From Akkermansiaceae bacterium (GTDB lineage Bacteria; Verrucomicrobiota; Verrucomicrobiia; Verrucomicrobiales; Akkermansiaceae): 64,000 nt of DNA. Each line of letters begins with the position of its first letter. The stretch's first letter is position 1. The translations under genes and the position numbers were made by a program. The DNA is taken from the NCBI GenBank assembly GCA_017798145.1, contig CP059069.1, forward strand, positions 2,279,226 to 2,343,225, written 5' to 3'. Below are positions 1 through 64,000 of the stretch, in pieces. The notes under the pieces were generated by a model. The model was not told the origin of the DNA. It ran no database searches and was given only the letters and a program-made list of their open reading frames with translations.

Positions 1-63
1 GGTTTCTAAAAACTTCCCCGCAAGCCTGCCACAGGATGTCGGATCACACTTCAAATACAGATA

Positions 64-86
64 ATTGGAATTGTTCTTGATCCAAT
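64..86. promoter_or_regulatory. possible operator upstream of the fur-suf operon
   Basis: Inverted repeat ATTGGA-N11-TCCAAT, 26 bases before the preferred start codon of the Fur-family gene. It could be an autoregulatory operator or part of the promoter. Six-base arms can arise by chance and the motif is not a recognised Fur box, so this is only a candidate. Confidence 0.25.
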
Positions 87-112
87 CAGGAATGATTCTA
101 AGTTCCCCCGTC

Positions 113-538
113 ATGACAACTCAAGCGCCACATATCGATCCCGCAGACATCCCGGAGGAGATCAACGGCCTGCGGATGACCCGCCAGCGCCAGGAAGTCT
201 ATCGTTTTCTGATGGGAGAACGCACCCACCCGACGGCCAACGAAGTCTTCATGCGCATCAAGGAAGCGCTTCCCAACGTTTCCCTCGCGACGGTGTACAA
301 CTGCCTCGAAGCCCTGGTCAGCCACCACATCATCCGCCAGGTCAACTTCGACCGCGAACCCTCCCGCTACTGCCCGAACCTTGACGAGCACGGGCACTTT
401 CACGACGAAACGACCGGAACGATCCACGACGTGAAATTCAAGCCCGGCATCAACCTCACCGACATCCTCGACCTCCCTCCCAACACCGTCATCAAGGACA
501 TCGAAATCACCCTCCGCGGCCAACTCGCCGCCTCCTAG
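113..538 (+). CDS. Fur-family transcriptional regulator heading the suf operon
   Basis: A 141-aa Fur/PerR-superfamily repressor. The winged-helix part is clear (residues about 21-75: RMTRQRQEVYRFL, then HPTANEVF and SLATVYNCLEALV), followed by a short dimerisation domain with the metal-ligand region DEHGHFHD at 91-98. In ordinary Fur/PerR proteins this His stretch is followed by CxxC, which holds the structural zinc; here the aligned positions read DETT, and only two unrelated Cys remain (64 and 87). An upstream TTG (65) and ATG (92) are in frame, but the ATG at 113 gives the usual Fur N-terminus. It sits 39 bases before sufC on the same strand, so it probably controls Fe-S cluster assembly genes in response to iron or oxidative stress. 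Which metal it senses cannot be told. Confidence 0.85.
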   Translation: MTTQAPHIDPADIPEEINGLRMTRQRQEVYRFLMGERTHPTANEVFMRIKEALPNVSLATVYNCLEALVSHHIIRQVNFDREPSRYCPNLDEHGHFHDETTGTIHDVKFKPGINLTDILDLPPNTVIKDIEITLRGQLAAS

Positions 539-577
539 CTTAGAGTTTACGATCTAGAACCTAGAATTTCCACACAC

Positions 578-1330
578 ATGAGCCTCCACATCCAAGACCT
601 CCACGCCACACTCGAAAACGGCACCGAAATCCTCAAGGGCGTCACCCTTGAGATCCCCGCCGGTGAAATCCACGCCATCATGGGCCCGAACGGTTCCGGC
701 AAATCGACCCTCTCGAAGGTCATCGCCGGCCATGAGTCCTACATCCCGACCGCAGGAACCATCACCATGGACGGGGTGGACATTTCCGAAATGTCGATCG
801 ACGAACGCTCGCGCGCCGGGATTTTCCTAGCTTTCCAATACCCAAACGAGGTTCCCGGTGTCTCGAACGCCAACTTCATACGCGCCGCCCTGCAGGCACG
901 CCTTCCAAAAGGCGAGGAGATCGACGCGGTCGCATACTACAAGCACCTCTACGCGCAGATGGATCTCCTGGAAATGGATCGCAAATTCACCGGCCGCGCC
1001 GTCAACGAAGGGTTCTCCGGAGGCGAGAAAAAGCGCAACGAGATCCTCCAGATGATCATGCTCGATCCGAAATACTGCATCCTCGATGAGACGGACTCCG
1101 GCCTCGACATCGATGCGCTCAAGATCGTCGCGAAGGGCGTCAACGCAATGCGCTCCGCCAACCGCGGCATGCTCCTCATCACCCACTACCAGCGACTGCT
1201 CGATTACATCAAGCCCGACCACGTCCACGTAATGGCTGAAGGCCGCATCGTGAAATCCGGCGGCCCCGAACTCGCCCTGGAACTCGAGGAAAAAGGCTAC
1301 GATTTCCTCAAGGAACCCGCACTCGCATAA
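578..1330 (+). CDS. sufC: Fe-S cluster assembly ATPase SufC
   Basis: A 250-aa ABC-type ATPase of the SUF iron-sulfur assembly complex; it works with SufB and SufD in the cytoplasm. Walker A is GPNGSGKST (about residues 37-45), the ABC signature is the SufC-typical [10 protein letters not shown] (about 146-155), and Walker B ends in [15 protein letters not shown], where the ETDSGLD form is diagnostic of SufC. Length is normal for the family. It is followed by sufB and sufD on the same strand with short spacers, so the order is fur-like, sufC, sufB, sufD. No sufS, sufU or sufE is visible in the window after sufD. Confidence 0.96.
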
Positions 1331-1338
1331 GTGATCTC

Positions 1339-1376
1339 CCACTGATCACTGCTCACTTTTCACTGACCACTCTCTT
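1339..1376 (+). repeat. intra-operon spacer repeat, copy 1 (sufC-sufB)
   Basis: The whole gap before sufB is made of CACTGATCACTG-like units. Positions 1339-1370 match 2829-2860 (sufB-sufD gap) at 30 of 32 bases. The core GATCACTGNTCAC begins 33 bases before the sufB ATG. A third, more diverged copy lies before folA at almost the same distance. Confidence 0.8.
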
Positions 1377-2819
<1,443 letters not shown>

Positions 2820-2828
2820 TCCTTTCTT

Positions 2829-2867
2829 CCACTGATCACTGATCACTTTCCACTGACCACTTCTTCC
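2829..2867 (+). repeat. intra-operon spacer repeat, copy 2 (sufB-sufD)
   Basis: Near-identical to the sufC-sufB spacer (30 of 32 bases over 2829-2860). The core GATCACTGATCAC begins 34 bases before the sufD ATG. It overlaps no coding sequence. Confidence 0.8.
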
Positions 2868-4109
2868 ATGACCTCCACCCTCCCCGCTTGGTTCCAAGCC
2901 CGCCAGGAAAATGCAAAGCAACGCTACGAAGCCACCCCCACCCCGAAACGTGGTGACGAGCAATGGCGCTTCGCAAACATCAAGCAGCTCGGAGCGCTGC
3001 CTTCAGGCGGCGTGTCCACCGCAGATCCCCAAGCCCTCATCGCACGTTCCACCGGTTTGGAGAATCCCGCCGCGAAGTTCGTATTCCTAAACGACGCACT
3101 CATCTCTTCCGCAAGCGACCTCCCGCAAAACGTCATCTGCCTGCCCCTTGCCGATGCCCTTGAACAGCATGCGGAATTGGTCGAGGAGCATTTCATGAAA
3201 CAGGAGAACCGCCTCGGCTCCGCGAAATACTCCGCACTCCACGAAGCCTCGGTGAAAAACGGTCTCTTCGTGCACATCCCCGACAACACCGAGGTCGAAG
3301 GCAGCATCGAAGTCCACCACTGGCTCTCCGGCGAAACCACCGTTTTCCCGCACACACTCATCGTCACCGGAAAATCCTCGAAAGTCCGCGTCATCGACAT
3401 CTTCCGCTCCGCCGACGACACCACCCCCGGCCTCGCCATCGGCTACAAGGATCTCTACGCCGGCCAAAACTCCGCGCTCGATTACATCTCCATCCAGTAT
3501 CTCAACGAGGTTTCCCGGATGATCGCGATCAAGGAAACCTCCACAGCCCGCGATGCGAGAACCAAGGCCTTCATCCTCAACACCGGAGCGGCATGGGCGC
3601 GCAACGAATCCATGTCCCGCCTCGAAGGCCCCGGCGCCCACTCCGACATGCTCTCCGTCAGCATCCCTGACCGCGAGCAGGAATACGACCAGCGCACTTT
3701 CCAGCACCATGTTTCCGAAGGCGCCTACTCCGACCTCCTCTACAAGAACACCCTCTACGGCCACTCGAAAACGGTCTTCTCCGGCCTCATCTCCGTGGAC
3801 GAGAACGCCCACCATACCGACGCCTACCAGACCTGCCGCAACCTCCTCATGACCGACGATTGCGAGGCGAACTCCATGCCCGGCCTCGAGATCAACGCAG
3901 ACCAGGTCAAGTGCTCCCACGGCTCCACATCCGCCCAGATTTCGGACGATGAGATCTTCTATCTCCAGGCTCGTGGCATAGCCCCCGACCATGCCCGCCA
4001 ACTCATCGCCCGCGGCTACTCGGTGGAAGCCGTCTCCCGACTCGGGGACGAGGAAACCGAAGCCCTCGTTCTGAGATTCATCGACGAGAAATTCGCACGC
4101 GTCCGTTAG
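2868..4109 (+). CDS. sufD: Fe-S cluster assembly protein SufD
   Basis: A 413-aa SufD, the SufB paralogue that completes the SufBC2D scaffold. The C-terminal half is conserved (YKNTLYGHSKTVFSGLISV, then HTDAYQTCRNLLMTDDCEA, and EINADQVKCSHGSTSAQIS, containing the Cys-Ser-His stretch typical of the family). The N-terminal region is variable (RRGDEQWRFANIKQL-type motif, here KRGDEQWRFANIKQL), as is normal for SufD. It is the last gene of the cluster; about 115 bases follow before the next start, with only a weak CCGGGATCCCGG palindrome and no clear terminator. Confidence 0.95.
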   Translation: MTSTLPAWFQARQENAKQRYEATPTPKRGDEQWRFANIKQLGALPSGGVSTADPQALIARSTGLENPAAKFVFLNDALISSASDLPQNVICLPLADALEQHAELVEEHFMKQENRLGSAKYSALHEASVKNGLFVHIPDNTEVEGSIEVHHWLSGETTVFPHTLIVTGKSSKVRVIDIFRSADDTTPGLAIGYKDLYAGQNSALDYISIQYLNEVSRMIAIKETSTARDARTKAFILNTGAAWARNESMSRLEGPGAHSDMLSVSIPDREQEYDQRTFQHHVSEGAYSDLLYKNTLYGHSKTVFSGLISVDENAHHTDAYQTCRNLLMTDDCEANSMPGLEINADQVKCSHGSTSAQISDDEIFYLQARGIAPDHARQLIARGYSVEAVSRLGDEETEALVLRFIDEKFARVR

Positions 4110-4225
4110 GCGGCCCCTGCATGTTTTCCGGGATCCCGGGCGAACTTTTGTCGCAAGGAATGGGGCTGCCAATCCGGGTTTCATTTCCCGTTTGCGTGGC
4201 TTCGCCGTTTCTGTTCCTTTGAAGC

Positions 4226-4915
4226 ATGGAACAGCCACCCGCCCTTCAACCGTCGTCCATGCCTGCCCCTGCCAAACAAGGGATGCCCGCCATGGCATGG
4301 GTCGGCATCGGATGCGGGGGCCTGCTGGCCATCGCCATCATCGCAGGCATTCTCATTGCCAAGGCCGGGATGGAAAAACTCAGGGAATTCACTGCAAACC
4401 CGGAAAAATCCGCTGCGGAAATGATCGTTTCCATGTCCCCGGAGCTATCGAGGGTTTCCCAGGACGATGCGAAGGGCACGATGACCATACGCACCAAGGA
4501 CGGCAAAGAGATGACCCTTTCCTACCAAGACATCGCCGCAGGGAAAATCAGCGTGACCGATGAGAACGGGAACATCACCACCATCGGATCCACGGATCTC
4601 TCCAAGCTGCCCGCATGGGTGCCGAAGCCGGACGACCTGAGCGATGCCGTCAGCCTTTTCCAAAGCGATTCCGACGGACAGTTCTCCGGACAATTTTCCG
4701 GCAACAGCGCCATGGCTGTGGATGACCTGAAATCATTCTACGAAACGCAGGCCACGTCGCTGGGACTGAGCAGCAATTCCAGCTCATCGATGAACTTGAA
4801 TTCCACGACGGTATGCACCCTCGAATATTCAGGCGGGGGAAAATCCCTCAAGGTCATCATCACCGCGAAACCGGGATCGCGGAGACTTGTTAACACCCAT
4901 TACTCTGAAAACTGA
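4226..4915 (+). CDS. hypothetical single-pass membrane protein
   Basis: A 229-aa protein I do not recognise. It has a short proline-rich cytoplasmic N-terminus (MEQPPALQPSSMPAPAK), one strong membrane helix (about residues 24-46, GIGCGGLLAIAIIAGILIA) and a soluble remainder with an acidic/polar region, including DGKEMTLSYQDIAAGKI and a Ser/Asn-rich stretch near residue 185. The layout fits a membrane-anchored protein with an extracytoplasmic domain. It follows sufD by 116 bases on the same strand but does not look coupled to the suf genes. Function unknown. Confidence 0.75.
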   Translation: MEQPPALQPSSMPAPAKQGMPAMAWVGIGCGGLLAIAIIAGILIAKAGMEKLREFTANPEKSAAEMIVSMSPELSRVSQDDAKGTMTIRTKDGKEMTLSYQDIAAGKISVTDENGNITTIGSTDLSKLPAWVPKPDDLSDAVSLFQSDSDGQFSGQFSGNSAMAVDDLKSFYETQATSLGLSSNSSSSMNLNSTTVCTLEYSGGGKSLKVIITAKPGSRRLVNTHYSEN

Positions 4916-4997
4916 GAAATAGGGAATAAATCCCGTCCGTGCGCCGCTTATCCATGTGACGCCTGACAAGAGGCGTGAACCCTGAAAAAATCATCCC

Positions 4998-5165
4998 ATG
5001 AAAATCGTACGCAAAACCAAGAACGGCGAGAGCCGCGAAGCCCTTCTCAAGGAATATTTCATCACCGCCTCACTCATCGCCCTGCTTAAGCGCGTTGGCC
5101 AGGAAGCCGCCAAGGCCGCCCCGACACGCGCGAAGGATGCGGCGCTTGCCAAGGTGCGCCACTGA
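4998..5165 (+). CDS. small basic hypothetical protein (55 aa)
   Basis: An open frame from ATG 4998 to TGA 5165 encodes MKIVRKTKNGESREALLKEY and so on: 55 aa, very basic and Ala-rich, probably one or two helices. It is preceded by a hairpin (ACGCCT-N6-AGGCGT, about 4959-4976) and has no strong Shine-Dalgarno sequence. Codon use is GC-rich like the neighbours. It is too short to classify and may not be translated. Confidence 0.35.
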   Translation: MKIVRKTKNGESREALLKEYFITASLIALLKRVGQEAAKAAPTRAKDAALAKVRH

Positions 5166-5260
5166 GAACCGCCTTCTTGTTGCGAACGTGGCCGTGAAGC
5201 CCGGCTTGCGCCCGGTTTATCCTTTGCCATGGTTGCATCGCCCATGGTAGTGAAAGGCAG

Positions 5261-6076
5261 ATGAGCAAACCAAAGGCCTGCCCGGATTGCCCGGAAGTCA
5301 CAGACGAACACAACATCACAGAGCAGGAGATCCGCGAACAGGAGGTCTTCGAGCTCGAGACGGCGGAGAGTTCATGGCTGGCCGGCCCGCGTGGCCGCAT
5401 CAAGGATTTCATCTCCCTCTTCCGGGTCGGTTTGGATTTCATCCGCGCCTACCGCATCCTCCATTTCGCCGGGCCTTGTGTCACGATCTTCGGATCCGCC
5501 CGCACCAAACCGGGCACCCGCTACTACGAACTTGCCCGAGAAATGGGCGAGGCCTGCGCGGAGCTGGGCTTCACTGTCCTCACAGGAGGCGGCCCGGGCA
5601 TCATGCAGGCGGGCAACCAGGGTGCCTTCGAGGCGGGCGGGAAATCCATCGGGGTGAACATCATCCTGCCTTTCGAGCAGCATGTGAACCCCTACGTCCA
5701 GCGTTCGGTGGACATGCGGTATTTCTTCACCCGCAAGACGATGCTGGTGAAATACTCCTACGCCTTCATCGTCATGCCAGGCGGCGCGGGCACTCTCGAC
5801 GAGATGTTTGAGACCATGACACTCATCCAGACCGGCAAGCTGAAGAACTTTCCGATCATTGTCATGGGCAAGGATTTCTACCAACCGCTCATCGACTTCG
5901 TTTACAGGATGGCGGAGGAGGGGACGATCAGCCCGCAGGATCCGGACCTGATCTTTTTCACCGACAGCGTGGAGGAGGCAAAGGCGCACCTCCAGCGCCA
6001 CGCGGTCAGGCAGTTCGGGCTACGCCGGAAAAAGGTGCCCAAGCCCATTCCCGTGCTCGGGGAGCAGACGGTCTGA
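5261..6076 (+). CDS. LOG-family (TIGR00730-type) Rossmann-fold protein
   Basis: A 271-aa member of the LOG/'lysine decarboxylase-like' family, whose characterised members are nucleoside-5'-monophosphate phosphoribohydrolases that release cytokinin-like bases. The family core is plain: ITIFGSAR-type strand (VTIFGSARTKPGTRYY, about residue 76), GGGPGIMQAGNQGAFEAGG (about 109-127) and the catalytic/nucleotide motif PGGAGTLDEMFE (about 177-188; PGGxGTxxE in the family). An extra N-terminal segment of about 70 residues contains a CPDCPE motif not needed for catalysis. Substrate in a bacterium of this kind is unknown. It is convergent with the UDG gene, whose stop lies 4 bases away. Confidence 0.88.
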   Translation: MSKPKACPDCPEVTDEHNITEQEIREQEVFELETAESSWLAGPRGRIKDFISLFRVGLDFIRAYRILHFAGPCVTIFGSARTKPGTRYYELAREMGEACAELGFTVLTGGGPGIMQAGNQGAFEAGGKSIGVNIILPFEQHVNPYVQRSVDMRYFFTRKTMLVKYSYAFIVMPGGAGTLDEMFETMTLIQTGKLKNFPIIVMGKDFYQPLIDFVYRMAEEGTISPQDPDLIFFTDSVEEAKAHLQRHAVRQFGLRRKKVPKPIPVLGEQTV

Positions 6077-6080
6077 GACC

Positions 6081-6905
6081 TTACGCCTTCGGCAGGAAAT
6101 ATCCTTTCTGCTTTTCGGAGATGGGCATCCCGAGCATCCCCATCGCCGCGAGCATGTCCTCCCAGAGGGCGCGCTTCACGTCGTTCGAGCCGCCGCTCTG
6201 GAGCAGATAGCTCGGGTGGTAGGTCACCCGGGCCGGGATCCCGCAAACCTCGTGCCATTTCCCGCGCATCGAACCGACCGTTCCCTCCAGCCCGATGAGT
6301 CCCTCCGCCGCCGTCCCGCCGAGCGCGATGATGAGCTTCGGCTGCACCACGGAAATTTCCGCCAGCACCAGCGGCAGGCAGGCCGCCATTTCCTCGGCGC
6401 TGGGCTTGCGGTTGTTCGTCGTCTGACGGGGCAGGGCGGGGCGGAATTTCACGAGATTTGAGATGTACACATTCTCCCGCCTAAGCCCCATCGCCTTGAG
6501 GATGTCATTGAGCTTCTGCCCGGCGGGCCCGACGAAAGGCTCGCCCTCTTTCTCCTCGTTGTGGCCCGGTGCCTCGCCGACGAGCATGATATCCGCGTCC
6601 GGGCTGCCGGTTGCGAAAACCATCTTGTCGCGCAGCGTACCCAGAGAACGGGCGGGTGCCCAGTTCTCCGCCTGGCCGCGCAGGGCGGTGAGCTGCTCGG
6701 CCTTGCTCCCGCCGGAAACGACAGCTGTCTGTGCCTGGATGACGGTAGCCGCCTCCGGAGCTGCGCTTGCCACGGCAGGCTTCCTCGCCCGGATGAAAAG
6801 CTCCCGCAGCCCTTCCCGCGCAACATTGTCCAGGAATACATGGCTCCGCCCCCGGGCCTTTTCGGCTTCCAGGAACTCGATCACAGCATCTACGGGGCGG
6901 GACAC
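6081..6905 (-). CDS. uracil-DNA glycosylase, family 4-like, lacking Fe-S cysteines
   Basis: A 274-aa uracil-DNA glycosylase-superfamily enzyme of base-excision repair. Motif 1 is GEAPGHNEEKEGEPFVGPAG (110-129), the pattern of family 4 enzymes; motif 2 is YHPSYLL (229-235). Family 4 enzymes carry a [4Fe-4S] cluster on four Cys, two of them near the N-terminus and one in KCRPP. Here the N-terminal segment before MVFATG has no Cys and the KCRPP position reads KFRPA; only C176 (EEMAACLPL) remains of the four, plus unrelated C221. The first about 75 residues are an extra helical/Ala-rich extension. The start codon is GTG at 6905. Activity on uracil is likely but the cluster is probably absent. Confidence 0.88.
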   Translation of the reverse strand: MSRPVDAVIEFLEAEKARGRSHVFLDNVAREGLRELFIRARKPAVASAAPEAATVIQAQTAVVSGGSKAEQLTALRGQAENWAPARSLGTLRDKMVFATGSPDADIMLVGEAPGHNEEKEGEPFVGPAGQKLNDILKAMGLRRENVYISNLVKFRPALPRQTTNNRKPSAEEMAACLPLVLAEISVVQPKLIIALGGTAAEGLIGLEGTVGSMRGKWHEVCGIPARVTYHPSYLLQSGGSNDVKRALWEDMLAAMGMLGMPISEKQKGYFLPKA

Positions 6906-7007
6906 ACAGCCTTTTTAGGTGGCCGCGGTTTCCGAATCAACCCCGCGTCTCGCAATCGCCATTTTTTCACACTTGCCGCCGCCTGCCCGACCCCATAGAC
7001 CCGTTTC

Positions 7008-8315
7008 ATGTCGTTTTTTCCCGATATCCCCAAAATCCAGTTCGAGGGCCCGAAATCCAAAAATCCTTTCGCGTTCAAGCAATACAATCCCGATGAAATC
7101 GTCGCTGGAAAGACGATGAAAGACCATTGCCGCTTCGCCGCCGCCTACTGGCACGTGATGCGCAACGGCCTCTCCGATCCCTTCGGCGGCCCGACTGCGC
7201 TGATGCCATGGGATGACCAGAGCGATTCCGTGGACAACGCCCTCAGGCGCGCCGACGTTTTCTTTGAGTTCTTGGATAAAACGGGCATCGATTACTACTG
7301 CTGGCACGACCGCGACATCGCCCCCGAACTCGGCGACCTCGCGAAATCCAACGCCGCCCTCGAAAAGGTCACCGATCACCTCCTCGGCCTCCAGCAATCC
7401 ACAGGGAAAAAGCTGCTCTGGGGCACCGCCTGCCTCTTCTCCCACCCGCGCTACTCGCAGGGCGCAGGCACCTCGCCGAACGCGGACGTTTTCGCCTATG
7501 GCGCGGCACAGGTGAAGGCCGCGATGGACGGCACGCTGAAGCTCGGCGGCGAGGGCTACACTTTCTGGGGCGGCCGCGAAGGCTACTCCACGCTCCTCAA
7601 CACCGACATGAAGCGCGAGCTCGACAACCTCGCGAACCTGCTCCACCTCGCTGTGGATTACGCGAAAAGATCGGTTTCAAGGGGCCAGTTCTACATCGAG
7701 CCGAAGCCGCGCGAACCCTCGACGCACCAATACGATTCCGACTCCGCCGCGTGCCTCAATTTCCTCCGCCAATACGGCCTCATGGATCACTTCAAGCTGA
7801 ACCTGGAAACGAACCACGCCACCCTCGCCGGCCACACGATGCTCCACGAAATGACCGTGGCCATCGACGCCGGCGCGCTCGGTTCGGTGGATGCGAACCA
7901 AGGCGACGAGCTCATCGGCTGGGACACCGACCAATTCCCGACCGACATCTATCTCTGCACCGAGATCATGCTCAAAATCCTGGAAATGGGCGGCTTCACC
8001 ACCGGTGGACTCAACTTCGACGCGAAGCGCCGTCGCGAATCCCACGAGCCTTCCGACCTCTTCCACGCCCACATCGGCGGGATGGATGCCTTTGCGCGCG
8101 GCCTCAAGATCGCCGCCGCGATCCGTGAGGACGGCCGCCTCGCGGACTTCGTCGCCAACCGCTACAAGAGCTGGACGACCGGCATCGGCGCGAAGATCGC
8201 CGGGAAAAAGGTCACGCTCGAGGAAGTCAGCGCCTACGCCCTCTCCAACGGCGAGCCTACGCTCGATTCGGGTCGCCAGGAAATGCTGGAGAATCTCGTC
8301 AACGAGTTCATCTGA
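7008..8315 (+). CDS. xylA: xylose isomerase
   Basis: A 435-aa xylose isomerase, converting D-xylose to D-xylulose in the cytoplasm. Signatures: HDRDIAPEL (catalytic His region), [47 protein letters not shown], and the metal-binding [19 protein letters not shown]. Length matches class II XylA (about 435-440 aa). The family normally sits with xylulokinase, which is not seen here. A 54-base stretch at 10518-10571 matches the last 54 bases of this gene at 42 positions without gaps, so a piece of the 3' end, or of a paralogue, lies about 2.2 kb downstream. Confidence 0.97.
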
Positions 8316-8354
8316 TCCTGCTCGCTCCCCGCAGCCCGGGGAGCGATGTTCCCG

Positions 8355-9968
8355 CTACTTGAGTCCGTACACCTTCTCCGCATTGCCGCGGTAGATCTTT
8401 TCCCTCACTTCCTGGGGCAGATCGAGGCTTTCGAAAAAGGTGTAGTGCTGGTTCATCTGGCGATCCTTGCTGCCGAACGACCACCAGCCCTCGTCGGTGG
8501 CCCAGAGGATCTTGTCCTGGTTGCGGATCAGGAACTCGCGGGCGAACTTGCGGTCGCGGTTGAGGACTTGCACCACCACATGTCCGGACATGTCGGCGTA
8601 AAGGTTCGGGTGTTCCTGGAGTTGGCGGTCGGCGTCTTTCAACTGCCGCCACCAGTAGGCATGGGCGACGACCTTGCATTTGGGGAACATTTTCAGCACC
8701 CGGTCCACGCGAGCCATCCCGGGCTCGACCATGTTCTTGTTCTGGTCGATGTGGAACATGACCGGCAGGCCGACCTTCTCGCAGGCCTCGTAGAGCATCA
8801 GGTTTTTCGGATCGTCGAACATCAGGCCGACCCCGTAATGCTCGCCGAAAGCGATCGCGCCCTCGGCTTTCTCCTTTTCGAGGATGGCGACCGCTTGGGC
8901 GGCGGTCTCCACCTCACCGGCATCGATGATGGCCATGCGGTCGATCTTGCCTTTGTAGGGCAGGAAATTGGCGAGCATCGCGGCGTGTTCCTCCTCGTTC
9001 TGCGGGCGGGAGCCCTTGTGGTTGAGCGGGCTGACGATGCAGCGCTCGACGTTACGCTCCTCCATCCATTTCGCCACGGCGCGCAGGCCGAGCGGTGTGA
9101 CCGACATGGCGTGGACGTGGGGATCGATGAACCTGATGTCGGAAGGCGGCTTCGGCGCGGGAGGAAGCGCGGCCTGCACACGGAGCATCTGCTCCGCATA
9201 TCGCTTGCCCAACAGGAGCTGGCTTTCCGTGTCGAAGTGGGTGCCGTCGGTGGTGGTGAGCCCCTCGCTGCTGGCAACGGCCGTGGCGTGGGTGGCCTCG
9301 GGGAGTTTCGCGATCTGTTCGTTGATGGCGTCCCCCTTGTGGATCTGGCCGGCGATGAAGGGGAGGTTGGGGTCGCCGAAGTCGGCGCGGAGGTTGCCGG
9401 CGAGTGTCTGGAGTTTCACCAGATAGGCCTCGGGAGCTTTCATGTCGCTTTCGCCCTGATGCCAGAGGATCCCTTTGAGCGTGCCGTCTTTCAGGGCGGC
9501 CTTGGTGCGTTTGCGCGCACCCCAATACAGTTCGGATTTGCCGAGCCACTCGTCGATCTTGGTGCCGCCGCGGGCGTTGACGATCAGCCCGATCCTGGCG
9601 TCCTTGTCCTTGGCGAGCATTTCGCGGGCGAAGGAGTATCCAGGGCCGAGCTTCTGCATGGCGAGATCCTTGCGCACCGAGGAATGGCGGTTGAGAGGGT
9701 TGCTCGCAGGTTCCCATGTGCCCTCGCCGTTGAGCAGGTAACAGCGGCCGATGATGTCCTCCGCGTCCTCAGGGATCTCGGCGCGCCCGGCCATGTTCGA
9801 TTGGCCGATGAGCAGGTAGATGTGCAGGTCTTCAGGCGGTGCCGATTCCTTGGCTGCTTGCTGGGCGTGGAAATGGGGCACTGCCAATCCGAGCGTGCAT
9901 AGGACGAGCAGGAGAAGGTGAGTGCCGCGCAAGATGCAGCGGCGGCGGATGAGCGGTGAAGGGTGCAT
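8355..9968 (-). CDS. secreted SASA-type acetylesterase fused to amidohydrolase_2 domain
   Basis: A 537-aa two-domain secreted protein. After a signal peptide (about 1-36) comes a sialate O-acetylesterase/SASA (DUF303-like) domain with all three motifs: IGQSNMAG (Ser57), LWHQGESDM (169-177) and TTDGTHFD (239-246). From about residue 278 a complete amidohydrolase_2 (TIM-barrel, metal-dependent) domain follows: FIDPHVHAM (280-288) with the HxH metal pair, a central VVAHAYWW, and ILWATDEGWWSFGS near the end. Carbohydrate acetylesterases and amidohydrolase_2 enzymes are normally separate proteins. The start is placed at the ATG at 9968, which gives the signal peptide; an upstream in-frame ATG at 10016 adds 16 polar residues. 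The natural substrate is unknown. Confidence 0.85.
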   Translation of the reverse strand: MHPSPLIRRRCILRGTHLLLLVLCTLGLAVPHFHAQQAAKESAPPEDLHIYLLIGQSNMAGRAEIPEDAEDIIGRCYLLNGEGTWEPASNPLNRHSSVRKDLAMQKLGPGYSFAREMLAKDKDARIGLIVNARGGTKIDEWLGKSELYWGARKRTKAALKDGTLKGILWHQGESDMKAPEAYLVKLQTLAGNLRADFGDPNLPFIAGQIHKGDAINEQIAKLPEATHATAVASSEGLTTTDGTHFDTESQLLLGKRYAEQMLRVQAALPPAPKPPSDIRFIDPHVHAMSVTPLGLRAVAKWMEERNVERCIVSPLNHKGSRPQNEEEHAAMLANFLPYKGKIDRMAIIDAGEVETAAQAVAILEKEKAEGAIAFGEHYGVGLMFDDPKNLMLYEACEKVGLPVMFHIDQNKNMVEPGMARVDRVLKMFPKCKVVAHAYWWRQLKDADRQLQEHPNLYADMSGHVVVQVLNRDRKFAREFLIRNQDKILWATDEGWWSFGSKDRQMNQHYTFFESLDLPQEVREKIYRGNAEKVYGLK

Positions 9969-10517
9969 GGCGGATGCGATTTGAGCGTGGCGGCGGATGA
10001 AATTCGTCGGCTCCATTATGTCAGGGCGACCAAGCTAGGGAGAAATTGCTCTCGATTACGGATTTTTTCATCCGCGAATGAGCACCAATGGACGCGGATC
10101 GAGAACATATGGTTCCCAGGAATGGATGTCTGGAGAGTTTCAGGTTCATATCAGGTGGGAACCGGGGCTGCATTTCAAGAAACTCGCGCCCATTCGCGGT
10201 TTTCTTTGCCCAGCTTGATCACCCTGTCCATTCTGTCGACTGAATATCCTGGCTACGTAAAGCTCTGCCAGATATTTAGATGAGTTAACTGAAATTCCAT
10301 GAAGCAGCTACTTACGATGTCCTGCTTTTCGTAGCACTTCTTGGAACCACTTCCCGTGCCCAATCAGAGAGCGCGATCATCAATGGCCGCTTTGAGTCGG
10401 CGAGGGTTTCGCCCGGCACGCCGACGGATCGGAACCCGAGCGGGAACCTGGCAGTCCTCACCACGCAGGGGCAAGCGATGGCTCGAAGGCGATTGCCTTC
10501 ATTTGGAACAACCAGCC
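9969..10517. other. intergenic region without a recognisable gene
   Basis: About 550 bases. The part before about 10300 is lower in GC than the neighbours and shows no credible reading frame on either strand. From about 10370 GC rises again, and short open frames exist, but their translations are Arg/Pro-rich and match nothing I know. The region ends where the xylA-like fragment begins, so it may be decayed DNA from a former insertion or duplication. Confidence 0.5.
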
Positions 10518-10571
10518 CTCGACTCAGGTCGCCAGGAAATGACTGAGAAGTTGGTGAACGGGTTCGTCTGG
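10518..10571 (+). pseudogene. remnant of a xylose isomerase 3' end
   Basis: Gapless alignment of 54 bases to the end of xylA (8262-8315): 42 identical. The translation [18 protein letters not shown] compares with [17 protein letters not shown] in xylA, and the xylA stop TGA has become TGG. No more of the gene can be recognised upstream, so this is a fragment and not a functional copy. Divergence of about 22% suggests an old duplication or the remains of a second xylA. Confidence 0.7.
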
Positions 10572-10587
10572 ATGCCGCGGTGATGAT

Positions 10588-10651
10588 CGGATGGGTAGTC
10601 CAGCCTGTTCCCCACCCATACGGCGGCAATCCGCCATGTACTACCCATCCG
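10588..10651. repeat. nested inverted repeat (hairpin) downstream of recA
   Basis: Perfect 12-base arms CGGATGGGTAGT (10588-10599) and ACTACCCATCCG (10640-10651), with a smaller hairpin GGCGG-CAAT-CCGCC (10622-10635) inside the loop. No T-run follows on either strand. It could be a REP-like element, an end of a decayed mobile element, or a structured RNA. It begins 16 bases after the xylA fragment. Confidence 0.65.
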
Positions 10652-10832
10652 GATCGGAACCGGCGGACATGAGCTGGAGCCACTGTTAACGCAACACCCA
10701 CCCGACCATGTGCCACCATGCGCCGCTTTGAGGCGCAGCGGCGATCCGCGCAGTATAAGATCGCCATAAGCGCGGCAATGGCTCGCGCAGGACGAACTGG
10801 CAGCGGTCAGGTGCGGGCTAGCCCGCACAGTC

Positions 10833-11885
10833 TCACTTTTTCTTCTTCAGCTTCGCCTCTTCCATGCCTTCCTTGACCTTGGCCTCGAGGGCGTCGTAGA
10901 GAGCGGGATCCGCTTTGAGCGCGTCCTTGGCGGCGTCTCGCCCCTGTGCGAGCTGGGCGCCATCGTAGGAGAACCATGATCCGCGCTTCTGGATGATTTC
11001 CATTTCCAGCGCGAGATCAAGCAGCGAGCCGGTCGAGGAGATTCCCTCGTCATACATGATGTCGAATTCCGCCTCGGTGAAGGGCGGTGCGACCTTGTTT
11101 TTGACGACCTTGATCTTGGTGCGACTGCCTATGACCGTGCCGTCCGAAGCCTTGATCTGGCCGATGCGGCGGATATCGATGCGGACGGAGGAGAAGAACT
11201 TAAGCGCACGACCGCCGGGTGTGGTCTCCGGGCTTCCGAACATGACGCCGATCTTCTCGCGGATCTGGTTGGTGAAGATGCAGACGGTCTTCGCCTTGGA
11301 GATGAGGGCGGTGAGCTTGCGCATGGCCGCGCTCATGAGGCGGGCCTGGGCACCCACGGTGGAGTCACCGATCTCGCCGTCGAGTTCTTGTTTGGTGACG
11401 AGGGCGGCGACGGAATCGAGCACAATCACATCGATCGCGTTGGAGCGCACAAGGGCTTCGCAGATCTGGAGGGCTTCCTCGCCGGACGACGGCTGGGAAA
11501 CGAGCAAATCATCGAGGTTGACCCCAAGCTTGCGGGCGTATTGCGGATCAAGCGCGTGCTCCACGTCGATGAATGCGGCCAGCCCGCCCCGTTTCTGTGC
11601 CTGGGCGATGGCGGTGAGGGTGAGGGTGGTCTTGCCCGATGATTCCGGCCCATAGACCTCCACGATGCGGCCGCGGGCGAATCCGCCCACGCCGAGGGCG
11701 CGGTCGATGAGGAGGTTGCCTGTCGGGATGACATCGACATCAACGCGGTGCTCGTCGCCCATGCGCATGATGGCGGTTTCGCCGAATTCCTTGTGGATCT
11801 GTGAGATTGCGAGATCGAGGTTCCGCTTGCGCGTTTCCTGGAGTTTGTCCGCTGCCGCTGTTTCCGCCGCTGTTTTTGTAGCCAT
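10833..11885 (-). CDS. recA: recombinase RecA
   Basis: A 350-aa RecA, the ATP-dependent strand-exchange protein of homologous recombination and co-protease of the SOS response. Walker A is GPESSGKTT (79-87); the core shows [38 protein letters not shown], the family-specific [12 protein letters not shown], and a Lys-rich C-terminus (AKLKKKK). Length is normal. A perfect TGTTCGCTAGAACA box lies 44 bases upstream of the start, so SOS control by LexA is likely. No lexA or recX is seen next to it. Confidence 0.98.
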
Positions 11886-11929
11886 GCGCGGAATGTGAAG
11901 GCCGACGGTGAATCCGGCAAGAAAAAAGA

Positions 11930-11943
11930 TGTTCGCTAGAACA
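11930..11943. promoter_or_regulatory. LexA (SOS) box of recA
   Basis: TGTTC-GCTA-GAACA, a perfect palindrome of the TGTTC-N4-GAACA form known as the LexA-binding motif of Verrucomicrobia. It lies 44 bases upstream of the recA ATG on the coding (minus) strand, where an SOS operator is expected. Confidence 0.8.
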
Positions 11944-12018
11944 AAAATTTAAATTCCAAGGCCAAGCCTACATGGCTGGGTTTTCCAAGGCATGGTGAAG
12001 CAAGGCGATACAAAAACG

Positions 12019-12050
12019 AAGGCGCGGATCCGTTTCCAGATCCGCGCCTT
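12019..12050 (-). terminator. rho-independent terminator of the peroxiredoxin gene
   Basis: A 12-base perfect stem (AAGGCGCGGATC / GATCCGCGCCTT) with an 8-base loop. On the minus strand it is followed by CGTTTTTG, giving a T-run. It lies about 140 bases after the stop of the minus-strand peroxiredoxin gene and upstream of recA, separating the two transcripts. The remaining 303-base gap (11886-12188) otherwise holds only the recA promoter region with its LexA box. Confidence 0.75.
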
Positions 12051-12188
12051 GCAGTGATCCCGCAGACTCAGGGCATCCAAGCTTTCCCCCCGGAAGACTT
12101 GAGCACCCCTGCAAAAGCGAGGACGAGAGCAATCTCCCAGAAATCAAGAACTTGTAAACAATAAAGTCTGCTTAACCGAATATTTTTC

Positions 12189-12680
12189 TCAGAGGGCTGC
12201 AAGTGAGGCCTTGAGAGCGACGAAATCGGGCAAATCCTTGGGGTGATCCTTGATGTCAGCGAAGCGGACGGTGCCTTCCTTGTCGATGACGAAGGCGGAT
12301 CGTTTCGGCACGCCGCCCATGATGAGGTTGGCCTCGGGGAGGAACTGCTCGTAGGCGACGCCGTAGGCCTTGGCGGCGGAGTGCTCGTAATCGCTGAGGA
12401 GAGGGACGGTGATGTTTTCCTTCTGCGCCCATGCTTCCTGGGCGAAGGGGTTGTCCCCGGAAATGGCGAAAACCTTGGCATCGAGATCCGAGTAGGCGCT
12501 GATCCCGGAGGAGACGTCGCAAAGCTCTGCAGTGCAAACGCCGGTGAAGGCCATGGGCACGAAGAGGAGGACGATATTGGATTTGCCGATCTCATCGCTG
12601 AGTTTCACGAGCTTGGGGCCGTCGGCGGTTTTCGTGACGAGTGTGAAGTCTGGGGCTTTGTCGCCTGCTTTGATGGACAT
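12189..12680 (-). CDS. peroxiredoxin (AhpE/PrxQ-like)
   Basis: A 163-aa thiol peroxidase that reduces hydrogen peroxide and organic peroxides. The active-site segment PMAFTGVCTAELC (43-54) has the peroxidatic Cys49 and a second Cys54 five residues on, the C-x4-C spacing of PrxQ/BCP atypical 2-Cys enzymes, while the PxAFTGxC form resembles AhpE. The usual AISGDNPFAQEAW and SDYEHSAAKAYGV segments follow. An in-frame ATG at 12728 would add 16 residues (MGHPLRRQ...), but the family begins at MSIKAGDKAPDF, so 12680 is chosen. No thioredoxin or reductase neighbour. Confidence 0.93.
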   Translation of the reverse strand: MSIKAGDKAPDFTLVTKTADGPKLVKLSDEIGKSNIVLLFVPMAFTGVCTAELCDVSSGISAYSDLDAKVFAISGDNPFAQEAWAQKENITVPLLSDYEHSAAKAYGVAYEQFLPEANLIMGGVPKRSAFVIDKEGTVRFADIKDHPKDLPDFVALKASLAAL

Positions 12681-12863
12681 GGTGTTTGGTGGTGGTTTGG
12701 TGGTTTGTCTCCGGAGTGGATGTCCCAATCTATGTGCAAGTCGCTGCGGGTCAATCCTTCCCGAGCGTGCGCGGGGATAGGTGCCGGTGCGCTGGCGGAA
12801 GCCGCAGGAAATGCGCCGCGCCGGGTGAAGGCCGCTGATGTTTCCCGCCTGCGTGGGCGGCGA

Positions 12864-14150
12864 TCATGCGAACTTGTATTTGCCGGGCACGGGGATGGGG
12901 GCTTCCTGGAACTTGTCGCCCATCCCGAGGGTGTCCGGGGCGAGATCCTGGTCGGATGCCCACATCTGCTCCCAGGTGATGCGCTGGCCGGAGTGCGCGG
13001 CCTCGCGGCCGAGCATGCCGAGCATGGTGCTGTTGGCCATGAACTCACCGGAGTTGAGTTCCTTGCCGGCGCGGATCGCCGCGAACCATTCGTTGTGGCA
13101 GACCTGGTACATGTTTTCCGGCTGGCCGCGGTAGGCCCATGTGACTTTTCCTGAAACGTCCTTGGTGAGCACCCGGCCCGGAGCCTCGAGGGTTCCGTTC
13201 TCGCAGAAGACGCGGTCAACGACCTCGGAGAAAGCGTTGTTCAGCTGGCGCTCGGCGACGTGGCACATCACGCCGTTGGCGTATTCATAGACGACGTCGT
13301 AATGATCCCAGACATTGCCGTCGTCATCGCGCTGCGCCCTGCCGCCGGAGGCGCGGGCGGCGATGGGGGCGACATCGCCCATGGCCCAGCCTATCTTGTC
13401 GACGGTGTGGATGCCTTGTTCGAGGAGCGGGCCGCCGGACAGCCATTCGTGGGCCATCCAGTTGCGGAGTTGCCACTCGACATCGCCCCATGCGGGATCC
13501 CGCTGGCTAACATCGGTGGAGGGTTTCGGAACGCCGGCAAGGTAGGTGCCATAGACGGAAACGATGCGCCCGAGCTCGCCGGAAAGGAGTTTTCCGTAGC
13601 CCTCGCGGGTGTTTGGGGAGAAACGCCAGCAGTAGCCGTGCTGGAGGGTGGTGCCCTTGGCCTTGGCGATCTTGGCGGACTCTAGGACGGATTTGAGGCC
13701 GGCGACATCGACGGCCATGGGTTTTTCCGCAAAGACATGTTTCCCGGCATCCACTGCGGCGCGGAGGTGCTGGGGGCGGAAGCCCGGGGGGGTGGTCAGG
13801 AGGACGACATCGACCCCGCTGTCGATGACTTTCTGGTAGGCATCGAGACCGGAAAACTGGCGCTCCGCGGGGCAATCCACCTTTCCGCCGAATTTGCCCA
13901 TGCTCCTGAGGGCGACGGCGATCTGGGACTCGAAGGCATCGCCGATGGCCCAGAGCTGTACGTTGGGGTCTGCGGAGAGGGCTTGGTGGGCGGCGCCGGT
14001 GCCGCGGCCGCCGCAGCCGATGAGGCCGATCTTGAGCTTCGCGTTGTTCGCAGCGCCCTGTGCGCGGGCGATGTTCGGGAAGGTGGCGAGGGCCGCGGTG
14101 CCGCCGGTGGCGGTGAGAAATTTCCTACGGGAGCAATTGTCGGTTGTCAT
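12864..14150 (-). CDS. Tat-exported Gfo/Idh/MocA-family oxidoreductase
   Basis: A 428-aa NAD(P)-binding oxidoreductase with a twin-arginine signal (CSRRKFLTATGGTAALATF, about 6-24) ending in ARAQG. The Rossmann fold begins with KIGLIGCGGRGTG (GxGxxG form), and the family-typical HVFAEKPMAVD (EKP motif) is present near residue 145. The C-terminal half has the GGPLLEQGIHTVDKIGWAMG pattern of the verrucomicrobial/planctomycete secreted branch. Such exported enzymes act on sugars, probably with a bound cofactor, and occur beside DUF1080 hydrolases and sugar isomerases; exact substrate unknown. The open frame runs 83 codons further upstream, but only the start at 14150 places the Tat signal at the N-terminus. 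Confidence 0.93.
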   Translation of the reverse strand: MTTDNCSRRKFLTATGGTAALATFPNIARAQGAANNAKLKIGLIGCGGRGTGAAHQALSADPNVQLWAIGDAFESQIAVALRSMGKFGGKVDCPAERQFSGLDAYQKVIDSGVDVVLLTTPPGFRPQHLRAAVDAGKHVFAEKPMAVDVAGLKSVLESAKIAKAKGTTLQHGYCWRFSPNTREGYGKLLSGELGRIVSVYGTYLAGVPKPSTDVSQRDPAWGDVEWQLRNWMAHEWLSGGPLLEQGIHTVDKIGWAMGDVAPIAARASGGRAQRDDDGNVWDHYDVVYEYANGVMCHVAERQLNNAFSEVVDRVFCENGTLEAPGRVLTKDVSGKVTWAYRGQPENMYQVCHNEWFAAIRAGKELNSGEFMANSTMLGMLGREAAHSGQRITWEQMWASDQDLAPDTLGMGDKFQEAPIPVPGKYKFA

Positions 14151-14431
14151 GTTCGTGCTGTGTGTTGCGTTACTGTCCACTTGCAACGGGAATGTATCCG
14201 CCGGTATTTCAAGAATCGAGACATTTCCCGGCACCCGGCCCGCAGAATGCGTCACTATCCATAAGTGGAAAACCCGCCGTGGGCGGCATCGAGGATGGTG
14301 CCTTCGGAAAATGATGGGAAGCACGGCTTCGTGCAGATCGTGAACATGGCTTCTTGAATGCTGCCATCGCAAGGAGCGAGCCAGGATAATGCTGATCAAG
14401 AACTCCCTGACTCACCCAAACGCCTGCACGC

Positions 14432-15424
14432 TCAGGGCTTGGATGGCAGGAACGCCTCAATCCGTCCCGTGATTGCCGACGCAGTCTTGTTGGCTTGCTC
14501 AATGGTCGGGCCGGCCTTTGCACCGGGGCCACCCGCGACGCCCGGCCGGGCGTGCCCGATTTTCGTCATCCATGCTTCAAACAGGACGCGCATCCTCTGG
14601 TTGGCGAGCTTGCGTATTTCCGCGCCGTTTGCGGGGAACAGCGCTTCGGAATTCACAACATCATCGAGGTGCAGGCCGAGAAACTGTGTCAGGATTTCCC
14701 GCGCCATGATCCAGTGGCCTTCGCGTCCGGGATGCACGCCATCGCCGGAAAGGGCGAAGGCAGGATCCTTGGCGCGACCTTCGTCCAGCGCATTTCTCAT
14801 TGGCCCGTGGATATCCACCACGTCCCAGCCATCGGCGCGCTTCGAAAGGAGCCATTCGGTGTACCGGGCAAGGCTCTCATCGTGGAACCGAAGCGCGGCA
14901 TTTCCCTTGTCATCGCGCACCGGCGGAGTGCAGAGCACCACCCGTTTCACCCCGGATTTCAGGGCGGTTTCGCGCAGGCTCATGATCGCCCCGGCAAAAC
15001 GTTGCGTGCCTGCCTCATTCGCAGGCAGGCTGCTGCCGTCGTTCATTCCATAGCAAACGATCAGCAAATCCGGCTTGGTGGCGGCCAAGGCGCCTTCGAG
15101 CCTCTCGCTCACCGCAGGGCGACCGAAGCGGTGCGCCTTGAGATGCCCGGAATTTTCCTCCTCCGTCAGATCCGATGCCGTCTCGCTGCCGAGACCGAGA
15201 TTCAACACCTCGGCACGGATCCCGTTGGCGAGGAGGCCGCACTCGAAATCCGTCACGTAATCCCCGCCCTGCGTGATGCTATCACCGAGAAATACGATGC
15301 GTTTCACCCCATCCAGCTTCGTAGCCGCCGATTGCGGGATCTCTTCCAGTGCATGGCTGCCGTGCGGCAACAAAAGAAGCAAATGGAGAAACAGGAAATG
15401 GGGCGTCCCCCTCAGGGTTTTCAT
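14432..15424 (-). CDS. secreted SGNH/GDSL hydrolase
   Basis: A 330-aa exported esterase of the SGNH family. A signal peptide (MKTLRGTPHFLFLHLLLLL...) is followed by block I VFLGDSITQGGDY with the nucleophilic Ser, block III YGMNDGSS and block V GDGVHPGREGH with the catalytic Asp/His. The C-terminal part (VNSEALFPANGAEIRKLANQRMRVLFEAW) is typical of verrucomicrobial/planctomycete GDSL enzymes thought to remove acetyl or other acyl groups from glycans. The frame extends upstream to 15532, but the ATG at 15424 gives the proper signal peptide. The gene is divergent from the sulfatase at 15771. Confidence 0.88.
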   Translation of the reverse strand: MKTLRGTPHFLFLHLLLLLPHGSHALEEIPQSAATKLDGVKRIVFLGDSITQGGDYVTDFECGLLANGIRAEVLNLGLGSETASDLTEEENSGHLKAHRFGRPAVSERLEGALAATKPDLLIVCYGMNDGSSLPANEAGTQRFAGAIMSLRETALKSGVKRVVLCTPPVRDDKGNAALRFHDESLARYTEWLLSKRADGWDVVDIHGPMRNALDEGRAKDPAFALSGDGVHPGREGHWIMAREILTQFLGLHLDDVVNSEALFPANGAEIRKLANQRMRVLFEAWMTKIGHARPGVAGGPGAKAGPTIEQANKTASAITGRIEAFLPSKP

Positions 15425-15770
15425 GGCGCGGGATAGCCCGGCATGTCTTCGGGTCATGTTAGGAGAACGCCTCATTTCCGCGTATTCTTCCATGTGAAGC
15501 CAACCTGACAGGGACCGCCCGAGGGATCGCAACGGAGCTACGACGGCATATTCCCGGTCCCCCCTGAGAAACCAGGCAATCGGTCAATCCGATGAAAGCC
15601 GAGCCGTCGATCGGGACACCCGGGCAACGGCTTTTCTTTTCCTTCTTGCCCACAAGGCCAGTCCGGCGGGGGCGGGCCGAAGCGAGGGCTTTGTCACACG
15701 TGCTGCTTGCCATGCCCTGGCGGATTGTAAAAAGTGTAATGGATGATCCCGCGCCATCCGTAGCAATGCC
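15425..15770. other. divergent intergenic region with strong secondary structure
   Basis: 346 bases between the SGNH gene (minus) and a sulfatase gene (plus), so it should hold both promoters. It contains GGGACCG (15511-15517) pairing with CGGTCCC (15555-15561) around a 37-base interior, followed by a small CCTG/CAGG hairpin and ATCGG-TCAAT-CCGAT. These could form a folded leader, but no riboswitch consensus is recognised and the downstream open frame is not convincing as a gene. Confidence 0.4.
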
Positions 15771-17285
15771 ATGAAAAACCTCCTCTTCACCGCGTTATTG
15801 ACCCTGCCGTCCCTTGCCTGCATTGCCGGGAAAGCTCCGCCCAACATCATCTTCATTTTCTCCGACGACCACGCCCAGGCCGCGATCTCCGCCTACGGCT
15901 CAAAGGTGAACAAGACCCCGCACATCGACCGCCTCGCCGAGGGCGGCGCGCGCTTCACCAACTCCTTCGTCACGAACTCGATCTGCACGCCTAGCCGCGC
16001 GACGCTCCTGACAGGCCAGTATTCCCACCTCAACGGCGTCCCCGTTTTCAACAGCTTCGACGGCTCCCGTGACCACGTCGCGAAGCACCTGCAGGCCGGA
16101 GGATACCACACCGGGGTGATCGGCAAATGGCACCTCGGGAGCGACCCGACCGGCTTCGACCGCTGGATCGTCCTACCCGGACAGGGCGCATACTGGGACC
16201 CCGTCTTCCTCGTCAGCGGGCGGAAAATGAGGATCATGGGCCACTGCACCGACATCACCACGGATCTCGGCATCGAGTGGCTGGAGACCCGGCCCAAGGA
16301 CAAGCCGTTCTTCCTCATGCTCCACCAGAAGGCTCCCCACCGGAAATGGCAGCCGGCCGAGCGCCACATCGAGATGTTCAGGGACAAGGAATTCCCTGAG
16401 CCGGACACGCTCTTCGACGATTACGAAACCCGCCCCGCCGCCCTTCCGGAAAACAGGCAGACCATCACCCGCGACCTTGATGCGAACGACCTCAAGCAGA
16501 AACCGCCGGAAGGCCTCGAGGGAGAGGAACTGGTGAGATGGAAATACAACCGCTACATGCAGGACTACCTCGCCTGTGTGCAGGGCGTCGATGATGGCGT
16601 CGGGAAGGTGCTCGACTACCTCGATGTGAACGGCCTTTCGGAAAACACCATCGTCATCTACTCCGCCGACAACGGCTGGTACCTCGGCGAGCTGGGCCTC
16701 TACGACAAGCGCTTCATGTACGAGCCCGGCCTGCGCGTCCCGCTCCTCGCCCGCGGCCCCGGCATCAAGCCCGGCGCGCTCCCCGGCAATTTCGTCGCGA
16801 ACATCGACCTCGCCCCCACATTCCTCGATCTCGCCGGCCTGCCCGTCCCCGCCTCCATGCAGGGCCGCTCGCTCGCCCCGCTGCTCAGGGGCGAGTCCCC
16901 GGACGACTGGCGAAAGACCGTCTACTATCGCTACTACCACCACCCCGGCCACCACAACACCCAGGCCCACTACGGAGTCCGCACCGACACCCACAAGCTC
17001 ATCCACTACTGGAAAAAGGACGCCTATGAGATGTATGACCTCACCAAGGATCCCGCCGAGCAACACAACCTGCTCTTCGATGAAGCCGAGGCCAAACAGC
17101 CGGAGATCGCCGCGAAATTCCTGGAGCTGAAAACCGAGATCGCCCGCCTCCAGAAGGAATTCCGCGACGACGGCCAATATGCCGATCCGGCCACATGGCC
17201 CAAGGGCAGCGCCGACGGCCCGTTCAAGCAAAAGCCCATCGGAGAGAAGACCGTCGCGGAAGCGATCGCCGCCAGCGCGGAATGA
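15771..17285 (+). CDS. secreted sulfatase (formylglycine type)
   Basis: A 504-aa type I sulfatase with signal peptide (MKNLLFTALLTLPSLACIAG). It starts with NIIFIFSDDHAQAAIS (metal-binding Asp pair) and has the maturation motif CTPSRATLLTG with Cys72 as the residue converted to formylglycine. Further landmarks are GKWHLG, the YSADNGWYLGELGLYDKR stretch that supplies metal and substrate contacts, and a C-terminal YDLTKDPAEQHNL. It needs a formylglycine-generating enzyme, which is not in this window. The next gene (CE15-like esterase) starts 16 bases downstream, suggesting joint expression and action on a sulfated polysaccharide with uronic acid esters. Confidence 0.95.
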   Translation: MKNLLFTALLTLPSLACIAGKAPPNIIFIFSDDHAQAAISAYGSKVNKTPHIDRLAEGGARFTNSFVTNSICTPSRATLLTGQYSHLNGVPVFNSFDGSRDHVAKHLQAGGYHTGVIGKWHLGSDPTGFDRWIVLPGQGAYWDPVFLVSGRKMRIMGHCTDITTDLGIEWLETRPKDKPFFLMLHQKAPHRKWQPAERHIEMFRDKEFPEPDTLFDDYETRPAALPENRQTITRDLDANDLKQKPPEGLEGEELVRWKYNRYMQDYLACVQGVDDGVGKVLDYLDVNGLSENTIVIYSADNGWYLGELGLYDKRFMYEPGLRVPLLARGPGIKPGALPGNFVANIDLAPTFLDLAGLPVPASMQGRSLAPLLRGESPDDWRKTVYYRYYHHPGHHNTQAHYGVRTDTHKLIHYWKKDAYEMYDLTKDPAEQHNLLFDEAEAKQPEIAAKFLELKTEIARLQKEFRDDGQYADPATWPKGSADGPFKQKPIGEKTVAEAIAASAE

Positions 17286-17301
17286 AACCGGCAACAAGCC
17301 C

Positions 17302-18582
17302 ATGGTGAAAAAAACATATCCATCCCGGAAACCGGCACGGATCGCAATTCCTGCATTCCTCGCCCTGCTATCCGCCCTTGCCATCGCCGCAGAGCCGCCG
17401 GTCAAACCGTGGGAGGCTAGGGCGGACGTCGTCGAAGCACTCGCCAAGCGCCTGCCTGGCACCAATTTCGAAGAATCCAAGGTTCCGGAATACAGGCTGC
17501 CCGATCCGCTCGTTTCGGAAAACGGCAAACCTGTCCGAACCCCGCTGCAATGGACGGACGAAAGGCGCCCGGAGATCCTGCAACTGTTCCGTGAAAACGT
17601 CTATGGCATCCGCCCAGCGACTCCATACCGGATCGCCTACGAGGAGGTCGGCCGCAGGGAAAACGCCTTCGCCATCGGCGCGACCGCACGCCAGATCCGC
17701 GCGACGCTCACCGCACGCGGCAAATCCCATTCCTTCGATTTCGTCCTCGTCGTCCCGAAGTCGGATGCCCCGGTGCCGGTCATCATCCACATCAACAACC
17801 GCTACCTGATCCCGCTCGGCAAGGCGGTGGACGAGGCCGACCCCTTCTGGCCTGTGGAGAAAATCGTCAGGCGCGGTTATGCCACCGCAGCGTTCCACAC
17901 ATCGGACATAGATCCCGACAAGCGCGATGGATACGCAAAAGGCATCCGCGCCCTGCTGGACGATCCCTCCTCCGATCCGGAAACCCGCTGGGCTGCCCTC
18001 TCCGCCTGGGCATGGGGCGCGAGCCGCGTCCTCGATTTCGCGACCAAGCAACCCGGCATCGACCCGCGACGCAGCGCTGTCGCCGGGAACTCGAGGGCCG
18101 GCAAGACCGCCCTCTGGGCAGGCGCGGAGGATACGCGCTTCCAGATCGCCTACAGCAACGAATCCGGCTGCGGCGGAGCCGCGCTTTCCCGGCGCGCCTT
18201 CGGGGAAACGGTCGCCCGCATCACCGATGTGATCCCCTATTGGTTCTGCCCGCGCTTCAAGCGATACGCAGGCCGCGAGTCCGATCTGCCCATCGACCAA
18301 CACCAACTCATCGCCCTGATGGCACCTCGTGCCGTCTATGTCGCCAGTGCCGACGAGGATCTGTGGGCGGATCCCAAGGGCGAATACGCCTCCCTGCTCG
18401 CCGCCGGGCCGGTGTTCGGACTCCACGGCCTCAGATACATCGCGGACCCGGAAATGCCTCCGCTCAACACCCCCCGGCATGTCGGATCGACCGGCTATCA
18501 CATCCGCACCGGCGTCCACAACCTCACCGAACAGGATTGGGGCTATTTCCTCGATTTCGCCGACCGGGTTTTCGGAAAATAG
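17302..18582 (+). CDS. secreted alpha/beta-hydrolase, CE15-like (glucuronoyl esterase family)
   Basis: A 426-aa secreted esterase. A signal peptide (about 1-30) precedes an alpha/beta-hydrolase resembling carbohydrate esterase family 15. The nucleophile elbow is AGNSRAGKTAL (261-271) with Ser264, followed by the family-typical NESGCGGAALSRR; a late HNLTEQDWGYFLDF supplies the catalytic His, and LMAPRAVYVASADEDLWADP matches the acid-containing strand. Known CE15 enzymes cleave the ester between glucuronic acid in xylan and lignin alcohols; related bacterial proteins are also called acetylxylan-esterase-like. The open frame reaches back into the sulfatase gene, but only the ATG at 17302 leads with a signal peptide. 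Confidence 0.85.
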   Translation: MVKKTYPSRKPARIAIPAFLALLSALAIAAEPPVKPWEARADVVEALAKRLPGTNFEESKVPEYRLPDPLVSENGKPVRTPLQWTDERRPEILQLFRENVYGIRPATPYRIAYEEVGRRENAFAIGATARQIRATLTARGKSHSFDFVLVVPKSDAPVPVIIHINNRYLIPLGKAVDEADPFWPVEKIVRRGYATAAFHTSDIDPDKRDGYAKGIRALLDDPSSDPETRWAALSAWAWGASRVLDFATKQPGIDPRRSAVAGNSRAGKTALWAGAEDTRFQIAYSNESGCGGAALSRRAFGETVARITDVIPYWFCPRFKRYAGRESDLPIDQHQLIALMAPRAVYVASADEDLWADPKGEYASLLAAGPVFGLHGLRYIADPEMPPLNTPRHVGSTGYHIRTGVHNLTEQDWGYFLDFADRVFGK

Positions 18583-18820
18583 GCGTTCCCTGGCGACAGA
18601 ACAGGAGCAGGATCAGCGGTTCGGATTGCTATCACGCTCCCTTGCCACCCCAGGCAAGCGGCTGATCTGGCCAAGCCCGGAAAATACGAAAAACCCGGCC
18701 TGGGGAGGCCATGGAAACCCCTCAACGCCCCAACTCATATGATCATGCGATGCTTGAAGGTGTCTTTTCACTTTGAAGCCGTGAATTCTAGGCTACACTT
18801 TGTGCATACAACGAGATTGG

Positions 18821-21800
18821 ATGAATAGGGTATTCCGGAATTGCAGGCCATACGCCCCGCTCACAGCGGAAGCGCGCCGGTTCGCACGGCCGGATGCCGG
18901 ATTCGCCTTGGTGGCGACCCTCCTGATGCTCGTGTTGCTTGCCCTGCTTGCGGTGGGGATGCTCTCGCTATCCTCCATATCGCTGCGGGCATCCTCGCAG
19001 GCCGGCAGCATGGCGGAGGCGCGTTCCAATGCGCGCATGGCCTTGATGGTCGCCATCGGCGAGCTGCAGAAGGAGATGGGGCCGGACAGGCGGATCAGCG
19101 CGGCATCCGAGATCCTCGCGACATCTTCGGCTCCCGTCGCCAAGCCCAACACCACCGGGGTGTGGGATTCCTGGTGGGATTTCAACCCGAGTTCCTCCCC
19201 CGACTATGCCTCCGAGAAAACCAGCCGTTTCAGGCGCTGGCTGGTCTCCAGCGCGGATTCCACGGCACCCCGGTCCCGGGATTTCGCGACGACTGCATGG
19301 ACAGGCGAGACCGTGGAGCTGGTGGGTGCCGGATCGCTCGGAGCCGGAGCCACCACCTCCGAGAAAGTGACCGCCGGGCTGGTTCCGGTTTCCAAAAACG
19401 GCAAGGTCCAGGGTTCCTACGCATGGCATGTTTCCGACGAATCGGTCAAAGCCCGGGTCAACCTCTACCGGGATCCCGGCCAGGATACGACCCTCGCCCA
19501 GAAGCGGGCCTTGCTTGCCGGACACCGCCCGGATCCCTCGGTCATGGAAGGCTCCGGCGGCTACCTGCTGACCAGCCTGCCCAGCGATCTAACCCCCGCC
19601 GCTTTCGCAAACGCCAAGGTGAGCGTCGGCAAGGTCACCGACCTCGACCAGGCCGAGCTGCTCGACCAGGCGAAGGGCAAGGTCAAGCCGTTCCGCAATG
19701 ACATCACGCCTTACTCCCTCGGGGTCATGGCGGACGTGCGCGGCGGCGGGCTCAAACAGGATTTGTCCTCCATGTTCGAAATGGGAGGCGCTGGCTCCAA
19801 CTCGCTGCCTCCGGAGTTCGCCAACAGGAAACTCTACCAATCCACACATGGGATCAGCGGGGTATCCGATCCCAACTGGAGCGCCCTTGCCGGATATTAC
19901 AACTCCTTCCGGAACCTGAGCGCACAAGACACCAACCCCACCATGGCCGTGAAATCCGCGGCGGACTTCACCGACCCGGTGCCCTCCGGATACAACCCGG
20001 CTCCAGTCATCGCCAAGGTGGACACCATCTTCAGCCTTGTCGCCAGGCCCCTGAGCGGTGTCGCCCACTGGATTGCCAACTCAGGGAGTGCCGGCGGCAC
20101 CTATGACCACATGGTCTCGCTGATCGTGACCCCCGTCGTCACCCTTCATAATCCCTACAACGTGAACATCTCCTTCCGGCAGATGCGCGTGGAATTCACG
20201 AATATCCCCATCGGTTTCAATTTCATGTTCCAAAACGGCTCGGGAGGTGGCCCGGTTTCCCAAAGCGTCGTGGCCGGGACTTTCGAGTGTTACAACACGA
20301 TGGCATACCGCGGCCACAGGAACCCGGAGACCGGGGTGCTCGCCAGAAACAACAAGCGTTTCGTCCTCACAATCGCTAATTGGGCCTCCGACAACCCCCT
20401 GAAAAGCGATTCATCCGTATCCGGCGACATCATCCTCAAGCCCGGACAAACGATCCTCTGCGGACCCACCCTCCCTCCGAATTCCTCGTTTGACCAGGAC
20501 ACGAAATCCGGCAGCAATGCCGTGGGCTTCGATTGGGAGGGCGACCTGCTCGATGTGATCAAGGCAAAGCCGGCCTTTGTCCCGGGCCTGGGCTTCGAGG
20601 TGTCTGCGGTGACGATCAGCAGCTTCCGGAGCAGCAACTACAGCACGGGTAGTTTCCCAGGAAAACCGAACTTCTTTCCCGGAGCTTGGAGAGGACACCC
20701 CTTCACGCTGCTTCGGGACACGAGGACGTCCCCGAAAACATCCGATTCCACGACCACCGACCGCTTTTTCATCCAATACAAGGCTGTCAGGCCCTACTGG
20801 TATGCGGACGACGCCACGGTCACCCCCACCAAAGCGGATACGACGTTCGCGGTTTCCGCCCAGATCCAGGCCACGGCCAGCGATGCGCTCCAGGATTTTG
20901 CCAAGCTCCAGTTCGATTACGAGGATGAGTCCACCTTGCAGAAATTGTTCGATGACCGGGTTTACCGCTATCCTCCCACGGGCACCTTCGCAGCAACCGA
21001 TTTCGCCGCTCCAGCCGGCGCCCGTTATTCCAGCCAGTCCTCCTATGTGCACCCCTTCGCCATTTTTTCGGCATATGCCCGCACCACCAACGGCGGTGTC
21101 TATGAGACCGGCCTGCGCACCAAGAGCGGGGCGCGTGAAAGCCCGCAGATCAACCTCCTCAGGGATGGCCGCCTTGCCGGAAAGCCCTTCCTCTTCCACA
21201 ACGCGTCCCGAACCAACCAGACAGCGAACCTGGCCAAGGAAAAGCCGGGCATCCAGTCCTACGAACTCAATTTCCAGCCCTTCCTGAGCAAGGGCGACTA
21301 CGAGGACTACATGGATGTGGATGCGAGCAACCGCGTCCCCTCCCTCACCGGAAACAAGACGACTTCCGGCATCAAATCCGGCAGCTATCTCGAGATCCCG
21401 TCCGGCCCGCTGCAGGCGATCGCCGACTTCCGCCGTTCCAACGCCCTCTCCACCTCATACCTGCCCAATTTCGTGCAGCCCGTCGGCAACTCGCTGCTGC
21501 ATCCGCTCATGTCCGCCAACAAGGTGGCCGAGGCGAATCCGGCCATCGCTTCCAACACCCTGCTCGACCATTCGGTGCTGGCGAACCACGCGCTCTACGA
21601 CCGCTTCTATTTCTCCACCTTCGCCACCCGCGGCACGACCTCGCCGGATACGGTTTTCGAGCAATTCATGGAGGGCACCGCCCCGCTGGCCTCCCAGGCA
21701 TTCCAGCCCTATCTTCCGGGTGGCAAAACCGTGGCCGGGGCCAAGGCCGAGCTTTACTCCTCCGGCAAGCCGAGGGACAGCGCCTACAGGAACGCCGCCG

Positions 21801-22645
21801 AGCACCAGATGATACGCGGGCCGTTCAACGTCAACTCCACCAGCGTGCAGGCTTGGAAGGCTGTGCTTGCAGCGATGAAAGGGAGCGATGTCTCCATCCT
21901 GTGGGCGCGCACCGCAGGGCTGGAAACCAACAAGGCGGGCGGGATCCCCATCCCCGGGATGTCGCTTGTCAACGGCGGGGCAAACGGAACCCCTGTGGTG
22001 GACGGCACCAAGATCGACAACGAGAAAACCAACGATTGGAACGGCTACCGCGAACTCACCGAGACCGAGCTGCAGACCCTCGCGGAAAAAATCGTCGCCG
22101 AGGTGCGCGACCGCGGCCCCTTCCTTTCGATGTCCGAGTTCGTCAACCGCCAGGTCGGCCCGTCCGGGCCGCGGACCCTGAGCGGTGCCCTCGAAGCCGC
22201 GATCGCCAAGGCCGAGATCAATGAAACGCGGAACGCCGTTTTCCCGGAGACCTATCTCGACCAGATCCCGGTCACCGCCAACGACGTCAGCGACCCTTCC
22301 CTGTATGCATACAAAACCCCGGAAGCCACCACCGGAAACCCCGCTGCCGGAGCCCCCGGCTGGGTCGGCCAAGGGGAGCTGATGCGCATCCTCGAGCCCT
22401 CCGCTACGGTGCGCGGGGACACCTTTGTGATACGTGCATACGGCGAGGCGCAGGACGCCAACGGCAACATCACCGCCCGCGCCCATGCCGAGGCGGTGGT
22501 GCAGCGCGTGCCGGAATACGTTGACCCGTCGGATCGCCCCTCGCTGAATGCCTACACCGACCCTGCCGCATCCGCAGCAAACAGGACGTTCGGGCGCCGC
22601 TTCGACGTGGTGTCGTTCCGCTGGCTATCCGACAAGGAAATCTGA
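18821..22645 (+). CDS. Verru_Chthon cassette A-like giant pilin-like protein, copy 1
   Basis: A 1274-aa protein resembling the TIGRFAM family 'Verru_Chthon cassette protein A' (function unknown). Near the N-terminus a PilX/GspK-like prepilin segment, G-FALVATLLMLVLLALLAVG (about 27-46), suggests prepilin-peptidase cleavage after Gly27 and one membrane helix. The conserved ARMALMVAIGELQKEMGPD follows (about 72-90). The C-terminal third has family hallmarks GPFNVNSTSVQAW, FLSMSEFVNRQ, ARAHAEAVVQRVPEY and FGRRFDVVSFRWLSDKE. The same blocks occur in the second copy at 28610-32298. A TTG seven codons upstream is possible, but ATG 18821 is preferred. A small secreted protein gene begins 5 bases after the stop. 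It is probably envelope-associated or exported through a pilus/type II-like system. Confidence 0.85.
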   Translation: MNRVFRNCRPYAPLTAEARRFARPDAGFALVATLLMLVLLALLAVGMLSLSSISLRASSQAGSMAEARSNARMALMVAIGELQKEMGPDRRISAASEILATSSAPVAKPNTTGVWDSWWDFNPSSSPDYASEKTSRFRRWLVSSADSTAPRSRDFATTAWTGETVELVGAGSLGAGATTSEKVTAGLVPVSKNGKVQGSYAWHVSDESVKARVNLYRDPGQDTTLAQKRALLAGHRPDPSVMEGSGGYLLTSLPSDLTPAAFANAKVSVGKVTDLDQAELLDQAKGKVKPFRNDITPYSLGVMADVRGGGLKQDLSSMFEMGGAGSNSLPPEFANRKLYQSTHGISGVSDPNWSALAGYYNSFRNLSAQDTNPTMAVKSAADFTDPVPSGYNPAPVIAKVDTIFSLVARPLSGVAHWIANSGSAGGTYDHMVSLIVTPVVTLHNPYNVNISFRQMRVEFTNIPIGFNFMFQNGSGGGPVSQSVVAGTFECYNTMAYRGHRNPETGVLARNNKRFVLTIANWASDNPLKSDSSVSGDIILKPGQTILCGPTLPPNSSFDQDTKSGSNAVGFDWEGDLLDVIKAKPAFVPGLGFEVSAVTISSFRSSNYSTGSFPGKPNFFPGAWRGHPFTLLRDTRTSPKTSDSTTTDRFFIQYKAVRPYWYADDATVTPTKADTTFAVSAQIQATASDALQDFAKLQFDYEDESTLQKLFDDRVYRYPPTGTFAATDFAAPAGARYSSQSSYVHPFAIFSAYARTTNGGVYETGLRTKSGARESPQINLLRDGRLAGKPFLFHNASRTNQTANLAKEKPGIQSYELNFQPFLSKGDYEDYMDVDASNRVPSLTGNKTTSGIKSGSYLEIPSGPLQAIADFRRSNALSTSYLPNFVQPVGNSLLHPLMSANKVAEANPAIASNTLLDHSVLANHALYDRFYFSTFATRGTTSPDTVFEQFMEGTAPLASQAFQPYLPGGKTVAGAKAELYSSGKPRDSAYRNAAEHQMIRGPFNVNSTSVQAWKAVLAAMKGSDVSILWARTAGLETNKAGGIPIPGMSLVNGGANGTPVVDGTKIDNEKTNDWNGYRELTETELQTLAEKIVAEVRDRGPFLSMSEFVNRQVGPSGPRTLSGALEAAIAKAEINETRNAVFPETYLDQIPVTANDVSDPSLYAYKTPEATTGNPAAGAPGWVGQGELMRILEPSATVRGDTFVIRAYGEAQDANGNITARAHAEAVVQRVPEYVDPSDRPSLNAYTDPAASAANRTFGRRFDVVSFRWLSDKEI

Positions 22646-22650
22646 CCGAT

Positions 22651-23364
22651 ATGATCCCGAAATTGCCCCTTGCCCTTGCTGCGTTGCTCGTCTTCCCGAT
22701 ATCGGGTAGTGCCCAGGAAGAGGGAAAACCCTCGCCCGTGCAGGTTCGCGCCGTGCTGCACGATCCGGCCAACCCCAGCGCCGATCTGTTTTACACCGAC
22801 GAGGCGGGGACGGTGGTCAAATTGGAGTTCCGTCCCCATGACCTCACCGAGCCCTTGCCCATGCTTCCTCTCAACGGCTCGCTCGTGCTCTACGACAAGG
22901 CGGAGATCGATCCCGGGAACCCTGCGGCAAGCCTGGCGGCGAGCGCGAAGCTCCCGGCGGGCACCAAGCGTGCGATGGTGGTGGTGATGCCGGGGCCGGC
23001 GGATGAAAAGCCGCCCTACCGGATGCTCGTCATCGACGACTCGCAGAAAGCCTTTCCCTACGGCGAGTCACGGGTGCTTGGGCTGATCGGGGTGGAGACA
23101 GCCATCCAGGCGGGCGAGCACAGGCTGCCCGTCCATCCGGGGAAAATCACCCGCGTGCCGCCTGTCAGGAAGGTCAACGATTTCAACATGGCGCAGACGA
23201 ATTTCTATTTCCTGCAGGGCGATGCCTGGATGCCCTTCACCGAGCGGCAGTTGCAATATCTCGATGCCAGCCGGCGCCTCTTCATCGTGCATGCCACCCC
23301 GGGCGCCACCGCACCCAAGGTGACGACCATTGTGGACACCGCGCGCCCAGGGGCGGCTCAGTGA
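22651..23364 (+). CDS. secreted partner of cassette A protein, copy 1
   Basis: A 237-aa protein with a signal peptide (MIPKLPLALAALLVFPISGSA) and no recognised domain. It starts 5 bases after the giant cassette A gene and is probably translationally coupled. A distant relative occupies the same position after the second giant gene (32321-33037): both have a signal peptide, a block KRAMVVVMP / SAAMIILMP in the middle, a VHPGKI / VTPGQAKI turn about 60 residues later, and a final strand-rich part. The shared arrangement implies that partner and giant protein work together, for example in one envelope complex. Function unknown. Confidence 0.8.
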   Translation: MIPKLPLALAALLVFPISGSAQEEGKPSPVQVRAVLHDPANPSADLFYTDEAGTVVKLEFRPHDLTEPLPMLPLNGSLVLYDKAEIDPGNPAASLAASAKLPAGTKRAMVVVMPGPADEKPPYRMLVIDDSQKAFPYGESRVLGLIGVETAIQAGEHRLPVHPGKITRVPPVRKVNDFNMAQTNFYFLQGDAWMPFTERQLQYLDASRRLFIVHATPGATAPKVTTIVDTARPGAAQ

Positions 23365-23480
23365 CCAATCCTCCCCATTGGGGCTGCGAGCCATTTCCCC
23401 GCCTCCGCAGAGGGAGCCTTCGGGAAATAGCCGGCCTGCCAGGAGTGGTGAATCCGTGATTCGGGAAAACGCGGTTCCTT

Positions 23481-24542
23481 TCATGCCTTCGCCGGCCCCA
23501 CCGTCCCGCCCTCGGAGAAGGTGGCGTTATTGAAATGCTTGCGGCGGATGTTCTTGCCATTGGCCACGCCGCTCACCCAGCGCTCGACGTTGCGCACCCA
23601 GACGCCGCTGTCGAATTCCATGTGGGCAATGCTCGGGATGCTCCATGCGAAGGCGGGATGAGGGACGCTGCAGACCATTGAGACATCATTTGGCACGCGG
23701 ATGCCCTCCTGCAGAAAGAACTGCTGGGTGGCCAGGAAAAGCTCCACCCCGTCGGCGATGATCGCCGTCGGCGGGGTGCTGCCGAAGAGCGACTTGAGGC
23801 CGCGGTGGAAGCCCTCCGGGTTGTCCTCCCAGTCCGGGAGGTTGTAGGGGCCGACGGCGATCCCCTGCTTCCTCAGTTCTTCAAGAAACGCCCGCTCGAA
23901 CAGGCCTGGGCCGGGCTTCCTGCGTTCCTCCCGCGTCAGGCAGACGATGCGGCTGTGTCCGAGCGCGGCCAATCTCCGCACCGCCGCCACCACAGCATGC
24001 AACATATATGGGCCGGTGCCGGCGATGGGCACATTGGGTTGCCGCCCGAAGAGCGCGAAGGCCGGAACCGATTGCTCCGCGAACCACTCGAGCACCGTCC
24101 GCGATCCGGCCACAACGATCCATGCATCGGCCTCCGTGCCTGCCACGAAGCCCGCCACCCGCCCCGCATCCATGCCCAGATCCAGCAGCGATTTCGTGGC
24201 AAACCCCGCGCTGTGCCCTGCCTCCTGCAGCCTGTGGCGCAGATCCGAGATGTAGTCGACCTTCGCATCCTGCCGCTCATAAAGCAGGATTTTCACCCGC
24301 AGCGCAGGCGCGGAGCCCTGCGGCAGCGCTGTACGGCTGCACCTCCCCGCCCCTTGCGCCAGCAAGAAGCCTTCGCGCTCCAATTGCTTCATGGCCGCAT
24401 GTACCGTGTTCGCGCTGCATCCCAGACTGGCCGCGAGCCGGTTGATCCCCGGCAGCCGCCCGCCCAAGCCCCCCTGCCGGATCTCCTCCCTGAGATATCC
24501 GGCGAGCTGTTCAACGGAGGATAGCGGGCGGAACGGTTTCAT
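23481..24542 (-). CDS. GntR-type regulator with LacI-like sugar-sensing domain
   Basis: A 353-aa transcription factor. The N-terminus (1-75) is a GntR winged helix: LAGYLREEIRQGGLGGRLPG, LAASLGCSANTVHAAMKQLE, REGFLLAQGAGR. The remainder resembles the periplasmic-binding-protein-like domain of LacI/XylR regulators (ALGHSRIVCLTREERRKPGP, TAIIADGVELFLATQQF, IRVPNDVSMVC), which binds sugars or sugar derivatives. A 23-base palindrome starts 8 bases upstream of the start codon and probably serves for autoregulation. The gene diverges from the PEP-CTERM gene at 24714 and lies between the two cassette A modules, so it may control them or the SASA esterase. The inducer is unknown. Confidence 0.9.
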   Translation of the reverse strand: MKPFRPLSSVEQLAGYLREEIRQGGLGGRLPGINRLAASLGCSANTVHAAMKQLEREGFLLAQGAGRCSRTALPQGSAPALRVKILLYERQDAKVDYISDLRHRLQEAGHSAGFATKSLLDLGMDAGRVAGFVAGTEADAWIVVAGSRTVLEWFAEQSVPAFALFGRQPNVPIAGTGPYMLHAVVAAVRRLAALGHSRIVCLTREERRKPGPGLFERAFLEELRKQGIAVGPYNLPDWEDNPEGFHRGLKSLFGSTPPTAIIADGVELFLATQQFFLQEGIRVPNDVSMVCSVPHPAFAWSIPSIAHMEFDSGVWVRNVERWVSGVANGKNIRRKHFNNATFSEGGTVGPAKA

Positions 24543-24550
24543 GGTCGCAG

Positions 24551-24573
24551 ACCATTATCCATGGAGTAATGGT
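24551..24573. promoter_or_regulatory. palindromic operator upstream of the GntR/LacI-type regulator
   Basis: ACCATTA-N9-TAATGGT, perfect 7-base arms around a central CCATGG. It begins 8 bases upstream of the regulator's start codon and lies in the divergent region shared with the PEP-CTERM gene. Position and symmetry fit an operator bound by the regulator itself. Confidence 0.6.
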
Positions 24574-24713
24574 TGAGGGAAAGAAAATTCTGGACGGGTT
24601 TGGATGAGCCGCAACAAATCGAAGTGATAGCAAATGCTAGATTGTCATGCCGCTTTGCGCGGTTCCCTCCATAAGCATTTCAGCCCAAACACAAGAACAG
24701 ACAACAATACCTA

Positions 24714-25598
24714 ATGAAAATGAAACCATACATCGCGGCCCTAGCGGCTTTCTCGCTGTTTGGTGCCTCGGCCAACGCGGCACTCGTCAGCCAACTAGGC
24801 ATCCTCGACCTCAATGCCAACGGCGGGATCAACCCGAACACCGGTGTTGCATGGCAGGCCAATGACCAGTATCGCCTCGCTTTCTGGACGATAGGCACCA
24901 TCACGGCAACCTCGAACGATCCCGCGTTTTACGACAACTTCGCCACCGCCCAGGCCCAACTCAGCACACTCGGCAACGGCAACATCCAGACATCAACAGG
25001 CTGGACGGCTTTGGCATGGGTGAACACGGATTTCAACCAGAACCAAGGGCTCGCACTCAGTAGCCCCTTGGTGAGATCCGGAACCAACGATTTCACGGGG
25101 GGTGCCGCTGCCGGCGGGGCGGGGGTTCCGGTCTACGCGATGGACGGCATGACTGCGATCGCGCGCAACAACAACGACATTTGGAACAACTGGAGCAACC
25201 CCTTTGCGAACAGTCTGAACGGCCAACCGGCGGATTCAACGATTCGCCTCACCAGTGCACAGACAGGGAATGGGCAAACGGTCTATTATTCTCCGTTCCT
25301 CGATCAAAACGGAGGCGGGGACACGGGTATCAACCACGGTGTCGACGCCTGGACAGGCGGTTTCAATGGTCATGTCAACGCCCTAGGTGACACCATCGAC
25401 AATACGACTTCCAGCTACGGCAGCACGAACGCGAACAACCCAGGACGGGTGTATAACCGCTTCACGGGCAACAACACGGATTCGAGGAAAGTCTATGTGC
25501 TGTCTCCCCTCCTGACCGTCACAGATGCCATACCCGAGCCTTCCACCGCGCTTCTTGGAGCGCTCGGCATGCTCGCGCTGTTCCGCCGCCGCCGCTGA
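24714..25598 (+). CDS. PEP-CTERM sorting-domain secreted protein
   Basis: A 294-aa exported protein. It has a signal peptide (MKMKPYIAALAAFSLFGASANA) and a C-terminal PEP-CTERM tripartite signal: PEPS at about 274-277, a hydrophobic stretch, and the final RRRR. Such proteins are processed by an exosortase (not in this window) and delivered to the envelope or extracellular matrix. The mature part is rich in Asn, Gly and Thr (many TGN/NNN patterns) and resembles no enzyme. A terminator lies directly downstream. It is transcribed away from the GntR/LacI-type regulator gene, which may control it. Confidence 0.9.
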   Translation: MKMKPYIAALAAFSLFGASANAALVSQLGILDLNANGGINPNTGVAWQANDQYRLAFWTIGTITATSNDPAFYDNFATAQAQLSTLGNGNIQTSTGWTALAWVNTDFNQNQGLALSSPLVRSGTNDFTGGAAAGGAGVPVYAMDGMTAIARNNNDIWNNWSNPFANSLNGQPADSTIRLTSAQTGNGQTVYYSPFLDQNGGGDTGINHGVDAWTGGFNGHVNALGDTIDNTTSSYGSTNANNPGRVYNRFTGNNTDSRKVYVLSPLLTVTDAIPEPSTALLGALGMLALFRRRR

Positions 25599-25633
25599 TG
25601 CGGAAGTTTGCGAATAGGAACTTAGTCCAACTT

Positions 25634-25662
25634 CGGGGCGGTCGTCAGGCCGCCCCGTTTTT
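25634..25662 (+). terminator. rho-independent terminator after the PEP-CTERM gene
   Basis: Perfect 8-base stem CGGGGCGG / CCGCCCCG with an 8-base loop, followed by TTTTT. It is located 36 bases after the PEP-CTERM stop codon and only 12 bases before the next start codon, so the SASA gene downstream depends on read-through or a promoter inside this short gap. Confidence 0.85.
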
Positions 25663-25674
25663 GTATTGAAAACC

Positions 25675-28503
25675 ATGAATCTGAACCATCCAGCCATCCG
25701 CAAGACCCCCGCCCTTTTCCTGGGGGCGCTTTCCCTATTTGCCATGCAGATCCGCGCGGAGCCGCTGAAGGTTTTCATCCTTGCGGGCCAGTCGAACATG
25801 CTTGGGCAGGGAAACGTGAGTCCGGCCGGAACGAAGGGGACGCTCGAATACACCGTGGCGAACGAGCCTGCCACCTACGGCTTTGTAGGCACCGGTGCGG
25901 GGAACTGGGTGGTGCGCAGCGATGTGCGCATCAAGAACGAGGGTGCCGCCGCCGCCGGTCTCAGCGTCGGCTTCGGCTCCAGCGCCACAACCATCGGCCC
26001 GGAGGTGGGCTTCGGGCACAGGATGGGGGATCTTTATGAAAACCGCATCCTCATCGTCAAAGCCTCATGGGGCGGGAAGGATCTGGCGGTGGACTTCCGC
26101 CCGCCCAGCTCCGGGGGCACCACCGGCTTCTATTACACCGCGGTGCTCAACGCAGTGAACGATGCCATCGCAAATCTCCCCGCCTACGTCCCCGGATACG
26201 ATCCTGCCGATGGATACGAGATCGCCGGCTTCGGCTGGCACCAGGGCTGGAACGACAGGGTGGATGCCGGAAAAAGCGCCCAATACCAGGTGAACATGGC
26301 GAATTTCATCCGCGACATGCGCACTGCCCTCGGAGTCCCCGGCCTGCCCTTCGTCATCGCCACAAGCGCGATGGATGGGAACGGCCCGGAGACATACTCG
26401 CAGGTGGAGCTGGCGCAGCGGGCGATGACCAACCCATACCTGACCAACCCAAACCCGCCGGATCTTTACCCGGATTTTGTAGGCAGCGTTTCGGTGGTCG
26501 ATTGCCGCAGCACCTATGACGGGATGAAATTCTGGTTCCCCGTGGAGGAATCCCCCATAGATCAGGGCTTCCACTGGAACCGCAACGCAAAGACCTACCT
26601 GAACATCGGCCTCGCCATGGCGGATGCGATGTCCTCCCTCGCCCCCGGCCGCTGCCCGTCCCGCCTGCGGGCGGAGGGCGCTCCCGGCGGCATCAATCTC
26701 ACCTGGCAGAACGGTCTCGATACCCCGTCCAGCGTCCGCATCCTCCGGAATTCGGTGGAAATCGCCGCGGCAGCACCGGCCAGCCCCGCCGCTTTTCTGG
26801 ATACGACCGCCCTTCCGGGTATCCATGACTATGAGTTCATCTTCACCATGCCCGGCGATCCCTGCGATCCGCTCTCGGTCGCTTTCGATGGCGGCATTGC
26901 CAACCTCGCGGCCTTCCGCAGCCCGGGCGGCATCGGCCTGACCTGGGAAAACACCATGCCATACTCCGGCATAGAGCTGCGCCGCAACGGCACGCTGTTG
27001 GAGGCCAGCCTCCCCGGCAGCTCCACATCCTACACCGATGCCTCGCCGCCCGCCTCGGGGCTTGTCACATACTCCGTGGTGCCCACCACAGGCACCGCCT
27101 CCCGCACCACCACACAGATCAATCTCGCCGGCCCGCCCACCGGCAACGCCCTCGTCTACGAGCCCTTCGATTATGTCATCGGCGGGCTGAACCTGCGCTC
27201 GGGCGATTCGGAGGTCGGGCTGGACGGGGCTTGGAATGCAAACAGCCTCACGCCGGTCACTGCCGGCAGCCTCTCATTTGGCGCTCTGCCTGTCGGCGGA
27301 GGAAAGCTATCGGCTTTCAGCGCTGCGCAAAACCGCTTTGGCGGTAGCCGCCCCATCCGAGCGTCAGCCCTCGCTGAAAACGGGTTCCTGAACGACGGCG
27401 CAACCGTTTGGTTCAGCTTCCTCGCCGGGCTTGAGGAAGGCACCAACAGGACGAACACCCGCCTGGCGGTCGCACTGGCGGCAGGCCCCTTCGGCACGGG
27501 CAACGCGGATTTTTTCATCACCGGCGGCACCGGTGTCGGCGTCTCCATCAGCGCCGGCATCCCGCGCGCCGCGTCGTTCCCTGCGGGCAGCGGATCGCCG
27601 GTCACCGCCAGCAACAACAGCCCCCAGTCCCAGGTCGGCCAACATGGGCTGATCGTCGGAAAAATCACCTGGGGAGCCACCGCCGGTGCGGCGGACACCA
27701 TCCAGCTCTACGCACCCGGCACGGATCTCGCCCTCCCCGCAACCCCCATTTCCACCCTATCCACCACGGTGGACCAATCGACCTTCGACACCCTCACCTT
27801 CCGCCGCGGGGACAAGCCGATCCTCGATGAGATCCGCTTCGGCGCGAGCTATGATGATGTCATCGGCGCAGGCAACACCCCACCCACCATCTCCGCGATC
27901 GTTGACCAGACGATCCCTTCGGGAGGAAGCACCAGCGCACTTGCCTTCACTGTCGGCGGCGGCGAATCCGGCCCGCTCACACTGAGCGCCTCCAGCAGCA
28001 ACAACACCCTGGTCCCGGGCGGTAACATAAGCCTCGGCGGCAGCGGAGCCAACCGCACCGTCACGGTCACCCCCGTTTCCGGATTCAGCGGCAGCTCCAC
28101 CATCACCATCACCGCGGACAACGGCACCGCCACCGCCACCCAGTCCTTCATCCTCACTGTCACGGAAAATTTCCTCTCCTGGGCCACCGCCAACAGCGTG
28201 TCCGGCGGAGCCAACGACGATTCAAACGGGAACGGCGTGAAAAATCTCATCGAATACGCCCTGGCAGATGGCGCGGCACATGGCCTGCTTGATGGCGACA
28301 CCCTCACTTTCACCAAACGCAGCGCACCCTTCGGGGCGGATCTCACCTACGCCATCGAGATCTCCTCCGATCTCGGAACCGGCGACGAGTGGACCGTGGC
28401 GGAGACCGGTGTCACCCAGGACGCCGCAAGCATCAGCATCACCTTCACCCCGGGCAGCCCGCAGAGACGCTTCGCCCGCCTCAAAGTGCTTCAAAATCCC
28501 TGA
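25675..28503 (+). CDS. large secreted SASA-type esterase with Fn3/Ig-like modules
   Basis: A 942-aa secreted multi-domain protein. Signal peptide (about 1-28), then a SASA/sialate O-acetylesterase domain (about 30-325) with KVFILAGQSNMLGQG, GFGWHQGWNDR and DQGFHWNRNAKTYLNIG supplying Ser, the HQG motif and the catalytic His. Next come two Fn3-like repeats (the parallel GGINLTWQNGLD and GGIGLTWENTMP), a concanavalin-like region, and a cadherin/Ig-like module (NTPPTISAIVDQTIPSGGST). The last 100 residues resemble the 'SWATANSVSG...DSNGNGVKNLIEYALADG' end module common in verrucomicrobial exported proteins. It probably deacetylates an extracellular glycan. A TTG at 25666 is in frame, but the ATG at 25675 is preferred. 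Confidence 0.85.
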   Translation: MNLNHPAIRKTPALFLGALSLFAMQIRAEPLKVFILAGQSNMLGQGNVSPAGTKGTLEYTVANEPATYGFVGTGAGNWVVRSDVRIKNEGAAAAGLSVGFGSSATTIGPEVGFGHRMGDLYENRILIVKASWGGKDLAVDFRPPSSGGTTGFYYTAVLNAVNDAIANLPAYVPGYDPADGYEIAGFGWHQGWNDRVDAGKSAQYQVNMANFIRDMRTALGVPGLPFVIATSAMDGNGPETYSQVELAQRAMTNPYLTNPNPPDLYPDFVGSVSVVDCRSTYDGMKFWFPVEESPIDQGFHWNRNAKTYLNIGLAMADAMSSLAPGRCPSRLRAEGAPGGINLTWQNGLDTPSSVRILRNSVEIAAAAPASPAAFLDTTALPGIHDYEFIFTMPGDPCDPLSVAFDGGIANLAAFRSPGGIGLTWENTMPYSGIELRRNGTLLEASLPGSSTSYTDASPPASGLVTYSVVPTTGTASRTTTQINLAGPPTGNALVYEPFDYVIGGLNLRSGDSEVGLDGAWNANSLTPVTAGSLSFGALPVGGGKLSAFSAAQNRFGGSRPIRASALAENGFLNDGATVWFSFLAGLEEGTNRTNTRLAVALAAGPFGTGNADFFITGGTGVGVSISAGIPRAASFPAGSGSPVTASNNSPQSQVGQHGLIVGKITWGATAGAADTIQLYAPGTDLALPATPISTLSTTVDQSTFDTLTFRRGDKPILDEIRFGASYDDVIGAGNTPPTISAIVDQTIPSGGSTSALAFTVGGGESGPLTLSASSSNNTLVPGGNISLGGSGANRTVTVTPVSGFSGSSTITITADNGTATATQSFILTVTENFLSWATANSVSGGANDDSNGNGVKNLIEYALADGAAHGLLDGDTLTFTKRSAPFGADLTYAIEISSDLGTGDEWTVAETGVTQDAASISITFTPGSPQRRFARLKVLQNP

Positions 28504-28609
28504 ATTCCCCACCAATCCAACCAACCAGCCACCGTAAGAACCGATGAAAGCCACAGCCCCCGAAAAGTCCTCTTGCGCCCCGTCCATGGATATGCGATGT
28601 AAAGCCATT

Positions 28610-31600
28610 ATGAATACCAAACCCACCTTGATTCCGGTTTTCTCCGCCCGCCGGGGCTTCGCGCTGGTCATCACGCTGACCCTTCTGGTGCTCCTGAGCA
28701 TCCTGGCGCTGGGAATGCTCTCGCTTTCTTCCATCGCCCTGCGCTCCTCATCCCAGGACGATGGCATGGCGCAGGCCAAGGCGAATGCCCGCCTCGCCCT
28801 GATGGTCGCCATCGGCGAGCTACAGAAGGAAATGGGGCCGGACATGCGGGTCAGCGGCGAGTCGTCGATCCTCGACACCAATGAATCGACCGAAAGCATC
28901 GATGGCGTGGCACAGTCGCGCTGGCTCGGAAGCTACGATTCCTGGGGCACGTGGCTCAACGCCACCTATGCCCGCCCTGGCAGCGGCAGCCCGCTCAACA
29001 TCCAGGACACCTATTCGAAAGGCCGCACCAACATGTTCCGCCGCTGGCTGCTCTCCCTGCCCCGGGGCATGGAGACGAACCTCGACGTCCCGCGCACGCT
29101 CGCCGGGATCGACCCATCGCGGCTCGCCCTGATGGTCGGCGAGGGCTCGCTCGGCACATCGCCCGATGCGGATGAGGTCACCAAAGCCTATCTCGTCGAT
29201 GTCGGCACCAGGGGCAGGCACGCATGGTGGATCGGCGCCGAGAACCAGCGCGCGAAGGCCACGCTGGCAAAGAACCCCCGCAACCTTGCGGTCACCGACT
29301 GGGAATCCTCGCAGGGCGACACCGCCGAGGTTGGCGTGGGAACCCTGGATGGCCTGAAATTCCTCGATGACACACCGCAGCTTTCCGAACGCCTGGTGTC
29401 CAGCTCCACCCTTGAGGCCGCCGGTGCCGCCAAGGGCGACGCGCAGCAGCATTTCTTCGATATCACCACGCATGGCAAAGGCGTCATTACAAGTGTCCGC
29501 ACCGGCCAGCTGAAAATGGATCTGAGCCTGCTTTTCGAAAAACCCAACAGCAACCTGCCCGAGCAATACAGGTTCAACGCAAGCGACATCCGCGAACCTT
29601 CGATCCGGCCGATGAGCCCGGAGCTGAGGAACAGGGCGATAATGCCCAACCGGCAGTTCGCCTCATGGACGAACATGCGGCATTTCTACCGCATGTACCG
29701 CACCTCCAGCGATGCCACACCCACGGAACAGGGCACCACCGGCTCCCTCGAATGGAAACGGGGCAAACCATCTTCCGCATACGCCGCTTCCAGCTCGGTC
29801 AAGATCTCCAACCCCCGCTGGAACGGATCGAACCATTACTGGCGCACACCAATCCTTGCGAAACTGACCCTGGTCTACAGCCTGCTGGCCAGGCCGGCCG
29901 CCGGCGGGAAATACGATTGCCTCCAATACTACAGCCCGGTCTTCACCTTCTGGAACCCCTACAACACCCAGCTGACCCTTCCTTCCGGCCAACTGTCATC
30001 TCCAGCAAGGCATACCGGATGTGGCCCACCAACTCGAAGTTCTACCTGAACGGTGTCTACAAGACGATGAACGGTTACGGCGAGGCCAAGAACTTCACCG
30101 CGGCGCTCACTTCCGGGGGATCCGGTGACATCGTTTTCCAGCCGGGCGAACTGAAGGTTTTCTCCATGAAACAGACCATCGACAGCAATGCGTCCGGCAC
30201 GCGCATCGACACCGATCTTGTCCCCGGCTTCGACCCGAACGTGGTCGTGGGGGATGAGCGGAGGTGGAGGGTGGGATCAGCCACATCTTTCTCGGCGGCG
30301 GAGAGGCCGGGTGCCGCCTATGAGTTTTCCTGCGCCCAATGGGGCGGCGGGGTGAACATGGGGAACACGCCGGGCGCGATGTTCATCGAATCGAGGTTCG
30401 CGGGCGGATCGGGTGAATTGCCCCTGACCTACAGCAACGACTGGTTCCAGAGGGCTCCGCATCCCAGCGACCAGACCAACACCGCGATCACCCCGCCCGG
30501 TGCCAGCAACCTCGCCACATGGGCATTCGACGGCAACCCCAAGATCGTGGCCTACGCACAGATGGCGATCAAGGGACTCTTCGATTACGATTATCCCAGC
30601 ATCGGCTGGAAGAAAGACTGGCGCAGCCGGAACTGGATCCAGGCCCCGCCGTTCTACTTCGGTAGCGGGATGTACATGTCTCTGGACGACACGATCGCCC
30701 ACACCCAGCGTCTGGACTGCCCCTACATCGTGAACTTCGGGCCGACCACCACGTTCGGCATCAGCAAGATCATCGGGCAAATCGGCGACAAGGCGTTCCT
30801 CGGGCCGGCGGAACAGGTCACTTCCGCAGCCATGCTGGAGTTGCCCGCCGCACCGATCAGCAGCCTTGCCGGCTTTTCCAGCATGCGCATCAACCCCGGC
30901 TGGCTCAGGGCCGACCAACTCAGCCCCAACTTCATCGGCGGTTTCAGCGGGAACGGAAGCAGCGTGGCGAAATGCTCGCTGTATGCCGCCGAGAGCAAGC
31001 GTGTCGCCTACCAAAGCGGGGTGACCGGCCCGGGGATCGGGAACTCATTCATGCATCCCATGCTGCCACGCAACGATGTTTACAAGTTCATCGACAATTC
31101 CAAGAGCCGGGATGTCATCGACCGCACGAACCCAAGCATCACCGAGGAGGTGGACACGAAGGCCTACTGCGACTACTGGGACCATGTGTTCCTGCTCAAT
31201 GACACGCTGTGGGACGATTACTTCGTCTCCTCGCTGGCAGACCAGCAGAGGCCGCCGGCGAGCGCGGCGTCCAGCCTGCTGGACAACATACGCAGGCTGG
31301 CCTCCGATGAGGATCTTTCCAACAGCCGCTATGTCCGGCACGAGACGGGCAGGTCGCTGGCCCAGATGGAAACAGAGCTTCAGGGTGCGGACGGCTACCT
31401 CAAGGCGGCCAGGCACCTGATGGTGGACGGCATGTTCAATGTCAACAGCACCTCGGTGGACGCCTGGTACGCGCTTTTCGCGGGGATCCGCGAGCGCAAG
31501 GCGGTTTACCGGGATGCGAACGGCAACCTGAAGGAGATCCAGGTGCCCAGCGGCAAGCGGATCGTTCTCACCCGCTTCAACACGGAGGTTTCCGATCAGG

Positions 31601-32298
31601 AAATGACCAATGCCACAAGCGGCGTAACCATGCCCGATGGCTCGAAAGGCTGGAGCGGCGTGCGTTTCCTCGATGACGATGAACTCCGCAAACTCGCGGA
31701 GGAATGCGTGAAGCAGGTGAAGCTGCGCGGGCCGTTCCTGAATTTTTCCGAATTCATCAACCGCCGCCTTTCCAATGACAAGCTCGGCATCATGGGTGCG
31801 CTCCAGAGCGCGATCGACTACGACGACGCCTCGCCGGAGTCCGGCTCGATCAACTACCGATTCAAGAGCGACCCCGCACTGAGGATCACGAAGTCCGACC
31901 TCGGTGTCGCCGCGACCGGGGATGTTTCGAAACGCTTCAGCACTCCGGAGGCCGCCGAGGGATCGCGTTTGGCGGGCATTCCCGGATACGTGATCCAGTC
32001 GGATCTGCTCAAGCCCATCTCCAACACCCTCTCGGTGCGCGACGACACCTTCCGCATCCGTGCCTACGGGGAGTCGCTCGATGCCAAGGGCAAGGTCGTC
32101 GCCCGCGCGTGGTGCGAGGCCATCGTGCAGCGCATGCCCGAGTATTACGATCCCTCGAACCCCGCCGAGACGCCTGTCCGGGAAATGGGCAACGACGGTG
32201 CCTTCAAGGATTCCGGCAAGCTCAGCGGGGACAACCTGCGCTTCGGACGCCGGTTCGTGGTTGAAAGTTTCAGATGGCTCAACGAGAAAGAGGTCTGA
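28610..32298 (+). pseudogene. Verru_Chthon cassette A-like giant protein, copy 2, frameshifted
   Basis: Second copy of the giant cassette protein. It begins with a prepilin-like RRGFALVITLTLLVLLSILA and the shared LALMVAIGELQKEMGPD block. The first frame is open to 30049, but the family sequence leaves it near 29985-29995: WNPYNTQLTLPSG continues as TVISSKAYRMWPTNSKF only in the -1 frame, which then stays open to 32298 with GMFNVNSTSVDAW, FLNFSEFINRR, EAIVQRMPEYYDPS and FGRRFVVESFRWLNEKEV. Joined, it would give about 1230 aa, close to copy 1. The gene is otherwise intact, so a recent mutation or a one-base sequencing error is more likely than decay. A start at 28544 is also possible. The partner gene starts 22 bases after the stop. 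Confidence 0.8.
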
Positions 32299-32320
32299 GC
32301 TTTCTTCCCCATCAGCGCCC

Positions 32321-33037
32321 ATGAAAAACTTCGCCATTTGCCTCTCCATCCTGACTTGCACGCTTATCCCATTGCCTGCCCAGCAGGATGAGGGTGAGCC
32401 TGCAAAAAAAACCAGGGGCAGGCAGGCATGGTTTGTCTACACCAGCATGCCGGAGGGTCTCGAGAATCCCGTCAGCGTCATGTCAGGCAAGGACATCAGC
32501 GAGATTCTCCTGTCCAAGCTTTCCGCCAGCGAGCCGGTGAAGATCCCGGCGGATGGCATCCTCCGCATCGTGCGCAGGATCGAGAACCCGAAAGACCCGG
32601 AAAAACCGGCGTATCTCACCCTCGCCCAAGCCAGCGTTCCCGAAACGGTGTCCGCCGCCATGATCATCCTCATGCCGGCCGCGAAGAATGCGGACGGCTT
32701 GCTCTTCCAGACGAAAGTCCAGGATCTGGCGGCCATGAAGGGAGGGGACACCATGTTCCTGAACATGACCAAGCTCCAGATTGGCATCGAGCTGGGTAGG
32801 GAGAAATTCCTCGTAACTCCGGGACAAGCGAAAATCCATAACCCCCTAGGAGCCAAAAAAACCGTCAGCCTGCCGATCCGCCTGAGCTTTTTCCATCCGG
32901 AGCGCAAGGAATGGGACATGATCACCGCCTCCACCGTCGCGCTCTATTCGACCCGACGGGAGCTTTGCATTTTCAATTGGGATTCGCGCTTCAACCGCGT
33001 GGATTTCGAGAGCATCACCTTTCCGATGATCGATTAG
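32321..33037 (+). CDS. secreted partner of cassette A protein, copy 2
   Basis: A 238-aa protein with a signal peptide (MKNFAICLSILTCTLIPLPA) and a basic stretch (AKKTRGRQ) after it. No known domain. It is a diverged paralogue of the 22651-23364 product in size, position and motif order (IPADGILRIVRRIENPKDP, SAAMIILMPAAKN, FLVTPGQAKI). It lies 22 bases after the frameshifted giant gene. The repeated pairing is the main hint to function: it should act with the giant pilin-like protein. The true start is ATG 32321; the open frame extending upstream lies in the giant gene and is not coding. Confidence 0.8.
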   Translation: MKNFAICLSILTCTLIPLPAQQDEGEPAKKTRGRQAWFVYTSMPEGLENPVSVMSGKDISEILLSKLSASEPVKIPADGILRIVRRIENPKDPEKPAYLTLAQASVPETVSAAMIILMPAAKNADGLLFQTKVQDLAAMKGGDTMFLNMTKLQIGIELGREKFLVTPGQAKIHNPLGAKKTVSLPIRLSFFHPERKEWDMITASTVALYSTRRELCIFNWDSRFNRVDFESITFPMID

Positions 33038-33079
33038 GGAGGCCATTGCATTCACGAAGCGCGACACGATCCTGAAACC

Positions 33080-34060
33080 ATGAGAGCCCTGACCCGCAGC
33101 CTGGCGTTCGCATCCCTCGCCGTCTTCGTGCAGGCGGGGTTTGCGGAAGAAAAAAACAAGACCTGGACGGATCCCGGTCTGGTGGCGCAGGAAGATCCGG
33201 ATTTCCTGATCCAAGGCGAATACGCAGGTGAGGATTCCGGGGTTCAGGTGGTGGCGCTCGGGGATGGGAAGTTCGATGCCTATGTGCTCGAAGGCGGCCT
33301 GCCCGGGCTGGGATGGACGCCGGGAAAAGCACGCTCCGTCCTCAGGGGCAAGCGGGAGGCTGGGGACATCGTCTTCAAGGGCGAGAAGCTATCGGCGGCA
33401 ATTTCCGAGGGGAAATTCCGTCTGATCGAAGGGGATGGCACGGTGCCCGCATCCCCGCGCATCGAGCGCAAAAGCCCAACGCTCGGAGCGCCTGCCCCGG
33501 AGGGGGCGGTGGTGCTTTTCGATGGCAGCTCCGCCGATGCATGGGAGAACGGGAAAATGGAGGACGGGTTTCTGTTGGCCACCGGCTGCACCAGCAAACA
33601 GGCCTTCAAAAGCTACAGGCTTCACCTTGAGTTCAGGACGCCCTACAAGCCCTCCGCGCGCGGCCAGGCACGTGGCAACAGCGGGATCTATCACAGCGGC
33701 CGCTATGAGACGCAGATCCTGGATTCCTTCGGCCTGGAGGGGAAAGACAACGAATGCGGCGGCATCTACTCGATCTCCAAGCCGCTCCTCAACATGTGCC
33801 TGCCGCCGCTCGCATGGCAGACGTATGATGTGGATTTCACCGCCGCGAAGTTCGATGCGGACGGCAAACGGACGGCATGGCCGCGCATCACCGTGAAGCT
33901 CAACGGCGTATTGGTCCACGAAGACCTGGAACTGAACAAGGACTTCACCACATCAGCGCCCAGCAGCAAGCCCCTGACCTCACCCGAAGGGCCGATTTTT
34001 CTCCAGAACCATGGCAACCCCGTCGTTTTCAGGAACATCTGGGTCGTGCCGGGAGAATGA
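33080..34060 (+). CDS. secreted DUF1080 (3-keto-disaccharide hydrolase-type) protein
   Basis: A 326-aa protein with a signal peptide (about 1-22), a roughly 110-residue N-terminal region and a C-terminal DUF1080 domain (about 143-326). The domain is a concanavalin-like beta-jelly roll, recognisable from VVLFDGSSADAWENG, RGNSGIYHSGRYETQILDS and GPIFLQNHGNPVVFRNIWV. Characterised DUF1080 members cleave 3-keto-glycosides made by Gfo/Idh/MocA-type dehydrogenases; the exported oxidoreductase at 12864-14150 is a possible functional partner. It lies downstream of the second cassette module and is convergent with the sulfatase at 34161. Confidence 0.9.
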   Translation: MRALTRSLAFASLAVFVQAGFAEEKNKTWTDPGLVAQEDPDFLIQGEYAGEDSGVQVVALGDGKFDAYVLEGGLPGLGWTPGKARSVLRGKREAGDIVFKGEKLSAAISEGKFRLIEGDGTVPASPRIERKSPTLGAPAPEGAVVLFDGSSADAWENGKMEDGFLLATGCTSKQAFKSYRLHLEFRTPYKPSARGQARGNSGIYHSGRYETQILDSFGLEGKDNECGGIYSISKPLLNMCLPPLAWQTYDVDFTAAKFDADGKRTAWPRITVKLNGVLVHEDLELNKDFTTSAPSSKPLTSPEGPIFLQNHGNPVVFRNIWVVPGE

Positions 34061-34160
34061 TGTGAGGAACCGCGATTGGGAAAGCGCGTCCGCAAGCGCC
34101 CCCGGTGGTCGGGAGGTTTTCCGCCATGCATTTCGCGATCGGAAAAATTGCGGCCCCCAT

Positions 34161-35546
34161 TCAGTCCGGTGCCAGCCCTACCTGGGACTGGAAGTTCTCC
34201 AGCTGTGGGTCGTTGGTTGCCTTCATCTGTTGTTGGAGGGCTTTGGTCAGTGAGGCGGCTTTCTCGCTGCTTTCCCCAATCAGGTTTCGAAGGCAATCGG
34301 GATCGGTGCGGAGGTCATACAATTCCTGGGGCACACGGTTGTCGTAGAGTTTCACGCGGGCGGCGATGGCTGGATCGGATTTCGCGGCGGCTTTCATGGC
34401 CTTGTAGGTGAGGCCGGACATGGATTCGTTCTGGAAATAGGCTTTGCCGTCCGCCCAGCCGTTCCAGATGTAGAGGGATTCGCCGTCGTTGACGGCGCGC
34501 ATGGGGAACGGCTTTCCGGAATACGGGGCGTTGATGGAGGTGAATGCCTTGTTGCGCTCCGGCTGCGCTTTCCCCTCAAGGATGGGGAGGATGGAGGAGC
34601 CGTCTGCGCCGGCGAGGTTTTCCAATCCGGCGGCGGCGAGGAAGGTGGGTGCGATGTCGATGCCGGAGACGAAGTGATCCCCATCGCGGGCACCGGGCTC
34701 CGCATGGCCGGGCCAGCGAACGATCCACGGGGTGGCGGTGGAGGCGAGGTAGCAGTTGGTCTTCGCGAAGGGCAGGGGCATGCCGTGGTCGGAGAGGAAA
34801 ATCACGAGCGTGTTCCCCGTTAGGCCGGCCTTGTCGAGTTCCGCAAGGATGGCGCCGACGACATCGTCGGCGCGGCGGACGGAGGTGAAGTAGTCCGCGA
34901 GCTCGGTGCGGATGTCGGGGAGGTCGGGGAGGAAACCGGGGACGACGACCTCGTCCGGGGTGATGCGGCGGGAGGCTTCGGGGACGTCCTTGTAATCGCC
35001 CTTGCTGCCGGAGAAGGGACGGTGTGGATCGTGGGCGTTGGCCATGATGAAAAAGGGCTTCCCGGCTTCCTTTGCGGCCCCGATGGCATCGCGCATTGCG
35101 GCGGCGTAGGCTTGCGGATCGCGGCCGCTCCTCAGCTCGCGTTCGGTGCGGATGAGGTCGAAGGCGGCGTGGCGGGAGGGCACGACGTGGATTTCCTTTC
35201 CGAACAGGGCGTTGTAGTAGCCGCCTTGTTTCAGGGCTTCCGGAAGCGAGGGGACATCGGGCTTGATCCTGTCGAAGCCAAGCGCGCCGCTGCGGTGCGG
35301 ATAGCGGCCTGTCATCCAGACGGCGCGGCAAGGCATGCAGATGGCGATGTTGACGAAGCCGCGGTCGAAGGCGGTGCCCTCGGCGGCGAGCTTGTCGATG
35401 TTCGGGGTGATGCCTTCGATGGTGCAGCCGAAGGCCCCGACCGAATCGCGGTTCATGTCATCTGCGGTGATGAAAAGGATGTTGGGCCGGTCCGCGCTGG
35501 CAGGGGCGATCATCAGCAGGGCAAGGAGGGTTCGGATGGTTTTCAT
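34161..35546 (-). CDS. secreted sulfatase with unusual CxPCR motif
   Basis: A 461-aa type I sulfatase. A signal peptide (MKTIRTLLALLMIAPASA) is followed by NILFITADDMNRDSVGAFG and the metal-binding Asp pair. The maturation motif reads ICMPCRAVWMTGR: Cys70 would become formylglycine, but the usual Ser/Thr/Ala of CxP(S/T/A)R is Cys73. The FGE consensus CxPxR is still met. HDPHRPF and IFLSDHGMPLPFAKTNCY supply other active-site residues. The N-terminal part of the longer open frame (to 35813) overlaps the NlpC/P60 gene and is not coding. The start lies 2 bases after the NlpC/P60 stop, so it belongs to that operon. Confidence 0.93.
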   Translation of the reverse strand: MKTIRTLLALLMIAPASADRPNILFITADDMNRDSVGAFGCTIEGITPNIDKLAAEGTAFDRGFVNIAICMPCRAVWMTGRYPHRSGALGFDRIKPDVPSLPEALKQGGYYNALFGKEIHVVPSRHAAFDLIRTERELRSGRDPQAYAAAMRDAIGAAKEAGKPFFIMANAHDPHRPFSGSKGDYKDVPEASRRITPDEVVVPGFLPDLPDIRTELADYFTSVRRADDVVGAILAELDKAGLTGNTLVIFLSDHGMPLPFAKTNCYLASTATPWIVRWPGHAEPGARDGDHFVSGIDIAPTFLAAAGLENLAGADGSSILPILEGKAQPERNKAFTSINAPYSGKPFPMRAVNDGESLYIWNGWADGKAYFQNESMSGLTYKAMKAAAKSDPAIAARVKLYDNRVPQELYDLRTDPDCLRNLIGESSEKAASLTKALQQQMKATNDPQLENFQSQVGLAPD

Positions 35547-35548
35547 GT

Positions 35549-36280
35549 TCAGTGGGATGCTGCGTCGCTGCGCGGGCGGTAGATGTCGTATTGGATTTCG
35601 GTGGCTGAGGCCGACGGCTTTGCCATGTGGCGGTAGCGCCAGGGGTTGTAGCCTTCCTTTTTCAGGTAGCTGATGAGAATGGCTCCGCGCCGTGCCCTCC
35701 AGGTCGGCTTCGGGCCGGCCTCGTAGCCGATGACGTATCCGTCCTTGCGGGCGGCGAACATGAGCACGTGGCCGCTTTTGAGGATGATGTCGCCCGGCAG
35801 CAGCTCGTCCCATGATACGGGATCGGAGATACCGGGCAGTTCGCGGGTATCATAATGGCGGTCAAGCCCCCAGCAGCGGGAGACGAAGCCGGAGCAGTCG
35901 ATGCCGACGCTTTCGGAGCTGATGGCGGCGTTGTCGTTGCGAACTTTGTAGGTGTTGGCGATGTCACCCGCCTTTTTCCCCTCGCGCAGGCCTTGGAGGA
36001 AGCTTTCCGGGGTGTCGAAACCGCCCCATTTGTAGGCCATGCCCTTGGCCGGGACGCCGGGTTCCCACCAGCCGCGCGAGTCCCCTGTGTGGCTGGCAAG
36101 GGTTGTGTCCGGAGTGTGGACGGGGATGCCTGCGGAGTCCTTGCCGTGGCGGATGTGCCATTGCCTCGGCTGCCAATCCAGATCGGCGTATGTGACGGCG
36201 ATGCGAAGCGCCTCTTCGGGCGTGTGCTTCGGGGCACATGCGGCGAGGGTCATGCAGACGATGCAGAGAGCGGCTTTCAT
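35549..36280 (-). CDS. NlpC/P60-type lipoprotein (cell-wall cysteine peptidase)
   Basis: A 243-aa lipoprotein: the signal ends in TLAAC (lipid on Cys15). A NlpC/P60-type cysteine peptidase domain occupies the C-terminal half, with GIDCSGFVSRCWG (Cys129 nucleophile) and GDIILKSGHVLMF (His171). These enzymes cut peptide bridges of peptidoglycan. An N-terminal module of about 100 residues, with PAKGMAYKWGGFDTPESFLQGL, precedes it. The start ATG overlaps the stop of the upstream thioredoxin-like gene (ATGA), so translation is coupled. The start at 36280 is chosen for the lipoprotein signal; 36316 would add 12 residues. Confidence 0.85.
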   Translation of the reverse strand: MKAALCIVCMTLAACAPKHTPEEALRIAVTYADLDWQPRQWHIRHGKDSAGIPVHTPDTTLASHTGDSRGWWEPGVPAKGMAYKWGGFDTPESFLQGLREGKKAGDIANTYKVRNDNAAISSESVGIDCSGFVSRCWGLDRHYDTRELPGISDPVSWDELLPGDIILKSGHVLMFAARKDGYVIGYEAGPKPTWRARRGAILISYLKKEGYNPWRYRHMAKPSASATEIQYDIYRPRSDAASH

Positions 36281-37185
36281 TGGATGCCGCGCATTGCCTT
36301 CTGTTCGGCGATCCATTTCCGGTCGGCCTTGGAAAGCCTTGATTCATCGGTCTTGTAGCGCTCGCCACCGGGCTCGATGAGGATGAGGGTGCCGTTGGAG
36401 TAGGAGGCGAGTTTCGCGAAAACCTTGTTGCCCCTGTGACCCTCCCACTCGCGGTAGCCTTTTTTCTCAAGACCTTTCCGCCAGTCAGCGTAGGCGGCCT
36501 GCGAGGATGCGACGCCCTGTTTGATGAGACCCCAGTAGAAATCGGCGTCGCCGCGTTTGTAGCCGCGGTAGCGGGTGATGACCTCGCCGCTGGGATTGAG
36601 CATCAGTACGGAAGGGTGGCCGAGGATGCGGTAGCGTTTTTTCAGGCGCTTGACGTAGTTGCGCAGGTCGGTCTGGCGGGTGATCTTCTCGTCTAGGGAG
36701 AGTTCGGGATCGTTGACGGTGACGTTTGCATCGATACGCAGGCGGACGAGGTTTTCCCCGGCCCATTTGCCGAAATCCGGGGTGGCGAAGAGCTCGGCGG
36801 CGAGGGCTTTGCACATGGGGCTGCGGGCGGAATCGGTGAACCAGATCAGGATTGGCTTGCCCTCGCGGGCGGCGGTCTGGCGGGCGATGGTCTCGCTTTC
36901 CTCCCACGGCCCCTTCTTGGGTGCGGACATGAGGTTTTCCAGGCCCGGGATGCCGGCATCGGGGTTGTCGGGATCCGTGAAGGATATGTCCTCCTGGGGG
37001 GTGAAAGCGATGGACGCGGGGGTTTGGTTGCCGCCGGCTGGCCACGGGGAACCGGCATCCGTGGTCATGGGCGGGCCGACACCGGGAGGCGGGAGGGATT
37101 CCTTGATGTTGATGCCCTTGTCCGCGCAAGACGGGAAGGCCAGTGCGGCTGCAAGGCTGAGGGCGTGCTTCCCGGAAAGGCGCAT
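36277..37185 (-). CDS. exported thioredoxin-fold protein with SHD1-like C-terminus
   Basis: A 302-aa exported protein, possibly a lipoprotein (N-terminal AALAFPSC, Cys20, imperfect lipobox). After a Pro-rich linker comes a thioredoxin-7-like domain (about 95-235) whose active-site region is WFTDSARSPMCKAL: there is a single Cys125 rather than CxxC, so it may not be a disulfide oxidoreductase. The last about 55 residues, REWEGHRGNKVFAKLASYSN to LSKADRKWIAEQ, resemble the SLA1-homology-1 (SHD1) module common in planctomycetes and verrucomicrobia. It is four bases from the gene upstream and overlaps the NlpC/P60 gene downstream. Confidence 0.75.
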   Translation of the reverse strand: MRLSGKHALSLAAALAFPSCADKGINIKESLPPPGVGPPMTTDAGSPWPAGGNQTPASIAFTPQEDISFTDPDNPDAGIPGLENLMSAPKKGPWEESETIARQTAAREGKPILIWFTDSARSPMCKALAAELFATPDFGKWAGENLVRLRIDANVTVNDPELSLDEKITRQTDLRNYVKRLKKRYRILGHPSVLMLNPSGEVITRYRGYKRGDADFYWGLIKQGVASSQAAYADWRKGLEKKGYREWEGHRGNKVFAKLASYSNGTLILIEPGGERYKTDESRLSKADRKWIAEQKAMRGIQ

Positions 37186-37189
37186 GGGA

Positions 37190-38266
37190 CTATTTTTTCA
37201 GACGGACGGGGGTTCCGCAAGAGGAACAGCGGAACCAGCTGAAGAGCAAAAGATGGATGCAAAGAGGGACGACGTAGCCGATGCCCTTGAAGTGGTGGGC
37301 TTTGACGTGCTTGAGGGCGGCCTTGTGCACGAAGAGCTTCTGGGTGCAGATGCGGCATTTTCCGGAAACGCCCCAGAACAGGTAGCCCAGGCCTGTGATG
37401 GGCAAGGCGATGGGAAAGGCGAGGAACCACTCGGGTATCGCCGGGAAGGTTTCCGGCATCTCGCGCGAGAGCAGGAGGAGCAGGGCTGCGATGACGGCGA
37501 GCGGCAGGTTCACGAGCAGGAGGAGGCTGAAAAACGCACCGGTGCGCAGGCTCCACGGGTGTGTGTGGAGGACTCCCCGGACGTAGCTGCGAGATTCGGG
37601 GTCCTTCCCGCGGTTGGTCTGCTCGCGCGGTGCGCGGATCAGGGACACCCTATCCTCCTCGTGGCCTTGCTTGGACTTCGGGATGCGCTTTTCGCCGGTT
37701 GTGGGAAGCCCCATCGGCTTTGCGGATGAGGCCTCGAAGTGGCGGCGGGCGGTGGTTTTCTCTATCGTTTCCATGTTCCCGGAGGAGCGGCGGGAGGGGA
37801 CTTCCGTCCTCTGTGCGGCGGGATCATCCACGCGGACATCGAGGTCGCCTGAATAGCGGTTGAGCAGCAGCCCGGCGGGGATATCGGAAACGGCAAGGCC
37901 TTTCTCCATCATGATCCTGCCAGCCAGCGGGATCGCGTATGGCGAGCGTGAGAGCATTTCGGCAACCTCGCCGTTCGCCTCGTAATTGACAGGCACGGGC
38001 GAGGCGGATGTCTCACCCCCGGGCTCATCCACGGCGGCCGGCGGCGGTGCGCCGACAAGATCGGCGGCACCGGCGATCCATTTCTCTACGGTGGCGATCC
38101 CGGGCGGGCGCTTGCTTATCCCCAGGCTCTCGTTGGTGCGCCTGAGTTCTTCGACAAGATCCCCGGCATCCTGCGCGGCAAGGCTTTCGGCATGCTGGAT
38201 CCCTGCGGCGGCAAGGAGTTGCAGTGAGGCTTCGCCGATCCCTTTGATTTCGTTGAGTGAGGCCAT
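37190..38266 (-). CDS. membrane protein with N-terminal HhH-like and C-terminal zinc-ribbon parts
   Basis: A 358-aa protein I cannot name. The first about 70 residues (IKGIGEASLQLLAAAGIQHA, SLAAQDAGDLVEELRRTN) resemble a DUF4332/helix-hairpin-helix module. A long polar, probably disordered middle follows. Then come two or three membrane helices (about 240-300) and a Cys-rich end: CRICTQKLFVHKAALKHVKAHH and CSSCGTPVRL, likely a zinc ribbon. The start is 4 bases after the valS stop and the stop is 4 bases before the thioredoxin-like gene, so it is the second gene of a five-gene run. Confidence 0.7.
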   Translation of the reverse strand: MASLNEIKGIGEASLQLLAAAGIQHAESLAAQDAGDLVEELRRTNESLGISKRPPGIATVEKWIAGAADLVGAPPPAAVDEPGGETSASPVPVNYEANGEVAEMLSRSPYAIPLAGRIMMEKGLAVSDIPAGLLLNRYSGDLDVRVDDPAAQRTEVPSRRSSGNMETIEKTTARRHFEASSAKPMGLPTTGEKRIPKSKQGHEEDRVSLIRAPREQTNRGKDPESRSYVRGVLHTHPWSLRTGAFFSLLLLVNLPLAVIAALLLLLSREMPETFPAIPEWFLAFPIALPITGLGYLFWGVSGKCRICTQKLFVHKAALKHVKAHHFKGIGYVVPLCIHLLLFSWFRCSSCGTPVRLKK

Positions 38267-38270
38267 GGGC

Positions 38271-40955
<2,685 letters not shown>

Positions 40956-41068
40956 CGGGCGCGGATGTTCGGGGAGGGGCATTCCTTTGTCCAGCATGGA
41001 GCAAGGCGAAAGCCTTATCCGAAGGATGCGGGTGGAGGGGAAAAGCGAGACAGCCCCGGGAAGCCGGC

Positions 41069-42538
<1,470 letters not shown>

Positions 42539-42815
42539 GGGCAAGGGAGTTTGCGGCGCCGGGCTTGAGGCGCTTCCGGCGGTTGTGGTGGCAGGATCTG
42601 GCTATACACCTGATACGCATCGGATTCCAACGAGTTATCCATGTTTTCTCAGTCCTTCCGGATGCGCCCGAGTCCGCGCTTTCCGGGCCGCCGCCGGTTT
42701 CGGATTTTACAAACTCTTAACAAATCCGGGCGAAACCGGGGGTAGGGCGCGGAGTTTCATACATGGAAGCGGATCGGCAGATGCCAACCGCGAACCAACC
42801 AAGAAAACGAACACC

Positions 42816-43157
42816 ATGAAAACATACCTACACATCATCGGGGCGATGGCCATCGCCACTTCACTGACATGCGCCCAGGATGGCCCGAAAGGCCCCAAGA
42901 AGCCCGGCAAGGGGCGTCCGAACCCTGAGGCGATCTTCAAGAAACTGGATGCCGACGGCAGCGGAGCGGTGAGCCTCGACGAGTTCAAGGCCGGCCCGCG
43001 TGGGAAGGAGAATCCCGAAAAGGCCGAAGAGATCTTCAAGAAGATCGACAAGGACGGGAATGGCGAGCTGAGCCTCGAGGAGTTCAAGAGCCACCGTCCG
43101 CCGCACAAAGGAGGCCCCGGCAAGCGTGGCGGCGACGGCCTGCCCCCTGCCGAGTAA
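42816..43157 (+). CDS. secreted EF-hand calcium-binding protein
   Basis: A 113-aa exported protein. After a signal peptide (MKTYLHIIGAMAIATSLTCA) there is a Lys/Pro/Gly-rich linker and two EF-hand loops, DADGSGAVSLDE and DKDGNGELSLEE, each preceded by an IFKK(L/I) helix. Small secreted EF-hand proteins are frequent in this phylum; calcium-dependent binding of partners or stabilising extracellular structures is likely. The longer upstream frame (from 42378) runs antisense into the DUF1501 gene and is not coding. A terminator follows 15 bases after the stop. Confidence 0.9.
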   Translation: MKTYLHIIGAMAIATSLTCAQDGPKGPKKPGKGRPNPEAIFKKLDADGSGAVSLDEFKAGPRGKENPEKAEEIFKKIDKDGNGELSLEEFKSHRPPHKGGPGKRGGDGLPPAE

Positions 43158-43172
43158 GCAAACCATAGCCCT

Positions 43173-43206
43173 GCCCCACGGCCTTGGTGGTCGTGGGGCT
43201 GTTTTT
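43173..43206 (+). terminator. rho-independent terminator after the EF-hand gene
   Basis: Perfect 8-base stem GCCCCACG / CGTGGGGC (43173-43180 and 43192-43199), 11-base loop, then TGTTTTT. The T-tract overlaps the stop codon of the convergent SGNH gene. Confidence 0.85.
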
Positions 43207-43927
43207 AGCCACCGACGATCTCCTTGACCTTGCCAGCGATGGCTTCCGCCCAGATGTCATAGCCATTCGGGGCGAGGTGGAGAAAGTCACCCATGTTATC
43301 TTTGCTGATCATCCCATCGGCATCCAGATACTTGTCCCAGATATCGACATACTCGACATTCCCACCCGCGAGATTCGAAATCAGGTCGTTCACGGCCTTG
43401 CGCTTGTCGCGGCCTGGATTGGGTTTTTCGCCGGTAGGCAGGAGACTCATGAGAAGGATCCTGGATTCCGGATGCTTGGACTTGATCAAATCGAGCACCG
43501 CCTTGACCCCCGCCGCGGCGTTTGCCGGGTCGGCGTCCCTGGCCCACATGTTGTTGGTTCCGATCATGACGACAAAAAGCTTCGCCTTGTAGCCATCAAG
43601 GTCGCCGTTCTGGAGACGCCACAGCACGTGCTGCGTTTGGTCGCCGCCAATGCCCATGTTGACCGCGCGGTAGGATCCCCAGTGACCCTTCCAGTTTTCA
43701 CTGTCCCTCCAGCGCGCCGTGATCGAGTCGCCTACGAAGGCCACGTCGATCTTGCCATCCATCTTCTTGATGTCGTTGTCGATCCTCGTGCAGTTCCCAT
43801 TCCACCAGGCTTCCCCATTGGTCTTTGCGGCAACGGGGGTGGTGCTTTCCAATTCCTGTGCAAAGGCAGGGAATCCGGCCAGGGTGGCAAGCACGAGGAT
43901 AAGGGGACGTATGTGGTTTGGTTTCAT
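43205..43927 (-). CDS. secreted SGNH/GDSL esterase (PAF-acetylhydrolase-like)
   Basis: A 240-aa exported esterase with a signal peptide (MKPNHIRPLILVLATLAGFPAFA). SGNH blocks: VAFVGDSITARW (Ser), NMGIGGDQTQHVLWRLQNG (block II Gly), VVMIGTNNMWA (Asn, GTNN) and DFLHLAPNGYDIWAEA (Asp-x-x-His). The GIGGDxTQHVLWRL and GTNN forms match the small PAF-acetylhydrolase-like SGNH enzymes that deacylate sugars. It is convergent with the EF-hand gene; its stop lies in the terminator T-tract. No operon partner on its own strand. Confidence 0.92.
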   Translation of the reverse strand: MKPNHIRPLILVLATLAGFPAFAQELESTTPVAAKTNGEAWWNGNCTRIDNDIKKMDGKIDVAFVGDSITARWRDSENWKGHWGSYRAVNMGIGGDQTQHVLWRLQNGDLDGYKAKLFVVMIGTNNMWARDADPANAAAGVKAVLDLIKSKHPESRILLMSLLPTGEKPNPGRDKRKAVNDLISNLAGGNVEYVDIWDKYLDADGMISKDNMGDFLHLAPNGYDIWAEAIAGKVKEIVGG

Positions 43928-44051
43928 GGTTTGTTTGATCTGATGTGACGAAACAACAGCAAAACCGAAGCCCGGTCAATACGGGGTGACCGCCCGGACA
44001 CCGAAAGGTTGAGCGCGCGGCGTCCGTTGCCCGAGCAACAGGATTGGCAGA

Positions 44052-45359
44052 TCACGCCACAATTTCACTCACCACCCGTCCATGCACATCAGTCAGGCGG
44101 AAGTCACGCCCGGCGTGGCGGTAGGTGAGCTTTTCGTGATCGAGGCCTAACAGGTGGAGGATGGTGGCGTGCCAGTCGTGGATGCTGACTTTTCCGTCCA
44201 CGGCTTCGTAGCCGTAATCGTCGGTGACGCCGTAGCGCGCGCCGGCTTTCACGCCGCAGCCCGCCATCCACATGGTGAAGGCGCCGACGTTGTGGTCGCG
44301 GCCGTCCTGGCCTTCGGCGTGCGGGGTGCGGCCGAACTCCCCGCCCCAGATGACGAGCGTGTCCTGGAGCAGGCCGCGCGATTTCAGGTCGGTGAGCAAG
44401 CCGCGCAGGGGAAGATCGACCGAGGCGCAGCTTGCGGGCAGCGCTTCGCCGAGGTTGAAGTGGTGATCCCAGTCGCCGTGGTTGATTTCCACGAAACGCA
44501 CGCCGGACTCGACCATGCGGCGGGCGAGCAGGCACTTGCGGCCGAAGTCGTCGGTGACAGGATTGCCGATCCCGTAGAGGCGGCGGGTGGCTTCCGTTTC
44601 CTTTTCAATATCCATGACGCCGGGCATCTCGCTCTGCATGCGGTAGCCGAGCTCGAAGGATTCGATGAGCCCTTCGACCTGCGGATCGTGTTTTTCGCGG
44701 GTGAGCTTGGACTGGTTGAGCGCTTGGACGAGGTCGAGTTCCGCGCGTTGCGAATCCGGTGTGAGGCTCGATTTTAAATTGGCCACTTCGGCGCTGGAGA
44801 TGGGGCGTTTCTCGACACCGATGCGGGTGCCTTGGTATTTCGCGGGAAGGAAAGCGCTGCCGTAGTTCTGCGCACCGCCGAGGCCGCTGGGCGGGGCGAG
44901 GGTGATGAAACCCGGAAGGTTTTCGTTGCCCGAACCCAGCCCGTAGTGCGTCCATGCACCCATCGAAGGCCGCACGAACTGCGAGCTGCCGGTGTGCATG
45001 CGCAGGTAGGCCTGGGGATGCGCCGGGACTTCCGTTTGCATGCCGTGGAGGAAACAGAGATCATCCGCGCAGGCGGCGAGTTCGGGAAAAAGTTCGGACA
45101 TCCAGTGGCCGCTCTGGCCGTGCTGCGAAAATTTCCAGCGCGAGCCTAACAGCTGCGTGCCGGGGCGGGATCCGGGCTTGCCGGAGTCGGCGTTGAGCTT
45201 GGGCTTGTAGTCGAAGGTATCCACATGCGAAGGCGCTCCGCGCATGCAGAGGAAGATCACGCGTTTCGGCGATTTCGCTGCGGTCTCGGAGGCCAGGGCG
45301 GAGAGGCCCATCCAGCCGAAGCCGAGCGAGCTGGTTTGTAGGAAATGTCTGCGGTTCAT
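44052..45359 (-). CDS. DUF1501 exported protein paired with DUF1549/DUF1553 gene
   Basis: A 435-aa DUF1501 protein with a Tat-like N-terminus (NRRHFLQTSSLGFGWMGLSALA). Core motifs: [86 protein letters not shown] and HATILHLLGLD. It is translated 14 bases after the PSCyt1-DUF1549-DUF1553 gene, the classic two-gene arrangement of Planctomycetes and Verrucomicrobia. The pair is thought to act in the envelope on polysaccharides or electron transfer, but no biochemistry is established. The frame continuing upstream to 45557 is antisense noise; ATG 45359 is right. Confidence 0.93.
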   Translation of the reverse strand: MNRRHFLQTSSLGFGWMGLSALASETAAKSPKRVIFLCMRGAPSHVDTFDYKPKLNADSGKPGSRPGTQLLGSRWKFSQHGQSGHWMSELFPELAACADDLCFLHGMQTEVPAHPQAYLRMHTGSSQFVRPSMGAWTHYGLGSGNENLPGFITLAPPSGLGGAQNYGSAFLPAKYQGTRIGVEKRPISSAEVANLKSSLTPDSQRAELDLVQALNQSKLTREKHDPQVEGLIESFELGYRMQSEMPGVMDIEKETEATRRLYGIGNPVTDDFGRKCLLARRMVESGVRFVEINHGDWDHHFNLGEALPASCASVDLPLRGLLTDLKSRGLLQDTLVIWGGEFGRTPHAEGQDGRDHNVGAFTMWMAGCGVKAGARYGVTDDYGYEAVDGKVSIHDWHATILHLLGLDHEKLTYRHAGRDFRLTDVHGRVVSEIVA

Positions 45360-45373
45360 GGTGTTTTTTTGGT

Positions 45374-47833
45374 TCAGTTGATGAAAAGGAAATCGGCGCT
45401 GCCGAACAGGGCGCGGCAGATGCCCGTCCATGCGTTCAGGTCGTCGCCGGTGATCTTGCGGGCGGCAGCCAGCTCTTCGGGCAGGGCTTTGCGTCCGTAG
45501 GCCAGGCGGCAGGCGAGGTCGAAACGCCGCTCGAAGCCGTCCACCTGCATCACGCACTCCGCCATCGCGGTGGCCATTTCCGCGACGAACTCGTCGTTCA
45601 TGAGGTAAAGCGCCTGTGGCGGCACGATCGTGGTGTCACGCGCGCCGCGGACGATGCTCGGATCGCTGAAGTCGAACACGGCCAGCGACTCCACCTGCAC
45701 GGTGCGCGCGATGGGCAGGTAGATGCTTCGCTGGTGGCTGGTGGCCGTTTCAATCTGGCTTTCCTTGAGCACCTGGAAACGGTCGCCGCCGATGGGGCCG
45801 TCGCCCGCCACTGCGATCATCGATCCGGTCGGTGCTTTGGTTTCGAGCTTGCCGCTGGCGGCGAGCATAGCGTCGCGGATGGTTTCCGCGTCGAGCCGCC
45901 GGGCGTTCATCCGCCAGAGCAATTTGTTGTCGGGATCGACGAGGTGGTTCTTTTCGTCATACATCGTATCGAGCTGATAGACGCTGCTGCTGACGATGCG
46001 CTTGATGAGTTTCTTGATGCTCCAGCCATCGGCGATGAACTGCTGCGCGAGGTAGTCGAGCAGTTCGGGATGGGATGGAGCGATGCCGCTGGCACCGAAA
46101 TTATCCACCGTCTCCACCAGCCCGCGCCCGAAGAGCCAATACCAGACGCGGTTCACGGTCACGCGGGCGGTCAGGGTGTTTTCAGGCGAGGCAATCCACT
46201 CCGCGAGTTCAAGCCGCCCGCTGCTGCCCGCAGGAATCTCAAGCGCATGACCGCGGGCGAGGATTTCCGGAACACCACGGGGAACCTTTTCGCCTTCGTT
46301 GTCGATGCTGCCGCGCACGAAAAGCGGGCTATCTCCGACGGTCAGGAAACCGCTGTCCGCGCGCTTGCTGGCGTTCGGCCCACCTCTCCTGGCAGCGCTG
46401 TGGTCGGCGGGAGGGGCGGTGGTGGGCTTGTCGAGGACTCCGATGATCTTCGGTTTCACGCTGCCATCCGGATGGAAGGCGCTGAGCTCCAGCTCGATCC
46501 GCTTCGCCTGTGTGATGATGCGCACCACGTCGAAGCCGGTCATTTCCCCGCCTCCTCCGGACGACTGGCCGCCGGGTCTGCGCGAGGCGAGCGCGGCGTC
46601 GCGCTGTTTGATGAGATCATCGAGCTGGGCTTTTTTGCGCTGCCATTCCTCGGGATCCATGCTGCGCTCGACGGTGGGCAGTTCGTAGGATGCAGGCGCG
46701 TCGATGAGGTTGGAGGCGTTGCGTTCACGCACGCCGCCGGCAGTGCCGTAGCGTGTGTCGGTGCTGAGGAAAATGCCGGCGATGGAGGTGTAGTCGCTCT
46801 GGGTGATGGGGTCGAACTTGTGGTCGTGGCAGCGGGCACAGGAAATGGTCGTGCCCATGAAAGCCTGCGACACCGTGTCGATCTGTTCGTCCGCCACATC
46901 GACCGCGAACTGTCTCGGATCCGTGCCGTTGAGGGATTTCTGGCCGATGGCAAGGAAACCGGTGGCGATCTGGTGCTCCGCGCGCTCGGGATCGCTGGCA
47001 GTGGGCAGCAGGTCGCCGGCGAGTTGCTCGCGGATGAACTCGTCGAAGGGCTTGTCCTCATGAAAGGAGTCGATCACGTAGTCGCGGTAGCGCCATGCCT
47101 CGGGCAAGGTCACGTTCATATCGCCGCCGGTGGTTTCGGCATAGCGTGCGACATCGAGCCAATGCCTGCCCCAGCGCTCGGCGAACTCGCGGCTTTCTAA
47201 CAGGCGATCCACAAGGTTTTCAGCTGACGCATCCGGCGCCGGAGGGAGTCCTGTTAGATCGAGATACAGGCGCCGGACGAGGGTCGCATTGTCGGCGCGC
47301 CCGACCGGCTCCAGGCCTTTCTCCTCAAGCTCCGCGAGGATGAAGCGGTCGATGTCGGTCTTCGCCCAGGTTTGGTTCTTCACCTCCGGCACCTCGGGCT
47401 TGGTCATCGGCTGATACGCCCACCAGTCCTTCGCGGACATGCCGTCGTATTGCTTCGGCGCGGCCTTGCCGTCGCGCGGATCCTCGGCTCCGGATTTCAC
47501 CCATGCCTCGATGTCGGCGATGATGGCGTCGGGCAGCTTGCCGCCCTTTTTCTCCGGAGGCATGCCGGTGTCCTCGTCATGCCATCGGATGGCCTCGATG
47601 AGCAGGCTGTTTTCCAGATCACCCGGCACCACCGCCGGCCCGGTGTCGCCGCCGGTGCGGATGCCCTCGCGCGTGTCGAGCTGCAGGCCGCCCTTCGATT
47701 TCCCGGCCTCCGCCGAGTGGCATTCGTAGCAGTTCTCCACCAGCACGGGGCGGATCTTCGTTTCGAAAAAATCATCCCCGGCGGCGCTGAGCGCGGTCGC
47801 GAGAATGGTGGCGGGGATCAATGGGGGTTTCAT
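45374..47833 (-). CDS. PSCyt1-DUF1549-DUF1553 cytochrome-like protein
   Basis: An 819-aa exported protein. A signal peptide (MKPPLIPATILATALSAAG) leads to the planctomycete-cytochrome-C-like domain PSCyt1 with heme motif CYECHS, followed by DUF1549 (PSCyt2; RLYLDLTGLPPAPDAS, RWGRHWLDVARYAETTGG, and a second heme-type motif CARCHDHKFDP) and DUF1553 (PSD1; LTARVTVNRVWYWLFGRGLV, SHPELLDYLAQQF, RRLDAETIRDAMLAASGKL, PPQALYLMNDEFV). Its stop is 14 bases before the paired DUF1501 start. A palindrome (ATAAA-N6-TTTAT) lies 46 bases upstream of the start; an almost identical one lies 48 bases before the sulfatase at 53705. Role unproven. Confidence 0.95.
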   Translation of the reverse strand: MKPPLIPATILATALSAAGDDFFETKIRPVLVENCYECHSAEAGKSKGGLQLDTREGIRTGGDTGPAVVPGDLENSLLIEAIRWHDEDTGMPPEKKGGKLPDAIIADIEAWVKSGAEDPRDGKAAPKQYDGMSAKDWWAYQPMTKPEVPEVKNQTWAKTDIDRFILAELEEKGLEPVGRADNATLVRRLYLDLTGLPPAPDASAENLVDRLLESREFAERWGRHWLDVARYAETTGGDMNVTLPEAWRYRDYVIDSFHEDKPFDEFIREQLAGDLLPTASDPERAEHQIATGFLAIGQKSLNGTDPRQFAVDVADEQIDTVSQAFMGTTISCARCHDHKFDPITQSDYTSIAGIFLSTDTRYGTAGGVRERNASNLIDAPASYELPTVERSMDPEEWQRKKAQLDDLIKQRDAALASRRPGGQSSGGGGEMTGFDVVRIITQAKRIELELSAFHPDGSVKPKIIGVLDKPTTAPPADHSAARRGGPNASKRADSGFLTVGDSPLFVRGSIDNEGEKVPRGVPEILARGHALEIPAGSSGRLELAEWIASPENTLTARVTVNRVWYWLFGRGLVETVDNFGASGIAPSHPELLDYLAQQFIADGWSIKKLIKRIVSSSVYQLDTMYDEKNHLVDPDNKLLWRMNARRLDAETIRDAMLAASGKLETKAPTGSMIAVAGDGPIGGDRFQVLKESQIETATSHQRSIYLPIARTVQVESLAVFDFSDPSIVRGARDTTIVPPQALYLMNDEFVAEMATAMAECVMQVDGFERRFDLACRLAYGRKALPEELAAARKITGDDLNAWTGICRALFGSADFLFIN

Positions 47834-48167
47834 ATACAAGATGAAACCCCGGTGAGATGAACGGAAGGGAGCGGTTCGGATAAATTCCCGTTTATTTTTA
47901 CGGGCGGAGGGTTCGAATCAGACAGAGGGCAACCTATGGAGAAGTTGTGTTTTTGATCAGCGGATCGCTAAGTTACCGGGAAATCGTTTACCTGGAAATC
48001 CGGAATCGATTCCGAAATTTCCATGTGAATCTCTCGATTTGCGCGTCTTTGCAGGCTCCGGGCTCATTGGAGCGCGCCGGTATTGAGGTTGATCGTGCAT
48101 GGATCCCCGCCTTCCCTCGCTGCCATTTCATGTGATCTTGTTCTGCTTCCCGTTTCGGTTCCCAGGA
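47834..48167. other. intergenic region with the first copy of a shared palindrome
   Basis: 334 bases between the DUF1549/DUF1553 start and the lipoprotein stop. Only the palindrome at 47880-47895 stands out. A 62-codon plus-strand frame at 47947-48135 has no coding character. No terminator with a T-run was found for the lipoprotein gene. Confidence 0.5.
47880..47895. promoter_or_regulatory. shared palindrome upstream of the DUF1549/DUF1553 gene
   Basis: ATAAATTCCCGTTTAT, inverted arms ATAAA/TTTAT. It is 46 bases from the gene start. The same sequence with one change (ATAAATTCCCATTTAT) is at 53754-53769, 48 bases from the sulfatase start; the flanks GGATAAATTCCC and TTTAT-TTT are also alike. 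It may be an operator or promoter of a common regulator. Confidence 0.55.
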
Positions 48168-48587
48168 CTACTGCTTATCGGCTGCCAAACGCTCTACGAG
48201 AGTGATCCGCTTCTGGACATGCGCTTCCCATTCCACGATGGCATCGTTGCCGGTGATATCGTGCGACTTGAACCACATCACGGTATCCGGCCCCACGCCA
48301 ACGACGAACTCGTTCGGCGCTTTGGCGCTCCTGTCGCGCAAGGCAACCAGGCCTTCATAGCCAGTGTAGGGCGTGTCGACTGGCAGGATCTGTTGAAAGT
48401 TCTTCCCCGCTATCATCTCGAAATCATTCTTTTGTAGGGCTTGGACAAGCACTTCGGAGGCAACCGCCATTTCAACGGAGCCCAGACCAGACCCTTTGCT
48501 CTCTGCCGGGCGAGCATGAGGGTTGCACCCAAGGAGACTTCCAAACGCCAAGACGGCAACCATCGCGACGGTGGTTAGGTTCTTCAT
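48168..48587 (-). CDS. hypothetical lipoprotein
   Basis: A 139-aa putative lipoprotein: the signal ends in GSLLGC (Cys21). The mature part has no named domain but reads as a small mixed alpha/beta protein (VEMAVASEVLVQALQKNDFE, VVGVGPDTVMWFKSHDITGNDAIVEWEAHV), in the size range of SnoaL/NTF2-like folds, which I cannot confirm. It is the last of three minus-strand genes for small secreted proteins, 28 bases after the gene before. Function unknown. Confidence 0.7.
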   Translation of the reverse strand: MKNLTTVAMVAVLAFGSLLGCNPHARPAESKGSGLGSVEMAVASEVLVQALQKNDFEMIAGKNFQQILPVDTPYTGYEGLVALRDRSAKAPNEFVVGVGPDTVMWFKSHDITGNDAIVEWEAHVQKRITLVERLAADKQ

Positions 48588-48615
48588 TTTTGTGGCAAGT
48601 TAGGTTTGCTAGGTT

Positions 48616-49155
48616 TCAGTGCCCATTTTCAGCAGGATTCCCCTGTTTGTCTACTTCAACGCAAGCAGCCGTTTTGAGATCAATGACCTGGGTCTTGCGG
48701 CCTTCCACCTGAATGGTCAGCAGGTTCCCCTTGATCGTGGCGTCGTCCCGCCAGAGGCGCCAGAAGTCCCCGATCGGGCCGATCTCGTCCTCGCCGGGTT
48801 TGCGCGGGGTGGAAAGCTGTCGATAGGTGAAGATTCGCCGCGCGCCATCGCGCCCGTAGATCACCACCGCGGGTTCGTCCAGTTCGTCGGCCTTGCACCA
48901 AGCCCAGTGCACGACGACCGCCGCCTCGCCGTCGTCGCTGACAAAGAAGCTGTGGTTCGATATGTCATGGTGGAACTTCCATAGCTTCAGGAAGCGGAAA
49001 TCCCCTGTCACCTCGTGCCCGCCGTCCTCGGCGTTCACGTGGAGCTTGAACTTCCCGTTGGTCGATTCCACATCGTGGCTCTTCGGCGGTGCAAACTTCG
49101 TAGCCAGCGCGTTTCCCGTCAGGGCGATCATGGTCATCAAAAGGAGCGCTTTCAT
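48616..49155 (-). CDS. hypothetical secreted protein
   Basis: A 179-aa protein with a signal peptide (MKALLLMTMIALTGNALA). The mature part starts KFAPPKSHDVESTNGKFKLH and reads as a beta-strand-rich domain (FKLHVNAEDGGHEVTGDFRF, AAVVVHWAWCKADELDEPAVVIYG, NLLTIQVEGRKTQVIDLKTA). No family recognised. It is the middle gene of the three-gene run, 22 bases after 49178-49930 and 28 bases before the lipoprotein gene, so the three are probably co-transcribed. Confidence 0.7.
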   Translation of the reverse strand: MKALLLMTMIALTGNALATKFAPPKSHDVESTNGKFKLHVNAEDGGHEVTGDFRFLKLWKFHHDISNHSFFVSDDGEAAVVVHWAWCKADELDEPAVVIYGRDGARRIFTYRQLSTPRKPGEDEIGPIGDFWRLWRDDATIKGNLLTIQVEGRKTQVIDLKTAACVEVDKQGNPAENGH

Positions 49156-49177
49156 GGTTGTTTTTCAGAAGGAAAAC

Positions 49178-49930
49178 TCACTTTCCGACCGGATTCTTTC
49201 CGGCACTTCCCTTGCAGTCGACCCCATGGGTTGGAGGGTGGTTCACCTTGTGGTGTTCGTCGGGTCCGAGGCCGCAATGTGGGTTGCCACAACGCTTGTA
49301 AGCGAGGCCGCAAACCGGGCATTTGAATACAAGGGACTTTGCATCCGGCTTGGCTACGCCTTTCGCATTTTCCGGTTCGGGAGTGGAGGCGGTTTCTTCG
49401 CCCGTGGCCGGCAGAACTTCGCCCAACGCACCGGGTTTCTCTTCGGGAACTCCCCCGGCCAGCTGGATCATGCGCCAGGCATCCAGGGAAAATCCCTGCG
49501 GGCCGTCGCCCAGCCCAAACATTTGCGACTTATCGATTTCCTTGTCCTCCTCGGGAAACAGGATCCATACGTAGCAGTTCTCAATGTTCTCCCTGGGTAT
49601 GGCGAAAAGGAGCTTCGTCGGGTCGGTCTGTCCCTTGCGGTGTTCGGCTCGGCACAGTGAGGCGGCCTTGAAATCCTTGGTGCCGGAATAAAGCGTCATT
49701 TCCACGTGGCGGTCTTCACCCATTTTCTTCCAATCGTAGGAAATCTCCACCCACCTCACGGCGGGGAAGTCCCGGCCCTCGTCGTTTGCCCAGGGCTTGA
49801 TCGTGATCCCGGCTTCCTGGAGCTGGTCTGTGCTCCAGCCGTTGACGTCCGCGATCCCGCTGTAGGCGGAAACGGGCAGGATTCCTGAGAATGTCATCAG
49901 GAGTGTGGTTGTGATTGCCAAATGTTTCAT
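49178..49930 (-). CDS. hypothetical secreted protein with Cys-rich C-terminus
   Basis: A 250-aa exported protein. The signal peptide (MKHLAITTTLLMTFSGILPVSA) is followed by about 140 residues of unrecognised domain with PAVRWVEISYDWKKMGEDRHVE, a disordered linker (GEETASTPEPENAKGVAKPD), and a C-terminal Cys/His cluster, CPVCGLAYKRCGNPHC followed by HHKVNHPPTH, that could bind a metal such as zinc. It is the first gene of the three-gene run. A 180-base gap to the four-helix-bundle gene at 50111 should contain its promoter. Confidence 0.7.
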   Translation of the reverse strand: MKHLAITTTLLMTFSGILPVSAYSGIADVNGWSTDQLQEAGITIKPWANDEGRDFPAVRWVEISYDWKKMGEDRHVEMTLYSGTKDFKAASLCRAEHRKGQTDPTKLLFAIPRENIENCYVWILFPEEDKEIDKSQMFGLGDGPQGFSLDAWRMIQLAGGVPEEKPGALGEVLPATGEETASTPEPENAKGVAKPDAKSLVFKCPVCGLAYKRCGNPHCGLGPDEHHKVNHPPTHGVDCKGSAGKNPVGK

Positions 49931-50110
49931 GGTGAATGATGTGGGATGGGGCGAGGAAAAGTCGCTCCGTATCTGTCATGACACGCGAGCGATCGGTTCC
50001 TTAGAATATTTCGCGCTGAAGTAGCTGGGAGCCTAATTATATATGGCGTTGCCATCCAGTATCTTGTAGCCGTCTCGCTGGAACTGAGGAAATTTTCAAC
50101 GCCTAGACCC

Positions 50111-50860
50111 ATGGACGAAGCACCCAGACGTATCCGAAAGACCGGCGGCTACCGCAACCTGCGGAGCTTTCAAATCACGACTCTCATCTATGATGGCACG
50201 GTTGCGTTTTGTAGGAACTTCGTGGATTTCAAAAGCCGCACCAGCGACCAAATGGTGCAGGCCGCGCGCAGCGGACGCCAGAACATCGCGGAGGGGAACC
50301 GCGCCGGCGCCGTAAGCAGCCACTCCGAACTGCTTCTCACGAACGTAGCAAGAGCCAGCCAGGAAGAGCTCCTGCTGGATTTCCAGGATTACCTCCGGCA
50401 GAACGATCTGCCGCTCTGGGGGAAGGATAGTCCGGAGGCGGATGCCGTGCGGAGGCTGGGGAGGAGAGATCGGTCGGATCCGTCCGATCGGTCGGATCTC
50501 TTGGACAGCTCTGAAGACGCCGGAGACCGTGCCCGCTACCAGCTCTACCGGCCGTGGCTGGAAAACAAGGACCCCACCGTGATCGCGAATACGCTGATCT
50601 GCCTGATTCACCAGGCGAATTTTCTGCTGGATCAGCAGCTTCTCGCCATGGAGCAGAGTTTCATCTCGGAGGGTGGCTACAAGGAACAGCTCGCCAGCGC
50701 CCGCATCGCGGAGCGCAACAAACCCGACGACTCCTCCCCGAAGTGCGAGGACTGCGGCAAGCCGATGTCTCTGCGCACCGCCCGCCAAGGGAAAAACGAA
50801 GGCTCCCAATTCTGGGGATGTTCGGGTTACCCGGAGTGTAAGAGAACCATGCCTGTTTGA
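50111..50860 (+). CDS. four-helix-bundle protein with C-terminal topoisomerase-type zinc finger
   Basis: A 249-aa cytoplasmic protein. The N-terminal about 190 residues resemble the four-helix-bundle 'suffix/S23-like' family (GGYRNLRSFQITTLIYDGTV, MVQAARSGRQNIAEGNRAGA, LDFQDYLRQ, LICLIHQANFLLDQQL). The end (CEDCGKPMSLRTA, GSQFWGCSGYPECKRTM) is a type IA topoisomerase-like C4 zinc finger, CxxC...CxxxxxxC. Residues about 118-131 (RDRSDPSDRSDLLD) are encoded by an inserted palindromic repeat, kept in frame; a related repeat in opposite orientation starts at the stop codon. Members of this family occur in many Verrucomicrobia; function unknown, nucleic-acid binding is plausible. Confidence 0.85.
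   Translation: MDEAPRRIRKTGGYRNLRSFQITTLIYDGTVAFCRNFVDFKSRTSDQMVQAARSGRQNIAEGNRAGAVSSHSELLLTNVARASQEELLLDFQDYLRQNDLPLWGKDSPEADAVRRLGRRDRSDPSDRSDLLDSSEDAGDRARYQLYRPWLENKDPTVIANTLICLIHQANFLLDQQLLAMEQSFISEGGYKEQLASARIAERNKPDDSSPKCEDCGKPMSLRTARQGKNEGSQFWGCSGYPECKRTMPV
50464..50503. repeat. palindromic repeat inside the four-helix-bundle gene
   Basis: GATCGGTCGGATCC-type element of about 40 bases, built of CGGTCGGAT/ATCCGACCG-like units and self-complementary. It adds an in-frame Arg/Ser/Asp-rich stretch to the protein. The reverse complement of the element at 50860-50898 matches it closely, from GATCGGTCGGAT through CGGATCTCTT. Confidence 0.7.
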
Positions 50861-50898
50861 AGAGATCCGTCTGATCGGACGCATCCGACCGATCTCCT
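50860..50898. repeat. inverted copy of the palindromic repeat between convergent genes
   Basis: Starts at the last base of the four-helix-bundle stop codon and ends at the stop codon of the convergent sulfatase-YHYH gene. In reverse orientation it matches the element at 50464-50503. It could form a hairpin that ends both transcripts, though no T-run is visible. Confidence 0.7.
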
Positions 50899-53705
50899 CA
50901 GGGCGTATCGATGACATCATAAGCATCCACACTATCCCTCCGCACTCGGTGGAAGCTGCGGTTGGGGCTGGCGGCGGGAATGGTGCGCTGGGTCTGGAAG
51001 GCGGAGCCATCTGCAGGCACCTGCGGTATGGTCGTCCAGTCAGTGAGATCCACGCTTGTTTCCACGACATAATTCCCGCCCTCGGCGCTGTCCCAGCGGA
51101 TCGTCACGTTGCCGCCGGATGGTTCGATGCGGTCGATCTCAAGCTGCGCATCCGCACCGCCTTGGTAGGTGGTGACGTTGGGCTCCTCGAGTGCATTGAA
51201 GCCAATAGTGCTGGCTGCGGCGAAGTTGCCACCCTGCTTCACGCCATGGTATTGGCGGCCGATGATGTAGGGGTAGGCAGGCTGGAACGAGGAGTCGATG
51301 GTGACGAAGTAGGCGTAGGTTCCTTCGGGAAACTCGGGCGTGATGCACCAGCGGCCGTTGCACTCGTCGAGGTCGAAATCCGTGCCCTGGGTGTAGCCCC
51401 GGTCGCCGAGGTAGTCATAGTCCTGAAGATACCAGCCGATGGGAAACGCGGCGCTCACCGCAGGGCCGGTGGCGGCATCTGCGACGGGGCTGATGCCGTG
51501 GCCGGAGCGGATCGCCCATGCGGGCAGGGTGGTGCGGCCTGCGGTGTTGAGGTTCGTGGTGCCGAAATTCCCGTCTCGCGGCACGTAGCCGCTGACGATG
51601 CGGCGCACGGCGCTGTTAGGGTCGGTGGAAATGCCGTATCCGTAGGGGCCGTAGATCGGGTAGCCGTCGAAGCTCCAGCCGAGGATAGGGCTGTGCGCGG
51701 GAGCTCCGGAGGCCTCGGTGTAGGTGTGGGTGGCGGGGTTGTACTCCATGTGGTCTCCCATTTCGTAACGCAGTGCGAAGGGGCTGATGTGGTGATGGCT
51801 TTCCCCGGTGAAGGGCTGGTGCGCGCCTGCGGGATCGAAGGTGAGGCCTTCGGCGAGGCGGGCGTTTCGCGTCCAGTATTCGGTGCCGCGCGCGTTGTCG
51901 TCGATGTCGCTACTACCATTCCAGTAGAACGCGTCGAGCTGGTTGTGGATGATGGCGGTGTTCACCCAGATGGCGATGGGGCCGAAGTTTGTGTTGGTGC
52001 GGGTGGCGGCCGGGACGGGCAGGCGTGGGATGCGGGCGAGCATATCCCATTGGCTCGGGTAGTTGACGAAGAGCTGGGTTTTCGCGGCATCGAAATACCA
52101 GGGTCCCATGGTGTAATGGGGCATCGACGAGCCTTTCACATAGACCCAGTTCGCGCTGACGCGGATGCTCTCGATCCCGGCGTAGGCGGGCAAGTCCTGC
52201 CGCCCGTTGCGAACGGCACCTTCGGGCGCCCATGTGGCGTCGGAGATGCCGTTGAGGGCGCGGTTCTGGGTGCGGTAGATGCGGGCGTATTCCGCGCCGG
52301 TGATTTTCTGCCATTGGGTTTCGGGCGGGGTGCCGAGCAGGTTGGGCGGGGAGATGTTTCCGGCCAGCTGGTCTGTTAGATCGTCGTAGGCGGCCTGGGC
52401 GGTCGTGTTGAGGGGGCTGAGCAGGAGGTTGGTTCGCTCGTCGGGATCGGTGGGCAGGAAATGCAGGCTTTCCGTGTTGTCGTTGAAGCGGTTGAGCTTG
52501 TAATCGCCGCTACGGACGGTGGCGCCGCCTTTGTCCGCAGCCACGGTGGAACCCGATAGCTGGCTCGAAGCGGCGCGGGCGGCGAGCGGCTGGTTTTGCA
52601 AAAGCGGCAGCAGGCTGCGGCTGTCGATGGGCTTGAGGGCGGGCTGGGTGGCGGCGACATCGATGCCGGCCATTTCGAGGATGGAGGCATAGAGGTCGGT
52701 GGCGTGGACGAGGTCGGTGACTTCGCGGTTGGGCGCGACGAGGCCCGGCCCGGTGACGATGAGCGGGACGCGGACACCGCCTTCGTAGAGGGATTCCTTC
52801 GAGTGGCCGTTGCTGAAGGGAGGCTGGATCACCTGGTTGGGCGTGCCGTTGTCGCCGATGAAGATGATCCATGTGTTGGCGAGGACGGCGGGCGGGATGT
52901 TTGCGAAGAGGCGGCCCATCTCGGTATCGAGCGCCTGGATGGCGGCGTTGAAGTGGGTGCGCAGGTTGGTGTTGATGGGGAGCGTGTTCCAGTTCGGCAC
53001 GGTGGTGTCGTAGGTGTGGAGGGCGGCGGGCGGTTTGTGGAAAGGGCTGTGAGGTGCGTTGTAGGCGACCCATGCGAACCAAGGGTTTGCGCCCTGCGCG
53101 TTGATCCAGTTGATCGTGTCGTCCGTGGTGTCGGTGGTGGCGTAGGTGGTGGTGGAGTTTTCCGGCCCGGTGATGCCGTTGATGGTTTTGGTCCAGGCAA
53201 AATAGGTGCCGGTGCCGCCGTTTCCTCCCGTCAGGCCGCCGTTGAGACTGCCTGCGAAATGCGGCCAGCCTGCGATGTTGGCGGGGTCGTTGGCCATGTT
53301 GTTGCTGAGGGACAAATGCCATTTCCCGAAATGGGCGAGCGAGTAACCGAGGGCGGAATGTGAGGCGAAGGCGCGCGGCAGGGTATACTCTCCGGCCATG
53401 AGCTGGCCGTCGTTGGCGGAGACCGCGGTGGTGACGCCATGGCGGAAGGGCTGGCGGCCGGTGAGGATGGAGGCGCGTGTCGGGGAGCAGGTCGGGTGGG
53501 CGTAGGCGTTGCGGAACTGGACGCCGCCTGCCTTGAGAGCATCGATGTTCGGCGTGGGCGGGAGAGCCGCGCCGGGGCTGCTGTTGTAGAGGGCGAGGCT
53601 GTCCGTGCCGAGATCATCCGCGATGATGAGCAGGACGTTGCGCCGCTGGGCGGGCGCTGTAACGGCCAGACCAAGCGAAAGGAGTATGGGTAGCGGGGTT
53701 TTCAT
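50898..53705 (-). CDS. secreted sulfatase fused to YHYH-type domain
   Basis: A 935-aa exported protein. After a signal peptide (about 1-20) comes a type I sulfatase (about 21-470): NVLLIIADDLGTDSLALYN, maturation motif CSPTRASILTGR with Cys73, GKWHLSLSNN, and the WIIFIGDNGTPNQVI segment. From about 560 a second module resembles the YHYH domain: HQPFTGESHHHISPFALRYE, the ILGWSFDGYPIYGPYGYGIS motif and CNGRWCITPEFPEGTYAYFV. The last about 80 residues look Fn3-like (GGNVTIRWDSAEGGNYVVET), common as verrucomicrobial tail modules. Both enzymatic and YHYH parts are complete. The shared palindrome at 53754-53769 is 48 bases upstream. Substrate unknown. Confidence 0.88.
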   Translation of the reverse strand: MKTPLPILLSLGLAVTAPAQRRNVLLIIADDLGTDSLALYNSSPGAALPPTPNIDALKAGGVQFRNAYAHPTCSPTRASILTGRQPFRHGVTTAVSANDGQLMAGEYTLPRAFASHSALGYSLAHFGKWHLSLSNNMANDPANIAGWPHFAGSLNGGLTGGNGGTGTYFAWTKTINGITGPENSTTTYATTDTTDDTINWINAQGANPWFAWVAYNAPHSPFHKPPAALHTYDTTVPNWNTLPINTNLRTHFNAAIQALDTEMGRLFANIPPAVLANTWIIFIGDNGTPNQVIQPPFSNGHSKESLYEGGVRVPLIVTGPGLVAPNREVTDLVHATDLYASILEMAGIDVAATQPALKPIDSRSLLPLLQNQPLAARAASSQLSGSTVAADKGGATVRSGDYKLNRFNDNTESLHFLPTDPDERTNLLLSPLNTTAQAAYDDLTDQLAGNISPPNLLGTPPETQWQKITGAEYARIYRTQNRALNGISDATWAPEGAVRNGRQDLPAYAGIESIRVSANWVYVKGSSMPHYTMGPWYFDAAKTQLFVNYPSQWDMLARIPRLPVPAATRTNTNFGPIAIWVNTAIIHNQLDAFYWNGSSDIDDNARGTEYWTRNARLAEGLTFDPAGAHQPFTGESHHHISPFALRYEMGDHMEYNPATHTYTEASGAPAHSPILGWSFDGYPIYGPYGYGISTDPNSAVRRIVSGYVPRDGNFGTTNLNTAGRTTLPAWAIRSGHGISPVADAATGPAVSAAFPIGWYLQDYDYLGDRGYTQGTDFDLDECNGRWCITPEFPEGTYAYFVTIDSSFQPAYPYIIGRQYHGVKQGGNFAAASTIGFNALEEPNVTTYQGGADAQLEIDRIEPSGGNVTIRWDSAEGGNYVVETSVDLTDWTTIPQVPADGSAFQTQRTIPAASPNRSFHRVRRDSVDAYDVIDTP

Positions 53706-53753
53706 TCAGGAAAGATTCAACCATGGCGGGATAAACCGGGGGATGCCGACAGG

Positions 53754-53769
53754 ATAAATTCCCATTTAT
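53754..53769. promoter_or_regulatory. shared palindrome in the sulfatase / response-regulator divergent region
   Basis: ATAAATTCCCATTTAT, one base different from the copy at 47880-47895. It lies between the sulfatase-YHYH gene (minus, 48 bases away) and the response-regulator gene (plus, 40 bases away), so it may serve either or both. Confidence 0.55.
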
Positions 53770-53809
53770 CTTTTGATGGAGGGAGGCGGATTGCCTAGCA
53801 TGCTCGTCG

Positions 53810-54484
53810 ATGCGGGTTCTTTTGTTAGAAGACCAGGAAAGTCTGCGCAGCTCCACCCAAAAGGGATTGGAGGAGATGGGGTTCGCCGTGGACGCGGTGG
53901 AGGACGGTGATGTCGCGCTGGCGCAGGCATTGGAAACGCCCTACGACGCGCTGGTGCTCGACATCATGGTGCCTGGGCGCGACGGGTTGAGCATACTGCG
54001 CGTTTTACGGGAAAAGAAGCACACCACCCCGGTGATCCTGCTCACCGCCCGATCCACGCTTCCCGAAAGGATCGAGGGCTTGAACCTGGGCGCGGACGAT
54101 TATCTCACCAAGCCGTTTTACATCGAGGAGCTGGCCGCGCGGCTGCGGACGGTGGCGCGCCGCCATTCGGGTGCGGTGGGACATTTGCTGGAGGTGGGAG
54201 ATTTGCACATGGATCTGATCACGCGCAAGGCTTCGCGGGGTGGCGCCGAGATCGATCTATCGGCTCGTGAGTTCCAGTTGCTTGAGTTTTTCATGAGTAC
54301 GCCCGGCAGGGTGTTCAGCCGGGTGCAGATCTACGAGCAGGTCTGGGGATACGGGATGGATCTGGAGAGCAATCTCGTGGAGGTCTATGTGCAGCGGCTG
54401 CGTGCGAAGATCGACAAGGATCATGGGAAAAAACTGATCCGCACCATCCGCGGTGCGGGCTATGCATTGGGGGAGGCGCGATGA
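53810..54484 (+). CDS. OmpR/PhoB-type response regulator
   Basis: A 224-aa response regulator of the OmpR/CusR type. The receiver has the acidic pair LLEDQE near the start, phospho-acceptor Asp51 (ALVLDIMVPG), Thr79/Ala80 and Lys101 (LTKPF). The DNA-binding winged helix is DLSAREFQLLEFFMSTPGRV to VEVYVQRLRAKID and IRTIRGAGYAL. Its stop overlaps the kinase start (ATGA), so the two are a pair. The third gene of the unit encodes an MbnP/MbnH-like fusion, which suggests copper or peroxide-related regulation. A shared palindrome lies 40 bases upstream. Confidence 0.95.
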   Translation: MRVLLLEDQESLRSSTQKGLEEMGFAVDAVEDGDVALAQALETPYDALVLDIMVPGRDGLSILRVLREKKHTTPVILLTARSTLPERIEGLNLGADDYLTKPFYIEELAARLRTVARRHSGAVGHLLEVGDLHMDLITRKASRGGAEIDLSAREFQLLEFFMSTPGRVFSRVQIYEQVWGYGMDLESNLVEVYVQRLRAKIDKDHGKKLIRTIRGAGYALGEAR

Positions 54485-55995
54485 GCGGAAGGCGCCCATC
54501 GTCATTCCGGGTGCGCCTCGCGCTGCAAACAATGCTCGTGGCGGGCATCGTGGTGACCGGTTTCGGGGCGGGTGCGTGGTGGTTCGCGCTGGAGCAGCAG
54601 GCGCGCAACCACGACCTGCGCATCGGACAGGAGGCCCGTCGGCTGTGGACACAACTGACGCCGCGAGACCGCGAGGAGCAATTCGCGAGGGCGGTGGAGA
54701 AAATTTTCAGCGAGAGCGGGGAAGTGGTGGCGGTGACGGTGATGTGGCATACGGAGGGAAATCCCTCGGCGACATTTTCCGGGCCGACATGGAATGAAGC
54801 GAACCGCCCGGTCTTCGCCGGCTATCTGCCGCGGGGCTCCCAAGTGGTCACGAGCGGGGTGGATACCGATAGCACAACGCGACCGGCACGGGCTTTTTCG
54901 CCGGGTATCGGGAACTCCGGCTCGCCGCGCCGTCCCATCATGCCGGAGATCCGCACGCCCGATTTTTTTACGATCGAGGATGGGAAGGTGAAATGGCGCT
55001 TCGGTGCCTTCAGCAATCCGCATTACACCGTGTTTGTCGGATTGTCGCGCGATGCGCTGCAGGCCGAGGCGCGCGGCACCGCGCTGTGGTTCGCCGGTGG
55101 CGGAGTGATCGCATTGTTGATCGCGGGGCTGGGGGCATGGTGGGCATCCGGGCGGGCGATCCGTCCGCTCGACCGGATCGTTTCCATCTCGGAACGCATG
55201 AGCGCGGGAAACCTCGGTGAGCGCATCCCGCTCCACGGCGGCGATGACCGTGAGTTCGCGCAGCTGATCGGCGCCCTGAACGACATGACCGCGAGGCTGG
55301 AGCGGAGCTTCGAGCAATCCGCGCGCTTCACCGCCGATGCCTCGCACGAGCTGAAAACGCCGCTGGCGGTGATCCAGGGCACGCTCAACGATGTCCTGCG
55401 CACCGAGGCGCTGGATGACGAGTCCCACCAACGGATCAGCGTGGTGCTGCACCAGATGTCGCGGCTCAAGCACATCACCCAAAGCCTGCTGCTGCTCTCC
55501 CAAGCCGATGCGGGGGAGCTGCCGGTCCGCCGCGAGAGCTACAATCTTTCCGAAGATCTCGAAGGGCTCATGGAAGACGCCGAGGCGCTCTGCGAAGCGG
55601 CAGGGCTGGCATTCGAAAAGCACATCGAGCCGGGAGTCTTCGTTGAGGCCGACCGGGCGCTCATGCATCAGGTGCTCCAAAACCTGGTCAGCAACGCGGT
55701 GAAGCACAACCAAGCAGACGGTCGTGTGGAGATCCGTTTTGTCAGACATGCCAAGGGCGCTCGTTTCGAGATATCCAACACCTGCGCGGCGATTCCCGGG
55801 GAAGTTCAGGAGCGCCTGTTCGAGCGCTTCTACCGCGCCGAGGATTCGCGGAGCGGCGAGGGCTTCGGACTCGGGCTCAACATCGCCCGCGAGCTGGCGC
55901 GGGCAAATGGAGCGAAGCTCGAACTCATGCCCGCCGGGAGCGGGATGATCGGTTTTTCCGTGAACTTCCCCCATCCCATGCCGACGGAAACATGA
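54481..55995 (+). CDS. membrane-bound sensor histidine kinase
   Basis: A 504-aa sensor kinase. Two membrane helices (about 17-38 and 199-222) bracket a periplasmic domain of about 160 residues; a HAMP domain follows (about 223-275), then the H-box DASHELKTPLAV (His289), the N-box VLQNLVSNAVKHN and the G-boxes GEGFGLGLNIARELA. The overall plan resembles CusS/PcoS-type kinases of copper or silver response, but the sensor part has no obvious His/Met-rich metal site, so the signal is unknown. Its start overlaps the response regulator stop and its stop overlaps the start of the next gene (both ATGA), so the three genes are translationally coupled. Confidence 0.93.
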   Translation: MSGRRPSSFRVRLALQTMLVAGIVVTGFGAGAWWFALEQQARNHDLRIGQEARRLWTQLTPRDREEQFARAVEKIFSESGEVVAVTVMWHTEGNPSATFSGPTWNEANRPVFAGYLPRGSQVVTSGVDTDSTTRPARAFSPGIGNSGSPRRPIMPEIRTPDFFTIEDGKVKWRFGAFSNPHYTVFVGLSRDALQAEARGTALWFAGGGVIALLIAGLGAWWASGRAIRPLDRIVSISERMSAGNLGERIPLHGGDDREFAQLIGALNDMTARLERSFEQSARFTADASHELKTPLAVIQGTLNDVLRTEALDDESHQRISVVLHQMSRLKHITQSLLLLSQADAGELPVRRESYNLSEDLEGLMEDAEALCEAAGLAFEKHIEPGVFVEADRALMHQVLQNLVSNAVKHNQADGRVEIRFVRHAKGARFEISNTCAAIPGEVQERLFERFYRAEDSRSGEGFGLGLNIARELARANGAKLELMPAGSGMIGFSVNFPHPMPTET

Positions 55996-57680
55996 GGGCG
56001 CTCTTCATGATTTCCGGGATTTTCCTACCATCGGTGATGGCCGCACCGCTGCAGGTGGCGTTTGTTCATGAGGCGGATGGAAAGCCATTGGCGCTTGATT
56101 CCCTGCGCCACACGAACGCTGCCGGGGAAACATTCTCGGTTTCCCGGCTGGATTGGCTGGCAACGGGTTTCTCCGTCACGACGGCGGATGGCGCGACCCA
56201 TGCGTATGGAGACGCTGTCGCCTTTGTCTCCGGCAAAGGGGGCGGGGTCGCGCTGGGCGAGGCTCCGGGCGGGCGGATCACCTCGCTGACCTTCCACATC
56301 GGGCCGGATGAAAAAACGAACCATGGCGATCCCGCGCGCCATGCTCCGGGGCATCCGCTCAATCCGAATGCAAACCGCCTGCACTGGGATTGGCAGGGCG
56401 GCTACATCTTCCTCGCCGCCGAGGGACTGTGGCGGAAGGCCGGTGCGGGCAATGAGGCGCTGGGGGGATTCGCCTATCATTTCGCCCGTGACCCGAACCG
56501 CACCAGGGTGACGCTGCCGGTCGATCTCGAGGCGCGTGATGCCAGCCGGGTGGTCGTGTCGCTGGATGCCATCAAACTGTTAGACGGGCTGTCGTTTGCG
56601 GCCGACGGGGCGACCACGCATTCCATCGAGGGCGACCCGGTGGTGGAAAAGCTCAAGGCCGGCCTCGCCTCCGCATTCCGGGTGGCGGGCATCGAGACCG
56701 CCGCCATGCCGCTCCCGGCAAGCAGGCCGGAGCCCATCGACCTGCCTTCCGAACCGGAGGGCTATCCGCTGACCCTGCCACGCCACGTGCCACTGCCGTC
56801 GCTGCCTTTGGACAATCCGTTGCTGGTCCAGAGGGTGGCCTTGGGCGAGCGGCTTTTCAACGAGCCGAAGCTCTCGCGCACCAACGCGATTTCGTGCGCT
56901 TCCTGCCATCAGGGGGAAGAGATGTCGGATCCGCGCCGGTTCAGCCCCGGCGTGGACGGAAAACATGGGTCGCGCCATGCGATGCCACTTTTCAACCTCG
57001 CCTGGAAATCGAGTTTTTTCTGGGACGGGCGCGCGCCGTCGCTGCGCGAGCAGGTGCTGGTTCCGATCGAGGATCCGCTGGAGATGGATGAGACGCTGGA
57101 AAACGTGGTGGCGAAACTCACCGCCGATCCCGCTTATCCGCCGCTGTTCCAAGCCGCCTTCGGATCGGGAAAGATCACACCGGAGAACATTGGCCTGGCT
57201 CTGGAGAATTTCCTGCTCACACGGGTCAGCTTCGATTCCAAATTCGACCGTGCCTTTGTCGGCAAGGAAACACTCACCACGCAGGAGAAGCGCGGTTTCG
57301 AGCTGTTTTTCACCGAATCCGAGCCGCGCATGGGACGGCGTGGCGCCGATTGCTTCCACTGCCACGGAGGCGCTGATTTCACCGACCATTCGTTCCACAA
57401 CAACGGCCTATCCACTACGGATGACGTAGGTCTGGGGAAAACCACGGGCCTTGCCTCGGACCGTTACAAGTTCAGCACCCCTTCGCTGCGCAACATCGCC
57501 CGCACCGCGCCCTACATGCACGACGGGCGTTTCGCTACGCTGGAGGAAGTCATCGAGCACTACAACTCTCCTCCAAAGCCCAGCGCCACGCTGGATCCGA
57601 ACCTCGCCAAGCATCCCCAGGGTCTCGGACTGGACGAGGAAGACAAGGCCGCACTGATCGAGTTTTTGAAAACGCTTTGA
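55992..57680 (+). CDS. MbnP-like domain fused to MbnH/MauG-type diheme cytochrome c peroxidase
   Basis: A 562-aa exported protein. A signal peptide (about 1-18) leads to a roughly 225-residue domain that resembles MbnP, the copper-binding partner of methanobactin operons: SLTFHIGPDEKTNHGDP (98-114), then PLNPNANRLHWDWQGGYIF (122-140), and GGFAYHF (158-164). The second part (about 265-562) is a diheme peroxidase of the MbnH/MauG/CcpA family: first heme CASCH (302-306), SFFWDGRAPSLREQ (341-354), second heme CFHCHGG (454-460), DRYKFSTPSLRNI and APYMHDGRF (507-514). A Tyr492 stands near the place where CcpA has its Met ligand. Family knowledge: MbnH oxidises a Trp of MbnP to kynurenine; here enzyme and possible substrate are one chain. 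It overlaps the kinase gene by 4 bases. Confidence 0.8.
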   Translation: MRALFMISGIFLPSVMAAPLQVAFVHEADGKPLALDSLRHTNAAGETFSVSRLDWLATGFSVTTADGATHAYGDAVAFVSGKGGGVALGEAPGGRITSLTFHIGPDEKTNHGDPARHAPGHPLNPNANRLHWDWQGGYIFLAAEGLWRKAGAGNEALGGFAYHFARDPNRTRVTLPVDLEARDASRVVVSLDAIKLLDGLSFAADGATTHSIEGDPVVEKLKAGLASAFRVAGIETAAMPLPASRPEPIDLPSEPEGYPLTLPRHVPLPSLPLDNPLLVQRVALGERLFNEPKLSRTNAISCASCHQGEEMSDPRRFSPGVDGKHGSRHAMPLFNLAWKSSFFWDGRAPSLREQVLVPIEDPLEMDETLENVVAKLTADPAYPPLFQAAFGSGKITPENIGLALENFLLTRVSFDSKFDRAFVGKETLTTQEKRGFELFFTESEPRMGRRGADCFHCHGGADFTDHSFHNNGLSTTDDVGLGKTTGLASDRYKFSTPSLRNIARTAPYMHDGRFATLEEVIEHYNSPPKPSATLDPNLAKHPQGLGLDEEDKAALIEFLKTL

Positions 57681-57702
57681 GGCCGGAATCCAACTCCCAT
57701 TC

Positions 57703-60700
57703 TCAGCGCAGGGTGATGTTGGTGTCGAGGTTGAGGAGTGCTTGGGCGAGGGCGGCGAAGGTGGCGGTTTCGATTGCATCAAGCGCGGGGTCGGCCTGCG
57801 ATTCGCCCACTTTCAGCAGGGCGGCGGCATCGGAGGATCCCGATGTGAAAAACGTGCGCTGATCCGCGATGAGGTCAAGCAGCAGCGTGAGCTGTTCGGC
57901 GGTGGGTTCTTTCCCGGTGACCTCGCGGTAGGCCCATTTCGCCCGGGATTCCCCGGTGGCGCCGCCTTCCCTCAGGATGCGCTCGCCGAGCTTGCGGGCG
58001 GCCTCCACGTATTGCGGGTCGTTGAGCATCACGAGGGATTGCAGGGGGGTGTTGGTCGGCATGCGGCGGGTCGCGCAGACATCGCGCGTCCCGGCGTCAA
58101 AGATGGTCATGTTGGGCGGGGTGGTGGTGCGCCGCCAGAAGGTGTAGAGCGAGCGGCGGTGGAGGCCTTCGCCGCTGTCCGCCTTGTATTCCGGCAGGAA
58201 GTTGTTGAGCGTCTTCCACATCGATCCGGGCGCCTGGTAGGGCTTGACCGGTGGGCCGCCGATGCTTTCCACGAGGAGACCGGAGAGGGCCAGCGCGGAG
58301 TCGCGCAGCTGCTCGGCGGTGAGGCGGCGGGCGGGGCCGCGGGCGAGCAGGGCGTTGTCGGGGTCGCGCTCGCGCAGCTCCGGCGAGGCCGACGAATCCT
58401 GGCCGTAGGTGGCGGAGAGGAGCATCTGCCTGATCGCGCGTTTCTGGTCCCAGCCGTGGTTGATGAAATCGCGGGCGAGCCAATCCAAGAGTTCCGGATG
58501 GGAGGGCTGTGCGCCCTGGAGGCCGAAGTTCTCGGAGGTGGCGACAAGGCCGGTGCCGAAGATTTCCTGCCAGATGCGGTTGATGGTGACGCGGGCGGTG
58601 AGCGGGTGCTCGGGCGAGGTGAGCCAGCGCGCGAAGCCGAGGCGGTTGCGGGGCTCGCCTTCGGGGAAGGGCGGCAGCCAGTCGGGGGTCTCGCGCCCCA
58701 CCCTTTCCGCAGGCATGGTGTAGTCGCCGCGTTTCAGGATGAAGTGGGGTATGGGCTCGGCGCTTTCGCGCATGGTGACGATCTCGCGCACCTTGTTCTG
58801 CTCCTCCCGGAACGCGGCGCGGGCGGCGTTGAGTTTCTTGCGCAGTTCGCGCGAGGCGGGATCGATGGCGGAGAGATAGTAGTCGCGGAGTTGCGATGGA
58901 TCGGAGGGGGTATTCGCCAGCGGCGCGCCCTTGTGGATGGCGAGCGCTTCCAGCGGTGTGATGGCGCGGAGATGGATGGAGACATCGTCGATCATTCCGC
59001 CGCGCAGGCCGGGGAAGCGTGAGCGGGCGGCGAAGCGGATGGCGGAGGCGGAGGAGAAATCGCGGGTTAGCGTATCGCAGGCGATGCTGGTCGGGGCCGG
59101 TTTCCCGTTGAGGAAAATCCTGAGTCCGGCGGCTTTGCGGGAGCCGTCGCTGGTGACTGTGACGTGCGTCCATTGCCCGGTGGGGATCGCTTCGGTGGTG
59201 TTGATGGATGCGGCGTTTCCGGGGAATTCACGGGCGAGAGTCCATGCCAGGCGACCTTCCTCCAGGAGCAGCTCGTAGCCGGAATACGGGACATCGGCGG
59301 AGGTGGAGTTTGCGAACACCACGGCGACCGGATAATCCTCACCGGGCTTGAGCCAGAGGGAAACGGAGAAGGGCTGGTCGGCGTGGCGTATGCCGAAATC
59401 GGGAAACACGACCGCATCGTCGCCATTGGTCTGGACGCCGTTGCCGGTTTGCCCGGGCGCAAGGGTGTTGCCGCCGATCTTGGCGGAAGACTTGGGATCC
59501 ACTGCGTTGAGGAAGGCTGCCGCAGAATCGCCGTCGAAGCCGAAGCGCCCGGCGAGATCGGCTTGCGGAAAATCCTTTTCGGAGGAAAGCCAGGCCTGGA
59601 AATCCGCTTCGGAGCCTGCAATGCGGGTGGCGAGATCGGCCTCCGCGGCAGCGATGGCTTTCTCGAGCGCGGCGAGTTTTTGCTCCTGCTCGGGCGAAGG
59701 GAGCTCGAGGGCTGGCTGTGCGGTCACGCCGGTTTTCCAGCTCATGATCCCGAACTCGTCGATGCTGTTGAAAAAGGCGCCCATGGAATAATAGTCCTTG
59801 GCGGTGATCGGGTCGTATTTGTGATCGTGGCATCTGGCGCATTCCATGGTGAGCGCCATGAAGGCGGTGCCGACGGTGTGGACACGGTCGGAGACGCCGT
59901 CCTGTCGGAACTCCTCGGGAACCGAGCCGCCTTCGTTGGTCTTGCGGTGGATGCGGTTGAAGGCGGTGGCGAGTTTCTGCTGGCGGGTGGCTCCGGGCAG
60001 GAGATCGCCTGCGAGCTGTTGGATGATGAATTCGTTTATGGGAAGGTTGCGGTTGAAAGCCTCGATCACCCAGTCGCGGTAAGGCCATGCATCGGTGTCA
60101 ACGTCCGCCTGGTAGCCGAAGGAATCCGCGTAGCGGACGACGTCGAGCCACGGGGTGGCCATGTGCTCGCCATAGCGAGGGGATGCAAGCAGCCTGTCCA
60201 CCACGGTTTCCTTTGCCGCGGATGATTCGTCTGCGAGGAAGGCATCGATCTCAGACTGGGTCGGCGGCAGGCCGGTGAGGGTGTAGGTCGCGCGTCGCAG
60301 CCAGCGCTCGGGGCTGGCGGTCTCCGTGGGGGAGAGCCCTTCCTTTTCCAAGCGGTACAGGACGAAGGAGTCGATGGGGTTTGCGGCCCACGACTTTTCC
60401 TTCGTTTCAGGAACCGGGACTTCCTTCGGCGGGGTGACGAAGGCCCAGTGGGTCTCGTATTCCGCGCCTTGTTCCACCCATCGCCTGATGAGGTTTTTCT
60501 CCGTTTCGGAAAGAGTGCGGTGGGAATCCGGCGGTGGCATGATCTCGTCCTCGTCGTCCGAGAAAATGCGGATCAGCGCCTCGGAGTTTTCGGGAAACTC
60601 GGGATCCCATGCGAGCGCCTTGATGGCCTCCTCGCGGACATCGAGCCGTAGGTCTGCTTCCTGCTTCCCCTTGTCCGGGCCGTGGCAGTGGAAGCACTTG

Positions 60701-60810
60701 TCGGAGAGGATGGGCAGGATCTCGCGGGCGTAGGAGATTTCCCCGCCCGTTGCATGGCACGGCACGGCAACGGCAAGGATCCAGGGAATTGAATGGATAT
60801 ACCTCCTCAT
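57703..60810 (-). CDS. PSCyt1-DUF1549-LamG-DUF1553 protein
   Basis: A 1035-aa exported protein. Signal peptide, then PSCyt1 with heme motif CFHCHGPDKG, a DUF1549 domain (RRATYTLTGLPPTQSEID, PWLDVVRYADSFGYQ, second heme-type motif CARCHDHKYDP), an inserted LamG/concanavalin-like module (about 455-620: FSVSLWLKPGEDYPV, GQWTHVTVTSDG, RIFLNGKPAP) and DUF1553 (LTARVTINRIWQEIFGTGLV, SHPELLDWLARDF, RRLTAEQLRDSALALSGLL, PLQSLVMLNDPQYV). It is larger than the copy at 45374-47833 because of the LamG insert and has no adjacent DUF1501 gene. It is convergent with the MbnP/MbnH-like gene, 22 bases apart. Glycan binding by the LamG part is plausible. Confidence 0.95.
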   Translation of the reverse strand: MRRYIHSIPWILAVAVPCHATGGEISYAREILPILSDKCFHCHGPDKGKQEADLRLDVREEAIKALAWDPEFPENSEALIRIFSDDEDEIMPPPDSHRTLSETEKNLIRRWVEQGAEYETHWAFVTPPKEVPVPETKEKSWAANPIDSFVLYRLEKEGLSPTETASPERWLRRATYTLTGLPPTQSEIDAFLADESSAAKETVVDRLLASPRYGEHMATPWLDVVRYADSFGYQADVDTDAWPYRDWVIEAFNRNLPINEFIIQQLAGDLLPGATRQQKLATAFNRIHRKTNEGGSVPEEFRQDGVSDRVHTVGTAFMALTMECARCHDHKYDPITAKDYYSMGAFFNSIDEFGIMSWKTGVTAQPALELPSPEQEQKLAALEKAIAAAEADLATRIAGSEADFQAWLSSEKDFPQADLAGRFGFDGDSAAAFLNAVDPKSSAKIGGNTLAPGQTGNGVQTNGDDAVVFPDFGIRHADQPFSVSLWLKPGEDYPVAVVFANSTSADVPYSGYELLLEEGRLAWTLAREFPGNAASINTTEAIPTGQWTHVTVTSDGSRKAAGLRIFLNGKPAPTSIACDTLTRDFSSASAIRFAARSRFPGLRGGMIDDVSIHLRAITPLEALAIHKGAPLANTPSDPSQLRDYYLSAIDPASRELRKKLNAARAAFREEQNKVREIVTMRESAEPIPHFILKRGDYTMPAERVGRETPDWLPPFPEGEPRNRLGFARWLTSPEHPLTARVTINRIWQEIFGTGLVATSENFGLQGAQPSHPELLDWLARDFINHGWDQKRAIRQMLLSATYGQDSSASPELRERDPDNALLARGPARRLTAEQLRDSALALSGLLVESIGGPPVKPYQAPGSMWKTLNNFLPEYKADSGEGLHRRSLYTFWRRTTTPPNMTIFDAGTRDVCATRRMPTNTPLQSLVMLNDPQYVEAARKLGERILREGGATGESRAKWAYREVTGKEPTAEQLTLLLDLIADQRTFFTSGSSDAAALLKVGESQADPALDAIETATFAALAQALLNLDTNITLR

Positions 60811-60924
60811 GGTGCACGGAAACTACGACCCGGTAGCAGCGGTTCTTTCTGTATCGAGGGGAAGGTATCCGGTCGAGCCGAGCCAGAAAAGCCCCTTGTT
60901 GGCAGGCTGTCCTCCTGCGGGAGG

Positions 60925-61815
60925 TCATTTCCGCCAAAGCCACCGCAGCGCCTCCGGGAAAACCGCGCCCATGTGCTTTCCGCTGTGGCCGCCATGGCCC
61001 CATACATACCTGTGGTCGTAGCCCTTGAATTTCAGCGACGCCTCCATCGCCATGTTGCCGAGCGGCCAGTTGCCGTGCTCGTTGTCGAGGTCGTTGACCC
61101 CTTCCTGGAAAAACCCGCGGATCGGTTTCTTCTCGGTCTTGCGGATCTTTCCGGGATACATATCGCCGCCACGGATGTTCGTGAAGGAGCCGATGGAGGA
61201 AACCACTTTCCGGAACTGGTCCGGCCTTTCCCATGCCACAGTCCACGCGCAGATGCCGCCGGAGCTGGTGCCGCAGATCGCCCTTTGCTCCGGATCGGTG
61301 GTGAGGTTGAAGTCCTTGCCGACGAGCGGGAGAATTTCCTCGACCAGGAAGGTCGCGTAGTCGGCTGACAGCGTGTCGTATTCGAAACTGCGGTTGCTGC
61401 TTTTCCACGGAGCCTGCTTGTTCGGCTCGCCCTTGTGGCCGGGATCGATGAAAATCCCGACCACCGGCGGCATGTCACCTGCGGCGATGAGGTTGTCGAA
61501 GACCGTGGGGATGCGGAAATCTCCTTTCGGGTTCACGTAGGCATGTCCGTCCTGGAAAACCATGACCGCCGTTTCCTTCTTGGGATCGTGGTTCGCGGGG
61601 ATGTAGAGATGGATGTTCCGGCTCGTCCCGGGAAACACCTTGGAGTCCGAGAATACGAACGCGGTGACCTTCCCCTTCGGCACGCCCGCCCTGACCATGG
61701 AGTCCGCCCCCAGTTTCGGCTCCGGCATTTGCTGCAGGGTCAGTTTCGGCGGGGCATCCTGCGAAAAAAGCCGGGCGGCAAGCAGCACGGAGATGGCGAT
61801 CGTGGGTTTGACCAT
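60925..61815 (-). CDS. secreted esterase (esterase D/feruloyl-esterase-like)
   Basis: A 296-aa exported alpha/beta-hydrolase of the 'putative esterase' family (PF00756 type). Signal peptide at the N-terminus (MVKPTIAISVLLAARLFS). The nucleophile elbow is AICGTSSGGICAW; downstream HGGHSGKHMGAVFPEALRWLW supplies the catalytic His. Related enzymes release ferulic or acetyl groups from plant polysaccharides, or act on siderophores; the preceding secreted genes favour a polysaccharide role. It is on the same strand as the DUF1549/DUF1553 gene, its stop lying 114 bases upstream of that gene's start. A short hairpin (CCTCC/GGAGG) follows its stop codon. Confidence 0.88.
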   Translation of the reverse strand: MVKPTIAISVLLAARLFSQDAPPKLTLQQMPEPKLGADSMVRAGVPKGKVTAFVFSDSKVFPGTSRNIHLYIPANHDPKKETAVMVFQDGHAYVNPKGDFRIPTVFDNLIAAGDMPPVVGIFIDPGHKGEPNKQAPWKSSNRSFEYDTLSADYATFLVEEILPLVGKDFNLTTDPEQRAICGTSSGGICAWTVAWERPDQFRKVVSSIGSFTNIRGGDMYPGKIRKTEKKPIRGFFQEGVNDLDNEHGNWPLGNMAMEASLKFKGYDHRYVWGHGGHSGKHMGAVFPEALRWLWRK

Positions 61816-61875
61816 GAACGTGGAACGTCGGGGTGCTTGCGGATTCTTTCATGCGCCGCTAGAACCCGACCAGCG

Positions 61876-62670
61876 ATGCCCGCCGACTACCACAGCCACA
61901 CGCCCCTCTGCAAACACGCCACCGGCACGCCGGAGGAATACGTGGAGGCCGCCATCGCTGCTGGGCTAACGGAATACGGCATCTCCGACCACGCCCCCTG
62001 CCGCCCGGAGCCGTTCGACGACTGGCGCATGTCGGAGAGCGAGCTGCCGGAGTATTTCGATTGGATAGACCGCGCGAAGCAGGCCGCCGGAGACCGCATA
62101 AAAACCCGCGCGGGGATGGAATGCGATTGGCTGAAGGGTTGCGAGGGTTTCATCGAAGAGCTGGCCGGAAAATACGATTGGGACTACCTGATCGGCTCCG
62201 TCCACTACCTCGGCGACTGGGATTTCGATAACCCCAAATGGCTCGGGAAATGGGCGGAAACCGATGTCGAGGCCGTTTGGGCGGAGTATTGGAAAACCTA
62301 TGCGCAGATGGCGGAGAGCGGCCTCTTCGACATCCTCGCCCACCCGGATCTGGTGAAGAAATTCTCCTACGCCCCCGCAGGCGACCTCGACCGCTTCTAC
62401 GATCCAGCCATCGAGGCCATCGCCGCCAACGGCTCGGTGATCGAGTTCAACACCGCCGGCTGGCACAAGCCCTGCGCCGAAGCCTACCCCGCGCCGCGTT
62501 TCCTCGAGCTGGCCGCCTCGGCGGGCATCGGCCTCGTGATTTCCTCCGACGCCCACGCCCCTTCCGAGATTGCCCGCGATTTCGGAAAAGCCCGCCCCCT
62601 CGCCAAGGCCGCCGGATACCGTGAGACCCAGCGTTTTGAGAAAAGGAAACGCAGTGATGAGATCCTTTGA
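61876..62670 (+). CDS. hisK: PHP-family histidinol phosphatase
   Basis: A 264-aa metal-dependent phosphatase of the polymerase-and-histidinol-phosphatase (PHP) family. It begins with the diagnostic DYHSHTPLCKHATG, and has EYGISDHAP, GMECDWLKG, LIGSVHYLGDWDFD, LFDILAHPDLVKKF and a terminal VISSDAHAPSEIARDF, all metal-binding positions of HisK/HisJ-like enzymes. It would remove phosphate from L-histidinol phosphate in histidine synthesis; no other his gene is near. The frame extends upstream to 61435, antisense to the esterase, but the family begins at MPADYHSH, ATG 61876. hisK (or hisJ) is assigned on similarity only. Confidence 0.88.
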   Translation: MPADYHSHTPLCKHATGTPEEYVEAAIAAGLTEYGISDHAPCRPEPFDDWRMSESELPEYFDWIDRAKQAAGDRIKTRAGMECDWLKGCEGFIEELAGKYDWDYLIGSVHYLGDWDFDNPKWLGKWAETDVEAVWAEYWKTYAQMAESGLFDILAHPDLVKKFSYAPAGDLDRFYDPAIEAIAANGSVIEFNTAGWHKPCAEAYPAPRFLELAASAGIGLVISSDAHAPSEIARDFGKARPLAKAAGYRETQRFEKRKRSDEIL

Positions 62671-62789
62671 TTTTCACCTCAGAGCCGCAGAGCCAGTCCT
62701 CTGAAACCTTTTGGAATGCTGTGATCCGGGCGCTTGCGGAAACGATTCCTCCGCGTCCCTTTGCGACCTTTGCGGCTTTGCGGTGAAAA
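62671..62789. repeat. short interspersed element with terminal inverted repeats
   Basis: A 119-base stretch between the PHP phosphatase and thyA. It opens with TTTTCACCTCAGAGCCGCAGAG (first 22 bases, 62671-62692) and ends with the inverted CTTTGCGGCTTTGCGGTGAA (62768-62789, same length), matching at 19 of 22 positions. The GCAAAG/CTTTGC repetition recalls widely scattered intergenic elements of bacteria. No coding frame. Confidence 0.65.
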
Positions 62790-62829
62790 ATCCTTCCTCA
62801 CCACCCCGGCAAAAGGTTGAATCGACGCC

Positions 62830-63642
62830 ATGAAAGCATATCACGACCTCCTCACCGACGTCCTCGAAAACGGCGAGGAGCGCGGCGACCGCACCGGCAC
62901 CGGCACGCTCTCGGTCTTCGGCAGGCAGGCGCGCTATGACCTGAGGAAAGGTTTCCCCTGCCTGACCACGAAAAAGCTCCACCTCCGCTCCATCATCCAC
63001 GAGCTGCTGTGGTTCTTGAAAGGAGAGACCAACATCTCCTACCTCAAGGAAAACGGCGTCACCATCTGGGACGAGTGGGCGGACGAGAACGGCGAGCTCG
63101 GCCCCGTCTATGGAAAACAGTGGCGGCGCTGGGAAGGTGCGGGCGGCGCGGTGATCGACCAGATCGCCCTGCTCATTGACGGCCTCGTGGGCAACCCGCA
63201 GTCCCGCCGCCACATCGTCTCCGCATGGAATGTCGGCGACGTGCCGGACATGGCTCTTCCGCCCTGCCACCTGCTGTTCCAGTTCTACGTCCACGAGCCA
63301 GTCGGAAACGGCAAGCCCGGCCTTTCCTGCCAGCTCTACCAGCGCAGCGCGGACCTGTTCCTCGGCGTGCCGTTCAACATCGCCTCCTACGCCCTTTTCA
63401 CCCACCTCGTCGCCCAGGTCTGCGATTACGAAGCCCGCGACTTCGTCCATACCTTCGGAGACCTGCACCTCTACAAGAACCACCTCGACCAAGCCCGCCT
63501 CCAGCTCAGCCGCGAGCCCCGCCCCCTCCCCACCCTCCGGCTCAATCCCGCCGTAAAAACCATGGCCGACTTCACCTTCGACGACATTTCCCTGGAAAAC
63601 TACGATCCCCATCCGACGATCAAGGCTCCCATCGCCGTATGA
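62830..63642 (+). CDS. thyA: thymidylate synthase
   Basis: A 270-aa ThyA, which methylates dUMP to dTMP using methylene-tetrahydrofolate and yields dihydrofolate. Family motifs: [59 protein letters not shown], the catalytic region [13 protein letters not shown] with Cys146, [21 protein letters not shown], and the [23 protein letters not shown] end. Length is normal. It is followed on the same strand by folA (57 bases), which recycles the dihydrofolate it makes. Confidence 0.98.
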
Positions 63643-63667
63643 CTCATCCGGTATCTTCAGCCGCCCC

Positions 63668-63699
63668 GATCACTGTTCACCCGGCATCAGCCACTTCCC
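63668..63699 (+). repeat. intra-operon spacer repeat, copy 3 (thyA-folA)
   Basis: GATCACTGTTCAC core (63668-63680), one base from the suf copies, followed by diverged sequence. The core begins 32 bases before the folA ATG, against 33 and 34 bases for sufB and sufD. Confidence 0.5.
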
Positions 63700-64000
63700 A
63701 TGCCCCACCTCACCGCCATCGTCGCCATGGATCCGAACCGCCTCATCGGCGCGGGCGGCAAGCTCCCATGGCACCTCCCCGAAGACCTCGCGTTTTTCAA
63801 GAAAACCACCCTCGGCCACCCCGTCCTCATGGGCCGGAAAACCTTCGAGTCCATCGGCCGTCCACTGCCGAAGAGGAAAAACATCGTCCTCACCCGCGAC
63901 AAGACATGGTCGCACGAAGGCGTCGAGGTCATCCACAGCCCGGACGAGATCGCGAACATGGACGGCCGGATTTTCATCATCGGCGGCGCGGAAATCTACA
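63700..64000 (+). CDS. folA: dihydrofolate reductase, N-terminal part (cut by window edge)
   Basis: The first 100 residues of a DHFR, which reduces dihydrofolate to tetrahydrofolate with NADPH. Motifs: AIVAMDPNRLIGAGGKLPWHLPEDL with the active-site region, FFKKTTLGHPVLMGRKTFESIGRPLP (NADPH-binding), NIVLTRD and IFIIGGAEIY. The gene continues beyond the end of the window; its end cannot be given. It lies 57 bases after thyA and has a spacer repeat in front. Confidence 0.95.
   Translation, partial: MPHLTAIVAMDPNRLIGAGGKLPWHLPEDLAFFKKTTLGHPVLMGRKTFESIGRPLPKRKNIVLTRDKTWSHEGVEVIHSPDEIANMDGRIFIIGGAEIY

Follow-up and report, generated by a model that had tools for sequence, protein, structure and literature searches.

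The open reading frame at 55992..57680 on the + strand of the window (the whole stretch of 64,000 nucleotides that was analysed) encodes a genuine MbnP-MbnH fusion protein of 562 amino acids, and the family of such fusions is widespread in Verrucomicrobiota, a point absent from the earlier note on this DNA. In other bacteria, an MbnH-type heme enzyme converts a Trp of MbnP and so builds a copper site. We think it reasonably probable that the fusion is a self-maturing metal-site protein, likely exported, in which a copper site with kynurenine at residue 132 would be made in cis and would serve copper handling for its neighbours.

One chain with two recognisable halves

The assignment draws on the reading frame, its domains, an AF2 model and an alignment of 80 fusion sequences, which are the best 80 of 557 relatives from a scan of genome contigs (weaker relatives from other phyla may exist); all counts out of 80 given below refer to these best 80 of 557. 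The sequence and fold of both domains bear out the claim of the earlier note that MbnP and MbnH are fused here, and the motifs that it quoted, FHIG, NHGDP, PLNPNANRLHWDWQGGY, FAYH, CASCH (C302) and CFHCHGG (C454), are all found in the translation. The first 18 residues or so form a putative signal peptide, judged by eye. In the AF2 model (pLDDT 92.2, pTM 0.90) the linker is ordered, with blocks within residues 231-260 at pLDDT 86, 89 and 96, and this order, together with the pTM, points to a confident relative placement of the two halves.

The MbnP domain occupies approximately residues 18-236 (56043..56699, +). A profile search of this part against the MbnP family, proposed in the earlier note, gives a significant match: PF20243 is found over residues 19-206 (E 1.8e-23; 83.9 bits against a cut-off of 27), and the fusion model matches the fold of the M. 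trichosporium MbnP structure, 7l6g (VIA: Z 17.6, rmsd 3.1, 205 residues). A profile built from the 80 fusions also matches each of two separately encoded MbnPs, one at 92.5% probability (E 4.8e-7) and the other at 97.5% (E 5.9e-12). By its WxW motif and its 7l6g fold, this half belongs with MbnP. It scores 26.9 bits against the cut-off of 140 for the MbnP equivalog (TIGR04052, NCBIfam), and it lacks two hallmarks of canonical MbnP: the four-Cys motif is missing (57 of the 80 N-domains have no Cys, and the maximum is three), and no Met is conserved in the N-domain alignment.

Candidate substrate and metal ligands

The WxW motif (W132-D133-W134; 56385..56393, +) contains the residue that we predict, from alignment conservation, to be converted from Trp to kynurenine. 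W132 is present in all 80 fusions and is the sole invariant Trp column of the N-domain; W134 is found in 75, with Pro in the other five. Both are aligned in 13 of 13 rows of an alignment that includes seven separate MbnPs. This conservation makes W132, the first Trp of the motif, the likely substrate residue, and it agrees with the earlier proposal of W132 and W134 as candidates. A third candidate from the same proposal, W55, is rejected as a poor one, because the position is not conserved and is Trp in just five of the 80. In a comparison for covariation, the group with Pro at position 134 is small (n = 5), and its sequences differ at many columns.

The candidate metal ligands were located by alignment. 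His163 (56478..56480, +) aligns with a His that separate MbnPs conserve, and is present in 80/80 fusions and in 13/13 rows of the alignment with separate MbnPs. His210 (56619..56621, +), also 80/80, stands in place of the methionine of the CM motif of separate MbnPs, and His131 is found in 78/80. A His/Met copper site is reportedly known in MbnP. Of the two positions at which separate MbnPs commonly carry Met, one is Leu130 and the other His210 in the fusion, so the known site cannot stand unchanged; judged by conservation, the fusion offers His alone as candidate ligands, in place of His plus Met. With both Met residues replaced and three His conserved, the predicted copper site would resemble that of CorA and MopE, which consists of two His and a kynurenine.

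A His-only set of conserved candidate ligands (His131, His163 and His210), in an N-domain with no conserved Met, might instead hold another metal, or copper(II). We regard this as quite improbable, since CorA holds Cu(I) by two His and a water with a kynurenine nearby, and since copper-enzyme-like neighbours are present in some lineages. CorB is peroxidase-like and co-transcribed with CorA. The CorA/CorB and MopE/peroxidase systems share a peroxidase-like partner with the fusion, and the two His and kynurenine observed there are predicted here; they differ from the fusion in being encoded by two genes.

The peroxidase half and a proposed modification in cis

Residues 259-562 (56766..57677, +) form an MbnH/MauG-type diheme peroxidase, as assigned by PF03150, TIGR04039 and the 6e1c fold. 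The CCP_MauG family (PF03150) is matched over residues 280-426 (E 2e-50), the closest structure is that of MbnH (6e1c; VIA: Z 32.2, rmsd 2.0, 293 residues), and the profile of the 80 fusions matches methanotroph MbnH with 100% probability (E 1.3e-57). TIGR04039, the NCBIfam model of MbnH, is the best NCBIfam match at 211.3 bits, which is below its cut-off of 362.85. Alignment places the two heme-binding motifs at CASCH (C302-H306; 56895..56909, +) and CFHCH (C454-H458; 57351..57365, +); C302, H306, C454 and H458 are each present in 80/80 sequences, and C305 and C457 are invariant. Tyr524 (57561..57563, +), also 80/80, aligns with the Tyr of MbnH and with a Met of the peroxidase MacA, at what we take to be the axial-ligand position. 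Trp344 and Glu364 (both 80/80) presumably correspond to positions with known roles in MbnH/MauG-type enzymes. The two CxxCH motifs, with Tyr replacing the Met of classical peroxidases, are those of an MbnH/MauG-type enzyme.

Since the superfamily is the same as that of classical peroxidases, this half could be a plain cytochrome c peroxidase that removes peroxide, with a metal-binding domain fused to it and with no oxidation of Trp. This is very unlikely, as it is at odds with the Tyr at the Met position of MacA in every sequence, with MbnH as the nearest structure, and with the strict conservation of W132. In the structure match, 21 of 50 rows, all of them classical bacterial peroxidases, align from model residues 130-134 onward, so that the WxW loop overlies the N-terminal segment of those enzymes; the MbnH and MauG rows start at residues 257-278, beyond WxW. 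In the model, the overlay on the classical peroxidases is an indirect sign that the WxW loop may contact the peroxidase half.

In the reading that we prefer, the fusion would be exported, and peroxide would drive its C-terminal MbnH-like diheme peroxidase to a high-valent state, which would act within the chain and oxidise W132 of the MbnP domain to kynurenine. A copper site would then be formed by this kynurenine together with His163 and with His210 and/or His131, and the fusion would serve the copper handling of adjacently encoded exported oxidative enzymes, namely YHYH and, in some lineages, galactose oxidase. The modification in cis, the kynurenine and the copper are all predicted from sequence. 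With enzyme and substrate in one chain, a single gene would suffice for studying the formation of a kynurenine metal site, and the fusion predicts a His-only variant of such a site.

Distribution of the fusion

Both halves lie in one frame in 80 of the 80 best loci, and also in L001-L020 (the window locus and 19 further). Named carriers of the fusion include Roseibacillus persicicus (L023) and Chthoniobacter flavus (L062). In a draw from the phylum, a single-frame fusion is found at 24 of 26 MbnP places, and the remaining two are broken. Outside the phylum, the MbnP-MbnH pairs examined are two genes in seven of seven cases; this count leaves out two plasmid loci (L125 and L126) that hold the peroxidase half alone, and a further one, L132, was included for YHYH. 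None of the 366 plasmid records with a match covers 80% of the fusion query.

Methanotroph MbnP and MbnH (7l6g, 6e1c) share with the fusion both folds, the WxW motif, the conserved His, and the two CxxCH motifs with Tyr. They are two chains, whereas the fusion is one chain that scores under the equivalog cut-offs, has no conserved Cys or Met in its MbnP half, and occurs in a genome with no match to the MbnB model TIGR04159. This lack of an MbnB match in the window's genome is the reason for rejecting a methanobactin role. Kynurenine metal sites would extend across a phylum, here in an MbnB-less genome. Five separate MbnPs match the profile of the fusion N-domain, and the top one (67 bits) is that of Deinococcus radiodurans, which lacks the CM motif, as the fusion does, but is encoded separately from its cytochrome-c peroxidase, beside annotated CopC and CopD. 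Among the literature matches listed, no paper describes an MbnP-MbnH fusion or YHYH with MbnP (earlier mention elsewhere is possible), and the words "fusion" and "fused" are absent from the 2013 genome-mining paper.

YHYH and galactose-oxidase neighbours

Divergent from the response regulator gene, across a gap of 104 bp, lies a gene for a sulfatase-YHYH protein (50898..53705, -; PF00884, PF14240), with the YHYH domain at residues 558-807. YHYH-domain proteins are the commonest genomic partner of the fusion, a new linkage that was missed earlier: in the phylum draw, YHYH is present in 22 of 22 MbnP genomes, and within 6 kb in 17. A galactose-oxidase-type gene directly follows the fusion in 6/80 loci, with a four-base overlap with the fusion stop in five and a 21 bp gap in the sixth. 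Among 20 fusion neighbours scanned there are seven YHYH proteins, two galactose-oxidase domains and one cupredoxin domain, and the other ten have no recognisable copper-protein identity. The YHYH model is modest (pLDDT 72.3, pTM 0.74); it has no PDB match by Foldseek at E 0.001, and the sequence has none at E 10. The sole idea found about this family is a phage-tail hydrolase prediction, and the linkage to the fusion gives it a genomic lead.

The closeness and co-occurrence of YHYH, and the overlapping galactose-oxidase-type genes, would also fit a peroxidase half that acts in trans on either protein to build or activate a cofactor there, with the MbnP half as a docking or metal-donor module. 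MauG offers a parallel: it shares the fold and the peroxidase superfamily, lacks an MbnP half, and modifies Trp in a separate protein. We consider action in trans unlikely, because W132 is invariant even in the five sequences without W134, as a substrate would be, and because no YHYH lies within 6 kb at 9 of the 26 MbnP places. Modification in cis remains the preferred reading. More tentatively, and as a whole less probably than not, one may picture a system widespread in Verrucomicrobiota in which a His-only copper protein makes its own kynurenine and then supplies or activates exported YHYH proteins. These would then be copper enzymes of a new class, and in some lineages galactose oxidase could be the client instead.

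Two-component genes and surroundings of the operon

The fusion gene is preceded by genes for an OmpR-type response regulator (53810..54484, +; PF00072, PF00486; best NCBIfam match TIGR01387) and a HAMP/HisKA/HATPase sensor kinase (54481..55995, +; PF00672, PF00512, PF02518; best NCBIfam match TIGR01386), and the four-base overlaps noted earlier between regulator, kinase and fusion are exact. The window locus does have its own two-component system, as had been claimed, but the arrangement is not general: a relative of either gene occurs in the examined flanks of 14/80 loci, and both occur in nine, which rules it out as a general feature of the fusion. The label "CusRS-like" reflects best NCBIfam matches that miss both curated cut-offs for the heavy-metal subfamily (230 against 279 bits for TIGR01387; 193 against 293 bits for TIGR01386). 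What stands of the earlier interpretation is the fusion with its WxW Trp candidate; W55 and the CusRS label are weakened, and the operon is not general.

Repeats around the operon are unremarkable. A promoter scan finds one site (0.7 by chance), and a terminator scan finds six (3.4 by chance, sd 2.0), none directly after the fusion. Besides the window kinase itself, the first 100 loci contain no sensor region like its own at E 10. Compared with the window's kinase, the kinases in L046, L060, L069, L086 and L095 score 130-174 bits and those in L100 and L045 score 96 and 87 bits, all higher than the 81 bits that the best paralog in the window's own genome reaches in a different BLAST run.

The fusion protein and its operon

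The window encodes a response regulator (53810-54484, +), a sensor kinase (54481-55995, +) and a 562-residue fusion protein (55992-57680, +) in a genome that consists of one contig of 4.39 Mb; the coordinates and four-base overlaps of the earlier note are exact. In a Pfam scan, the fusion has MbnP as its N-terminal domain (PF20243, E 1.8e-23 for residues 19-206) and, after it, a diheme peroxidase domain (PF03150, E 2e-50). Among solved structures, MbnH (6e1c, E 9.8e-42) is nearest to the peroxidase half by sequence search, and the MbnP half queried alone retrieved no solved structure by sequence. A structure model built from 80 relatives (pLDDT 92.2, pTM 0.90) superposes on both MbnH 6e1c (Z 32.2, rmsd 2.0, 293 residues aligned) and MbnP 7l6g (Z 17.6, rmsd 3.1, 205 residues aligned). 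Compared with the known MbnP-MbnH pair, the protein represents a fused and widespread form in which the ligand set has changed, and it has a new partner in the genome. The observation behind the earlier reading, that of a self-modifying copper-handling protein with enzyme and substrate in one chain, holds, and the reading itself stands in part and is sharpened. Both domains are recovered by sequence and fold, and one proposed substrate residue is lost (below). Convergent with the fusion gene, and ending 22 bp from its stop, is a PSCyt1-PSCyt2-PSD1 gene that also contains a stretch of Laminin_G_3 (57703-60810, -).

Of the proposed CusRS-like system, the regulator and kinase are nearest to heavy-metal families, but both score under the curated cut-offs. 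Kinases nearer to the window kinase than its own-genome paralogs recur by a few of the loci (in L086 the order is regulator-kinase-YHYH-fusion), and these kinases have no sensor-region similarity to it. Copper control of the fusion operon is a guess. In another locus (L012:3204-3575), a regulator frame lies downstream, overlapping the fusion stop by four bases, and its product is 48% identical to the window's regulator across 122 residues.

Distribution and gene architecture

A public-genome search gave 557 stretches encoding relatives of the fusion, the best 80 of which were kept; the titles of these 80 name Verrucomicrobiota, except for one that reads "bacterium" alone (L026). Both halves are matched in one frame in all 80, and also in L001-L020 (the window's own locus and 19 loci from a draw of relatives), of which L007 and L017 run off their contigs and so are without the second heme motif. 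MbnP matches occur in 21/59 genomes of the relatives draw and 22/387 of an even phylum draw; each draw includes the window genome, and several further genomes are common to both. Among the 26 MbnP places of the phylum draw, 24 are one-frame fusions and two are broken (a second G165 fragment is not counted separately). The copy in genome G165 (L115/L121) is split across frames, and that in G178 (L117) has a premature frame end followed by reading frames resembling an IS630-type transposase, and is apparently interrupted by a transposase-like insertion. Outside the phylum, MbnP and peroxidase are two genes in seven pairs (plasmid records L123, L124 and L127-L131); some of these peroxidases are annotated "MbnM", which is contradicted by their peroxidase-profile match.

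Conserved residues and candidate metal ligands

Conservation was assessed in an alignment of the window's fusion with 79 of the best 80 of 557 loci (n=80; L058 was omitted because its open frame begins within the match), whose counts are not independent events because close relatives are included. W132 is Trp in 80/80, and W134 is Trp in 75/80 and Pro in 5/80. W55, which the earlier note had also offered as a substrate, is Trp in just 5/80 and is set aside. His163 and His210 are His in 80/80 and His131 in 78/80; also invariant are the Cys and His residues of the two heme motifs, as well as Trp338, Trp344, Glu364 and Tyr524. The five sequences with Pro at 134 (L067, L079, L090, L095 and L098) retain W132; they are natural variants with which the role of W134 could be probed.

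When fusions are aligned with seven separate MbnPs (13 rows), both WxW tryptophans and the His at 163 are present in 13/13. By-eye reading of this alignment places a Met two residues before the first WxW Trp in 6/7 separate MbnPs, and a CM motif in 6/7. At these two positions the fusions have Leu130 (79/80, with one Met) and His210, and their N-terminal domains have no conserved Cys or Met in the 80-sequence alignment. In a 2021 PNAS abstract, the Trp on which MbnH acts is reportedly the leading one of WxW, which it oxidises, and one His and one Met are said to be the copper ligands.

Published descriptions give His64, His114 and a water as the copper ligands of CorA, with Kyn62 at 2.9 A, and two His and one kynurenine as the site of MopE. 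The conserved residues of the fusion would suit such a two-His and kynurenine copper site.

Proposed mechanism and action in cis

In the mechanism that we propose for these parts, the diheme half would react with peroxide to reach a high-valent state and pass oxidising equivalents to W132, which would become kynurenine; metal would then bind. Two indirect hints from the model favour action in cis. Firstly, the linker is ordered and the relative placement of the halves is confident; freely moving domains of ~235 and ~325 residues would not, by our estimate, be expected to reach a pTM of 0.90. Secondly, 21 of 50 structure-match rows, all classical peroxidases, have alignments that start at model residue 130-134, which lays the WxW loop over their N-terminal segment. 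In classical peroxidases that segment packs against the C-terminal heme domain. The MbnH and MauG rows start at residue 257-278, and speak neither for nor against this overlay.

The YHYH partner

Crude gene calling and clustering in the best 80 of 557 loci gave one common neighbour cluster, found in 38/80 loci, with 30/50 members immediately upstream on the same strand. All six members sent to Pfam are YHYH proteins (PF14240), as is one extra neighbour (L024). The window's YHYH region as query has matches in 35/80 loci, and the union of the two counts is 41/80. In the window itself, YHYH is the C-terminal part of a divergent sulfatase-YHYH gene (50898-53705, -), 4.0 kb from the MbnP domain. 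In L047 the two domains are arranged the other way round (2611-5886), and 16 bp separate them from the fusion gene that follows.

In the phylum draw, YHYH occurs in 22/22 MbnP genomes vs 26/365 others (Fisher 6.6e-23, uncorrected for relatedness), and lies within 6 kb of MbnP in 17/22 genomes (17/26 places), upstream in 16/17. The relatives draw gives 18/21 vs 7/38, with 11/21 at no more than 6 kb. YHYH forms of at least 650 bp are found in 18/22 MbnP genomes and three others of the phylum draw; a threshold of 600 bp gives 18/22 and five, and 700 bp gives 17/22 and three. Invariant in 35 YHYH sequences (some two per locus) are His175, 183, 185 and 217, Met79 and several Asp. The function that a published account offers for YHYH is a prediction, of a metal site made of three His with one Asp and of hydrolase activity in phage tails. 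On a Deinococcus sp. KNUC1210 plasmid (L132:5323-7399), a YHYH gene and the HupE/UreJ family gene that follows it are 4 bp apart.

A probable link to copper

In five loci (L083, L084, L091, L092 and L097) the fusion stop and the start of the next gene share four bases; in L078 the next gene begins 21 bp after the fusion. The downstream genes of L083 and L078, both scanned with Pfam, have galactose-oxidase domains (L083 vs galactose oxidase, E 6.6e-83), and those of the other four cluster with that of L083. A pattern search found MFC and YHS in 6/6 of these genes and TH in 5/6 (not L092), which we take to be the galactose oxidase ligand motifs. The six loci probably represent few lineages. Other bacteria have MbnPH-like genes in copper operons, both in a published account and in some of the plasmid loci. 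Against the link, 10 of 20 scanned neighbours are of other kinds (e.g., proton pyrophosphatase, AcrB-type pump, peptidase, DUF2264). On balance, copper is supported, not proven.

The product of the L083 gene (7755-13688) is of galactose-oxidase type, 1978 residues long, and carries PA14, PKD and Ig-like domains, with a short CCP_MauG match and two CxxCH motifs in the same chain near the C-terminus; L084, L091, L092 and L097 have long genes resembling it.
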